Shown: positions 1-44,993 of the stretch, one piece after another | How positions within the stretch are numbered: the first letter of the stretch is position 1 | How the letters are laid out: each line of letters starts with the position of its first letter | Assembly (NCBI GenBank): GCA_016184115.1 | Contig: JACPDH010000084.1 | Coordinates: forward strand, 1-44,993 | DNA from: Acidobacteriota bacterium | GTDB lineage: Bacteria; Acidobacteriota; Thermoanaerobaculia; Gp7-AA8 | Direction: 5' to 3' | DNA: 44,993 bases | Notes under the pieces: model-generated | Database searches by the model: none | What the model saw: only the letters and a program-made list of their open reading frames with translations | What the model was told of the DNA's origin: nothing | Position numbers and translations under genes: made by a program

Positions 1-2
1 AA

Positions 3-416
3 GGCCTCACAACGGTCCCGGAGATCGGGAAGCGCTACACCGGCACGGTTCGCCGCGTCGAGGCGTATGGCGCCTTTATCGAGATCATCCCGGGCCAGGA
101 CGGACTGCTTCACGTGTCCGAGCTCGACCACGTTCGCGTCAAGAACGTAACCGACTACGTGAACCTCGGCGATAAGGTCGAGGTCGAAGTCGTTGGCGTC
201 GACCCGGAGAGCGGGAAGATCCGCCTTTCGCGCAAGCCGCTCCTTCCGCCCCCGACGCCTGAGCAGGTTGCGGCTGCTGCAGCAGCGGCCGCCGAGCGCG
301 GCGAACGTGGAGACCGCCCGCATCGCGGCGGCGACCGCGACCGCGGTGGTGATCGCGGCCCTCGCCGTCACAGCGGCGGCGACCGCGGCGGCCGTGGCCC
401 TCGCCACGACGGGTAA
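3..416 (+). CDS. pnp: Polyribonucleotide nucleotidyltransferase, C-terminal end (partial)
   Basis: The reading frame enters from the left edge and gives an S1 RNA-binding domain of the kind that ends PNPase. It opens with VPEIGKRYTGTVRRVEAYGA and continues with a GQDGLLHVSELD strand and a GKIRLSRK end. PNPase degrades RNA phosphorolytically and is a core part of the RNA degradosome. After the S1 domain comes a tail of about 55 residues, with an alanine run and then repeats rich in Arg, Gly and Asp; such RGG-like tails often add RNA affinity. The catalytic RNase PH domains and the KH domain lie outside the window. Another S1 protein with the same tail cannot be fully excluded, but the spacing and motif fit PNPase best. 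Confidence 0.85.
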   Translation, partial: GLTTVPEIGKRYTGTVRRVEAYGAFIEIIPGQDGLLHVSELDHVRVKNVTDYVNLGDKVEVEVVGVDPESGKIRLSRKPLLPPPTPEQVAAAAAAAAERGERGDRPHRGGDRDRGGDRGPRRHSGGDRGGRGPRHDG

Positions 417-436
417 GAAGATCGGTCCATGAGGTT

Positions 437-466
437 CGAACGGCTCCCGGAGACGGGAGCCGTTCG
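437..466 (+). terminator. Strong hairpin terminator after pnp
   Basis: A perfect 13-bp stem (437-449 with 454-466) is closed by a GAGA tetraloop and starts 20 nt after the pnp stop codon. Only a short, weak T-rich stretch (CTTCT) follows, so termination may be partly factor-assisted. Confidence 0.75.
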
Positions 467-474
467 CTTCTAAT

Positions 475-628
475 GAAGGAGAAAGGAGCAAGGAACAAGG
501 AACAAGGAGAAAGGAAACCGAAGCTCGTCGGTGTGGCGGTGCCGGTCGCCGCGTGATGGCCTGGATTGAATCGATCACGCGCGGGAGTCCTTTCTCCTTT
601 CTCCTTGCTCCTTTCTCCTGCCTTCTTC
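475..628. repeat. Inverted pair of heptad arrays (AGGAGAA type)
   Basis: The left arm (475-519) is a purine-rich array with a 7-nt period, units such as AGGAGAA, AGGAGCA and AGGAACA. The right arm (589-628) is the reverse complement of a closely similar array. About 70 nt separate the arms. The right arm ends 16 nt before the phosphohexomutase start codon, so a transcript crossing the region could fold into a long hairpin just upstream of that gene. Similar paired arrays occur near 6.2, 29.4, 39.7 and 42.4 kb. Confidence 0.7.
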
Positions 629-643
629 TACTCTTCGGGCGCA

Positions 644-2047
644 ATGAAAGACACCATCCACTTCGGGACCGATGGCTGGCGTGCGGTGATCGCCGACGGA
701 TTCACGTTTGAGTCGATGCGGCTCGTGACCCGCGCGATCGGTGTTGCGGCCGCGAAGCTCGAACCACCTCCTGGGATCGACCGGGCGACGCTCGCGGTTG
801 GCTTCGACCGGCGCTTCCTCTCGGCCGACTTCGCCGCCGCGGCGGCCGACGAGCTCGCCCGCGCCGGGTTTCGCGTGCTCCTTTCCGATTCGCCGATGCC
901 GTCTCAGGCCGTCTCGTTCACTGCATGGAATCGGAAGATCCTCGGCGGGGTCGTGATCACCGCGAGCCACAACCCGGCGAGCTACAACGGAGTGAAGTTC
1001 AAGGGGTGGTACGGCGGGTCAGCGCTTCCCGAGACTTACGACCTCATCGCGAAGAGCCTCGGCGAAACGCTCGTGCGGCCGGGTGGATCGGTGACGCGTG
1101 AAGATTTTCTGACCGACTATTGCGCCGCGGTCGCTCGTTTCTTCGATCGCGATCTCGTCGCGAGGGCGGGGCTGAGAATCCTGCATGACCCGATCCACGG
1201 AGTTGCGGCGGGACTTCCGGCCCGGATGCTCGGCGAGGGAGCGAAGACGACCGTCACAACGATTCGCGGCGACGTCAATCCGTCATTTGGCGGCGTCAAT
1301 CCCGAGCCGATTCCCGGCAACCTTGCCGCGTCGATGACCGAGATGAAGCGGGGAGGGCATGACTTTGCGATTTGCAACGACGGCGACGCCGACCGCGTCG
1401 GCATCCTCGACGAGCGTGGCGAGTTCGTCTCGCCGCACAAACTGATCTCGCTTCTTGCGCTCGAGCTCGTCCGTACACGCAAGCTCGAAGGCGAGCTGGT
1501 GAAGACCTTTTCGACGACGCGCCTCGTCGAGTCGATCGCGAAGGCGCTCGGTGTGACCCTCCACGAGACGCCGATCGGATTCAAATACGTTGCCGATCTC
1601 ATGCTCGCGCGGAAGATCGTCGTGGGCGGCGAAGAGAGCGGTGGCATCGGCTTCGGAGCCTTCCTGCCGGAGCGCGACGGAATCCTCTCCGGACTTCTCG
1701 TCGCAGAATGTGTCGCCTCGCAGGGCAAACCGCTCTCGAAGATCGTCGATGCGATGGAGGACGAATTCGGACGGCTTCACTACTCGCGTCGCGACGTGAA
1801 GAGCCCGATCGAGGCGAACAAGCGGCTCATCGATCGTGCACTCGCGGGCGACCTCGACCGCGCATTCGGCCTCACCATTGCCGGACGCGAGACGAGAGAC
1901 GGTGTGAAGCTCAACTTCACCGACGGCACCTGGATCCTGTTTCGCAAGTCGGGAACCGAGCCGGTCATACGTATCTATTGCGAGAGCCCGGATGCGGTGC
2001 GCGTCGAGCAGATGCTCGACCGCGCGGTCGACGAGCTGGGTGCGTAG
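644..2047 (+). CDS. Phosphoglucomutase/phosphomannomutase family protein
   Basis: This is an alpha-D-phosphohexomutase of 467 residues that interconverts hexose 1- and 6-phosphates for cell-envelope and polysaccharide precursors. Visible motifs are the N-terminal FGTDGWRAVI, the catalytic phosphoserine loop TASHNP (Ser about 108), the Mg-binding loop DGDADRVG, the sugar-binding GEESGG and the C-terminal phosphate-binding loop RKSGTEP. Length is normal for the family. The frame is open further upstream to a TTG at 566, but that extension covers the heptad repeat arm and does not look like protein; the ATG at 644 directly precedes the conserved start. Whether glucose or mannose is preferred cannot be read from sequence. 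Confidence 0.9.
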   Translation: MKDTIHFGTDGWRAVIADGFTFESMRLVTRAIGVAAAKLEPPPGIDRATLAVGFDRRFLSADFAAAAADELARAGFRVLLSDSPMPSQAVSFTAWNRKILGGVVITASHNPASYNGVKFKGWYGGSALPETYDLIAKSLGETLVRPGGSVTREDFLTDYCAAVARFFDRDLVARAGLRILHDPIHGVAAGLPARMLGEGAKTTVTTIRGDVNPSFGGVNPEPIPGNLAASMTEMKRGGHDFAICNDGDADRVGILDERGEFVSPHKLISLLALELVRTRKLEGELVKTFSTTRLVESIAKALGVTLHETPIGFKYVADLMLARKIVVGGEESGGIGFGAFLPERDGILSGLLVAECVASQGKPLSKIVDAMEDEFGRLHYSRRDVKSPIEANKRLIDRALAGDLDRAFGLTIAGRETRDGVKLNFTDGTWILFRKSGTEPVIRIYCESPDAVRVEQMLDRAVDELGA

Positions 2048-2058
2048 TCGTGTGGAGT

Positions 2059-2081
2059 GCGCAAGCGAAGCTTGCGCTTTT
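2059..2081. terminator. GAA-triloop hairpin between convergent genes
   Basis: An 8-bp stem (2059-2066 with 2070-2077) encloses a GAA triloop and is followed by TTTT. Flanking GTGGA and TCCAC can extend it. It lies between the convergent mutase and alkaline phosphatase genes and could stop transcription from the left. The core GCGAAGC recurs in other intergenic hairpins of this window. Confidence 0.65.
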
Positions 2082-2120
2082 CCACGCGGACACGCAGCTT
2101 CCGCGCTCAACAGGGGGGCG

Positions 2121-3302
2121 TCAGGGATCCATCGACAGGCCGTCCAGCCCCAATGCCGCCGTCAGCAGATCGTGGACCTCGGTGTTGTCGATCTCGCCAT
2201 CAAAACGAGCCGAACCAGGGCCCCAGGCGTAGAGTGGGACGGGCTGGCCGGTGTGTTTGCCCGTGCTCCATCGGACGCCTAACGTACGCTCGGTCTTGCT
2301 TTCGACGAGTTGCATTCCGCCGGTTTCGTGATCGGCGGTTACGACGACGAGCGTGTTGCCGTCGGCCTTTGCGAATTCGAGCGCAACGCGCACCGCCTCG
2401 TCGAGCTCATTCATCCCTCGGATGAGGCGCTCGAGCTGATGGTTGTGCGACGCCGAGTCGGTCTCCTCGCTTTCGACGAGAAGCACGAACCCCTCGGGGT
2501 CGCTCGCGATCGTATCGAGAGCCGCGCGCGTGAGCGCGGGAAGTGGAGGACGGTTCTTCTCGGCGAATAGACCGAAGAGCCTGCCCGAGCTGGAAGCGGA
2601 AAGTGCAGCCGGGTCGAGCGTGGTGGCGTAGCCGGCGGCGCGGAGCGCAGCGGCGAGATCGGCGCCGTCCTTCCGCTCGCCGCCGCGCGACGGAGGAAGG
2701 AACTTCTCTGGATTGCAGCCGAGCAGTACTTCAATCCCACTCGCCGCCTGCTGTTTCGCGATCTCGAGCTCGTCGTCCCGCGATGCGACGTGAGCCGAGA
2801 AGGCGGCCGGGGTTGCATCGGTGATCCGCGCGGTCGTGACGAGACCCGCCGAGAGTCCGCGTGCCCGTGCTCGTTCGAAGAGGGTCGGCAGGCTTGCGCC
2901 CGCCGGGTCGACGGAGACCACTCCGTTCGCGACGCGGACGCCGGTCGCGATTGCCGTCGCCGCTGCGGCGGAGTCGGTCACGAGGCTCGACGACGACTGT
3001 GTCCGCACCAGCGCGGTCGACGGGAGCGCCTGAATCCACAGAATACCGTCAGGACCGCGGAGCGCGAAGCGCGCCGCCGCGAGCTGCGTGAGGCCCATCC
3101 CATCGCCGACGACGAGGATGAGGTTCTTCGCGTGCGGTGTGTCGACTCGCTGGAGGAGTGGCGGGCGTGCCACGGGCGCCCCAATCGTGAGTAGATTGCC
3201 GTGCGTAGGCCCTGCCTGTTGGCGCATCCAGACGATCGCGATGCCGGTCGCGACGATTAAAGCGACGATCGCAGTTGTAACGATGGTCAATCGGCGGCTC
3301 AT
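2121..3302 (-). CDS. Alkaline phosphatase, membrane anchored
   Basis: This 393-residue phosphomonoesterase belongs to the PhoA-type alkaline phosphatase superfamily. A hydrophobic segment at residues 5-26 is a signal anchor, placing the enzyme in the periplasm. Metal and catalytic motifs are all present: GDGMG near residues 66-70, the nucleophile loop VTDSAAAATA (Ser about 111), ESEETDSASHNHQ, TADHETGG and the late His motif KHTGQPVPLYAWG. It should release phosphate from organic esters. It is convergent with the phosphohexomutase and separated from it by a hairpin. I saw no clear Pho box in the short upstream region shared with the HNH-like gene. Confidence 0.93.
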   Translation of the reverse strand: MSRRLTIVTTAIVALIVATGIAIVWMRQQAGPTHGNLLTIGAPVARPPLLQRVDTPHAKNLILVVGDGMGLTQLAAARFALRGPDGILWIQALPSTALVRTQSSSSLVTDSAAAATAIATGVRVANGVVSVDPAGASLPTLFERARARGLSAGLVTTARITDATPAAFSAHVASRDDELEIAKQQAASGIEVLLGCNPEKFLPPSRGGERKDGADLAAALRAAGYATTLDPAALSASSSGRLFGLFAEKNRPPLPALTRAALDTIASDPEGFVLLVESEETDSASHNHQLERLIRGMNELDEAVRVALEFAKADGNTLVVVTADHETGGMQLVESKTERTLGVRWSTGKHTGQPVPLYAWGPGSARFDGEIDNTEVHDLLTAALGLDGLSMDP

Positions 3303-3462
3303 GGCGGTGAAAGTCTACCGCACCGGATGCGGATATCCCGTCTGGCGATGCGCGTTGCATCGCGATCTTCGATCGCGAGCGCAGCGGACGTGCGCCGATC
3401 GGCCGGCGTCCCCTGGGCGGGGCATCGTGAACAGCGCCACGCTGGAGATACACTTTGCGCAG

Positions 3463-4371
3463 ATGAAAGGCTTTGTCGCGAACACCGATCCCGAGTGGTT
3501 CGAGAGGCTGCGCAGCGGTCCTCCTCGCGACGAGGCGTGCTTTTGGCGCGCCGGAGGTGAGGCGTTTCGCGCTCTCAAGGCGGGTGAACCATTTTTCTTC
3601 AAGCTCAAGGCGCCTTACAACGCGGTCGCCGGCTTCGCTCGCTTTGCGCACTACACGCAAGTTCCCTGCTCGGCGGCATGGTCGTTCTTCGGCGATGCGT
3701 CGGGAGTGTCGTCGCGCGCCGAGATGCTCGAGCGGCTACTCCGGCTTCGGTCGCGGTCGGGGATACGCGACGGTGAGCGAGCCGATCATCCGGTGGGTTG
3801 CATCCTGCTCGGCGAGCCTCTCTTTTTCGACGAGCGCGACTGGATCGCGATGCCGGCAGACTTCGTGCCGCGCGTCGGGCAGGGTAAGAGCTATCGCGTC
3901 GAGCAGGGAGAAGGACGCGAGCTCTTCGATGCATGCCTCTCGCGGGCGCGGGCGATATGGCGCGACTCCGCCGGCGTTGCACCAGGATACGAGGCGCTCG
4001 TTGCGAGCCCGCGGATGGGGCCGCTCAGTTTCAGTGCGGCGGTGCTCGACGCGTACGACCGCCGCTGCGCGGTGACCGGCGAATCGATCGTCACTGCGCT
4101 CGCCGCAGCGCGGATACGAGTCCTGCCCGACCTTCCCGGCTATTCGGTGCCGAATGGCCTGCTGCTTCGCGCCGATCTCGCGCGCCTCTTCGAGGGAGGC
4201 TACCTGACTGTCACGACGAAGCACTTTCTTCGCGTTGCTCCGTCGCTCGCACGTTCGAGCCACGCGTACGCGGTACTCGACGGCGTCCCTGTCCGGTTCC
4301 CGCGCAGGAGCAAACACAGCCCCCTCGTCGAGGCGCTCTGGTGGCACGAGGAAACGAGGTTTCTGGGGTGA
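3463..4371 (+). CDS. HNH_2-family endonuclease-like protein with degenerate active site
   Basis: The 302-residue protein starts MKGFVANTD, the usual opening of a family annotated as putative HNH restriction endonucleases, and ends with a region aligning to the HNH_2 domain (RRCAVTGE, then SVPNGLLLRADLARLF and GYLTV). In the family as I know it, the core reads roughly AAHIKP and then D(I/L)HRLFD. Here the first His is replaced (AARIRV) and the second is replaced by Ala (DLARLF). The fold may remain but nuclease activity seems unlikely. The ATG at 3463 is chosen because it matches the family start; an in-frame GTG lies at 3427. No methyltransferase partner is nearby. Confidence 0.75.
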   Translation: MKGFVANTDPEWFERLRSGPPRDEACFWRAGGEAFRALKAGEPFFFKLKAPYNAVAGFARFAHYTQVPCSAAWSFFGDASGVSSRAEMLERLLRLRSRSGIRDGERADHPVGCILLGEPLFFDERDWIAMPADFVPRVGQGKSYRVEQGEGRELFDACLSRARAIWRDSAGVAPGYEALVASPRMGPLSFSAAVLDAYDRRCAVTGESIVTALAAARIRVLPDLPGYSVPNGLLLRADLARLFEGGYLTVTTKHFLRVAPSLARSSHAYAVLDGVPVRFPRRSKHSPLVEALWWHEETRFLG

Positions 4372-4394
4372 CTCGCTGCGGGGGCCGAGGGACG

Positions 4395-4538
4395 AAAAGC
4401 CGGGCGCGGGCCCGGGCGCGTTCACGTTCACGGGAGCGGCATTGGTTTCGTAAGTTAGGCCAGATCCTTCGATTTGCAGCGCGCCTGGTATTGATCAGCC
4501 CGTGAACGCGCCCGAGCCCGCGCCCGCGCCCGGTTTTT
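4395..4538. repeat. Long GC-rich inverted repeat with hexad arms
   Basis: The left arm (4395-4426) and right arm (4501-4538) are near reverse complements, built from 6-nt units such as GCGCCC and TTCACG and separated by 74 nt. The outer ends are A-rich on the left and TTTTT on the right, so it could act as a bidirectional terminator for the HNH-like gene. The loop contains one GTTAGGC motif. The two arms fill most of the gap before the next gene. Confidence 0.7.
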
Positions 4539-4600
4539 GACGTTCGCGCCGGCACTCGGCTCTTGACACGTCACCCCATCCATCCGATAAGAACCTCATC

Positions 4601-5320
4601 ATGCCTTCCGACTCCTCCCGCTTCTATTTCCGCCAGCTCCTCGCCGGACGCGAGTTTGCGCAGGGCGACCCTGTCGCCGGACAGATGCGTAATTTCGCCT
4701 ACCTGATTGGCGACCGCGAGGCGAAGAAGTGTCTCGTCGTCGATCCCGCCTGGGACGTACCCGGGCTCTTCGACGTGGCCCGCGCCGACGGGATGGAGAT
4801 CGTTGGCGCGCTTGCGACGCACTATCACCCTGACCATATCGGCGGCGAGCTCTTCGGATTCACCGTGCCTGGGCTCGCTTCGGTACAGGAGGCGAAGGGC
4901 GTAAAAGTCCACTGTAATCGAAACGAGGCAGCTGGCATCCGCCAGGTGACCGGACTCTCGGAAAGCGACCTCGAGACGCATGACGGAGGAGACTACGTCG
5001 AGGTTGGCGCCGTGCGTGTTCAACTCCTTCACACGCCCGGGCACACGCCGGGGAGCCAGTGCTTTCTCGTCGACGGGCGGCTCGTCGCCGGTGACACGCT
5101 CTTCGTCGAAGGCTGCGGCCGGGTCGACCTTCCCGGTGGCGACGCCGAGGAGATGTACCGCACGCTCACGCAGCGGCTGGCGACCCTGCCGGCCGATACG
5201 ATTCTCTTTCCCGGCCACGACTACGGCCCCGTTCCGTCACGCACACTCGGGGAAGAACGGGCCGAGAGTTACTACCTCCAGCCGCGCAGCATCGAGGATT
5301 GGATGCGGATGATGGGGTAG
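4601..5320 (+). CDS. MBL-fold hydrolase, glyoxalase II-like
   Basis: This 239-residue metallo-beta-lactamase-fold enzyme carries the full metal-binding set: THYHPDH (His74, His76, Asp78, His79), LHTPGHTPGS, AGDTLF and FPGHDYG. It resembles hydroxyacylglutathione hydrolases and persulfide dioxygenase-like proteins, which hydrolyse thioesters or handle low-molecular-weight thiols. No signal peptide is present, so it is cytosolic. Which thiol substrate it uses is not determined by the sequence. The start ATG has only a weak ribosome-binding site. Confidence 0.88.
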   Translation: MPSDSSRFYFRQLLAGREFAQGDPVAGQMRNFAYLIGDREAKKCLVVDPAWDVPGLFDVARADGMEIVGALATHYHPDHIGGELFGFTVPGLASVQEAKGVKVHCNRNEAAGIRQVTGLSESDLETHDGGDYVEVGAVRVQLLHTPGHTPGSQCFLVDGRLVAGDTLFVEGCGRVDLPGGDAEEMYRTLTQRLATLPADTILFPGHDYGPVPSRTLGEERAESYYLQPRSIEDWMRMMG

Positions 5321-5349
5321 CGCGGAACGCGTTCCGCGTTTCGCGTTTG
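5321..5349. repeat. Perfect palindrome with heptad tail (CGCGTTT type)
   Basis: An 18-bp perfect palindrome (5321-5338) begins directly after the stop codon of the hydrolase and runs into CGCGTTT heptads. The same GAACGCG/AAACGCG units form an array near 37.8 kb. It may terminate transcription. Confidence 0.6.
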
Positions 5350-5371
5350 GTGCCGTATCATCCCCCCGCGC

Positions 5372-6115
5372 ATGAAACTCCGTATCGTTCTCGTCGAGCC
5401 GCATGAAGCTGGCAACGTCGGTGCCGTCGCCCGCGTCATGAAGAACTTCGGCTTTGACGATCTCTGGATCGTTGGAACGCGCGGTCAGCGCGTCGATCAG
5501 ATATCGGAGTGGTGGGCGAGCGGCGCGTCGAGCCTCGTACACGGCGCGAAGCGAGTCGAGAAGCTGGAGGACGCGCTCGCCGATTGTCATCTAAGCATTG
5601 CGACGACGGCGGTTCGCGCGCGGCAAGTGTTCGAGCAGCTGACGCCTCCGACCGTCGCAGAACTCGCGGCGACCTTCGAATCTGATCAGCAACTCGCAAT
5701 CGTCTTCGGTCGCGAGGAGTGGGGCCTGCGGAATGAGGAGATCGCACTCTGTATGCGTACCGCCTCCGTACCGACCTCACCCGAGTTCCCGACAATGAAC
5801 CTCGCGATGACCGTCGGCGTCTTTTGCTACGAGATGTCGAAGGAACGGCGAGGAGTTGTGAACGAGAGCGAGCCGGCGCCCGGCGAGCTCCTTCAGCGGC
5901 TCCACGAACGAGCCAAAGAGTTCCTTCTCGAGATCGGTTTCCTTCATCAGACGAACCCCGACCGGATGTTCAACGAGCTTCGCGCCCTTGCGGGTCGGGC
6001 GCTCTTGTCGAAACGCGAGGCTTCGCTCCTTCTCGCTCTCCTCGGTCAGGTGAACTGGCGGATCAGGAAGGCGGAGGGATCGGGCGAGGGGCGGGAGGCG
6101 AAGGGCGAAGAGTAG
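5372..6115 (+). CDS. trmJ: tRNA (cytidine/uridine-2'-O-)-methyltransferase TrmJ-like
   Basis: This 247-residue SPOUT-class methyltransferase is expected to 2'-O-methylate the ribose at tRNA position 32. The knotted fold signatures are present in order: VLVEPHEAGNVGAVARVMKN at the start, IVFGREEWGLRNEEI in the middle, and the SAM-binding knot FPTMNLAMTVGVFCYE. A C-terminal helical extension of about 80 residues follows, as in TrmJ rather than TrmH or RlmB. The gene starts 51 nt after the preceding hydrolase and may share its transcript. The family assignment is firm; exact site specificity is inferred. Confidence 0.88.
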   Translation: MKLRIVLVEPHEAGNVGAVARVMKNFGFDDLWIVGTRGQRVDQISEWWASGASSLVHGAKRVEKLEDALADCHLSIATTAVRARQVFEQLTPPTVAELAATFESDQQLAIVFGREEWGLRNEEIALCMRTASVPTSPEFPTMNLAMTVGVFCYEMSKERRGVVNESEPAPGELLQRLHERAKEFLLEIGFLHQTNPDRMFNELRALAGRALLSKREASLLLALLGQVNWRIRKAEGSGEGREAKGEE

Positions 6116-6116
6116 G

Positions 6117-8320
<2,204 letters not shown>

Positions 8321-8544
8321 ATGGCAGCTTCCGGGCGGTAGCGATCGCCGTTTCTCCTGTTTCACTGGTCATTTCCACCGGCGAGACGCGGAAAGCCTCG
8401 TTACAGGTCACGGCCTGCTTTCCCCTGCCACGGAACCGCAACGGATGATGGCGCGTCCAACGGGCACGAATGAACGACCTCCGGGCCGTGTTGCGGCGAC
8501 TGCGCGGCCATGTTCCTCGGGCCGCGAATGCTAGGATGCCCTTG

Positions 8545-10467
8545 ATGAAACGACTGACTCTCATTGCGATGCTCACGCTGGCATGCCTTTCGGTCGCGGC
8601 GGCCGGAACCCCTGCCGTTGCGCCGGCCGACACGCCTGCCGACATGTACACCTTCATGGAGGCCAGGCTCGCCGCGGAAGACGGCGAGTACAGCCGTGCG
8701 CTCGAGCTGATCGACACGCTCATCGAGAAGAAGCCGAAGGATCCGGTTCTCCGCTACGAGCGTGCCGACATCCTGGCGGCTGCGGCGAAGCTGGAGAAGG
8801 CGATCACGGAGCTTCGCGAGGTCGTGAAGTTGAATCCGAAGTTCTACGAGGCGGAGCGACTTCTCGGCCGCCTGATGGTCGACACCTCGGAAGGCGATCC
8901 GAAGAAGGTCGACGCTGCCCTTGTTCACCTCGACTCGGCGTACCGGCTCAATCCAGGCGATCTCAGCACGGGACTTGCGATCGTGCAGATCCACCTCGCA
9001 GCGGGTCGTGCGAAGGAAGCTGAGGCGATGCTCGGGGAGCTCGCCGAGGCATCGCCCGACAATCGCACGATCAACTACCAGTATTCGCAGATGCTCGTGA
9101 AGGAAGGGCGCCTCGTGGAGGCGAAGCCGTACCTCGAGCGAGTCGTCGCGGCTGATCCGTTGTTCGGACCGGCGCTGTTCCAGCTCATCGATCTCTACCA
9201 GAAGGATGGCGAGTGGATTCGTGCCGCGGAGGCTCTCGATCCGCTGGTCGCCGAAGATCAGCGCAACATCGACCTTCGTCGCCGGCAGGCCTATTTCTAT
9301 CTCGAGGGAGGGCGTCCCGAGGTAGCGGCCGGCCTCCTCGAAGAGCTGATCGCACTCGTTCCCCGCGACGAGCGCACGCGCTATCTCTACGGAGAAGCGT
9401 TGAGCGCGATGGGGAAGTTCGAGAAGGCGAACGAGCAGTACAGGACGCTCCTGCTTCAAGGCAAGCCTAACGACCCGGAACTTCTGCTGAGTCTCGGGAG
9501 CAACCAGATGGCCCTCGGCGAGCTCGCCGACGCGGCGAAGACCTTCGAAGCTCTCGCCGCCGTTCCCGGCATTTCGAGCCAGGGACGGACGATCGCGAAG
9601 ACGCAGCTCGCTGCCATCGACCATCGGAACGGGAAGTACGAAGATGCGCTCGCTAGGGCGCGCAAAGTTCTCGACGAGGCCGACCCGCCGAACTACCAGG
9701 CGGTCGCGATCGTGCTCGACGTGCTTCGAAGACAGGAAAAGCTCGACGACGCGCTCTCCTTTCTCGAAGGTCTGACGACACGCTTCCCCGACGACCAGGT
9801 GCTCGAAGTTCGACAGCTCGAGTACTTTGTTCGCGCGGGTCGAACCGACGAGGCGGCGAAACGCGTCAAAGAGCTCGAAGCGGCCGGGCCGCGCGGCGCA
9901 CTGAGCGCCTCCCAGGCGTATGCGGCAGCCGAGGATTTCAAAGGGGCGATTGCGATTCTCGAAGCGCAGCGGAAGGTGACCCCCGAAGACCTCGATATCG
10001 TGTTCCAGCTCGGTGCGTCGTATGAGCGGAGCGGAGAGATCGAGAAGTCAGAGGCGAGCTTCCTCGAGATTCTCGAAAAGAAGCCCGAGCACTCACCCAC
10101 GCTCAACTACCTCGGCTACATGTGGGCCGATCGAAATGTGCATCTCGACCGCGCTGAGACGATGCTCGTGAAGGCAGTGTCGCTACAACCTCGGAACGGC
10201 GCGTACGTCGATTCGCTCGGATGGGCTTACTACCGGCTCGGCAAGCTCGACCTAGCGCGCAAGTACCTCGAGGATGCCGCGACGCTCGTGCCGCGCGATG
10301 CAACGATTCGCCACCATCTCGGTGATGTCTACGCCAGACTCGGACTCAATGAGAAGGCGCTGTCGGAATACCACCTCGCCCGCGACCTCGAGCCGGAGAC
10401 CGACGCGGAGAAGAAGGCGATTGCGGAGAAGATTGCCCTGTTCGAGGGGAAGACGTCGCGCAAGTGA
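8545..10467 (+). CDS. Secreted TPR-repeat protein
   Basis: After a Sec signal peptide (MKRLTLIAMLTLACLSVAAA) the 640-residue protein consists of tandem tetratricopeptide repeats covering almost its whole length; clear units occur in the first third and near the C-terminus (for example LGWAYYRLGKLDLARKYLE). TPR scaffolds mediate protein-protein contacts, here in the periplasm. The gene overlaps the following lolB-like gene by 4 bp (GTGA). A TPR protein followed by lolB and ispE is also the order in several Proteobacteria, which points to a role in envelope assembly. The ATG at 8545 is preferred over an upstream frame opening at 8470 because it starts the signal peptide and has AGGAT upstream. 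Confidence 0.85.
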   Translation: MKRLTLIAMLTLACLSVAAAGTPAVAPADTPADMYTFMEARLAAEDGEYSRALELIDTLIEKKPKDPVLRYERADILAAAAKLEKAITELREVVKLNPKFYEAERLLGRLMVDTSEGDPKKVDAALVHLDSAYRLNPGDLSTGLAIVQIHLAAGRAKEAEAMLGELAEASPDNRTINYQYSQMLVKEGRLVEAKPYLERVVAADPLFGPALFQLIDLYQKDGEWIRAAEALDPLVAEDQRNIDLRRRQAYFYLEGGRPEVAAGLLEELIALVPRDERTRYLYGEALSAMGKFEKANEQYRTLLLQGKPNDPELLLSLGSNQMALGELADAAKTFEALAAVPGISSQGRTIAKTQLAAIDHRNGKYEDALARARKVLDEADPPNYQAVAIVLDVLRRQEKLDDALSFLEGLTTRFPDDQVLEVRQLEYFVRAGRTDEAAKRVKELEAAGPRGALSASQAYAAAEDFKGAIAILEAQRKVTPEDLDIVFQLGASYERSGEIEKSEASFLEILEKKPEHSPTLNYLGYMWADRNVHLDRAETMLVKAVSLQPRNGAYVDSLGWAYYRLGKLDLARKYLEDAATLVPRDATIRHHLGDVYARLGLNEKALSEYHLARDLEPETDAEKKAIAEKIALFEGKTSRK

Positions 10468-11213
10468 AGAGTGCGACTCGACCTTCGCGGATCGGCGCCC
10501 TGGCGCTGATCGTGCTGCTGGCGGGCGCGACGCGTTGTGCCTCGTGGCGGCAGGAGGTGAAGCCGCTCCCGGCGTTGGTTGCCGCGAGTCGTGACTCGGC
10601 GTGGGACGAACTGCTTCGGCTCCGTCGCGCTGCGCCTCGACTTGCGAGCTACGCATCGATACGCGTCGAGACCGGAAAGTCGAAGCAGAGCTTCAAGGCC
10701 ACGATCGCCACTGACGAACGCGGACGCCTTCGCGTAGACGCATTCAGCCCGATGGGTACCGCGGCGTTCACGCTCTACGTGGACGGCGACGAGGCGACGA
10801 TGGTCGACCATGTGAACCGCACCTGGTGGAAGGGGCCGTTTCCCGTCGCCGCAAAATCGCTCGGCCTTCCCGACTCGTTAGGCGCTCACGCCGTTGTAAT
10901 GCTCGCGTTCGGGCTTCCAGCGTGGTCGCTCGAATCGAAGTCGCGCGACGGAGCCGCTAGCCAGAACGGAGTGAGCTACGTCGTTCAGCGCGAAGGTCTC
11001 GAGGAAGCAGAAGGGAACGGATGGCGGGCGAGGTTCGAACCTGCATCCTACCCGGCGAGCAGGGTGACGATCTCCACGGCCGACGGCAGTCGGGCCATGA
11101 CCGTTCGGCATCTCGAGGCGGGCGAGGCGAGCAGAGACGTCAAACCGCCGAGAATCGAGCCGTCGTATCGCTGTTGCGTCGAGCCGGTCGGGTGGGGTCA
11201 CACCGAAAGATGA
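10464..11213 (+). CDS. LolB/LolA-like outer-membrane lipoprotein sorting factor
   Basis: This 249-residue protein has a hydrophobic N-terminus ending near Cys26 (AGATRCAS), followed by the arrangement seen in LolB-like proteins: YASIRVETGKSKQSFKATI, then a DAFSPMGTAAFTLYVDG strand and a MVDHVNRTWW segment. The lipobox is imperfect, with Arg just before the Cys, so lipidation is uncertain. It starts at a GTG that overlaps the TPR gene stop and is followed by ispE, the classic lolB-ispE neighbourhood. Its last eight residues (from about GWGHTER) are encoded by the first copy of the repeat described at 11191, so the natural C-terminus may have been altered by repeat insertion. Confidence 0.6.
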   Translation: MKSATRPSRIGALALIVLLAGATRCASWRQEVKPLPALVAASRDSAWDELLRLRRAAPRLASYASIRVETGKSKQSFKATIATDERGRLRVDAFSPMGTAAFTLYVDGDEATMVDHVNRTWWKGPFPVAAKSLGLPDSLGAHAVVMLAFGLPAWSLESKSRDGAASQNGVSYVVQREGLEEAEGNGWRARFEPASYPASRVTISTADGSRAMTVRHLEAGEASRDVKPPRIEPSYRCCVEPVGWGHTER

Positions 11214-11309
11214 AAGTTTTTGGGGTCAGGGGGTGGGGTCACACCGAAAGTTGAAAGTTTTCGGCGGAGAATCCTTCTGCTGAAAACTTTCAACTTTCGG
11301 TGTGACCCC
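11191..11309. repeat. Direct repeat plus perfect 28-bp inverted repeat
   Basis: Two near-identical direct copies (11191-11221 and 11232-11262, starting GGTGGGGTCACACCGAAAG) are followed by an inverted copy at 11282-11309. The second direct copy and the inverted copy form a perfect 28-bp stem with a 19-nt loop. Within the arm the units CGAAAGT and TGAAAGT keep a 7-nt period. A run of C residues and a second GGTCAG/CTGACC pair flank it. It sits between the lolB-like gene and ispE; it may be a REP/BIME-type element or a processed RNA hairpin. Confidence 0.85.
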
Positions 11310-11352
11310 CCCCCTGACCTTCCCCACTCATCCAAGTACAATTCGCGCGACG

Positions 11353-12225
11353 ATGCCGACAACTCCGATCGAGGTTCGCGCGCACGCGAAGATCAACTGG
11401 ATGCTGCGCGTCCTCGGTAAACGTTCCGACGGCTTTCACGAGCTCGAGACGATCTTCCAGTCCATCTCCCTGCACGACACGCTTCGCGTCTACCCGGGCG
11501 AGCCGCTTTCGCTGAGCTGCAATGAGCCGTCGATCCCGACGGACGCCTCGAATCTGGCCATGCGCGCGGCGGCTGCGATGATCGACCGGTTTGGTGCTCC
11601 CGCCTGCCGTATTGAGCTGGAGAAGCGAATCCCTGCGGGAGGAGGACTCGGCGGAGGCTCGTCTGACGCCGCCGCGACGTTTCGTGTGCTCGCACCACTC
11701 TGCCGGCGACCCCCGTCGCACGAGGAACTGGCTGATCTCGCGCTCGCACTCGGCTCCGACGTTCCGTTCTTCCTCGAGGAGGGGACTGCGTACGCGACGG
11801 GCCGCGGAGAGCGGCTCGTGCCGTTGCGCGCGCAGGAGAGGATCCCGTTGCTGTTGCTGTTGCCGGACGAGAAGGTCATGACGCCCGACGCCTACGCGCT
11901 TCTGAGGAGCGGGCGCGATGAAGGCCGGCTGCCGGAAGGGGACGCCGTGGGGCCAGATCGCTGCAAGACGGCTGCGCGCGGCTCGCTTCTCGATGACCCG
12001 TCAATCCTGATCAACGATCTCGAGGCGCCCGTTTTCGACAAGTTGCCTCGGCTCGAATCGCTCCTCGATGCGCTTCGAGCGACACACCCCGCGTGGGCAA
12101 GGATGTCGGGCTCGGGCTCGACGCTCGTTGGTGCGTTCCGCGATCACAAGGCGCGCGACGCGGCGGTCGGCACGTTCCGAGGGCTGGTCGAGACGGTGCT
12201 GGCGGAGACTGTGACCCTGGCGTGA
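11353..12225 (+). CDS. ispE: 4-diphosphocytidyl-2-C-methyl-D-erythritol kinase
   Basis: The 290-residue GHMP-family kinase phosphorylates CDP-methylerythritol in the non-mevalonate isoprenoid pathway. Motif 1 is VRAHAKINWMLRVLGKRSDGFH, with its core AKINWML conserved; motif 2 is the ATP-binding PAGGGLGGGSSDAAA near residues 93-107; motif 3 is RMSGSGSTLVGAF. GSDVPFFL and the early catalytic region are also conserved. The ATG at 11353 is used; the frame is open upstream, but that part lies in the repeat. It implies the MEP pathway supplies the prenyl synthase encoded near 21.6 kb. Confidence 0.95.
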   Translation: MPTTPIEVRAHAKINWMLRVLGKRSDGFHELETIFQSISLHDTLRVYPGEPLSLSCNEPSIPTDASNLAMRAAAAMIDRFGAPACRIELEKRIPAGGGLGGGSSDAAATFRVLAPLCRRPPSHEELADLALALGSDVPFFLEEGTAYATGRGERLVPLRAQERIPLLLLLPDEKVMTPDAYALLRSGRDEGRLPEGDAVGPDRCKTAARGSLLDDPSILINDLEAPVFDKLPRLESLLDALRATHPAWARMSGSGSTLVGAFRDHKARDAAVGTFRGLVETVLAETVTLA

Positions 12226-12265
12226 CCTCGACAAATCGCGCGCGAGAGGGCACTATTCGCCGCGA

Positions 12266-13330
12266 ATGAGACGCGCGCTCCTTGGCCTCACCCTCGCATC
12301 GCTTCCACTGATTGCCACCGCCGCTCCGCTCGAGCGGCTCACTCCGGTCACCGATTTTCTCGATCTCGGATCGATCCGCCCCGACCCGATCGAGTCGATC
12401 AGGCTCGAGCAGGGGCGCTGGAGCTGGTCGATCACGCAGAGCTACATGAATCAGTGGAGCCTGACGTGGCATCCGCATCGCGTTCACATCGACCGCGGGC
12501 TCGACCGCCAGCCGATCAGTGCGGACGAGTGGCGCTACATCGAGGAGGCGTTCCCCGAGGACGACGTCTACATGATCGACCTCGAGGGCTGGCGCACCGA
12601 CTTGACGCTCTCCTACGGCTTGCCCCACGGCATGACCCTCACCGCCGAGATTCCGTACGTGGACGTGGGCGGCGGGCCTAACTGGGACAGTATCGCCGAG
12701 GACTTTCACGCCACGGTCGACGAGAACAGGACCTTCGGCCGCGATACGTTTCCGAAGGGACAGTCGGTCTTCTACCTCCGCGCAAACGGCCGAACGACGT
12801 CAGTCCCCGATGCAAGCACGTCCGGGATTGGCGATGCCACCTTGTCTCTCTCGATGCCGATCGGCAACGTGGCAAAGGAGCAATCGCTGGTATTCGCGAT
12901 CCAGCCTCCCACTGGCGACGAGGAGACCGTGCTCGGGAGCGGCGGTTGGGATGCATCGCTCAGCTGGTATCGCAAGTGGCGAGGTGAGCGTCGCTCGTAT
13001 CTCGCGGGCGCTGGCTTTTCGTATCTCGATTCGTCCGGATCGATGATGGGCTTCGAGCGCTCGAACACCTATCACCTGCTTGGTGAAGTCACGCAGAGAG
13101 TCACGAAGAACGTCGATGTGAGGCTCGGGGTGCGCGCCGACTCGGCGACGCTTGCGGACGAACTCAGCGATTCCGACCTCGGAGATCCGGCGTTCTTCTG
13201 GCGGCTCGGAATGACGTACGACCTCCCGCGCGGTAATTCGCTCTATTTCGACATCGGCGAAGAGCTCGTTCCGCAGACTGGAACCGAAGCCGACTGGTCG
13301 GTCCACTTCGGTTTCTCGGCCGCGCGGTGA
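12266..13330 (+). CDS. DUF3187-type outer-membrane beta-barrel protein
   Basis: This 354-residue protein has a Sec signal peptide (MRRALLGLTLASLPLIATAA) followed by alternating amphipathic strands typical of a small beta-barrel, for example TDLTLSYGLPHGMTLTAEIP and the internal SGIGDATLSLSMPIG. The overall pattern fits DUF3187, a family of predicted outer-membrane proteins without known function. Unlike many barrels it does not end in an aromatic residue (the last residues are FSAAR). It begins 40 nt after ispE and may be cotranscribed with it. Role unknown. Confidence 0.65.
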   Translation: MRRALLGLTLASLPLIATAAPLERLTPVTDFLDLGSIRPDPIESIRLEQGRWSWSITQSYMNQWSLTWHPHRVHIDRGLDRQPISADEWRYIEEAFPEDDVYMIDLEGWRTDLTLSYGLPHGMTLTAEIPYVDVGGGPNWDSIAEDFHATVDENRTFGRDTFPKGQSVFYLRANGRTTSVPDASTSGIGDATLSLSMPIGNVAKEQSLVFAIQPPTGDEETVLGSGGWDASLSWYRKWRGERRSYLAGAGFSYLDSSGSMMGFERSNTYHLLGEVTQRVTKNVDVRLGVRADSATLADELSDSDLGDPAFFWRLGMTYDLPRGNSLYFDIGEELVPQTGTEADWSVHFGFSAAR

Positions 13331-13422
13331 CGCCGGCTTCTGGTCGAGAGCGATAGCGTGCAGTTCGGTCGGCGAGCGCGCCCGTTCGCAATCGCAGCGT
13401 GGCGTTTCGCGTCTCTTTCACC

Positions 13423-14007
13423 ATGAGGACGGTGCTGGCGGTTGCCGCGGCGGTGTTGCTTTTGGCTGCAGCTGCCTTCTCGTGGCGTAACCGCACGCAA
13501 CCCGAGCTGCTCCCTCGCGACGGCGCGCGGCTCGAGATTGCGTACTTCGCCGGCGGCTGCTTCTGGTGCATGGAGCCGGAGTTCGACCACCTTCCCGGCG
13601 TCGTCCATGTGAGGGCAGGGTACGCCGGAGTGGGAGACGAGCGTCGCGAGACGGTGGAGATCTGGTTCGATCCCGCGAGCACCTCGTACGCGCTGCTTCT
13701 CGACCACTTCTGGCGAAGCGTCGACCCCGTCGACGACGGGGGTCAGTTCTGCGATCGGGGACGCAATTACACCAGTGCGATCTACACGCGCGACGAGCGC
13801 CAGGCTCGAAGCGCTGCGGAGTCCCGGCTCTCGATCGAGAGAGGTCTCGGCGCCCGCGTGTCGACGGTGGTCGTTCCATACGACACCTTCGAGCCAGCTG
13901 CTGAGGACGACCAGAACTATTACCGCAAGCACCCGGTCCGCTATGCGTTCTACAGGCTCAATTGCGAACGCGACTCTCGGCTCGCCCAAGTTTGGAGCGA
14001 GAGATGA
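13423..14007 (+). CDS. msrA: Peptide-methionine (S)-S-oxide reductase, exported
   Basis: The 194-residue protein has an N-terminal hydrophobic signal anchor followed by an MsrA domain that repairs methionine S-sulfoxide. The catalytic motif AGGCFWCMEP is intact, as are the later DRGRNYTSAIY segment with the family Asp and Tyr. The region between GYAG and the strand ETVEIWFDP is about a dozen residues shorter than in typical MsrA and lacks the usual G-x-x-x-x-P-T-Y-E-x-V stretch and its Tyr, while the Glu seems retained. The export signal suggests repair of periplasmic proteins. The downstream gene starts within its stop codon (ATGA). Confidence 0.88.
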   Translation: MRTVLAVAAAVLLLAAAAFSWRNRTQPELLPRDGARLEIAYFAGGCFWCMEPEFDHLPGVVHVRAGYAGVGDERRETVEIWFDPASTSYALLLDHFWRSVDPVDDGGQFCDRGRNYTSAIYTRDERQARSAAESRLSIERGLGARVSTVVVPYDTFEPAAEDDQNYYRKHPVRYAFYRLNCERDSRLAQVWSER

Positions 14008-14279
14008 ATCGTCCCAGCCGAGGCTTTCGCGCGTCGCTCGTTGGGGTGGCGCTGACGCTTCTGGCCTGGGTCGGGCCGTGGTCGTGGCCGGCGTGGCCCG
14101 CGCTGCTCGCGATTCGCATTGCATTTCCTCCGGAGCGATCGTTCGCTGCGCTGCCGTTCGCCTGGAGAGGTGCGATCGTCGTGGCAGTCATCGCGCTCAA
14201 CGTGGCGGCGTGGGCTGCGACGTGGCTCGCCGTCGCTACCTTCGCCGCACGACGTGCGCCGCGTCTTGATCGCTCGTAG
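14004..14279 (+). CDS. Small membrane protein coupled to msrA
   Basis: This 91-residue protein has two to three hydrophobic stretches (around SLVGVALTLLAWVGPWSW and GAIVVAVIALNVAAWAATWL) and basic ends. Its ATG overlaps the msrA stop codon as ATGA, which argues for translation coupled to msrA. I do not recognise a family. A membrane partner for the exported MsrA is a reasonable guess from position alone; I see no haem ligand pair or CXXC motif that would support electron delivery. Confidence 0.6.
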   Translation: MNRPSRGFRASLVGVALTLLAWVGPWSWPAWPALLAIRIAFPPERSFAALPFAWRGAIVVAVIALNVAAWAATWLAVATFAARRAPRLDRS

Positions 14280-14354
14280 TTTCGCGCCTTACAGTTGCGA
14301 ATCGCCTCGTCTGATGGCGAAGCCGCTCGGCGACGAAGCGCGAGCCGATGACGC

Positions 14355-14984
14355 CTAACCGATCTCTATCTGCTCCAGCTCGGTGAGCCAGAGCCTCGCC
14401 GCCTCGGGCGCCCAGACTCCAAGACCGCACTCGACGAGGCCTGCGCGACGAAGGCGGGCCCGGTACCACGCGGCGGGCCGGTCGTGCCAGCCTTCGAGAT
14501 CTCCCTCGGGGTCATCCTCACGAACGGCGGCGTCGATGTATGCGGCGCCCCCGACGAGCGCGACGAACGCGGGGAGCCCTCGGTCGATTTCCGTAGCGCT
14601 CAGATAGTGAAGGACATCGGTGCAGATCAGGAGATCGAAGCGGCGATCGCCAAGCGTTGCGAGGTCGCCAAAACTGCCGCGCTGGACGTTTCGCGATGCG
14701 CCATAGCGCTTGATCGCATAGTCGCTCGACTCGAGACCGAGGTAGCGGAGACGCGGGCGAATGCGAAGAAGCTCACCGCGCCAGCGCGCCTCTCCGCATC
14801 CTACGTCGAGTGCGGTGCGGACTGGCCGCCGAAGGACGTGATCGGCCGCGGCGACCGCGAGCGCGGCCTTGCGGCGAAGCTCCGCGCGATCGCGAACGCG
14901 ATGATCCTCGTCTCGATACCATCGGTCGAAATAGTCGCGGTCGTATTGCTTGCATGCCTCAGCAGTCGATCCTCGCTGCTTCAT
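14355..14984 (-). CDS. Class I SAM-dependent methyltransferase
   Basis: The 209-residue protein has the Rossmann-type SAM-binding motif ALDVGCGEARWRGEL (glycine loop), an acidic residue after the next strand (YLGLESSDYAIK), and motif IV DLLICTDVLHYL. An N-terminal Tyr/Asp-rich segment (YDRDYFDRWYRD) resembles small-molecule or protein methyltransferases. The substrate is not predictable. Its ATG overlaps the stop codon of the upstream flavoprotein-like gene (ATGA on this strand), so the two form one unit. Confidence 0.8.
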   Translation of the reverse strand: MKQRGSTAEACKQYDRDYFDRWYRDEDHRVRDRAELRRKAALAVAAADHVLRRPVRTALDVGCGEARWRGELLRIRPRLRYLGLESSDYAIKRYGASRNVQRGSFGDLATLGDRRFDLLICTDVLHYLSATEIDRGLPAFVALVGGAAYIDAAVREDDPEGDLEGWHDRPAAWYRARLRRAGLVECGLGVWAPEAARLWLTELEQIEIG

Positions 14985-15424
14985 GGTCTGATCGTTCCTT
15001 CGACGCGTCCCGTCTTGTCGTGCAACGCGATGCTGACGACGTGCAGCTCGCGATCTCCGCCGAGCGCCTCTTCGAGACGGCCGCGGCTCCTGGGGTCATC
15101 GATGAGTGTCGTTAGGCGCGTGGCGAGGAGGCCGGCCGCCTTCAGCGCGGCGATTCCGTCGAGCACCGCGGCGCGTCCCTGCGCGATCACGCTACGCCAC
15201 GAACCGAGATGCTCGACGCGGTCGATCTCGACGCATAGCTCGGGATTCGCGCGAAGCATCTCGAGCTTGAGTCCCTCGTAGCTGAAGCAGTGAAGCGTGC
15301 CGCCGGCATAGGCGTATGCCACCGGGACGACGTAAGTCCGTCCCCCGGAATGGCAGCCGAGCCGAGCCACGAATTCCGCAGCGATGAAGCGCTCGATCTC
15401 GTCGTCAGTCATGGGTGTCGACAT
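14981..15424 (-). CDS. Pyridoxamine 5'-phosphate oxidase-family (NimA-like) protein
   Basis: This protein of about 147 residues has the split-barrel FMN-binding pattern of small PNPOx-related proteins: an N-terminal helix MTDDEIERFIAAEFVARLGC, then YVVPVAYAYAGGTLHCFSYEGLKLEML, and VCVEIDR-like and SWRSVIAQGRAAVL strands. Relatives bind FMN, F420 or haem and often reduce small molecules. The start at 15424 is preferred because GGAGAG lies just upstream; an alternative ATG is at 15445. It is translationally coupled to the methyltransferase. Substrate unknown. Confidence 0.78.
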   Translation of the reverse strand: MSTPMTDDEIERFIAAEFVARLGCHSGGRTYVVPVAYAYAGGTLHCFSYEGLKLEMLRANPELCVEIDRVEHLGSWRSVIAQGRAAVLDGIAALKAAGLLATRLTTLIDDPRSRGRLEEALGGDRELHVVSIALHDKTGRVEGTIRP

Positions 15425-15822
15425 CGCACTCTCCAGACCGATCATACGACGACGGGGCCGTTGGATCGTCGTGGGAGCCGGACGAGTGGTGGTCGCGGAG
15501 CGCTCCGGCGCGTGAGATCACTTTGGCGAATACACATTCACGTGCATGCGCAGCCTGATGGCTGATTCTCGTTGATGCCCCTCGAGATGAAGCGACTGCG
15601 GCGCGCTCGCAAACACTTTTTGATACGATCGCGACTGAGGGGCGACGGGCGGGCAGGAGGGCACTCGATGCCTCACGCATCTCGTGCGAAGGCTCTGGTC
15701 CGGTCGACCGCCGTCCTGCGGACAGCGTTCATTCCGGTTCTCACCATCGCGCGACGCGGAGGAGCGGTGTGAAATGGCCTTACGCAGCGACGTAACGTAC
15801 GAATTACGAGGCGCGGGAAACG
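15425..15822. other. Gap with no convincing gene
   Basis: About 400 nt separate the divergent flavoprotein-like and ABC ATPase genes. A short frame at 15572-15772 is Arg-rich, with no family pattern and no good ribosome-binding site; I do not accept it as a gene. Promoters for both flanking genes must lie here, but I found no clear -35/-10 pair. Confidence 0.5.
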
Positions 15823-16917
<1,095 letters not shown>

Positions 16918-16947
16918 ACACACCCGTCACGCAGACACCCGCCGGAA

Positions 16948-19011
16948 TCACTCTTCCGCCTTCTCGCGGTGCGCGTCCCACCAGAGACCTGCACAGAGGA
17001 TCATGAAGGCCCCGAGCCCCATCCAGTTGTGCCACGACTCCAGCCACGGCCCCGCGAGCTTCGTAAGATCAGGAACAATGGTCGTCTTTGTCGAGTCTTC
17101 GATGAAGCGTAATAGGGCAGAGAAGACGCCGATCAATGCGCCTCCCGCGATGAAGCCCGATGCGATGAGCGTTCCCTTCTCGTGCCGCGCCTTGACCAGG
17201 GCCTCATCCTTCGACGACTTTTGAATGAACCACGCAATCGCCGCGCCGAGAACGAGCGGAGAGTTGAGGTCCATCGGCAGGTACATTCCCATCGCGAAGG
17301 CGAGCGCTGAGACTCCGCACATCGACACGACGACGGCGAAGACGGCGCCGAGCGCGTAGAGGAACCAGGGCGCGCCCGCGTCGCCCATCACGCCGCGCAG
17401 CACTGCCGCCATTGCGTTGGGTTGCGGCGCTGGCAGCGCGTGTGGGTGATCCGGCCCCGGAGTAAAGCCATACACTTTTGACATGAGCAGGATGACCGCG
17501 GTCGTCGCGAACGACGCCGCTATCGCGCCAACGATGTTGCTGATCTCGATCTGCCTAGGCGTAGCGCCGAGCCAGTAGCCGATCTTGTATTGCGTCACGA
17601 GCGAGCCGGCCATCGACAGCGCCGTGCAGACGACGCCGCCGATGAGCAGGACCTGCAGCATGCCGGAGTCGCCCGAGAGGCCCATGGCCGAAAGCGCGAC
17701 CGCGGTGATGATGAGGGTCGTCAGCGTCATGCCGGAGATCGGCGTAATCGAGATCATCGCAATCGCCCACGCCGAGACGGCCGCGAAGAGGAATGCGATG
17801 ACGAGTGTCATCAACGTCGACATCCCCGCCATCCCCGTCGCGCCTTCCGATCCCGCAAGCACCGAGAACCTGAAGTAGGCGAAGATCGCCACCGCCAGAA
17901 CCGCGATGCCAACTAGGTTGAACGACATCGGGAGCGCGTGATCGGTTCTGACGGAGCTCGTCTCCACGTGCTCCTTGCGCATGAGACGGCCGAGCTCTCC
18001 CATCGCCTGACGCGTCGCCTGGACGATGACCGGCGACATGCGCAGGATCGAAAGGATGCCTGCGGCGAAGATGCCGCCGATGCCGATCGGCCTCACGTAA
18101 TCGAAGAAGATGTCCGCAGCCGCCATCTGCGACAGAGGAACCCCTCCATCGGTGAGCGGTACTGTCATGTAGCCGCCAAGATGCGCGAAGAGAGGAACGA
18201 GGACGAGGTACGACACCATCGATCCCGCGAGGATGATTGCCGCGTAGTCAATCCCCATGATGTAGCCGAGGCCGAGCACCGCGGCCGAGGTGTTCATCGC
18301 GAAGACCGCCTTGTACTTCTCGTTGAATCCCCTGATCGCATCGATCGAATTCGTCGAAAAAGTCTCAGCCCATGCGCGCATCGACGGTCCGACGAAGTCG
18401 AAGAACGCCGCGATGATCGCGCTGTAGCTGAGGACGATCGCGCTCCGTCCGCCGCGCTTGCCCGCCATCAGGATCTCGGTCGTCGCGCGCGCCTCGGGGT
18501 AGGGGAGCTTGCCGTGGAGATCGCGAACGAAGTAGCGGCGGAACGGCGCGAGAAAGAAGACACCGAGGATTGCGCCGAGTAGCGGCACGAGGAAGATCTG
18601 GAAGAACGACGAGCGCCCCTCGAGCCCCAGGATGTAGATCGCCGGCATCGTGAAGACCGAGCCGCCGGCGACGATGCCGGACGTTGCACCGATCGCGAGG
18701 ACGTTCACGTTCTCGAGCAGCGTCGACGCACGCGACTTCATGAACTTCACCGCGAAGACGGAGAAGCCGACCGCGAGGATCGAGATCGGGATCGCCGACT
18801 CGATGCCCTGTCCGAGCTTGAGCGCGATATACGTCGCGGCCGCGGAGAAGATGAGCGACCAGAAGAAGCCTTGTGCGACCGACCTGGGAGTGACCTCGGG
18901 GGGCGCCTGCTCGGGTGGGATGACCGGGACGTACGTCTCACCCGCGGCGAGCTCGCGGAACGCGTTCGAAGGCAGCCGGACGTCGGCGTCGTTGATGGGT
19001 TGTTCGCTCAC
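16948..19011 (-). CDS. OPT-family oligopeptide transporter
   Basis: The 687-residue integral membrane protein has some 14-16 hydrophobic segments and the features of the OPT superfamily: an early conserved region (GIESAIPISILAVGFSVF), GTVAGGSVFTMPAIYIL-like helices, and GKLPYPEARATTEILMAGK. OPT proteins import di- to hexapeptides or metal chelates by proton symport. It starts with GTG overlapping the stop codon of the upstream M1 peptidase gene (GTGA), so the pair looks like a peptide uptake-and-breakdown unit. Substrate assignment rests on family and neighbour. Confidence 0.92.
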   Translation of the reverse strand: MSEQPINDADVRLPSNAFRELAAGETYVPVIPPEQAPPEVTPRSVAQGFFWSLIFSAAATYIALKLGQGIESAIPISILAVGFSVFAVKFMKSRASTLLENVNVLAIGATSGIVAGGSVFTMPAIYILGLEGRSSFFQIFLVPLLGAILGVFFLAPFRRYFVRDLHGKLPYPEARATTEILMAGKRGGRSAIVLSYSAIIAAFFDFVGPSMRAWAETFSTNSIDAIRGFNEKYKAVFAMNTSAAVLGLGYIMGIDYAAIILAGSMVSYLVLVPLFAHLGGYMTVPLTDGGVPLSQMAAADIFFDYVRPIGIGGIFAAGILSILRMSPVIVQATRQAMGELGRLMRKEHVETSSVRTDHALPMSFNLVGIAVLAVAIFAYFRFSVLAGSEGATGMAGMSTLMTLVIAFLFAAVSAWAIAMISITPISGMTLTTLIITAVALSAMGLSGDSGMLQVLLIGGVVCTALSMAGSLVTQYKIGYWLGATPRQIEISNIVGAIAASFATTAVILLMSKVYGFTPGPDHPHALPAPQPNAMAAVLRGVMGDAGAPWFLYALGAVFAVVVSMCGVSALAFAMGMYLPMDLNSPLVLGAAIAWFIQKSSKDEALVKARHEKGTLIASGFIAGGALIGVFSALLRFIEDSTKTTIVPDLTKLAGPWLESWHNWMGLGAFMILCAGLWWDAHREKAEE

Positions 19012-20804
19012 GCGGTCACCTCGTCAACGGCGTATTTCTCGATGATCGATTCGATCACGCGCCGCGAGAGGCTGTGATAGCCCGCGCGCCCCTCGGCATA
19101 GATTTCCCTGGCGAGAGTGCGCGTTCGCGCGTGCTTGCCGAGCGCGTTGTAGAGCGGACGCAAGTACTTCATGCGGCCGACCGTGACGAGCACCTCGCGG
19201 ACCCGCGCGAACGCCGGCTCGTAGTCCGAAGCAACGGCGATCGACAACCACTCGACGAGGATCTCGTAGTTTCCGCGCGCATTCAGGCCAAAGCTCGCGT
19301 CGAGCCAGCGGAGCGATTCGTGGTCGAGCTCGCGCGGAAGGTGCTGCAGGTAGACGAGCAGCTCGTCGGTGGCCCAGCCCTCGATCTGCGCGTCGTTAGG
19401 CTTGATCCCGTCGCTCCAGCTCTTCGCAAGCGCGGTGAGCTCGTCGAGCTTCGCCGAGCGAAAGACCGGAGCGTTCTTCGGCATGCCGGTTTCGTAGAGC
19501 CATTCCTTCCAGAGCACCTTGTCGGCGACACCGGGGAGCTGCTGTTCGAGGAACTCGATGAACTCCTCGGATGTGATCGACTGGAAGCGGAAGCGTTTCA
19601 TGTAGGAGGCGAGAAACTCGTCGAAGCGCTCGCGTCCGACTTCACGCTCGATGACGTTCACGAAGCGCGCTCCCTTTTCGTACGGAATCGAGGAGAAGGC
19701 CTCGTCGGGATCGATGCCCTTGAGGTCGGTACGGAGTTTCGTCAGCGGTGAGCCTTCGCCGAATCGTGCGACGGAATCGTCGAGCGCCTTCTGGCCGATT
19801 GCCCAGCCGAGGATGCATCGCTCCTCGCCATGGAGCGCTTCGAGAATCCGGCGCTCAGCCCAGGTCGTGAAACCTTCGTTGAGCCAGAAATGCTCGTTGG
19901 TCGCGTTCGTGACGAGGTTGCCGGTCCAGGAGTGAGCGAGCTCGTGTGCGACGACGTCGACGAGAGAGCGGTCGCCCGCGATCACCGTCGGCGTAAGGAA
20001 GGTCATCCGCGGATTCTCCATGCCACCGTATGGAAAGGCAGGAGGAAGAACGATCATGTCGTAACGGTCCCAGTCGTACGGACCGAAGAGCTTTTCGGCC
20101 GTCTCGATCATTTGCTCGACTTCTTCGAACTCCCACGCGGCCTTACCGACCATCTCGGGCTCCGCCCAGACGCGAGCGCGCGAGCTGAGGTCGCGCGACT
20201 CGATGTCGCCAACGACGATCGCGAGCAGGTAAGGCGGGATTGGCTGAGGCATCTCGAATAGAAACGTGCGTGTGTCGCTCGCGCCTCCGTTGCGGGTGCC
20301 GGCCGGCCCGGCAGACATGACGGCGCTGAGCGCAGCGGGCACCGTGACCGAAGCGGTATAGGCGACGCGGACCCGAGGCGTGTCCTGGATCGGAACGATC
20401 GTTCGCGCATGGATTGCCTGGCACTGGCTGAACATGAATGGGTGACGCTTGCCCGCCGTCTGCTCCGGCGCGAACCACTGCAGCGCGAGTGCCTCGGGTG
20501 ACGTCGAGTAGTGGATCGTCAGCGTGGTCGTGTCTGCTGGCAGCGTGAGGCGGAGACGGCGGCCAAGGATCGGATCCTCGTCACCGAGCTCGAACGGGAT
20601 CGCTTCGCCACGCTGGTCGGTCGCGGAGTCGATCGTGAGCCCTTTCGTATCGAGATCGAGCGGGCCGCTGCCGGGCGCCGAAAGCTCGAGGCGCGCGCTT
20701 CCGTCGATGACGTGGCGATCGAAGTCGACGCGCCAGTCGAGATGAAATCGTTTCGCCGCGGGCTGGTCAGTGTCGTAGTAGGAATGAGGATCGATGAGGC
20801 TCAT
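19008..20804 (-). CDS. M1-family zinc aminopeptidase, leukotriene A4 hydrolase-like
   Basis: The 598-residue metallopeptidase has the exopeptidase motif YGGMENPRMTFLTP, the zinc site HELAHSW with Glu310 in NEGFTTWAER (His287, His291, Glu310), and a C-terminal helical domain like that of leukotriene A4 hydrolase. The N-terminal barrel begins at HSYYDTDQPAAKRFHLDW. No signal peptide is seen, so it acts in the cytosol, trimming N-terminal residues from peptides. The ATG at 20804 is chosen because GGAAAGG lies 8 nt upstream; another in-frame ATG lies at 20828. Its stop codon overlaps the OPT transporter start. Confidence 0.93.
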   Translation of the reverse strand: MSLIDPHSYYDTDQPAAKRFHLDWRVDFDRHVIDGSARLELSAPGSGPLDLDTKGLTIDSATDQRGEAIPFELGDEDPILGRRLRLTLPADTTTLTIHYSTSPEALALQWFAPEQTAGKRHPFMFSQCQAIHARTIVPIQDTPRVRVAYTASVTVPAALSAVMSAGPAGTRNGGASDTRTFLFEMPQPIPPYLLAIVVGDIESRDLSSRARVWAEPEMVGKAAWEFEEVEQMIETAEKLFGPYDWDRYDMIVLPPAFPYGGMENPRMTFLTPTVIAGDRSLVDVVAHELAHSWTGNLVTNATNEHFWLNEGFTTWAERRILEALHGEERCILGWAIGQKALDDSVARFGEGSPLTKLRTDLKGIDPDEAFSSIPYEKGARFVNVIEREVGRERFDEFLASYMKRFRFQSITSEEFIEFLEQQLPGVADKVLWKEWLYETGMPKNAPVFRSAKLDELTALAKSWSDGIKPNDAQIEGWATDELLVYLQHLPRELDHESLRWLDASFGLNARGNYEILVEWLSIAVASDYEPAFARVREVLVTVGRMKYLRPLYNALGKHARTRTLAREIYAEGRAGYHSLSRRVIESIIEKYAVDEVTA

Positions 20805-20995
20805 GCGGAAGGCCTTTCCGTCGCGCATCTGGAGACGCTGCGACGCCTTGAATTCGCGCGTGATTCTATCGCGGGAAAAGGGGCGGATGGTGGTGACGAA
20901 AAGCAGGGAGTTTCATGCGCGCAACGAGGTGACGCAACACGCCGGCACGCTCGCTGGCACGCTTCGTGCTCCCTCCCGAGGCGAGGAGAACCTGA

Positions 20996-21589
20996 ATGAG
21001 GAACAAGCTCACGCTCATCGGCACACTGATCCTGTCGCTCGTCATCCCGGCCTCGGCGGCGGAACGTACACTGACGCTCGATCCTGCCGCGTCCAGGGTG
21101 GATTTCAGGCTTGGCGCAACAGGGCACGATGTCGAGGGCTCGTTCCGTGTCGAAGGAGGATCGCTCACGTTCGACGACGCGACCGGCGCGATGTCGGGTG
21201 AGATCCGTGTCGATGCGAAGAGCGCCCGAACGGGTAACGGCTCGCGCGACAAGACGATGCACGGCGACGTGCTCGAAAGCGTGAGATTCCCGCTCTTTAC
21301 ATTCAAGGCACAGAAGCTGGAAGGGCACGTCGCGGACGCTGGTACGAGTCAAGTCAAACTCCATGGCGTCCTTTCGATCCATGGTGCAGAGCACGCGTTC
21401 GTGATGCCTGCGAGTGTCGATGTGAAGGACTCGAAGGTGAGCGCGACGTCGACGTTCGCGATTCCGTTCATCGAGTGGGGCATGCACGACCCGAGCCTTC
21501 TCTTTCTTCGTGTCAAGAAGTCGGTAGCCGTGACTGTGACCGCGAACGGCACGCTCTCGAACGCTACTCAACAGAGTGGCTCACGATGA
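20996..21589 (+). CDS. YceI-family periplasmic protein
   Basis: This 197-residue protein has a Sec signal peptide (MRNKLTLIGTLILSLVIPASA) and the YceI lipocalin-like barrel: LDPAASRVDFRLGATGHDVEG, a GEIRVDAKSARTGN turn and DVLESVRFPLFTFKA. A structurally studied YceI homologue binds a polyisoprenoid chain in its barrel. Here the stop codon overlaps the start of a prenyl synthase gene (ATGA), which supports an isoprenoid role. A good ribosome-binding site (GAGGAGAA) precedes the ATG. Confidence 0.88.
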   Translation: MRNKLTLIGTLILSLVIPASAAERTLTLDPAASRVDFRLGATGHDVEGSFRVEGGSLTFDDATGAMSGEIRVDAKSARTGNGSRDKTMHGDVLESVRFPLFTFKAQKLEGHVADAGTSQVKLHGVLSIHGAEHAFVMPASVDVKDSKVSATSTFAIPFIEWGMHDPSLLFLRVKKSVAVTVTANGTLSNATQQSGSR

Positions 21590-22596
21590 GCACCGTGCAG
21601 AATCTGCAAATGAGGGTGCAGAAGCTGCAGCCTTCGGCCACGCTTCCGCTGCGCTCCCGCGCTCAATCGAAGCCGAAACTGATTCGTGACAGCGAGCGCC
21701 GCTATCTCCTCGAGGGATATCGAACGCTCGTCCCACGCGACGCGCGAATGGAGCCGCATCTTCGCGGCGTGCTCGACGACTCGCTCGCGCACGCAGGGAG
21801 CCTCGTCCGCGCGCAACTCGTCTTCGGAATCCTGCGTGGGGCGGGGGCGAAGAAGACTCTCGCGCGCCAGATCGCGGTCGCCATCGAGTACTTCCACACG
21901 GCGTCACTGATCTTCGACGACATGCCGTCGATGGACGACGCGGTCGAGCGGCGGGGGAACGCCTGCCCTCACGTGACCTGGGGCGAGGCAGCGGCGACGC
22001 TCGGTGCGCTCGGCCTCATCAATCAGGCGTACGCGCTTCTCTGGAACGGCATTCAGACTCTTCCGGTCACTTCGCGGCGTCGCGCCGCAGCTCTGGTGCG
22101 AGACTCGCTCGGAGTCTCCGGCATCCTCGATGGCCAGTCGCGCGATGTTCACTTCGAGCGGAATGCGGCGGAGGCGGACGTGCTCGAGGTCGCCGAGGGT
22201 AAGACCGTGACGCTGATCCGGCTTACGCTTCTCCTCCCGTCGATCGTGGCTGGGGACGGCGCGCAGACGCGGGCTCGCCTCAACCGGCTGGCGCGCGCCT
22301 GGGGGCTTGCCTATCAGATCGTCGACGACTTCAAGGACTGCCTGCTGAGTCGCGATGAGGCAGGAAAGACGACCGAGCGGGACGAGTTGCTCTCGCGTCC
22401 GAATCTGCCACGGCGCGCCGGCCTCGCATCCGCGATGTCGCGTCTCGATGCGCTGCTCTCCGACGCGAGAGACGAAGTCCTGGCCCTTGCAAGGGCCGGA
22501 GGCGCGCGATGGCGGCCGGTCCTGGCGCTGCAGGAAATTCTCGAAAAGGAGCAGGCTGCAATCGCGCGTCGCGTGGCGCTTCGCGTCTGTGCCTGA
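21586..22596 (+). CDS. Short-chain polyprenyl synthetase (FPP/GGPP synthase type)
   Basis: The 336-residue trans-prenyltransferase carries the first aspartate-rich motif DDMPSMDD (Asp111-Asp117), the following RRG, and the second motif VDDFKD (Asp247, Asp248, Asp251). The spacing of the first motif is the bacterial DDxxxxD type. It condenses IPP with allylic diphosphates. Product length cannot be fixed by eye; HTASLIF before the first motif resembles FPP/GGPP synthases. A basic, Gln-rich N-terminal extension of about 35 residues precedes the domain. Its ATG overlaps the YceI stop codon. Confidence 0.88.
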   Translation: MSTVQNLQMRVQKLQPSATLPLRSRAQSKPKLIRDSERRYLLEGYRTLVPRDARMEPHLRGVLDDSLAHAGSLVRAQLVFGILRGAGAKKTLARQIAVAIEYFHTASLIFDDMPSMDDAVERRGNACPHVTWGEAAATLGALGLINQAYALLWNGIQTLPVTSRRRAAALVRDSLGVSGILDGQSRDVHFERNAAEADVLEVAEGKTVTLIRLTLLLPSIVAGDGAQTRARLNRLARAWGLAYQIVDDFKDCLLSRDEAGKTTERDELLSRPNLPRRAGLASAMSRLDALLSDARDEVLALARAGGARWRPVLALQEILEKEQAAIARRVALRVCA

Positions 22597-22667
22597 GTGG
22601 CCGCGCGGCCCGTGGGGCGACCTCCCTCCCGTCTCTCGGGCCGCGCGCCGCTGACTTCACACCTTCG

Positions 22668-23948
22668 ATGATCGACCGTTCGGCAATCTTCGGCAGGACC
22701 ACGATCCACGCATTCGCGTGGCTGGCGATCGGCAATGCTGCCGGGGTCGTGCTTGCGCTCCTGCTGCTCGTTCCGGCGTTGGGGTCGATGTTAGGCGAGC
22801 TCACGTGGGGGCGCCTTGCATCGGTGCATCTTTCCGTACAACTCTACGGATGGTGCAGCATCCCGATGATCGCGCTGCTCTGGCGTGTCTACGTCGTGTC
22901 GCCGCGCGCCGGCAGGCTCGCGCCGCTCGCTCTCGATGCATGGTCTGGCGCGCTCGCGTTCGGCGCCGTGTCGTGGCTCCTCGGATCGAACAGCGGAAAG
23001 CCGTTTCTCGAATGGGCTGGCGCGCCGCGCTGGCTCCTTGCGGTGGCAATGTGGATTCTCGCGCTGGCGCTCGCAGCAGCGTTGATCGCGCAGCGACGTT
23101 CGTCCTCGGTGGGCGCAAGCTCGCTCGCGTGGCGTGCGAAGGCGGCTGCGCTCGGCGCTCTATTCATCGTTCCTCTCGTTCTCGCGCTGTCTGCGGATCG
23201 CGCGGTCTATCCCGCAGTCAATCCTCACAGTGGCGGCGCGACCGGCTGGAGTCTCCTCGGAAGTACTCTCGGCATCGTCGTCATCTTCATTGCGACTCCT
23301 GCGCTCGTCGGCGTCGAGCGAAAGGGCTCGGCGCGCGCCGTCGCTACGTGCTGGATTGCGCTTGCCGCGAGCGGCACGCTGTTCGCGCTCGTGGGACATG
23401 GCGACCGCTCGAATCACGAACCGGCCCAGATTGCGGCGCTCGCGACGCTGCTCGTCTGGCCGCCACTGCTGCTGTGGCTTTACTCGAAGTACGAATGGCC
23501 GGCTGCGTCGCGTCGATGGCTCGGCGCGTTCGGCGTCTGGGGCTCGGCGCTCGTATCGACCGCGTTCGCCATGTTTCTGCCTGGGATTCTCGAGCGCACC
23601 AAGTTCACCAACGTGCTCGTGTCGCACTCGCATCTCGCAATGGCGGGTCTGGTTACGAGCTTCTGCATGCTGCTCCTGACCACACTCGATGAGTCTGGAC
23701 GCGCGGGTCGTGCCGCGGGCGATCGCATGACCTTCTGGCTTTGGCAGACGGCTTTCGTTGCTCACATCGGCGCGCTCGCGTATGCCGGATTTCGCGAAGG
23801 CTCGGATCCTGGGCTTGCATTCGGGCCGTCGTTCGCGATCGACGCGGCATATGCCGTGCGCGCGGTCGCTGGAATCGCGATGCTCGCGCTCTCTCTGGTC
23901 TGGCTTTGGCGCGCGCAGGCCGTCACCGAGGAGGAACTGAATGTCTGA
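22668..23948 (+). CDS. CcoN-like haem-copper oxidase subunit I homologue lacking Cu(B) ligands
   Basis: The 426-residue protein has about 12 hydrophobic helices and aligns by eye with CcoN of cbb3 oxidases. WGRLASVHLSVQLYGW matches the helix II region with the low-spin haem His (His54), and VSHSHLAMAGL matches the helix X HxH pair (His320, His322). In CcoN the Cu(B) site needs a His in a WWYGHNAVG-like helix and a later HH pair. Here the first region reads GGATGWSLLGSTL with no His, and the HH pair is not found (LVGHGDRSNHE instead). It is probably a haem b electron carrier rather than an oxygen reductase. The next gene overlaps it by 8 bp. Confidence 0.65.
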   Translation: MIDRSAIFGRTTIHAFAWLAIGNAAGVVLALLLLVPALGSMLGELTWGRLASVHLSVQLYGWCSIPMIALLWRVYVVSPRAGRLAPLALDAWSGALAFGAVSWLLGSNSGKPFLEWAGAPRWLLAVAMWILALALAAALIAQRRSSSVGASSLAWRAKAAALGALFIVPLVLALSADRAVYPAVNPHSGGATGWSLLGSTLGIVVIFIATPALVGVERKGSARAVATCWIALAASGTLFALVGHGDRSNHEPAQIAALATLLVWPPLLLWLYSKYEWPAASRRWLGAFGVWGSALVSTAFAMFLPGILERTKFTNVLVSHSHLAMAGLVTSFCMLLLTTLDESGRAGRAAGDRMTFWLWQTAFVAHIGALAYAGFREGSDPGLAFGPSFAIDAAYAVRAVAGIAMLALSLVWLWRAQAVTEEELNV

Positions 23949-24372
23949 GCGATGGAACGGGGAGCCGTGGCGTTCGCGAGCGAAGGTTCTTTCCGTGCTG
24001 GCCGGTGCGACGGACACGACGACGGGCATTCTGCTCGTCGCGGCGCCTCACTTCACGCTGCACTTGATGGGGATCGAGACAGAGGACGGGAACGAGACAC
24101 TCATCCGGTTCATCGGCGCCTTCGTGCTTGGCGTCGGCGCGTCGTACTTCCTCCCATTCCTTCAGAGGGATCGCGATCAGCGCATTGCCGCACTTCGCTC
24201 CCAGTTCGCGACGACGGGGCTCATCCGACTCTCGATCGCGCTCTTCACCGGGGCCGCCGTCGCGTCTGGCGCGCTGATCGCGCCATGGCTCTCGGTGACC
24301 GCTTCCGATCTGGCTCTCGCAGCAGTGCAGGGGCTGTTCATACGAAGCAGGGTGCTCGATGCCGAGAACTGA
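23941..24372 (+). CDS. Four-helix membrane protein of unknown function
   Basis: This 143-residue protein has about four hydrophobic segments (around VLSVLAGATDTTTGILLVA, FIGAFVLGVGASYFLPFL, IRLSIALFTGAAVASGALIA and the C-terminal helix). It overlaps the CcoN-like gene by 8 bp and the MFS-cytochrome gene by 14 bp, so it is a coupled middle member of that set and probably part of the same complex. I do not recognise the family; it has no Cys and no obvious cofactor motif. Confidence 0.7.
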   Translation: MSERWNGEPWRSRAKVLSVLAGATDTTTGILLVAAPHFTLHLMGIETEDGNETLIRFIGAFVLGVGASYFLPFLQRDRDQRIAALRSQFATTGLIRLSIALFTGAAVASGALIAPWLSVTASDLALAAVQGLFIRSRVLDAEN

Positions 24373-26302
24373 GCGAAACCTGGCCGCTGGCGTCGCGGGG
24401 GCACTCGCCGTCGCCGCGACGTACGTGTTCTTCCTCATTTATGCGCAGTTTGGCTTTCTTCACCTTCTCGACGCGCGCCTGGGCGGTGGCGCGGCGGTCG
24501 GTTCCGCGATGGCGGCGATGGGAATCGCTGGCCTCGTTGCGAGCCTGCTGACCGCGGTCGCTCTTCGTCGGGTACCGGCGAATCTGGCACTCCTCGGGGG
24601 GCTCTTTCTCAGCGCAGGATCGGGACTGGTTTCGATCGTAGCGCAAAGCGCGCCGGCGCTCATCGCGTCGGGAGCGCTCATCGGCGCTTCCACCGCGATA
24701 CTCACCGTTTCTCTCGCGGCGGGGCTGCGAGACTTCGTGCCTCCGCATCGAGTCGGCATCGTCGCCGGCGTCGCGACTGGCGCCGCGTATCTCGTCTGCA
24801 ACCTCCCCGCGCTGTTCGAAGGAGCTCCGCGCGAGCAGGCGTGTGTCGCCGCGGTTCTCTGCACGCTCGCGGCGATCGCGGTCGCGCTCGCATCCTTGCA
24901 TGTTCGTCGATCGGCCGGCGTTAGGCATGAGCCGGCACACGAGGTCGCGCTCTTCACGCGCGCGGGACTCGCGGCGGTCGTCGTGGCACTGCTTGCTCTG
25001 ATTTGGCTCGATTCGGCGGCGTTCCGGATCATTCAGGAGACGGCGGAGCTCAAGGGAATCACATGGGGAAGCGAGACGCAGAAGCTGATCCAGGGACTCG
25101 CGCACGTTGCCGGCGCCGTGCTGGCCGGCCATCTGATCGATCGCGGGGCGTTTCGCTCGATCATTGGAGTGACCTGGATCCTCTTCGCGGCCTCGTTCCT
25201 CGCAATCGGTACGAGCCCTTCGTGGATCGTGCTCGTCGGCCCGCTCTATGCGATCGGAATCTCCGCGTATTCGACTGCTCTCGTTGCCTATCCTTCGCTC
25301 CGCGACGACGAGTTGGGACTCGTGTCACGCCGTTGGCGCGCCGGCCTGCTCTATGGCGTTTCCGGATGGATCGGCTCCGCGCTCGGCGTTGGCATGGCGC
25401 AGGATCTTCACGACATCCCGAACTGGTTTCTGGCCGCATCCGGCCTCGCGATCGGCGTCGCGCTGCTCCATCGCCATCGATCCGCGATCGTCCGAGTGTT
25501 TCGAGCGGCGGCGATACCCGTGATGCTTGCAGGCGCAGCGGTCGTAGTTCACGTCGCATGGCAACCCGGCGCCGCCGGGTCCGCCGTCGAGCGCGGTCGC
25601 GAAGTCTACGCCTCGGAGGGGTGCGTCAACTGCCATTCGCAATATGTTAGGCCCGGCACGTTCGACGAGGTCGCCTGGGGGCCATATCACCCGATCGACC
25701 GGAACGAACGGCCACCGTTCGTCGGAAACCGGCGCCAGGGGCCCGACCTGATGAACGTCGCCCTCCGCCGCTCGCCAGTCTGGAACAGGGTACATCTGAT
25801 CGATCCGCGCGCGTTGGTACCGGGCTCGCGTATGCCTTCCTACGCGCATCTCTTCGTCGAAGGCGACAGCCGGGGAGACGATCTCGTCGCCTACCTCGAC
25901 ACTCGGGGAGTTGCCTTTGCGAGCGAGCGCCTTGCGGCGGTCACCGCGTGGAAGCCTCCAGTCAACCTGATTCCGAGCGCCTTACAGGGCCGCGCCGTGT
26001 ATTTGGGCCAATGCGCTGCCTGCCATGGAGAGCGCGGTCACGGAGATGGTGCGCTCGCGGCTCGATTCAGGACGCCCGTGCTGAACCTCTTGAAGCCGGA
26101 GTTGCTCTCGCTGAACCAGACAGCAGTAGCCGAGCCCGAAGAAGTGCAACTCGCACGCATCGTGAAGTTCGGCCTCGCGCCCTCGTCGATGCCCGGGCAC
26201 GAGACGATGCACGATCAGGACGTCGTCCACGTCGTCGCGTACCTCCACGAACTGCGGAGCCATCGCGCGAGACTCGAGGCAACTCGGCGAGGCTCGCGTT
26301 GA
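24359..26302 (+). CDS. MFS-like membrane domain fused to CcoO-like and second cytochrome c domains
   Basis: The 647-residue protein joins three parts. Residues 1 to about 395 form about 12 hydrophobic helices with an MFS-transporter look (GLFLSAGSGLVSIVAQSA, GAVLAGHLIDRG). Residues 405-520 match CcoO of cbb3 oxidase: haem site CVNCH (Cys422, Cys425, His426) in GREVYASEGCVNCHSQYVRP, then RRQGPDLMNV, RVHLIDPRALVPGS and the likely axial Met in RMPSY. Residues 540-647 form a second cytochrome c with CAACH (Cys552, Cys555, His556), GHGDG and the likely Met of SSMPGH. In CcoO one short helix anchors the haem domain; here a whole transporter-like domain replaces it. It follows the CcoN-like gene, so the pair may make a redox complex. 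Transport substrate unknown. Confidence 0.82.
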   Translation: MPRTERNLAAGVAGALAVAATYVFFLIYAQFGFLHLLDARLGGGAAVGSAMAAMGIAGLVASLLTAVALRRVPANLALLGGLFLSAGSGLVSIVAQSAPALIASGALIGASTAILTVSLAAGLRDFVPPHRVGIVAGVATGAAYLVCNLPALFEGAPREQACVAAVLCTLAAIAVALASLHVRRSAGVRHEPAHEVALFTRAGLAAVVVALLALIWLDSAAFRIIQETAELKGITWGSETQKLIQGLAHVAGAVLAGHLIDRGAFRSIIGVTWILFAASFLAIGTSPSWIVLVGPLYAIGISAYSTALVAYPSLRDDELGLVSRRWRAGLLYGVSGWIGSALGVGMAQDLHDIPNWFLAASGLAIGVALLHRHRSAIVRVFRAAAIPVMLAGAAVVVHVAWQPGAAGSAVERGREVYASEGCVNCHSQYVRPGTFDEVAWGPYHPIDRNERPPFVGNRRQGPDLMNVALRRSPVWNRVHLIDPRALVPGSRMPSYAHLFVEGDSRGDDLVAYLDTRGVAFASERLAAVTAWKPPVNLIPSALQGRAVYLGQCAACHGERGHGDGALAARFRTPVLNLLKPELLSLNQTAVAEPEEVQLARIVKFGLAPSSMPGHETMHDQDVVHVVAYLHELRSHRARLEATRRGSR

Positions 26303-27225
26303 CTCCGCGAGGGCGAAGGGCACTCGTCGGCGCGGCGATCGCCGCGAGCTGCGTCGTTGCGGCGATTCCCACCCTGGGGTGGACGACGCGGCATCGGCCG
26401 TGGGAGCAGGCGAGCGGCTGGGATTCGATCCCTCTCGTCGAACGCCCCGTCACGAATGAGCTCTGGAATGGCGAGAGCGGCGAACCTCCGCGACTTCGAT
26501 GGCTCGGGCACGCCGGCATGCGAATCGAGTGGCACGGCATGGTTCTCGTCACCGACCCTAACCTCAATGATCGCTGTACGGTCGCAGCGCGCGTCCTCGA
26601 ACCTGTCGAGCCATCGTGGGTCGGTCATGTCGACGCGGTGCTCGTGAGCCACGCGCATTACGACCATCTCGATCGAGCGACGCTGCGGGCCATTGGCCCC
26701 GTTGAAACAATCGCCATTCCGAACGGAGCGAGCCGGTATCTCACTGCCGACGCGATCGACGGTGCGGAGGTCGTCGAGTTGGAGCCTGGAGAGGCGTTGC
26801 GCGTCGGTGAGCTGATCGTCACGGCCGTGCCGGCGGCGCACAATGGAAACCGATTCCATCCGCTCGCGAGCCGCGTCGGCGCGCTTGGCTATGTGGTCTC
26901 CGATGGTCGCAACGCGATCTACGTTGCCGGTGACACGGCGGCACGCAACGACTTCGAGTCGATTCGTGATGCCTACCATCCACGCGTGGCCGTTCTCCCA
27001 GTTGGTGCGTTCCTGCCGAAGTTCCCGGTCGGGCACTTTCATCTCAGCCCCGAGGAGGCGGCGGCGGTGGCGAAACGGCTAGGAGTCGAAACAGTGGTTC
27101 CATACCACTTCGGTACGTTCCGGCTTTCGTTCGACGAGCCGGAGATTGCGCTGCCTCGTTTCGCGACGGCGGCGCGACGCGAGCAGGTTCGATGGGTGAT
27201 GCCGATGCTGCTCCATGACCATTAA
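26299..27225 (+). CDS. NAPE-PLD/UlaG-like MBL-fold hydrolase, membrane anchored
   Basis: The 308-residue protein has an N-terminal hydrophobic anchor (ALVGAAIAASCVVAAIPTLG) and an MBL domain: LRWLGHAGMRIEWHGMVLVTDP, the metal site SHAHYDHLD (His118, His120, Asp122, His123), VAGDTAAR, and YHFGTFRLSFDEP near the end. The last motif and the WLGH opening resemble N-acylphosphatidylethanolamine phospholipase D, so a phosphodiesterase acting on lipids at the membrane is plausible. The best start is a TTG at 26299 that overlaps the stop codon of the preceding gene (TTGA), showing coupled translation. Family firm, substrate inferred. Confidence 0.78.
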   Translation: MTPRGRRALVGAAIAASCVVAAIPTLGWTTRHRPWEQASGWDSIPLVERPVTNELWNGESGEPPRLRWLGHAGMRIEWHGMVLVTDPNLNDRCTVAARVLEPVEPSWVGHVDAVLVSHAHYDHLDRATLRAIGPVETIAIPNGASRYLTADAIDGAEVVELEPGEALRVGELIVTAVPAAHNGNRFHPLASRVGALGYVVSDGRNAIYVAGDTAARNDFESIRDAYHPRVAVLPVGAFLPKFPVGHFHLSPEEAAAVAKRLGVETVVPYHFGTFRLSFDEPEIALPRFATAARREQVRWVMPMLLHDH

Positions 27226-27240
27226 TCCGGTGCTCTTCCG

Positions 27241-29382
27241 ATGAAAACGATCGCCTCTCTACTCATCGCACTTTCCCGGCTCTCGGTTGCGAGGCCGCGG
27301 CGCACGCTTCTCGTGTGGGCGCTTCTCGTCGTGCTTTCGCTTCTGGCCGCTGCCGCGCGACTCGAGTTACGTTCTTCGAATCTCGATCTGATCGACCCCA
27401 AGCTCCCTGAAGTTCGCGCCTTTCTCGATGTTGCGGAGGAGTTCGGCACGCCGAACGTCCTCGTGGTCGTGCTGGAGGGAGCGGACGAGGTGAAGCTCGG
27501 GATGGCCGTCGATCGCATCGCGCCGCGGCTCGAGAAGGTACCTGGCGTCCGCCGGGTTGCCGCGCGGCTCCCGCTCGACGAGGCGACACTCGCGGAGGCC
27601 GGGGTCGAGCCGTACCTCACGTCGACCGACGGGACGATGTACTTCGCGTTCGTTCAGCCGGCCGATCCGCATTCCAGCGCGACGAGCATCGAGCCGTTCG
27701 TTCGCGGGGTGCGCGATGCGCTCTCCGCCGCGCGGCTCGACGAGCTGGGCGTGAAGGCAGGCCTAACGGGACTCCCGGCGTACGCTCTCGACGACAAGGA
27801 GATCATTCAGGGAGACATTTCGAAGTTGTCGCTGATCTCGATGGTGATGGTCGTGCTCGTCGTCGTGTTCGCGTTCGGCTCGGTTCGGCGACCCGTGATG
27901 GCGGGGCTCGCCTTGCTCGCGGGAGAGGGAATGACGCTCGGCCTCGTCGCCGCCTATCCCGGACACCTCACACTCCTCTCGGCCTTCTCTGCCTCGATTC
28001 TCGCGGGGCTCGGCGTCGACTACGGTATCCATCTCGTCAATCGGGTCGAGGAGTTGACGGGAGGCGGGCTCAACGAGATCGACGCGGTCACCGGCGCGGC
28101 CCGCGCGCTCTCGCGCGGTCTCGTGAGCGGCGCGCTGACGACGGCGGCCGTGTTCTTTTCGATGATCGTCTCGGGCTTTCTTGGATTCGAAGAGCTCGGC
28201 CTGATCATCGGCGCGGGAGTGCTCGTCTGTCTCCCGGTCAATCTCTCGCTCCTTCCCGCGCTGCTCGTGACGTTTCCGCCGAGGCGGAGACGCGAAAGAC
28301 CGTCCACGGAACGGAAGATCGGACGAGCGCTGCTCGCGCTGCAAAGCCGACGGGTCTCCGTACTGCTCGCGATCGTCGCGCTCGCGGGTCTCGCCGTCGG
28401 CATGCCCGCGTTCGACGGGAACTATCTCAACATGGAACCGAAGGGCACGGAGACGGCACGACTCGAGCGCGAGATGGTGAAGCGGTCGGATCTCTCACCC
28501 GAGTTCGCGATCTTCGTTGCGAGCTCGCGCGCGGAGGCGGCCGCGCTCACCGACAGATTGCTCGATGAGCCGCTCGTCGGTGAGGTTCACTCGATCTCGG
28601 ATTTCGATCTTCTCGGTGAGGCGGCGGCAAGACTGCCGGCCTCGTTCCGCGCGACGTTCGAGAGTCCGCGCGGGCGCTTCGCCGTGTACGCCTACCCTGA
28701 AGGCGACATTTGGGACCCGGTGCAGGAGAGTCGGTTCCTCGAGGCGATGGAGAGGATCGATCCGAACGTCACGGGGATGCCGGTGCTCGGACACTTCATG
28801 ATCGATCGATCGTGGCGTGCGCTGCAGATCACCGGCACGATCGGCGGGCTCATCGTTCTGATCGTCGTGTTTGCGGACTTTCGAAGGCCGCTACCGTCGC
28901 TCCTCGCGAGCCTTCCGGTCTTCCTCACCGCGGCGTCGATGCCGGCGCTGATGAAGTTGCTAGGTCTGCAGCTCAACCCGCTAAATGTGATGGCACTTCC
29001 GGTCGTCGTCGGGATCGGAGTCGACGAGGGGATTCACGTCGTGCATCGGTTCGTCGACGAGGCAGGCGACGTCGCGCGCACGCTCGCGGGCACCGGGCGC
29101 AGTATCCTGCTGACCGCCGGAACCGACGTCGCGGCATTCGGCACGCTCGCCTTTACGCAACACCGAGGTCTCGCATCGTTTGCACTGGCGTTGACGATCG
29201 GAGTCTCGCTCGCAATCGTCTACTCGGTCATCGTGCTGCCGGGGATTCTGGATATTTTACGGGTGAGAGTGCTGCGGAGTGCGGGGCCGCGTGAAGCAGA
29301 CACGAGCGCCGGCGCGCAGCCTGTGCCCCTCGCGGTTTCTGCGGTGACAAGTGGTTGCCGCGAAGCGGCGACGGATCGGTAG
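27241..29382 (+). CDS. MMPL/RND-family transporter
   Basis: The 713-residue protein has the duplicated RND layout: a helix, a periplasmic domain, a block of five to six helices containing GLGVDYGIHLVNRVEEL, and then the same order again with GIGVDEGIHVVHRFVDE. This form resembles MMPL/HpnN proteins that move lipids such as hopanoids to the outer membrane. It starts 16 nt after the lipase-like hydrolase, so it extends the run from YceI. The C-terminus after RVRVLRSAG looks non-conserved, and its last residues (GCREAATDR) are encoded by a GAA-loop palindrome at 29357-29369. Confidence 0.85.
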   Translation: MKTIASLLIALSRLSVARPRRTLLVWALLVVLSLLAAAARLELRSSNLDLIDPKLPEVRAFLDVAEEFGTPNVLVVVLEGADEVKLGMAVDRIAPRLEKVPGVRRVAARLPLDEATLAEAGVEPYLTSTDGTMYFAFVQPADPHSSATSIEPFVRGVRDALSAARLDELGVKAGLTGLPAYALDDKEIIQGDISKLSLISMVMVVLVVVFAFGSVRRPVMAGLALLAGEGMTLGLVAAYPGHLTLLSAFSASILAGLGVDYGIHLVNRVEELTGGGLNEIDAVTGAARALSRGLVSGALTTAAVFFSMIVSGFLGFEELGLIIGAGVLVCLPVNLSLLPALLVTFPPRRRRERPSTERKIGRALLALQSRRVSVLLAIVALAGLAVGMPAFDGNYLNMEPKGTETARLEREMVKRSDLSPEFAIFVASSRAEAAALTDRLLDEPLVGEVHSISDFDLLGEAAARLPASFRATFESPRGRFAVYAYPEGDIWDPVQESRFLEAMERIDPNVTGMPVLGHFMIDRSWRALQITGTIGGLIVLIVVFADFRRPLPSLLASLPVFLTAASMPALMKLLGLQLNPLNVMALPVVVGIGVDEGIHVVHRFVDEAGDVARTLAGTGRSILLTAGTDVAAFGTLAFTQHRGLASFALALTIGVSLAIVYSVIVLPGILDILRVRVLRSAGPREADTSAGAQPVPLAVSAVTSGCREAATDR

Positions 29383-29605
29383 CCCCGGGCTTCAGCCCCA
29401 ATGACGTTAACCGAGTGAGAACGAGGCCGAAGTTAGAAGGTAGAACGATGAATTGAGAACCCAGAAAAGGCCCCACGCTAACGTTACTGGGTTCTCAACT
29501 CATCGTTCTACGTTCTAACTTCAAGGGTTGTTCCCTTAAGTTGACGCCATCAGGGCTTCAGCCCGGGGTGCGAGAGTCGCGGCTTGGCGCGCCCCGAAGG
29601 GGCGC
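29357..29605. repeat. Nested repeat cluster: palindromes and a 36-nt inverted repeat
   Basis: The gap after the MMPL gene is filled by repeats. A GAA-triloop palindrome lies at 29357-29369, inside the gene end. A CCCCGGGCTTCAGCCC-type arm at 29383-29399 has an inverted partner at about 29552-29569. Between them, two 36-nt arms (29429-29464 and 29487-29522) are inverted copies with 34 of 36 positions matching and a 22-nt loop; units such as TAGAAGG and TAGAACG keep a 7-nt period. A second GAA-triloop hairpin is at 29589-29605. Nothing here looks protein-coding; 29606-29695 shows no feature. Confidence 0.85.
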
Positions 29606-29695
29606 TGGATTCGATCGGAATGCCCCTATCCTGCGCCGCCTCGCGGCGCGGGGGTGAATGCCGCACGCACCACATCAGCCGGCGTTTTGGTCGTG

Positions 29696-30292
29696 CTACT
29701 CGGCCTTGCCGATTTCCTCGTCGAGCTCTTTCGGAATGCTGCCGAACGATGCGGCGGCCTGGAGGCGCATCGCGCGGGCGACGTACGCGCGTGACGCCTT
29801 CGTTCGCCCGAGTTGCTCCATCGACACGATCCTTGCTTCGCCGCGTTCCAGCTCGATCTCGAGCGCGAACGTGGCAAACGACGCCTCCGCACCCGAGATG
29901 GCAAGCTCGATTGCCATCGTTTGGAGCTTCGATGCCTTGTCGCTCCGCGCAGCGAATCGCTTCAGTGCCTCACCGCTCGCGGTCTCGACCATCGCAAGGT
30001 AGCGCGACGAGTCGGCGTAGCCGGAGGAGCTGGCTGGCCATGCCTTCAGCTCCTTCTTGCGCATGGCGTCGATCCCGCGACGAAGCGACGGCGTATAGAG
30101 AAGTGTCTGAATCACAGTCGTCTCGTCTCGGCGGATCCAACGGGCTTCGCCGTGGACGTTCTTCGCGGAGGGAATGAGGGCGCGTTTCACCACGATGTCT
30201 CGCGAGCGGTCGATCGCATCGCCGCCGGCGGCGATCGCGGGAATGCCTAACGCGAACAGCAGCGCGGCGAGAATGACTGCCCTACGCGTCAC
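29696..30292 (-). CDS. Secreted protein of unknown function, coupled to response regulator
   Basis: This 198-residue protein has a Sec signal peptide (MTRRAVILAALLFALGIPAIAA) and an alpha/beta body without a family pattern I know. It has no Cys after the signal and ends in a charged helix (IPKELDEEIGKAE). The start is a GTG overlapping the stop codon of the sigma-54 regulator gene (GTGA), so it is the third member of the sensor-regulator operon and may be a periplasmic accessory to the kinase. Function unknown. Confidence 0.7.
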   Translation of the reverse strand: MTRRAVILAALLFALGIPAIAAGGDAIDRSRDIVVKRALIPSAKNVHGEARWIRRDETTVIQTLLYTPSLRRGIDAMRKKELKAWPASSSGYADSSRYLAMVETASGEALKRFAARSDKASKLQTMAIELAISGAEASFATFALEIELERGEARIVSMEQLGRTKASRAYVARAMRLQAAASFGSIPKELDEEIGKAE

Positions 30293-31629
30293 TCGTCTGC
30301 CTTGAGTTTGTTGTAAAGCGTCCGCAGCGCGATTCCGAGCTCCCGCGCCGCCTCGGGTTTGTCTCCCTTGTGCTTCTCGAGTGCGGCACCGATCGCGATC
30401 GTCTCGAGCTCTTCGAGATTGAGTGTCGGAAGTCCTGGACGGCCGGCGCTCGCGGGACGAAGGGCATACTGTTCGACGTCCTGCTCGGTGATGACGTCGC
30501 CCGACACGAGCACGCTGAGTCGCGTGACGGCGTTCTCGAGCTCGCGTACGTTACCGGGCCACGAGTGATCGCGCAACGCGCGTAATGCGGGCTCGTCGAA
30601 CGCCAGTCGGTGTCCGCTCCGGTTGCATGCCTTGGCGAGGAATGCCACGGCGAGCTCCGCGATGTCTTCGGTGCGCGCGCGGAGTGGAGGCGCGGTGATC
30701 TGGAGCGTCGAGAGTCGGTAGTAGAGGTCTTCGCGGAATCGGCCTTCGCGCACTTCGCTGGCGAGATCCCGGTTGGTGACCGCGACGACGCGAACATCGA
30801 CTCGCTTCGTCTGCACGCTGCCAACCGCGCGGATCTCGCCGAACTGGATCGCGCGCAGCAGTGACGGTTGGATGGTGGGCGGCAGCTCGCCGACCTCGTC
30901 GAGGATCAGCGTTCCTTTGTGCGCTGCCTCGAACAGGCCGGTTCGCTTCCGGTCGGCCCCGGTGAAGGCGCCGCGCTCATGGCCGAAGAGCTCGCTCTCG
31001 ACGAGCTCCGATGGGATCGCGGCGCAGTTGAGGACGATGCATGGCTCGTCGCGACGTGTGCTCTGTCTGTGGAGGTTTCGTGCGATCAGCTCCTTGCCGG
31101 TTCCGTTCTCTCCCTGAATGAGCACGGTCGCCTCGGCCGCGCCGATGCGCGCGATGAGCCGCCGGATCTCGTCGCTTGCCCGCGAGCTGCCGAGGATTCG
31201 ATACGGGTCATCCGACGCGCTGATGGCGCGGCGCAAGATCTCGTTCTGGACGAGGAGGTCGCTCTTCTCGGCGGCGCGCCGGAGGATTTGCTCCAGCGAG
31301 TCGAGACGCGTCGGCTTCGTGAGGAAGTCATACGCTCCCGCGCGCATCGCCTCGACCGCCTCGGGCACTCCACCGTGGCCGGTGAGCATCACGACCTGCA
31401 GGTCGGGATAGAGCGCACGCAGCTCGCGGAGAAGGTCGAGGCCGCTGCGCCCCGGAAGTTTCACGTCGACGAGCGCGACCTGAGGCTGCGTCTCGCGTGC
31501 GCAGTCGGTGACGCCGTCGGCAGTGCGAAAGAGCCTGACTTCGAAACCGGTGCTTGCGAGCTCTTTGCTGAGGACCTTTCCAAGAGTCGGATCGTCTTCG
31601 ACGAAGATCAGGCGAATCGGTGTCGTCAT
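30289..31629 (-). CDS. NtrC-family sigma-54-dependent response regulator
   Basis: The 446-residue protein has a receiver domain (FVEDDPTLG, phospho-acceptor Asp55 in VALVDVKLPGRSG, conserved Lys in DFLTKPTRL). An AAA+ domain follows, with Walker A GENGTGKE (173-180), the sigma-54 contact loop GAFTGA (220-225) and Walker B TLILDEVGELPP. A C-terminal Fis-type helix-turn-helix (GDKPEAARELGIALRTLYNKL) completes it. It activates sigma-54 promoters when phosphorylated. The ATG at 31629 overlaps the kinase stop codon (ATGA). The frame is open far upstream but only as the shadow of the kinase gene. Confidence 0.95.
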   Translation of the reverse strand: MTTPIRLIFVEDDPTLGKVLSKELASTGFEVRLFRTADGVTDCARETQPQVALVDVKLPGRSGLDLLRELRALYPDLQVVMLTGHGGVPEAVEAMRAGAYDFLTKPTRLDSLEQILRRAAEKSDLLVQNEILRRAISASDDPYRILGSSRASDEIRRLIARIGAAEATVLIQGENGTGKELIARNLHRQSTRRDEPCIVLNCAAIPSELVESELFGHERGAFTGADRKRTGLFEAAHKGTLILDEVGELPPTIQPSLLRAIQFGEIRAVGSVQTKRVDVRVVAVTNRDLASEVREGRFREDLYYRLSTLQITAPPLRARTEDIAELAVAFLAKACNRSGHRLAFDEPALRALRDHSWPGNVRELENAVTRLSVLVSGDVITEQDVEQYALRPASAGRPGLPTLNLEELETIAIGAALEKHKGDKPEAARELGIALRTLYNKLKADE

Positions 31630-33176
31630 TCGCTCACCATCACATCGGCCGAGGGGATGCGGACGACGAACTTCGCTCCTCCGCGCTCGCCATCGTGCAG
31701 CTCGATTCTCCCGCCGAGGTCTTCGATGATTCGATGAACGAGGGCGAGACCGAGCCCGGTGCCTCGTCCCGGCTCCTTCGTCGTGAAGAAGGGATCGAAG
31801 ATCCTGGCGCGGTGCTCGGCGGCGACTCCCGCTCCTTCGTCCTCGACGACGAGGATCGCATCGCCGTTCGAGCGCGTGCAGGAGGCGCGAATCGTGCCGC
31901 CTGATGGCGTGGCATCCATCGCGTTTTTCAGGAGGTTGAGGATGACCTGCATCAGGTCGGAGTGATTCGACCGGACGAGTGGCGTGGCGGGATCGGCGCT
32001 GACGTCGAGCGTTAGGCCCGCCAGGTGGATCGCGTGAGCGAGCAGGCGCGATGCTTCCCGGAGCGGATCGTGCAGTGCGACGGGACCGGTCGGCCCCGGA
32101 TCCTTGCGCGCGAATTCGAGCAGCCGCGCCGTGATCTCGTGTGCCCGGTAGGCTTCGCGCGCGATCGTCTGAAGGTACTCGATCTCCTCGTCCCGGTCGA
32201 CGTGGCCGTTCGTTGCGCGTCGTTCGAGCGCCTCGGCGCACGATGCGATCGATGCGAGGGGAGTGTTGACCTCGTGTGCGATTCCGGCCGCGAAGGTGCC
32301 GAGATCGGCGAGACGCGCGGCGCGGAGGAGTTGCTCGGTACGACGCTCGACGCGCTCCTCGAGCTCGCGCCGATTCGCCGCGAGGCTGTCGGCCATGCGG
32401 TTGAACTCGAGCGCGACCTCGCCGACCTCGTCTCGCGAAACGATCTCGATCCGATGATCGAGCTCGCCTCGGCCGAATGTGCTCGCGCCATTCGCGAGCT
32501 CGCGTAACGGGCGGATGAAGCCACGGGCGACGAGGAGGAACATCGCCGCGAGACTCGCGACGGAAAGAATCGCGGAGCCGAGCATGATGACGCCGAGACG
32601 CTCGACGCGAACTTCGAGGTCACGAAAGGCGCGCGCGGCTTCCTTGTCCATTTCCGCGCGAATTCGGCTCGCCAGCTCGCTGATTCGGGCCGTATTCGCC
32701 TCGACCGCGGCGGAGTTCGCCTGATCGACCTGCTCGAACGTCTCGAGCGCCCCTTCGATCTCTTCGACGATGCCCTCCTCGCTCTCCTGGTGCTCGCGTC
32801 GCGACGGGTCGTCGCCCGTTGACGGACCGCTGTAAAGCCGCTGCAACAACGACCGCGCATCGGCGACGAGGGTGACCGACCGGTGCTCGTGCATGCGTGT
32901 GGGGTCGGTCGCCGAGATGAACGCGAGCTTGTCGAGCACGAGAATCAACTCGTCGGCGAGCCGTGCCTCGCGCGTTTCTTCGAGGAACTTCTTCGAATCG
33001 AGCGAAACCTGCTGCAGGTTCGAGATGACGATCGTTCCGATCGTGAGGCTGACGAGGGCGAGAATTCCGAAGATCAGCGACAGCTTCGTCTGGATTGAGT
33101 GGCGGATGTGACCCGATGCGGGCGAACGGTTTGGGGCGTCGTTGCGCGCGGAAGTCTCGATCGAAGGCTGCGCCAC
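31626..33176 (-). CDS. Membrane sensor histidine kinase
   Basis: The kinase has two membrane helices (about residues 33-53 and 195-219 from the chosen start) flanking a helical periplasmic sensor of about 140 residues, then HAMP. The HisKA phospho-acceptor is in AAGIAHEVNTPLAS (His about 301), and the HATPase domain has NLLKNAMDATPSGG, VEDEGAGV, FFTTKEPGRGTGLGL. It should phosphorylate the adjacent NtrC-type regulator, whose start overlaps its stop. The start is uncertain: no ATG precedes the first helix at a sensible distance. I prefer GTG 33176, which follows TATACT so closely that a leaderless message is possible. A longer frame reaches 33311. Confidence 0.88.
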   Translation of the reverse strand: MAQPSIETSARNDAPNRSPASGHIRHSIQTKLSLIFGILALVSLTIGTIVISNLQQVSLDSKKFLEETREARLADELILVLDKLAFISATDPTRMHEHRSVTLVADARSLLQRLYSGPSTGDDPSRREHQESEEGIVEEIEGALETFEQVDQANSAAVEANTARISELASRIRAEMDKEAARAFRDLEVRVERLGVIMLGSAILSVASLAAMFLLVARGFIRPLRELANGASTFGRGELDHRIEIVSRDEVGEVALEFNRMADSLAANRRELEERVERRTEQLLRAARLADLGTFAAGIAHEVNTPLASIASCAEALERRATNGHVDRDEEIEYLQTIAREAYRAHEITARLLEFARKDPGPTGPVALHDPLREASRLLAHAIHLAGLTLDVSADPATPLVRSNHSDLMQVILNLLKNAMDATPSGGTIRASCTRSNGDAILVVEDEGAGVAAEHRARIFDPFFTTKEPGRGTGLGLALVHRIIEDLGGRIELHDGERGGAKFVVRIPSADVMVSE

Positions 33177-33348
33177 CGCGCCAGTATAGGAAGAGCCGTC
33201 CGGGAACGCACGGCCGTGCAGATTCTGCAATCGAGGCTGCGTAGCCGGGTTGAGCGAACAGGGCACTAAGGCCTCGAGTCTCCGCCTGAACGTCGGAGAC
33301 GTGGCCACCAACAGGCAAAGAGGTCGAGCGGTGCCGCCGAACGAAACT

Positions 33349-33374
33349 GCCGGCCCGGATCTCTCCGAGCCGGC
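33349..33374 (-). terminator. Hairpin terminator after mtrB
   Basis: A 10-bp stem with one G-T pair (33365-33374 with 33349-33358) and a 6-nt loop lies 24 nt after the mtrB stop codon on the minus strand and is followed by a T-rich AGTTTCGTT. Confidence 0.6.
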
Positions 33375-33397
33375 ATTGGAGGCGTAGAACGGTTTTA

Positions 33398-33796
33398 CTA
33401 GAAACTGCGGCCCACCGACAGGCCGTACTCGTCAACGGAGCCCGTTGTGTCATAGAGGTACGGGGCGTCGTCATCGAGGTCGGCATAGCGGTAGTAACCG
33501 TTCAGCCAGAAGCGGTCTGCGAATGCATAGCGCGCGCTCGCTGTGATCTCGAGCCTGCTTAGGTCGAGATCGGAGTATGTGTCCATGTCGCTGAAGTCAT
33601 AGATCTGTGCGGGGTGGGTCGCGACCCAGCTTTCCCCATTGAGACCTACTTCGTCGAGCGAGGCGTCGGAGTTCGTGTAGACGATGTCGAAGCCGAGCTG
33701 CAGCTTCTCCGTCGCGTTGGTATTGATGCCTGCGAACAGCACGTCGTTGTCGGTGTCATAGTGGAACACATCGCGTGATGAGCCATCCTGGCCCAC
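33398..33796 (-). pseudogene. mtrB: MtrB-type outer-membrane protein, C-terminal part after in-frame TGA
   Basis: This stretch of 132 codons from a GTG continues the mtrB frame exactly, with no shift, after the TGA at 33812-33814. It reads as beta-barrel strands (LQLGFDIVYTN, LEITASARYAFADRFWLNGY, YGLSVGRSF) and ends in Phe, the normal last residue of a barrel recognised by the BAM machinery. It cannot work alone as a barrel. With the upstream part it gives 700 residues, the usual size of MtrB/PioB proteins, so the two were one gene. Read-through, selenocysteine, a true nonsense mutation or a sequence error are the alternatives. Confidence 0.75.
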
Positions 33797-33811
33797 GTTG
33801 ACTGTGCCCGC

Positions 33812-33814
33812 TCA
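33812..33814 (-). other. In-frame TGA within mtrB
   Basis: On the minus strand the codons read CTC GAT GGC TGA GCG GGC ACA. Both sides are coding in the same frame, so a single TGA codon, not a frameshift, breaks the gene. A 5-bp stem with loop AGGAT begins 17 nt downstream, but it does not clearly match a bacterial SECIS. Confidence 0.8.
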
Positions 33815-35515
33815 GCCATCGAGCAGGGGTATGCACGCCCCGCTCTTCAGCTCCGATGCCTGCCACGCGTAGCCCGTATACCAGCTCCAGGATTCAGCCG
33901 GCATCCAGGTCAGCATGACCGTCGCGTTGTTGCTGGTGCGCCCCCAGTCGGTGAGATCGCCCGAGGAGTTTTCGCCGTCCCACTGGCGGTAGTTCGCCGT
34001 GATCGACATCTTCGTCGTCGAGTAACTGCCGAGTAGATAGATCTCGTCCCACGCGTCTGGCGATGCCGTGGTATCGGCGACGCGCGATTCGTGTACGTCG
34101 GCGTACTGTGGCTGGCCCGGAACGAAGACGCTGGGATAGGAGCCGGAGACGAGTGTGGAGCAGGCGCCGTCGATCAGCATGAAGGGGTTCTCGACGTCAC
34201 CATGCTCGAAGCGAACCTCCGTCCGGACGCCCTTGGCCGGGCGCGCGGTCCACGAGACTCCAAGGACGTTCGACGTGGTCTCCGTCTCGCCGACCGCGAC
34301 CTGGTAGAAGTCGCGGTCGATCGCCTGGTAGTTCCAGGTGAACCGAAGCGTGCCGGCTTGCCTGCCTAGCTTGCGGCTGACGTCGAACGCCGATTCGCTC
34401 GTCGAGCGGTCGAGGCCGGAGTAGCGGATGAAGTCGGTCTCGATGGGGACCTTGTCCTTGTAGCGGAACCCCTTCCACGGGCCGGCTACGCCGACGCGAT
34501 CGTTCGTGTCGACCCAGGCCGCATCGTTCTCGATCTCGTACATCCGTCCTCGCCAGCGCATCATCCACTTACCGAAGCGCCTGCTCGCGTTGACGGTATA
34601 GCCGCTGTAGTCGGACTCGAGTCCCGTCGTCGTATTCGCCGTGGTCGCGAATATGCCGCCACCATGGAGTGTGAAGCCGGCGACGTCGGGAAGGTCGACT
34701 TCGAACCGGTACGTGTCCTTGTCGATGTCGGGCATCAGATCGTGAGGCAGCGGCCCTTCGCTCGCGTCGTACTGAAGTCGATCTTCGAAGAGTGGCGTCC
34801 GCAGCTCGGGCTGGAGCTCGCTGTCGTATAGGTTCGTGAGTGCCGGTACGCCCTGAGTGTGCTCGCGCGATACGAATGCGCCGGTAACGATGACGCGATC
34901 GAGCGCGAGTTTCAACTCGCTGCCGATGTCCTCCGTCTTTTCGTCGAGCCGGTGCGAGCGACTCTGCACGTGGCAGCCGTCGCAGTGCGAGATCGTGTAG
35001 GCCTGGCGTGCGCCCTCACGGTTGTGCGCATCCCAGAGGATGGCGACCGTCAGAGCGGACAGGCCGGGCGACTGGATCTCGGCGCGATTGCGGAACTCGG
35101 AGTATTCGACTTCGTACTCCTTGCCTGGGTCGTCGTCGGTCGCGTACACGGCGCGCGCCGTGCGGGTGACCGCTTCGAGGTTCGTCATCGGATCGTGACC
35201 GGTCCTGTGAAGCAGGCTCTCGTAGTCGGTCGTGAGCCTGAACACGCGGCTGATGTCGAGCCGTAGCTCGTGCTTCTGGTCGTCGGCGTTCAGGAGTCGT
35301 GTCACGAGCGAGAACGTCGCGGTGTCGCTCGATGTGGAGGCATCGATATTCAGGATGCCGCCGCTCGAAGTCCTGTACTCGTTCACGACGCTTTGCTCTC
35401 CGCTCTCGTTCGAGTCGAATACGCCAATCTCGATCTTGCCATCGACTCCCTGCTCTGCCGCGAGCGGCAGAGCGACGAGGAGCGATGCGATGAAGAAATT
35501 CAAGAGTGTCTTCAT
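33812..35515 (-). CDS. mtrB: MtrB/PioB-family decaheme-associated outer-membrane protein, N-terminal part
   Basis: The 567-residue frame has a signal peptide (MKTLLNFFIASLLVALPLAA) and many amphipathic strands of a large beta-barrel. MtrB-type barrels hold a decaheme cytochrome inside the outer membrane so that electrons can cross it. The gene follows the decaheme gene by 10 nt, the usual mtrA-mtrB pairing. A CDGCH motif (Cys178, Cys181, His182) lies in SHCDGCHVQSRSH and could bind one further haem c; CXXC near the N-terminus is known in Shewanella MtrB. The frame stops at an in-frame TGA after ACIPLLDG; the rest of the barrel lies downstream. Confidence 0.85.
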   Translation of the reverse strand: MKTLLNFFIASLLVALPLAAEQGVDGKIEIGVFDSNESGEQSVVNEYRTSSGGILNIDASTSSDTATFSLVTRLLNADDQKHELRLDISRVFRLTTDYESLLHRTGHDPMTNLEAVTRTARAVYATDDDPGKEYEVEYSEFRNRAEIQSPGLSALTVAILWDAHNREGARQAYTISHCDGCHVQSRSHRLDEKTEDIGSELKLALDRVIVTGAFVSREHTQGVPALTNLYDSELQPELRTPLFEDRLQYDASEGPLPHDLMPDIDKDTYRFEVDLPDVAGFTLHGGGIFATTANTTTGLESDYSGYTVNASRRFGKWMMRWRGRMYEIENDAAWVDTNDRVGVAGPWKGFRYKDKVPIETDFIRYSGLDRSTSESAFDVSRKLGRQAGTLRFTWNYQAIDRDFYQVAVGETETTSNVLGVSWTARPAKGVRTEVRFEHGDVENPFMLIDGACSTLVSGSYPSVFVPGQPQYADVHESRVADTTASPDAWDEIYLLGSYSTTKMSITANYRQWDGENSSGDLTDWGRTSNNATVMLTWMPAESWSWYTGYAWQASELKSGACIPLLDG

Positions 35516-35525
35516 TTCGTCCTCC

Positions 35526-36413
35526 TCATCTCGTCAGGCTCTTGCCGAGGCCCGGCACCGACTGCGACGGCAGATCGGTACCATGAACCTTGGAGTGGCA
35601 CTGCGTGCACTTGGTTGAAAAGGAAACGTTGTAGCTCTTCGGCCCGAACGGGCTGTAGCGCGGAACGCCCCCGACGTCGAACGCGGCCGCCGAGTTGTAC
35701 CCGGCGTGAAAGTGAAGGTCGTGGCACTGAAGACAGAGCATCGGCTCGTTCGCGGTGAGCATGTTGTTCACCGCCGAGCCGTGCGCCACGTGGCAGGTCC
35801 GGCAGTCTTCCTGCACCGGCTGGTGCTCGAAAACGAACGGTCCTTCCTTGTCCTGGTGGCAGGTGAAGCAGAGGTCGTTGACCCGCATCTTCGTGCGGAG
35901 CATCGCCTCGGTGGAGCCGTGCACGTCGTGACAGCTCGCGCAAGACATTTTCCCGTCGCGTACCGGGTGCGCGCTCGGGAGCTGAAACTGTGCGACGGTG
36001 TCGGCGTGGCAGCTCTTACAGGTTGCAGCGGGATTCGAATCGATCTGGTGAGGGTCATGGCACTCGACGCAGCCGAGCCCTTCGACGTTGTGTGTCGAAG
36101 CGGCCCACTGCGGCTGGCCTTTTTTCGCGTGACAGGAGAGGCACGTGGAGTTCCACTCCGCGGCGTCGTCGAAGCGTTTGATCTTCGCAGCGTCGCCCGA
36201 TTCCATGTGCGCGGCTCCGTCGCCATGACAGCCCTCGCAACCGACCGAATGCCCCTGGACTTCGAACGACCTGATGCGCATATGGATGCTGCTCGTCATC
36301 GCCGCGACTGTTTCTTCGTGGCATGACGCGCAAGGATCCTCCGTTTGCGCGACGGCCGGCCAGACGATCGCGAGCAACAGGCAGATCGCGGCCAACCCAT
36401 TCCTTGATTTCAT
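35526..36413 (-). CDS. mtrA: MtrA/DmsE-family periplasmic decaheme cytochrome c
   Basis: The 295-residue protein has a signal peptide (MKSRNGLAAICLLLAIVWPA) and exactly ten CXXCH haem-attachment motifs: CASCH, CEGCH, CLSCH, CVECH, CKSCH, CASCH, CFTCH, CRTCH, CLQCH and CTQCH. Number, spacing and length match MtrA, PioA and DmsE. These form a haem wire that sits in the MtrB barrel and links periplasmic carriers to the cell exterior, for metal or mineral reduction or for iron oxidation. No MtrC/OmcA-type surface cytochrome and no DmsAB lie nearby, so direction of electron flow is unknown. It leads the mtrAB operon. Confidence 0.93.
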   Translation of the reverse strand: MKSRNGLAAICLLLAIVWPAVAQTEDPCASCHEETVAAMTSSIHMRIRSFEVQGHSVGCEGCHGDGAAHMESGDAAKIKRFDDAAEWNSTCLSCHAKKGQPQWAASTHNVEGLGCVECHDPHQIDSNPAATCKSCHADTVAQFQLPSAHPVRDGKMSCASCHDVHGSTEAMLRTKMRVNDLCFTCHQDKEGPFVFEHQPVQEDCRTCHVAHGSAVNNMLTANEPMLCLQCHDLHFHAGYNSAAAFDVGGVPRYSPFGPKSYNVSFSTKCTQCHSKVHGTDLPSQSVPGLGKSLTR

Positions 36414-36446
36414 GGGGAGCCTCCGGGAAGGCAGAGCCCTTCTTGA

Positions 36447-36628
36447 GGCCGGACGAAATCCGGCCAGGTTGATCTGGAGACACGCAGTGATTCAGATCGT
36501 GGAAGGGTCTAACAGGACGGGGGGCAGCGGCCGCCTTGTGCGCACGAGCCGGACGAAGCCGCCCTCCCGGGGCGGCCCGCGGGACATCAGAGGAACTGGC
36601 TGCAGGTGCGGCGCATGTTGCGTCGCAT
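36447..36628 (-). promoter_or_regulatory. mtrA leader with tiny ORF and hairpins
   Basis: The 384-nt gap upstream of mtrA holds, in transcription order, a 13-codon frame (36628-36587, MRRNMRRTCSQFL) with GAAAGGA before its ATG, a 7-bp GC stem (36570-36576 with 36558-36564), and a second 7-bp hairpin (36447-36465, loop TTTCG). The order small ORF then hairpin resembles an attenuator, but no run of a regulatory codon is seen. The rest of the gap (36629-36797) shows no gene. Confidence 0.35.
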
Positions 36629-36797
36629 GATGGGTCCTTTCGATCGGTCAGCCGGTGCGTTGCGTCCTGGCTGCATGTAGCTACAGACACGCGACAGGCG
36701 GCATTGCTGCCGGGATCGACGTGATGCAGGTCATGCCCCGGAGTGCAGGAGACGCGATGCGCGCCAGGGCACCTGCCGTGTTAGCCTCGTCGCCGCC

Positions 36798-37763
36798 ATG
36801 ACGAACACCACCCGATTCCTCGCGGTCGCTCTGGGCGGTGCGCTGACCTTCTCCGTCGCGCCAACGCTCGTCGCGCAGGCGCGCGGCGCGGCGAAGGATC
36901 CTGCGCTGATTCAGAAGAAGAACGCGTTCCCGCTCGTGCCCGACTCGGCGATGGCGCTCACGATTCCGCCGCTCGGAACTCGGGATCAAAAGACCGGCGC
37001 GACGTTGATCGTTCGGGCGATCTCGGAGAATGCCGATCTCAACGGGCCAAGGATGATGTCGCTCGGCGTTCTCGGCAGCCAGATGCTCGACGCGCCGCAA
37101 CACGTCACACTCGGATACCAGAGCCTCTTCGGCGCGGTCGGGAAGGGATGCAAACTCGATGCGGCGGCGCACAGCGAGATCCGTTTTGCAGGCGCGACGA
37201 GCAATGACGACGGCACCGTCGACGTGCCGCTGCCACCAAGCTCATTGGTCGCGAAGCGCGAAGCGATGATGTATGCGCTAGCCGAGAACTTGCGCAGCCG
37301 CCTCGTGCTCGACGACAAGGGAAGCCCGTCGGGAAGTTTCGGCGGGAAGCGATCGAAGAAGGACGAGATCCTCGCGCGCGACCTCGAGCGAGCGAATGGG
37401 CTCGCGGTCGAGCTCGACGCTGCGGGTGTGCACGACGCGAATCTCGTCGATCTCGCCGGAATGGTCGCAGCCGTGCTGCAGCGAGCGGGGATCAAGGAGG
37501 CGCAGCCTCCCGCCGGTTCGCAACCGGTCTCGATTTACCGCGAAGCGCTCGACATGGTCCCGAAGATCGCGAAGGCGGGGAGAGATCATGCCGAGATCCT
37601 GACGATTCTCGCGCAGTCGATGGAGGCGAAAGGACTCACCGGGTGCACCGATCGTTGGCTTTCGCCGATCGACCCCGCAGCGCACAAGAAGATCGTCGCC
37701 GCGATCAGCGCGGAAGTAGTCCCGCAGCGACCTGCGGTGAAGAAGCCGACGAAGAAACGCTGA
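36798..37763 (+). CDS. Secreted protein of unknown function
   Basis: This 321-residue protein starts with a Sec signal peptide (MTNTTRFLAVALGGALTFSVAPTLVAQA). The mature part is helical and basic at its end (KKPTKKR), with Cys in GKGCKLD and GLTGCTDRW that could form a disulfide. I do not recognise a family. It is divergent from the mtrAB operon and has its own upstream region, so it need not be functionally tied to it. A heptad repeat array begins 5 nt after its stop codon. Confidence 0.7.
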   Translation: MTNTTRFLAVALGGALTFSVAPTLVAQARGAAKDPALIQKKNAFPLVPDSAMALTIPPLGTRDQKTGATLIVRAISENADLNGPRMMSLGVLGSQMLDAPQHVTLGYQSLFGAVGKGCKLDAAAHSEIRFAGATSNDDGTVDVPLPPSSLVAKREAMMYALAENLRSRLVLDDKGSPSGSFGGKRSKKDEILARDLERANGLAVELDAAGVHDANLVDLAGMVAAVLQRAGIKEAQPPAGSQPVSIYREALDMVPKIAKAGRDHAEILTILAQSMEAKGLTGCTDRWLSPIDPAAHKKIVAAISAEVVPQRPAVKKPTKKR

Positions 37764-37767
37764 GCCC

Positions 37768-37823
37768 GAAACGCTGAACGCGGAACGCGAAACGCGGAAG
37801 TGAATGCGGATAACGGAATGCGG
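37768..37823. repeat. Heptad array (GAACGCG type), single arm
   Basis: Eight consecutive 7-nt units (GAAACGC, TGAACGC, GGAACGC and diverging forms) directly follow the stop codon at 37763. The first units match the array at 5321-5349 in inverse orientation. No inverted partner is seen nearby. Confidence 0.75.
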
Positions 37824-37860
37824 AGCGTCGTGAGGGACAAGAAGTGCGTGGCTGCGGCGG

Positions 37861-37924
37861 CATCCCGGAGGGATGCAGCAGGCTAGCCGGTGGCGAGTCC
37901 CGCAAGGCGGGACGACGCCACCGG
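37861..37924. repeat. REP-like double hairpin
   Basis: A first hairpin (37861-37866 with 37870-37875, loop GGA) is followed by a two-level palindrome: outer stem CCGGTGGCG (37887-37895 with 37916-37924) and inner stem GTCCCGC (37897-37903 with 37907-37913, loop AAG). The design resembles REP elements mobilised by RAYT transposases. It lies between convergent genes and could also terminate both. Confidence 0.75.
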
Positions 37925-37941
37925 AAACGTCTCAGGCTGCT

Positions 37942-38781
37942 TTACATCCTGCCTTTTGGCTCGGGGCAATAGTCGTCAAAGCCTCGCGAGCGCTCGCGGC
38001 GGTCGAGTGGCGATTCGTAGCGAGGGAGCACGCCTAGCTTTACGAGCTGCGGGCGGAACTCATAACGGATTCGCACCTTCGCGGAAGGGCTCGATTCGAG
38101 GTCGATCTCGACTTTGCGCACGTCGTGACGTTGTCTGTCGCCCATGCCGGTCGCCGCATAGTCATCGTCGAGCTTGTCATGGCCCTGCGATTCTGCCGCT
38201 CCCGCGGGTGCTTGCGCGCTCCGCGGTGCCTGCGCGCGCGGACGGGCGGCCGCCGCGTCTTCCCGCTCCACGCCGCGCTTCGACTTCTCGTCTTTGTTCA
38301 TGAAGGGAAGCCATTCCTCGGCGAAGCTGAGTTTTTCCCTGAAGAACACGGCTTCGATGACACCCAGGTTTTCGGTCTGACCGATCGCCGCTCCGTACGA
38401 GTCGCGCTCGCCGGTGAAGTAGAAGCTGCGAGCGTGGCTTCCGCTCACCTGCCAACCCGAGATCTCGATCGTTTCCCACGGCTCGAGAATCCACTTTGGT
38501 GCATTGCGCGGATTCGTGTGCTTCGCGTTGATCGTGTTGAGGCCGTCGACGGATAGTGCGACCGCGACGCGGCGTCCCGTCGGGTTCGACAGCCGGAGCG
38601 CGTACTCCTTGCCGCGAAGCGCTTCGACGTACACCGTGCCATTCGCGTAGTACTCCTCGGTTGGATAGCCGTTCACGAGAACGTCCATCCCGTAGCCCGA
38701 GCGCTCCGATGCAAATGCCGCCGTGCAGGCCAGCGTCGCGCCTGCGAGGAGAGTCATGAGTCTGCGGGTTCCGGTGTTCAT
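37942..38781 (-). CDS. Secreted protein of unknown function with conserved VDGLN-type domain
   Basis: The 279-residue protein has a signal peptide (MNTGTRRLMTLLAGATLACTAAFA) and a globular domain (GTVYVEALRGKEYALRLSNP, RVAVALSVDGLNTINAKH, KWILEPWETIEISGWQ, NLGVIEAVFF). The even spacing of conserved-looking motifs suggests a real family, but I cannot name it. An Ala/Pro/Arg-rich linker (residues about 180-225) then leads to a C-terminal strand region and a CPEPKGRM end. The ATG at 38781 is fixed by a perfect AAGGAGG six nucleotides upstream; a longer frame to 38868 is unlikely. Confidence 0.7.
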   Translation of the reverse strand: MNTGTRRLMTLLAGATLACTAAFASERSGYGMDVLVNGYPTEEYYANGTVYVEALRGKEYALRLSNPTGRRVAVALSVDGLNTINAKHTNPRNAPKWILEPWETIEISGWQVSGSHARSFYFTGERDSYGAAIGQTENLGVIEAVFFREKLSFAEEWLPFMNKDEKSKRGVEREDAAAARPRAQAPRSAQAPAGAAESQGHDKLDDDYAATGMGDRQRHDVRKVEIDLESSPSAKVRIRYEFRPQLVKLGVLPRYESPLDRRERSRGFDDYCPEPKGRM

Positions 38782-38885
38782 TACTGCCTCCTTGCCAACT
38801 GAGACACGGTGGCGCCGTGGAACGAAACCGGCGAGGCAGGCGAGAGACGGGAGGCGGCAAGCAGGCAACGAGCCAGGTGGAGTGT

Positions 38886-38938
38886 CCCGCGAAGCGGGGC
38901 GCAGCTTGCGCTTCTCCTTGCCGAAGCGAAGCTTCGGC
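38886..38938. repeat. Two GAA-triloop palindromes
   Basis: Hairpins at 38886-38898 (5-bp stem) and 38920-38938 (8-bp stem) both close on GAA and contain GCGAAGC. Between them, GCTTGCGCTTCTCC resembles the right half of the hairpin at 2059. They lie in the gap between two minus-strand genes. Confidence 0.7.
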
Positions 38939-38961
38939 GACGTCGTCCGGGTTCCGTTCGC

Positions 38962-39606
38962 TCAGAACCCTTTCGTCGAGAGCGCCTCGAGGATGCGATG
39001 CGCGAGGAAGACGGAACGTTCGACTTCGTGGGCGGGAGGGCGGACGGTGAAGAACGACCCGCCGGGCGCTCTTCGATCGGGCAGCTCGCGACGAAGCCTC
39101 AGCGTCCCTCCCTTCGATTCGATCCGATCGCGGCCGGTGCGAAGGAACTCGGCGAGCAGCGACGCCGTCGGCTTGTCGCGAAGGATCATCCCGATCAGCT
39201 CGCGTGAGGCGGCGCGTGCGTCAAAGCGGCGGTCTCCGACGTCGACACGGGGAGGCAGGCCGAACGAGATATTCGCGAATGCAGCGAAGCGGGAGGTGGC
39301 CGCTTTCGAGAAACAGACGCGCTCGAACTGTCTCGTGGAGACTTCGATGACGAGCGCCGGCGGCTGCGACTTGTGTCGCGGATCGAAGTGGCCGCGGGCC
39401 TCGCGTCCCTGCCAGCTGCCGCGAAAGCCGGGCCGCAACGTAAAGAACTGCGAGTGGATCGAGCTCCATCCTTCACGCTCGAGATGGCCGCGCAGCTCGT
39501 CCCTCACGATCTTGGTCGTCTCGATGCCCTTGCCGGCGGCGAAGAACACGAAGATGAAGAGCGCCGCGATGAACGCGAATCCGACGATGCTCGCTACTGG
39601 CGGCAT
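38962..39606 (-). CDS. Membrane-anchored protein of unknown function
   Basis: This 214-residue protein begins with a strong hydrophobic helix (PPVASIVGFAFIAALFIFVFF), followed by a soluble domain with about a dozen basic residues in pairs and no recognised motif; strands such as ALVIEVSTRQFERVCF and FFTVRPPAHEVERSVFLAH suggest an alpha/beta fold. The ATG at 39606 starts the membrane helix. The frame stays open upstream to 39849, but that part reads through a heptad array and gives artificial repeats (ISNFEFR). Function unknown. Confidence 0.65.
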   Translation of the reverse strand: MPPVASIVGFAFIAALFIFVFFAAGKGIETTKIVRDELRGHLEREGWSSIHSQFFTLRPGFRGSWQGREARGHFDPRHKSQPPALVIEVSTRQFERVCFSKAATSRFAAFANISFGLPPRVDVGDRRFDARAASRELIGMILRDKPTASLLAEFLRTGRDRIESKGGTLRLRRELPDRRAPGGSFFTVRPPAHEVERSVFLAHRILEALSTKGF

Positions 39607-39660
39607 GGTCCGGAGTCTAACACCACGGATCGGCTGAAGCCGTATGGGGGAGCGAGGGCA

Positions 39661-39812
39661 ATCTCGGATTTCGGACTTGCTTCGCAAGGCTGCTCGCGCC
39701 ACGACGATCACGGCGTGTTCGACGCATTCCCTGCGTTCTTCTTGGCAGGCGCAGCCTTGCGAAGCAAATTCGAAATTCGAAATCCGAAATTCGAAATTCG
39801 AAATCCGAAATC
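39661..39812. repeat. Inverted repeat ending in TTCGAAA heptads
   Basis: Left arm 39661-39693 and right arm 39751-39783 are inverted copies matching at 29 of 33 positions, with a perfect 17-nt core that includes TTGCGAAGCAA. The right arm runs on to 39812 as heptads CGAAATT and CGAAATC, like those before ligA. About 57 nt separate the arms. It sits between the membrane-anchored protein and the aldo/keto reductase gene. Confidence 0.8.
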
Positions 39813-39836
39813 GTCCATTCTGGCCTCGGGTCGCCT

Positions 39837-40901
39837 CTACGCCTCCCACTTTCTGAAGAAGAGGCTCTGCTTCGAGACCGGTTCCGCTTTCGCGGTTAGG
39901 CTCGCCATCTGCGAGTCGGAAAGCGGGGTGAACGCGCGCGCAATCTTCACGTTCTCTTCGAGCTGCGCTATCGAGTCGCAGCCGATGATCACGGTCGAGA
40001 CGGGCTGCGAGAGGACGTAGCGCATCGCCTCGGTCATCGTCAGCGTACCGGAGCGTGTCGCTGCCGGACCGAATCCGCGCGTTCCCGCCCGGGACGGTTC
40101 ATAGCCCGTGAGAATGCGGCCGCGTGCCGGGATCTTCATCCCGATGATCCCCATCTGCTTCTCGACCGCGAGCGGCAGGAGTGCTTTCGAGAAGCTGAGA
40201 TGGTGCGCGTCCGCTGCGTTGAGCGCGAGCAGGATCGTATCGAACCGGTGGCGGCGGATCACCTCGAGCAGCACCGCGGGATCAGCATGCCCGGTGACGC
40301 CAATGGTGCGCACGATCTTCTGCTCCACCGCTTTGATCAGTGCCTCGACCGCGCCTCCTTTTGCGAAGATCCGATCGACCTGACTCAGCTCCGACAGATT
40401 GTGGATCTGCCAGAGATCGATGTGGTCCGTCTGCAGCAGCTCGAGCGACCTCTCGAGCAGTCGCATCGAGCCGTCGTAGGTCCGTTCGTGGGTCTTCGTC
40501 GCGAGGAAGGCCTCACGGCGTCGCGTCTTCATCACGCGGCCGATGTAGCGTTCGCTCCATCGCTCGTCGCCGCCGTAGATCGCCGATGTGTCGATGTAGT
40601 TCACGCCGAGGTCGAGCGCGCGCTCGATCAGCGGAACGGCGACGGCCTCGTTGTTCGCCTTCTCGATTGCCGCCTGGCCGCCGAGCGAAAAAAGACCAGT
40701 CTGGTAACCGGTCCGGCCGAGGTTCCGCGTCGGCATCGCGTTTGGAGTCGCGGGGTTGACCGGGAGTGGTGGGAGAGCAGCTCGGCTTGCGGGCGTCGCC
40801 GCTGCGACGTCGCGGGCGAGAAAGCCGACCGCGGCTGCGGCGGCGAGTTTCAGAACTTCGCGGCGCGGAAGTTTCGGATCGCTCGATTCGGGGTCGTTCA
40901 T
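39837..40901 (-). CDS. Aldo/keto reductase with twin-arginine signal
   Basis: The 354-residue protein starts with a Tat signal (LPRREVLKLAAAAAVGFLA), so it is folded with NADPH in the cytosol and then exported. The AKR barrel carries the catalytic set: Asp and Tyr in YIDTSAIYG, Lys in LATKTHER and His in LWQIHNL, plus a C-terminal nucleotide-binding segment (PVSTVIIGCDS). The substrate is unknown. The ATG at 40901 is chosen because GGGGGAAAC lies just upstream and it gives the signal peptide; an upstream in-frame ATG at 40934 would bury it. Confidence 0.88.
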   Translation of the reverse strand: MNDPESSDPKLPRREVLKLAAAAAVGFLARDVAAATPASRAALPPLPVNPATPNAMPTRNLGRTGYQTGLFSLGGQAAIEKANNEAVAVPLIERALDLGVNYIDTSAIYGGDERWSERYIGRVMKTRRREAFLATKTHERTYDGSMRLLERSLELLQTDHIDLWQIHNLSELSQVDRIFAKGGAVEALIKAVEQKIVRTIGVTGHADPAVLLEVIRRHRFDTILLALNAADAHHLSFSKALLPLAVEKQMGIIGMKIPARGRILTGYEPSRAGTRGFGPAATRSGTLTMTEAMRYVLSQPVSTVIIGCDSIAQLEENVKIARAFTPLSDSQMASLTAKAEPVSKQSLFFRKWEA

Positions 40902-41065
40902 CGTTTCCCCCTTGCGGTGGCTCAGTCGGTACACTATTCCCGGTAAACCGACGGGTCAACGCTTCGCCGCAACGGTGGCGTTACACTGCGTCGCTGCAAC
41001 CTTAGCCGCCGTATCGCGTTCAGTACGAGAGCACCCGATCCTGGTGGCCCGAACGGAGCGTCACA

Positions 41066-42415
41066 ATGAGCGACCTGCTTCGCCATTCCGCGGAGAAACC
41101 GCGAAAGTCGCGGAAGAAGCTTTACATCGTCATCGGAATCGTCATCGTCGCGATCGCTGCGATTGGCGCCATGATCGCGTCGAAGAAGCGTGAGAAGCCG
41201 ATCCTCATCACGACCGATAAGGCATTCAAGACGAACATCACGCAGCTCGTCACGGCGACAGGAAAGATTCAGCCCGAAGTCGAGGTGAAGATCGCCCCGG
41301 AAGTCTCGGGCGAGATCGTGTCGATTCCGGTGAAGGAAGGGGATCTCGTCAAGAAAGGCGATCTTCTTCTGAAGATCAAGCCCGACACCTATCTCGCGCA
41401 GGTCGAATCGCAGGAGGCGGCACTCAGCTCGGCGCGCGCGGCGAGTGTGCAGTTCCGCGCCGAAGTCGAGAAGGCGCGGCAGGATTGGGAGCGGGCTGAC
41501 CGGCTTCACCAGCAGCAGCTCATCTCCCAGGCCGATCGCGACGCGGTGAGGACGAGCTACGACATCGCGAAGGCGGCGCTCGACGGGTCGCTCTTCGAGA
41601 TCCAGCGCGCCGAAGGGGCGCTCCGCCAGATTCGCGAGTCACTCTCGAAGACGACGATCTATGCGCCGTCAGACGGGACCATCAGCTCACTGACCAGTCG
41701 CGTCGGCGAGCGCGTCGTCGGCACGAGTCAGTTCGCCGGAACCGAGGTGATGCGGATCGCGAACCTTGGCGACATGGAAGCGCGAGTCAACGTCAACGAG
41801 AACGACGTCATCAACGTAAAGGTAGGAGACACGGCGCGAATCAGTGTCGACGCCTACCCCGATGCGATCGTGAAGGGCGTCGTGCGCGAGATCGCGAGTA
41901 CCGCACTCACGCGCAACGCCGGCACCCAGGAAGAAGTGACGAACTTCGAGGTGAAGATCAGCATCCCCGAGCCCGAAGTCGCGTTGCGCCCAGGTATGAG
42001 CGCGACGGCCGACGTCGAGACTGCCACGGTCAACGATGTCGTTGCCGTACCGATCCAGAGCGTAACGGTGCGCGCGAAGGATAGCGACCTCTCTCCGGAA
42101 GAGCGGGAAAAGCAGAAGGCGGATGCGTCGTCGCGCGACAAGACCGAGGACAACCTGGCGGACGTCACGAACGAGGCGCTCGACCGGCAGAAGGCTCGCG
42201 CGGAGAAGGAGAAACTGCAGCGAGTCGTCTTCGTGAAGAACGGCGACACGGTCGCGATGAAACCCGTCGAGACGGGTATCTCCGACAACACCTTCATCGA
42301 GATCCGGAAAGGCATCACGCCTGGCGAGGACGTCGTCTCCGGAAGCTACACCGCGATCAGCAGAAGGCTGAAGGACGGAGCGAAGGTGGAGATCGAAAAG
42401 CCGGGAAAGTCGTGA
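41066..42415 (+). CDS. MacA/HlyD-type periplasmic adaptor subunit
   Basis: The 449-residue protein has one N-terminal membrane helix (KLYIVIGIVIVAIAAIGAMI), a lipoyl-like half (VKIAPEVSGEIVSIPVKEGD), a coiled-coil hairpin of about 90 residues, the second lipoyl half (IYAPSDGTISSL), a beta-barrel and a membrane-proximal domain (VAVPIQSVTVR). A charged insert (residues about 345-385, SPEEREKQKADASSRDKTED) is unusual. It should bridge inner-membrane MacB-type permeases to an outer-membrane channel in a tripartite exporter. It leads an operon with two permease genes. Confidence 0.9.
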   Translation: MSDLLRHSAEKPRKSRKKLYIVIGIVIVAIAAIGAMIASKKREKPILITTDKAFKTNITQLVTATGKIQPEVEVKIAPEVSGEIVSIPVKEGDLVKKGDLLLKIKPDTYLAQVESQEAALSSARAASVQFRAEVEKARQDWERADRLHQQQLISQADRDAVRTSYDIAKAALDGSLFEIQRAEGALRQIRESLSKTTIYAPSDGTISSLTSRVGERVVGTSQFAGTEVMRIANLGDMEARVNVNENDVINVKVGDTARISVDAYPDAIVKGVVREIASTALTRNAGTQEEVTNFEVKISIPEPEVALRPGMSATADVETATVNDVVAVPIQSVTVRAKDSDLSPEEREKQKADASSRDKTEDNLADVTNEALDRQKARAEKEKLQRVVFVKNGDTVAMKPVETGISDNTFIEIRKGITPGEDVVSGSYTAISRRLKDGAKVEIEKPGKS

Positions 42416-42544
42416 ACGCAGAACGCAGAATGCAGAACGATGAATGAAGAAGGTGGAGTGACGACGAGAGGTTCGAGTAGCGCAAACGCGGTGGATCGTC
42501 CCTTTTCTGCATTCTTCCATTCCGCATTCTGCGTTCTGCATTCG
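42415..42544. repeat. Inverted pair of heptad arrays (GAACGCA type)
   Basis: The left array (42415-42453; units GAACGCA, GAATGCA, GATGAAT) begins within the stop codon of the adaptor gene. The right array (42503-42544) is the inverted form; the outer 21 nt match at 19 positions. About 50 nt separate the arms. The element lies between the adaptor and the first permease gene of the same operon, so it may tune their relative expression. Confidence 0.8.
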
Positions 42545-42573
42545 ATGTGTTCCTCCGTTGGAGCGGCGATCCG

Positions 42574-43854
42574 ATGAGCTTCGCGGCGCTGGCGCGCGAG
42601 GTGTCTTCCGAGCTCACCCTCGAGATCGTCGAGGGATTCCGTATCGCGTTTGCGCAGATCCGGGCGCACAAGATGCGCTCGATCCTCACGGCCCTGGGCG
42701 TGATCATCGGCATCATCGCGGTGACGCTGATGGGCTCGGCGATCATCGGGATCGAGGTCGGGTTCGAGCGGAGTCTCGCGGTGATCGGCGACGACGTCCT
42801 TTACGTCGAGAAGTGGCCCTGGCGCCATGTCGAGGACTGGTGGAACTACCGGAACAGGCGGCGGATCGAGATGCGCTACGCCGAGGATCTCAAGAAGATC
42901 ATCGCCGCGACGCCTAACTCCGAGCTCGTCACCGCGGTGCCGCTCGTCGCGACGATGCGGTCGGTCAAGTTCGAGGACCAGATCGTCCGCGGTGTCTACA
43001 CGCAGGGAACGACACACGACTTTCTCACGACGTCGACGGCGCAGTTCAAAGAAGGGCGCTTCATGACGGAAGTCGAGTCACGAGGAGGACGCAACGTCTG
43101 CGTCCTCGGGTACGATGTTGCCGATGCACTCTTCCCTAACGCCTCGGCGCTCGACCAGACCGTGATGATCGAGGGGTTGCCGTTTCGCGTCGTTGGCGTC
43201 TACGAGAAGCAGGGAACGTTTCTGGGGCTCTTCAGTTTCGACACGCAGGCTGTCGTGCCACTCGCCGCGTTCACGAAGTCGTTCAGCCGGCACATGGACG
43301 CACAGATCAGGGTGAAGATCCGCGACCGTGCGAGGACTCAGTACGCGATCGGAGAGTTGACGGGGGCGATGCGGCGCGTGAGGGGGCTTGCGCCCGAAGA
43401 CAAAGACGACTTCTCGATCAACGAACAGTCTGCGCTGAGGTCGACGATCGGGCCGATCAAGTCGGGGATCGCCGTCGCGGGGCTCTTCGTCACGGGTCTC
43501 GCACTCTTCGTTGGCGCGATCGGGATCATGAACATCACCTACGTCAGCGTGAAGGAGCGGACGCGCGAGATCGGCACGCGCAAGGCAGTGGGCGCGCGGC
43601 GACGGACGATCCTCGTACAGTTTCTGATCGAGGCTGTCTCGATCTGCCTCGTCGGTGGCGCTGTCGGTCTCGCGCTCTCGTGGCTCATGTGCACGGCCGT
43701 CTCGGTCGCCCTCCCGTCGTTCCCGCTCCGTTTTTCCCTTGGCCTCGTCGCCACCGGAATCATCGTATCGACCCTAACGGGGATCTTCTCGGGTTTCGCG
43801 CCCGCCGTCTCGGCGTCGCGCCTCGACCCAATCGAGGCGCTGAGGTACGAATGA
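42574..43854 (+). CDS. MacB-type ABC transporter permease
   Basis: The 426-residue permease has an N-terminal helix ([21 protein letters not shown]), a large MacB_PCD periplasmic domain (residues about 70-290) and three C-terminal helices with the FtsX signature ([28 protein letters not shown]). No nucleotide-binding domain is fused, so a separate ATPase must power it. The ATG at 42574 is preferred over a frame opening at 42547 because the upstream part lies at the repeat end. Its stop overlaps the next gene (ATGA). Confidence 0.9.
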
Positions 43855-44993
43855 GTTTCAACGAGATTTTCCGGATGGCGCTGCAGGCGCTGAAGTTGAA
43901 CAAACTTCGCTCGATCCTCACGATGCTCGGCATCGCCGTCGGTGTCTTCTCCGTGATCGGCGTGATGACCGCGCTCAGTGTCATCGCCTCGTCGATCGAG
44001 GGCGGGCTCTCATTCCTCGGGAGCAACCTCTTCCAGTTTGCTAAGTACCCGGTCATTCAGACGAGTGGCCACGACGAAGACAGTTATGCGAACCGGCGAA
44101 ACATCACGCTCGCGGAGGCACGGGAGTTCGAGCGGCTGATGGAGGGCTACGCGGAGGTCATCTGCTTCAAGGTGTTCGACGGAGGCGAGACGGCCAGCTA
44201 CGGAAAGATCAAGGTGCGCGGGAAGACGATCGTCGGGACGAACGAGCACTTTCTGCTCGCGAACCAGTACGCGGTCGGTTACGGCAGGAATCTCTCGGCG
44301 GAGGACGTCGACCTCGGGCGCGCGGTAACGGTCGTCGGCGTCGAGATCCAGAAGGCCCTCTTTCCGAACGAGTCGCCAGTCGGCAAGACGATCAAGATCA
44401 ACGAGCGGCCCTACCAGATCATCGGCGTACTCGGGGAGAAGGGCTCCAACTTCGGGCAGAGCCAGGACGACCTCGTGCTCGTGCCGATCACGAAATTCTT
44501 TTCCGATTACGGTAGCGCGAACCGGACGGTGAATGTCGCGGTGCAATCGACTTCACAGGCGACCTACAACGCGACGCTCGACAAGGCGATCGGCGCGATG
44601 CGCGTCGCGCGCGGACTCAAGGTGGGGAAAGAGAACGATTTCGAGATCTACTCCAACGACACACTCGTCACGGCATTTGCGTCGATCGCGGATACGATCC
44701 GTGCGGGTGCGTTCGTCGTGAGCGCGATCGCACTCCTCGCCGCCGGAATCGGCATCATGAACATCATGCTGGTGAGCGTGACGGAACGAACGCGCGAGAT
44801 TGGTGTAAGGAAGGCGATGGGGGCGCGAAAGCAGGACATCGTGAAGCAGTTTCTCGTCGAGGCGATCGTGCTTTCGGAGGTCGGGGGCATTGCCGGGATC
44901 ATCGCAGGAGTCGCCGGAGGAAACGGCATGGCGATCTTCTTCGACATCGCGATGGTGTTCCCCTGGTTCTGGGCGATGACCGGACTCGCCGTC
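43851..44993 (+). CDS. Second MacB-type ABC transporter permease (partial)
   Basis: From the ATG that overlaps the previous stop codon the frame is open to the window edge for 381 codons. It repeats the permease layout: N-terminal helix ([20 protein letters not shown]), a periplasmic MacB_PCD domain containing [20 protein letters not shown], and the FtsX helices beginning [20 protein letters not shown]. Two permeases in tandem suggest a heterodimer. The end of the last helix and any following ATPase gene lie beyond the window. Confidence 0.9.

Follow-up and report, generated by a model that had tools for sequence, protein, structure and literature searches.

A gene fusing an MFS transporter body to CcoO and a second cytochrome c domain, beside a CcoN-like gene without CuB ligands, in an Acidobacteriota operon

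The analysed window, a 44,993-nucleotide contig (JACPDH010000084.1) of an Acidobacteriota bacterium, contains an operon in which a single unbroken frame (24359-26302, + strand, ATG start, 647 residues) encodes, in this order, a 12-helix body of MFS fold, a thirteenth helix and two cytochrome c domains, the first of them of CcoO type. The combination of a transporter and two haem domains beside an oxidase-like subunit without CuB ligands suggests a so far undescribed redox machine that is linked to transport and not to ordinary respiration. With moderate confidence we read the operon as coding for a membrane electron-transfer complex derived from a cbb3 oxidase, which would lack haem-copper oxidase function, would be tied to the MFS transporter and would probably be linked to quinones. 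Between 20996 and 29382 the genes of the operon overlap or almost touch; the features are as follows.

20996-21589, +, periplasmic lipid/isoprenoid-binding protein of the YceI family, opens the operon (Pfam YceI, 3e-21)
21586-22596, +, polyprenyl diphosphate synthase, short-chain, FPP/GGPP-type (Pfam polyprenyl_synt, 6.5e-32)
22668-23948, +, CcoN homologue without CuB ligands, H54, H320 and H322 kept (profile, fold, ligand inventory)
23941-24372, +, small membrane protein with some four helices as judged by eye (overlaps both neighbours; no Pfam match)
24359-26302, +, fusion gene of MFS transporter, CcoO and cytochrome c, 647 aa
24359-25480, +, 12-helix MFS domain, residues 1 to about 374 (model fold against MFS chains; invariant residues)
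25505-25558, +, helix 13, at about residues 383-400, likely counterpart of the anchor helix of CcoO (hydropathy, loop charges, separate-gene homologue)
25592-25861, +, CcoO/FixO domain, residues 412-501 (Pfam FixO, 6.5e-23)
25985-26254, +, second cytochrome c domain, residues 543-632 (Pfam Cytochrom_C, 4.1e-11)
26299-27225, +, MBL-fold hydrolase, Lactamase_B_2 (Pfam, 9.8e-30; TTG start overlaps the stop of the fusion)
27241-29382, +, RND/MMPL transporter related to the hopanoid transporter HpnN (Pfam MMPL, 3.5e-31)

Architecture of the fusion protein

The original prediction had divided the frame into an MFS body, a CcoO domain and a second cytochrome c, and all three parts were borne out by Pfam together with the fold of the AlphaFold model (mean pLDDT 79.9), in which the transporter helices mostly exceeded 90 and the haem part was weak (pLDDT <50 at residues 423-437, 439-444 and 450-466). 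The predicted 12-helix layout holds for the MFS bundle, whereas hydropathy and loop charges give 13 TM helices for the whole protein.

Residues 1-374 of the model matched full-length MFS transporters with Z 28-31 and rmsd mostly 3.0-3.8 Å over 330-354 residues. These structural matches single out no MFS subfamily or substrate, VMAT, VAChT, MelB, NorA and others being tied or nearly so, and the NCBIfam MFS subfamilies assigned none to the domain. The Pfam family MFS_1 gave a marginal match to the window protein, below the cut-off (E=0.2, 11.0 bits vs 33.4), and was matched by 7 of 16 relatives, at best with 9.7e-5. An oxidase subunit as the N-terminal part is ruled out, as the fold matches of the model are MFS proteins; a profile search of PDB sequences with the N-terminus returned no oxidase and no meaningful match at all. 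The motif A-like loop (GxLxDRxG) is found after TM8 as AGHLIDRGAFRS in the window protein and its near relatives, and is degenerate after TM2 and lost in Acidobacteriaceae.

Five helix residues (Q30, N148, D218, H249, Y304) are invariant, and equally so in stand-alone relatives without a haem domain. These residues most likely belong to a transport site, and since they are common to fused and stand-alone members, the fused or co-occurring MFS protein probably retains its transport function. The option that the helix bundle now serves only as a platform for quinol or haem is weakened by the same conservation in the haem-less relatives.

Helix 13 is preceded by a basic loop (HRSAIVRVFR), and the separate CcoO gene of Verrucomicrobiae bacterium DG1235 starts with an equivalent helix. 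Helix 13 is thus probably the own anchor of CcoO, in which case the transporter was added before an anchored CcoO. The most plausible view is that an MFS gene became joined to a CcoO-cytochrome c gene that was complete and had its own helix anchor; the expectation that the transporter had replaced the single CcoO helix was not borne out, as the 13th helix remains. Under the topology of a helix-anchored CcoO, both c haems would be located in the periplasm.

The Pfam FixO/CcoO match to residues 412-501 (81.8 bits, cut-off 29.6) covers CVNCH at 422-426 and an axial-Met-type MPSY at 492; the NCBIfam ccoO equivalog TIGR00781 was not reached (76.4 bits vs 200.65). The second cytochrome c domain carries CAACH at 552-556 and Met 611. 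In 16 aligned sequences the residues C422, C425, H426 and M492 of the former and C552, C555, H556 and M611 of the latter were invariant. One relative (G081, locus L036, 6390-8063) encodes a 557 aa fusion that stops after CcoO, the second cytochrome c domain being absent; given this protein, the second domain is dispensable or lost.

CcoN-like subunit and operon partners

Haem-copper oxidase cores are normally equated with the reduction of oxygen or NO. The CcoN-like protein alone gave no Pfam match, and its family profile finds CcoN of the solved cbb3 oxidases at 6.7e-7; COX1 was matched by 3 of the 15 members (best 3.1e-8). The structural model (mean pLDDT 88.8) aligned with CcoN (9g6b_A) at Z 29.0, rmsd 4.1 and 404 aligned residues, which is a tie with NorB at Z 28.1.

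For the ligand inventory, 15 CcoN-like sequences were aligned against the true CcoN of the same genome. The equivalents of the CuB ligands H207 and H258 were His in none of the 15 sequences, and the H257 column was inconsistent, the local alignment being uncertain there. The haem-ligand His of helix II (H68 equivalent) was kept in 14/14 sequences, one fragment falling short of the column, and the first His of helix X (H345 equivalent) in all 15. The second helix X His was kept in 10 of the 15, including the window protein (H322), and lost in the Acidobacteriaceae clade, so that the low-spin haem may be absent in those relatives. Judged from these alignments, the haem-copper active site is predicted to be absent, and with the CuB ligands missing the subunit would be incapable of the haem-copper type of oxygen or NO reduction; as a cbb3 oxidase the CcoN-like neighbour does not qualify.

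Four other haem-copper oxidase genes of the source genome scored above the Pfam cut-off, and hence the CcoN-like protein is not its only respiratory oxidase. The true CcoN, which is one of these four, adjoins a canonical CcoO on contig C95, away from the window; by eye, the respiratory cluster on that contig (L040) also comprises a Rieske-like protein, cytochrome b, a 589-residue multihaem c protein, a ferredoxin-type membrane protein and a copper-type P-ATPase.

The YceI gene holds an equivalent position in related loci. Its stop is overlapped by the start of the polyprenyl synthase, which was inferred from sequence; NCBIfam matches of the FPP/CrtE type to the synthase were below cut-off. The small membrane protein is conserved in ten loci, has no invariant His, and usually adjoins the CcoN-like gene or the fusion; in two loci (L053 and L054, both 8128-9954) it is fused to the CcoN-like protein in one 608-residue frame. 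The RND protein is nearest to HpnN (2.4e-92, below the cut-off of that model). The gene order recurs in related loci, often with an adjoining response regulator. The RND gene gives way to an FtsX permease and an ABC ATPase, located between the synthase and the CcoN-like gene, in Acidobacteriaceae, in many Verrucomicrobiota and in others.

Genes of UbiE, UbiA or MenF type were identified at most a few genes from the cluster at six loci, all of RND type: UbiE in L035, L037/L064, L051/L134 and L135, UbiA in L035 and L048, and a chorismate-binding enzyme in L036 (10914-12398). The menaquinone-type genes are at 5082-7695 in L035 and 12256-13833 in L037, and in L035, L037 and L051 RND and UbiE are separated by the gene of a conserved, unnamed protein. 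In the window, no menaquinone gene was found beside the operon.

A sulfatase-family membrane protein gene follows the stand-alone MFS gene of Opitutia and is also located upstream of some fused clusters (loci L065, 11237-13294; L055, 7710-9749; L119, L120, L123, L127), which suggests that this protein belongs to the system.

Distribution, fusion state and co-occurrence

A survey of genomes for the same fusion, as proposed with the original prediction, showed that it recurs in several bacterial phyla. On the basis of a genome-collection scan and a further survey, over 20 loci carry it, and these belong to Acidobacteriota, Verrucomicrobiota, Cloacimonadota and one 'Deltaproteobacteria' MAG. Within other families of the same class it was full length in two genomes (G095, G091), without the second cytochrome in G081 and in two contig pieces in G089, and the cultured Acidipila rosea carries it as well. 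Since the fusion recurs in many independent assemblies, an assembly error joining two genes is ruled out.

Other arrangements of the same parts were also identified. In DG1235, the halves are separate genes with an 8-base overlap (L047, 9998-11164 and 11157-11927), and the MFS gene stands alone in Opitutia, followed by the sulfatase-family gene, and in one Cloacimonadota genome, followed by an RND gene. When fused, adjacent and stand-alone states were placed on the MFS-domain tree, five changes were required, at least four of them forced by supported branches, and a single origin of the fused state was not recovered. Two further joins were observed in which the other genes lie in different frames: MFS reads in frame into RND in L046 (9884-14248), and the CcoN-like gene reads in frame into MFS in L052 (2433-5240). 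Frameshifts, or else long open frames of high-GC MAGs, are the probable cause.

Co-occurrence was counted in 584 genomes, comprising an even sample of 396 from the phylum and 188 from the class of DG1235 (Verrucomicrobiota). The CcoN without CuB ligands was present in 21 genomes, all of which also carried the MFS family (23 genomes in total), and no genome among the 584 had the CcoN-like gene without MFS. In the phylum sample both occurred in the same 7 of 396 genomes; in the DG1235 class all 14 of 188 genomes with the CcoN-like gene had MFS, and two more had MFS alone. The counts are not independent observations, as most of the CcoN-like and MFS genes are linked.

Linkage was absent in a few cases. 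Two genomes have a CcoN-like/CcoO cluster without MFS, the MFS gene lying about 16 kb (G574) or about 300 kb (G630) away; in G455 cluster and MFS are more than 1 Mb apart, and in G554 the CcoN-like and MFS genes are on different contigs. Five genomes (G451, G452, G453, G454, G456) have a stand-alone MFS with a CcoN-like match that is either absent or weak, fitting true CcoN. The transporter can therefore exist without the redox module. The co-occurrence favours a functional link between the redox module and the MFS protein, which may extend to a coupling of electron flow with solute movement.

Proposed function and comparison with known systems

From the polyprenyl synthase, YceI and the menaquinone-type genes, the partner in the membrane would be a quinone or a different prenyl lipid, and the fusion together with the co-occurrence suggests a single process to which both electron transfer and transport contribute. 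In the proposed mechanism, the complex would descend from the CcoN/CcoO core of a cbb3 oxidase, its CcoN-like subunit retaining the putative haem-ligand histidines of helix II (H54) and helix X (H320, H322 in the source genome). Through this subunit electrons would most likely be exchanged between the two c haems on the periplasmic side of the fusion and a partner in the membrane, for which the menaquinone pool or a lipid-like isoprenoid is the probable candidate. The MFS subunit would be a working transporter, and the fusion would tie its transport step to electron transfer, as proposed for MamX, MamZ and MamH. The scheme starts from the observed domains, predicted folds, absent CuB ligands, operon structure, conservation and co-occurrence; haem binding, complex formation, the quinone partner and the transport coupling are what we infer in it. 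A more specific version, a redox-coupled transporter of a novel type, is put forward tentatively: the haem b/haem c module derived from cbb3 would have abandoned oxygen reduction, would drive or gate the MFS protein by electron transfer, and would be fed by a dedicated isoprenoid or quinone supply from the operon.

Held just as tentatively is oxidation and export of a lipid or isoprenoid, in which the haem chain would oxidise or reduce a prenyl lipid supplied by the polyprenyl synthase of the operon, MFS would flip it, and RND or FtsX/ABC would export it. The constant neighbours are consistent with such a route, being an isoprenoid synthase, YceI and an HpnN-like RND or FtsX/ABC exporter, often with the MBL hydrolase, and so is the sulfatase-family gene beside the stand-alone MFS of Opitutia and upstream of some fused clusters; however, an enzyme installing the prenyl group is not constant in the operon, and the UbiE, UbiA and MenF-type neighbours fit quinones equally well. 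It is rather unlikely that the MFS protein moves a redox metal such as iron, free or chelated, and that the haem chain reduces or oxidises it in passage. The joint presence of a transporter, a b-type haem protein and c haems as in MamXZH, and the invariant D218 and H249 in the MFS helices, would agree with a metal substrate, but the redox domains are unrelated to those of MamXZH and include no ferric reductase domain, and the operon partners (YceI, polyprenyl synthase, HpnN-like RND, sulfatase family) concern lipids and isoprenoids, not metals.

Somewhat less probable again is a neutral fusion, in which adjacent overlapping genes were joined by loss of a stop codon and the transporter and cytochrome act independently. 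The separate genes of DG1235, the distant positions in G574, G630 and G455, the stand-alone MFS genes and the at least four changes of state on the tree all agree with it, yet several phyla have retained the fusion, and every CcoN-like gene in the 584 genomes is accompanied by MFS. An accessory role in copper uptake, with a CcoA-like MFS importer fused to CcoO to aid assembly of a cbb3 oxidase, would draw on the requirement of the MFS protein CcoA for cbb3 biogenesis (PMC8406296, PMC6362234), and is very improbable. The CcoA-type motifs, MxxxM in TM7 and HxxxM in TM8 (PMC8406296), are absent from the window protein (TM7 LDSAAFRIIQ, TM8 HVAGA), and its relatives have no such Met, so that the protein does not qualify as a CcoA/CalT copper importer; moreover, the adjoining CcoN-like subunit lacks a CuB site that could receive the metal, and genuine cbb3-type genes are located on another contig.

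For the preferred reading, a cbb3-derived complex tied to transport, a conserved branch without the metal site and joined to a secondary transporter would mean that the CcoN/CcoO scaffold has been put to a different use. Annotation pipelines may take such CcoO domains as cbb3 oxidase and so overstate microaerobic respiration. Whether electron transfer powers or gates an MFS transporter becomes a testable question in a cultured organism, e.g. Acidipila rosea.

The original prediction knew of no described protein with this layout, and none was found in the open-access papers searched; these gave nothing on the protein under MFS-cytochrome c fusions, CcoN-like proteins of Acidobacteria or CuB-less haem-copper oxidases, or under YceI with polyprenyl synthetase and cytochrome. 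Of the known systems, cbb3 oxidases share the CcoN fold and the CcoO domain sequence and differ in having CuB ligands and no MFS transporter before CcoO. The bifunctional CcoO/cytochrome c protein (NCBIfam PRK14486) likewise has CcoO followed by a second cytochrome c, but the fusion scores 97/447 bits, far below the equivalog cut-off. NorB/NorC resembles the system in the near-equal match of the CcoN-like model to NorB, although the three-His FeB site is missing here and the partner domain is CcoO/FixO by profile. CcoA and CalT are likewise MFS proteins, are associated with cbb3 oxidase, and differ in their MxxxM and HxxxM motifs; no such fusion was found described for them.

The nearest described precedent is MamZ with MamX and MamH, which has a similar plan and belongs to a different family. 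MamZ combines an MFS body and a YedZ-like ferric reductase domain in one protein, and with the cytochrome MamX has been proposed to form an iron oxidoreductase and transport complex of the Magnetospirillum magnetosome (PMC3905215, PMC3971196). In both systems a redox domain is attached to an MFS body and a c-type cytochrome is the partner, with transport and redox proposed together. MamX carries magnetochrome domains and MamZ the YedZ-like domain, which was absent from the fusion among Pfam matches to E=1; the window protein has CcoO and another cytochrome c, the membrane haem subunit is a CcoN without CuB ligands, and the system is found in another type of operon and in other phyla. After MamZ, the fusion would be a second and unrelated instance in which a redox domain is joined to an MFS transporter.
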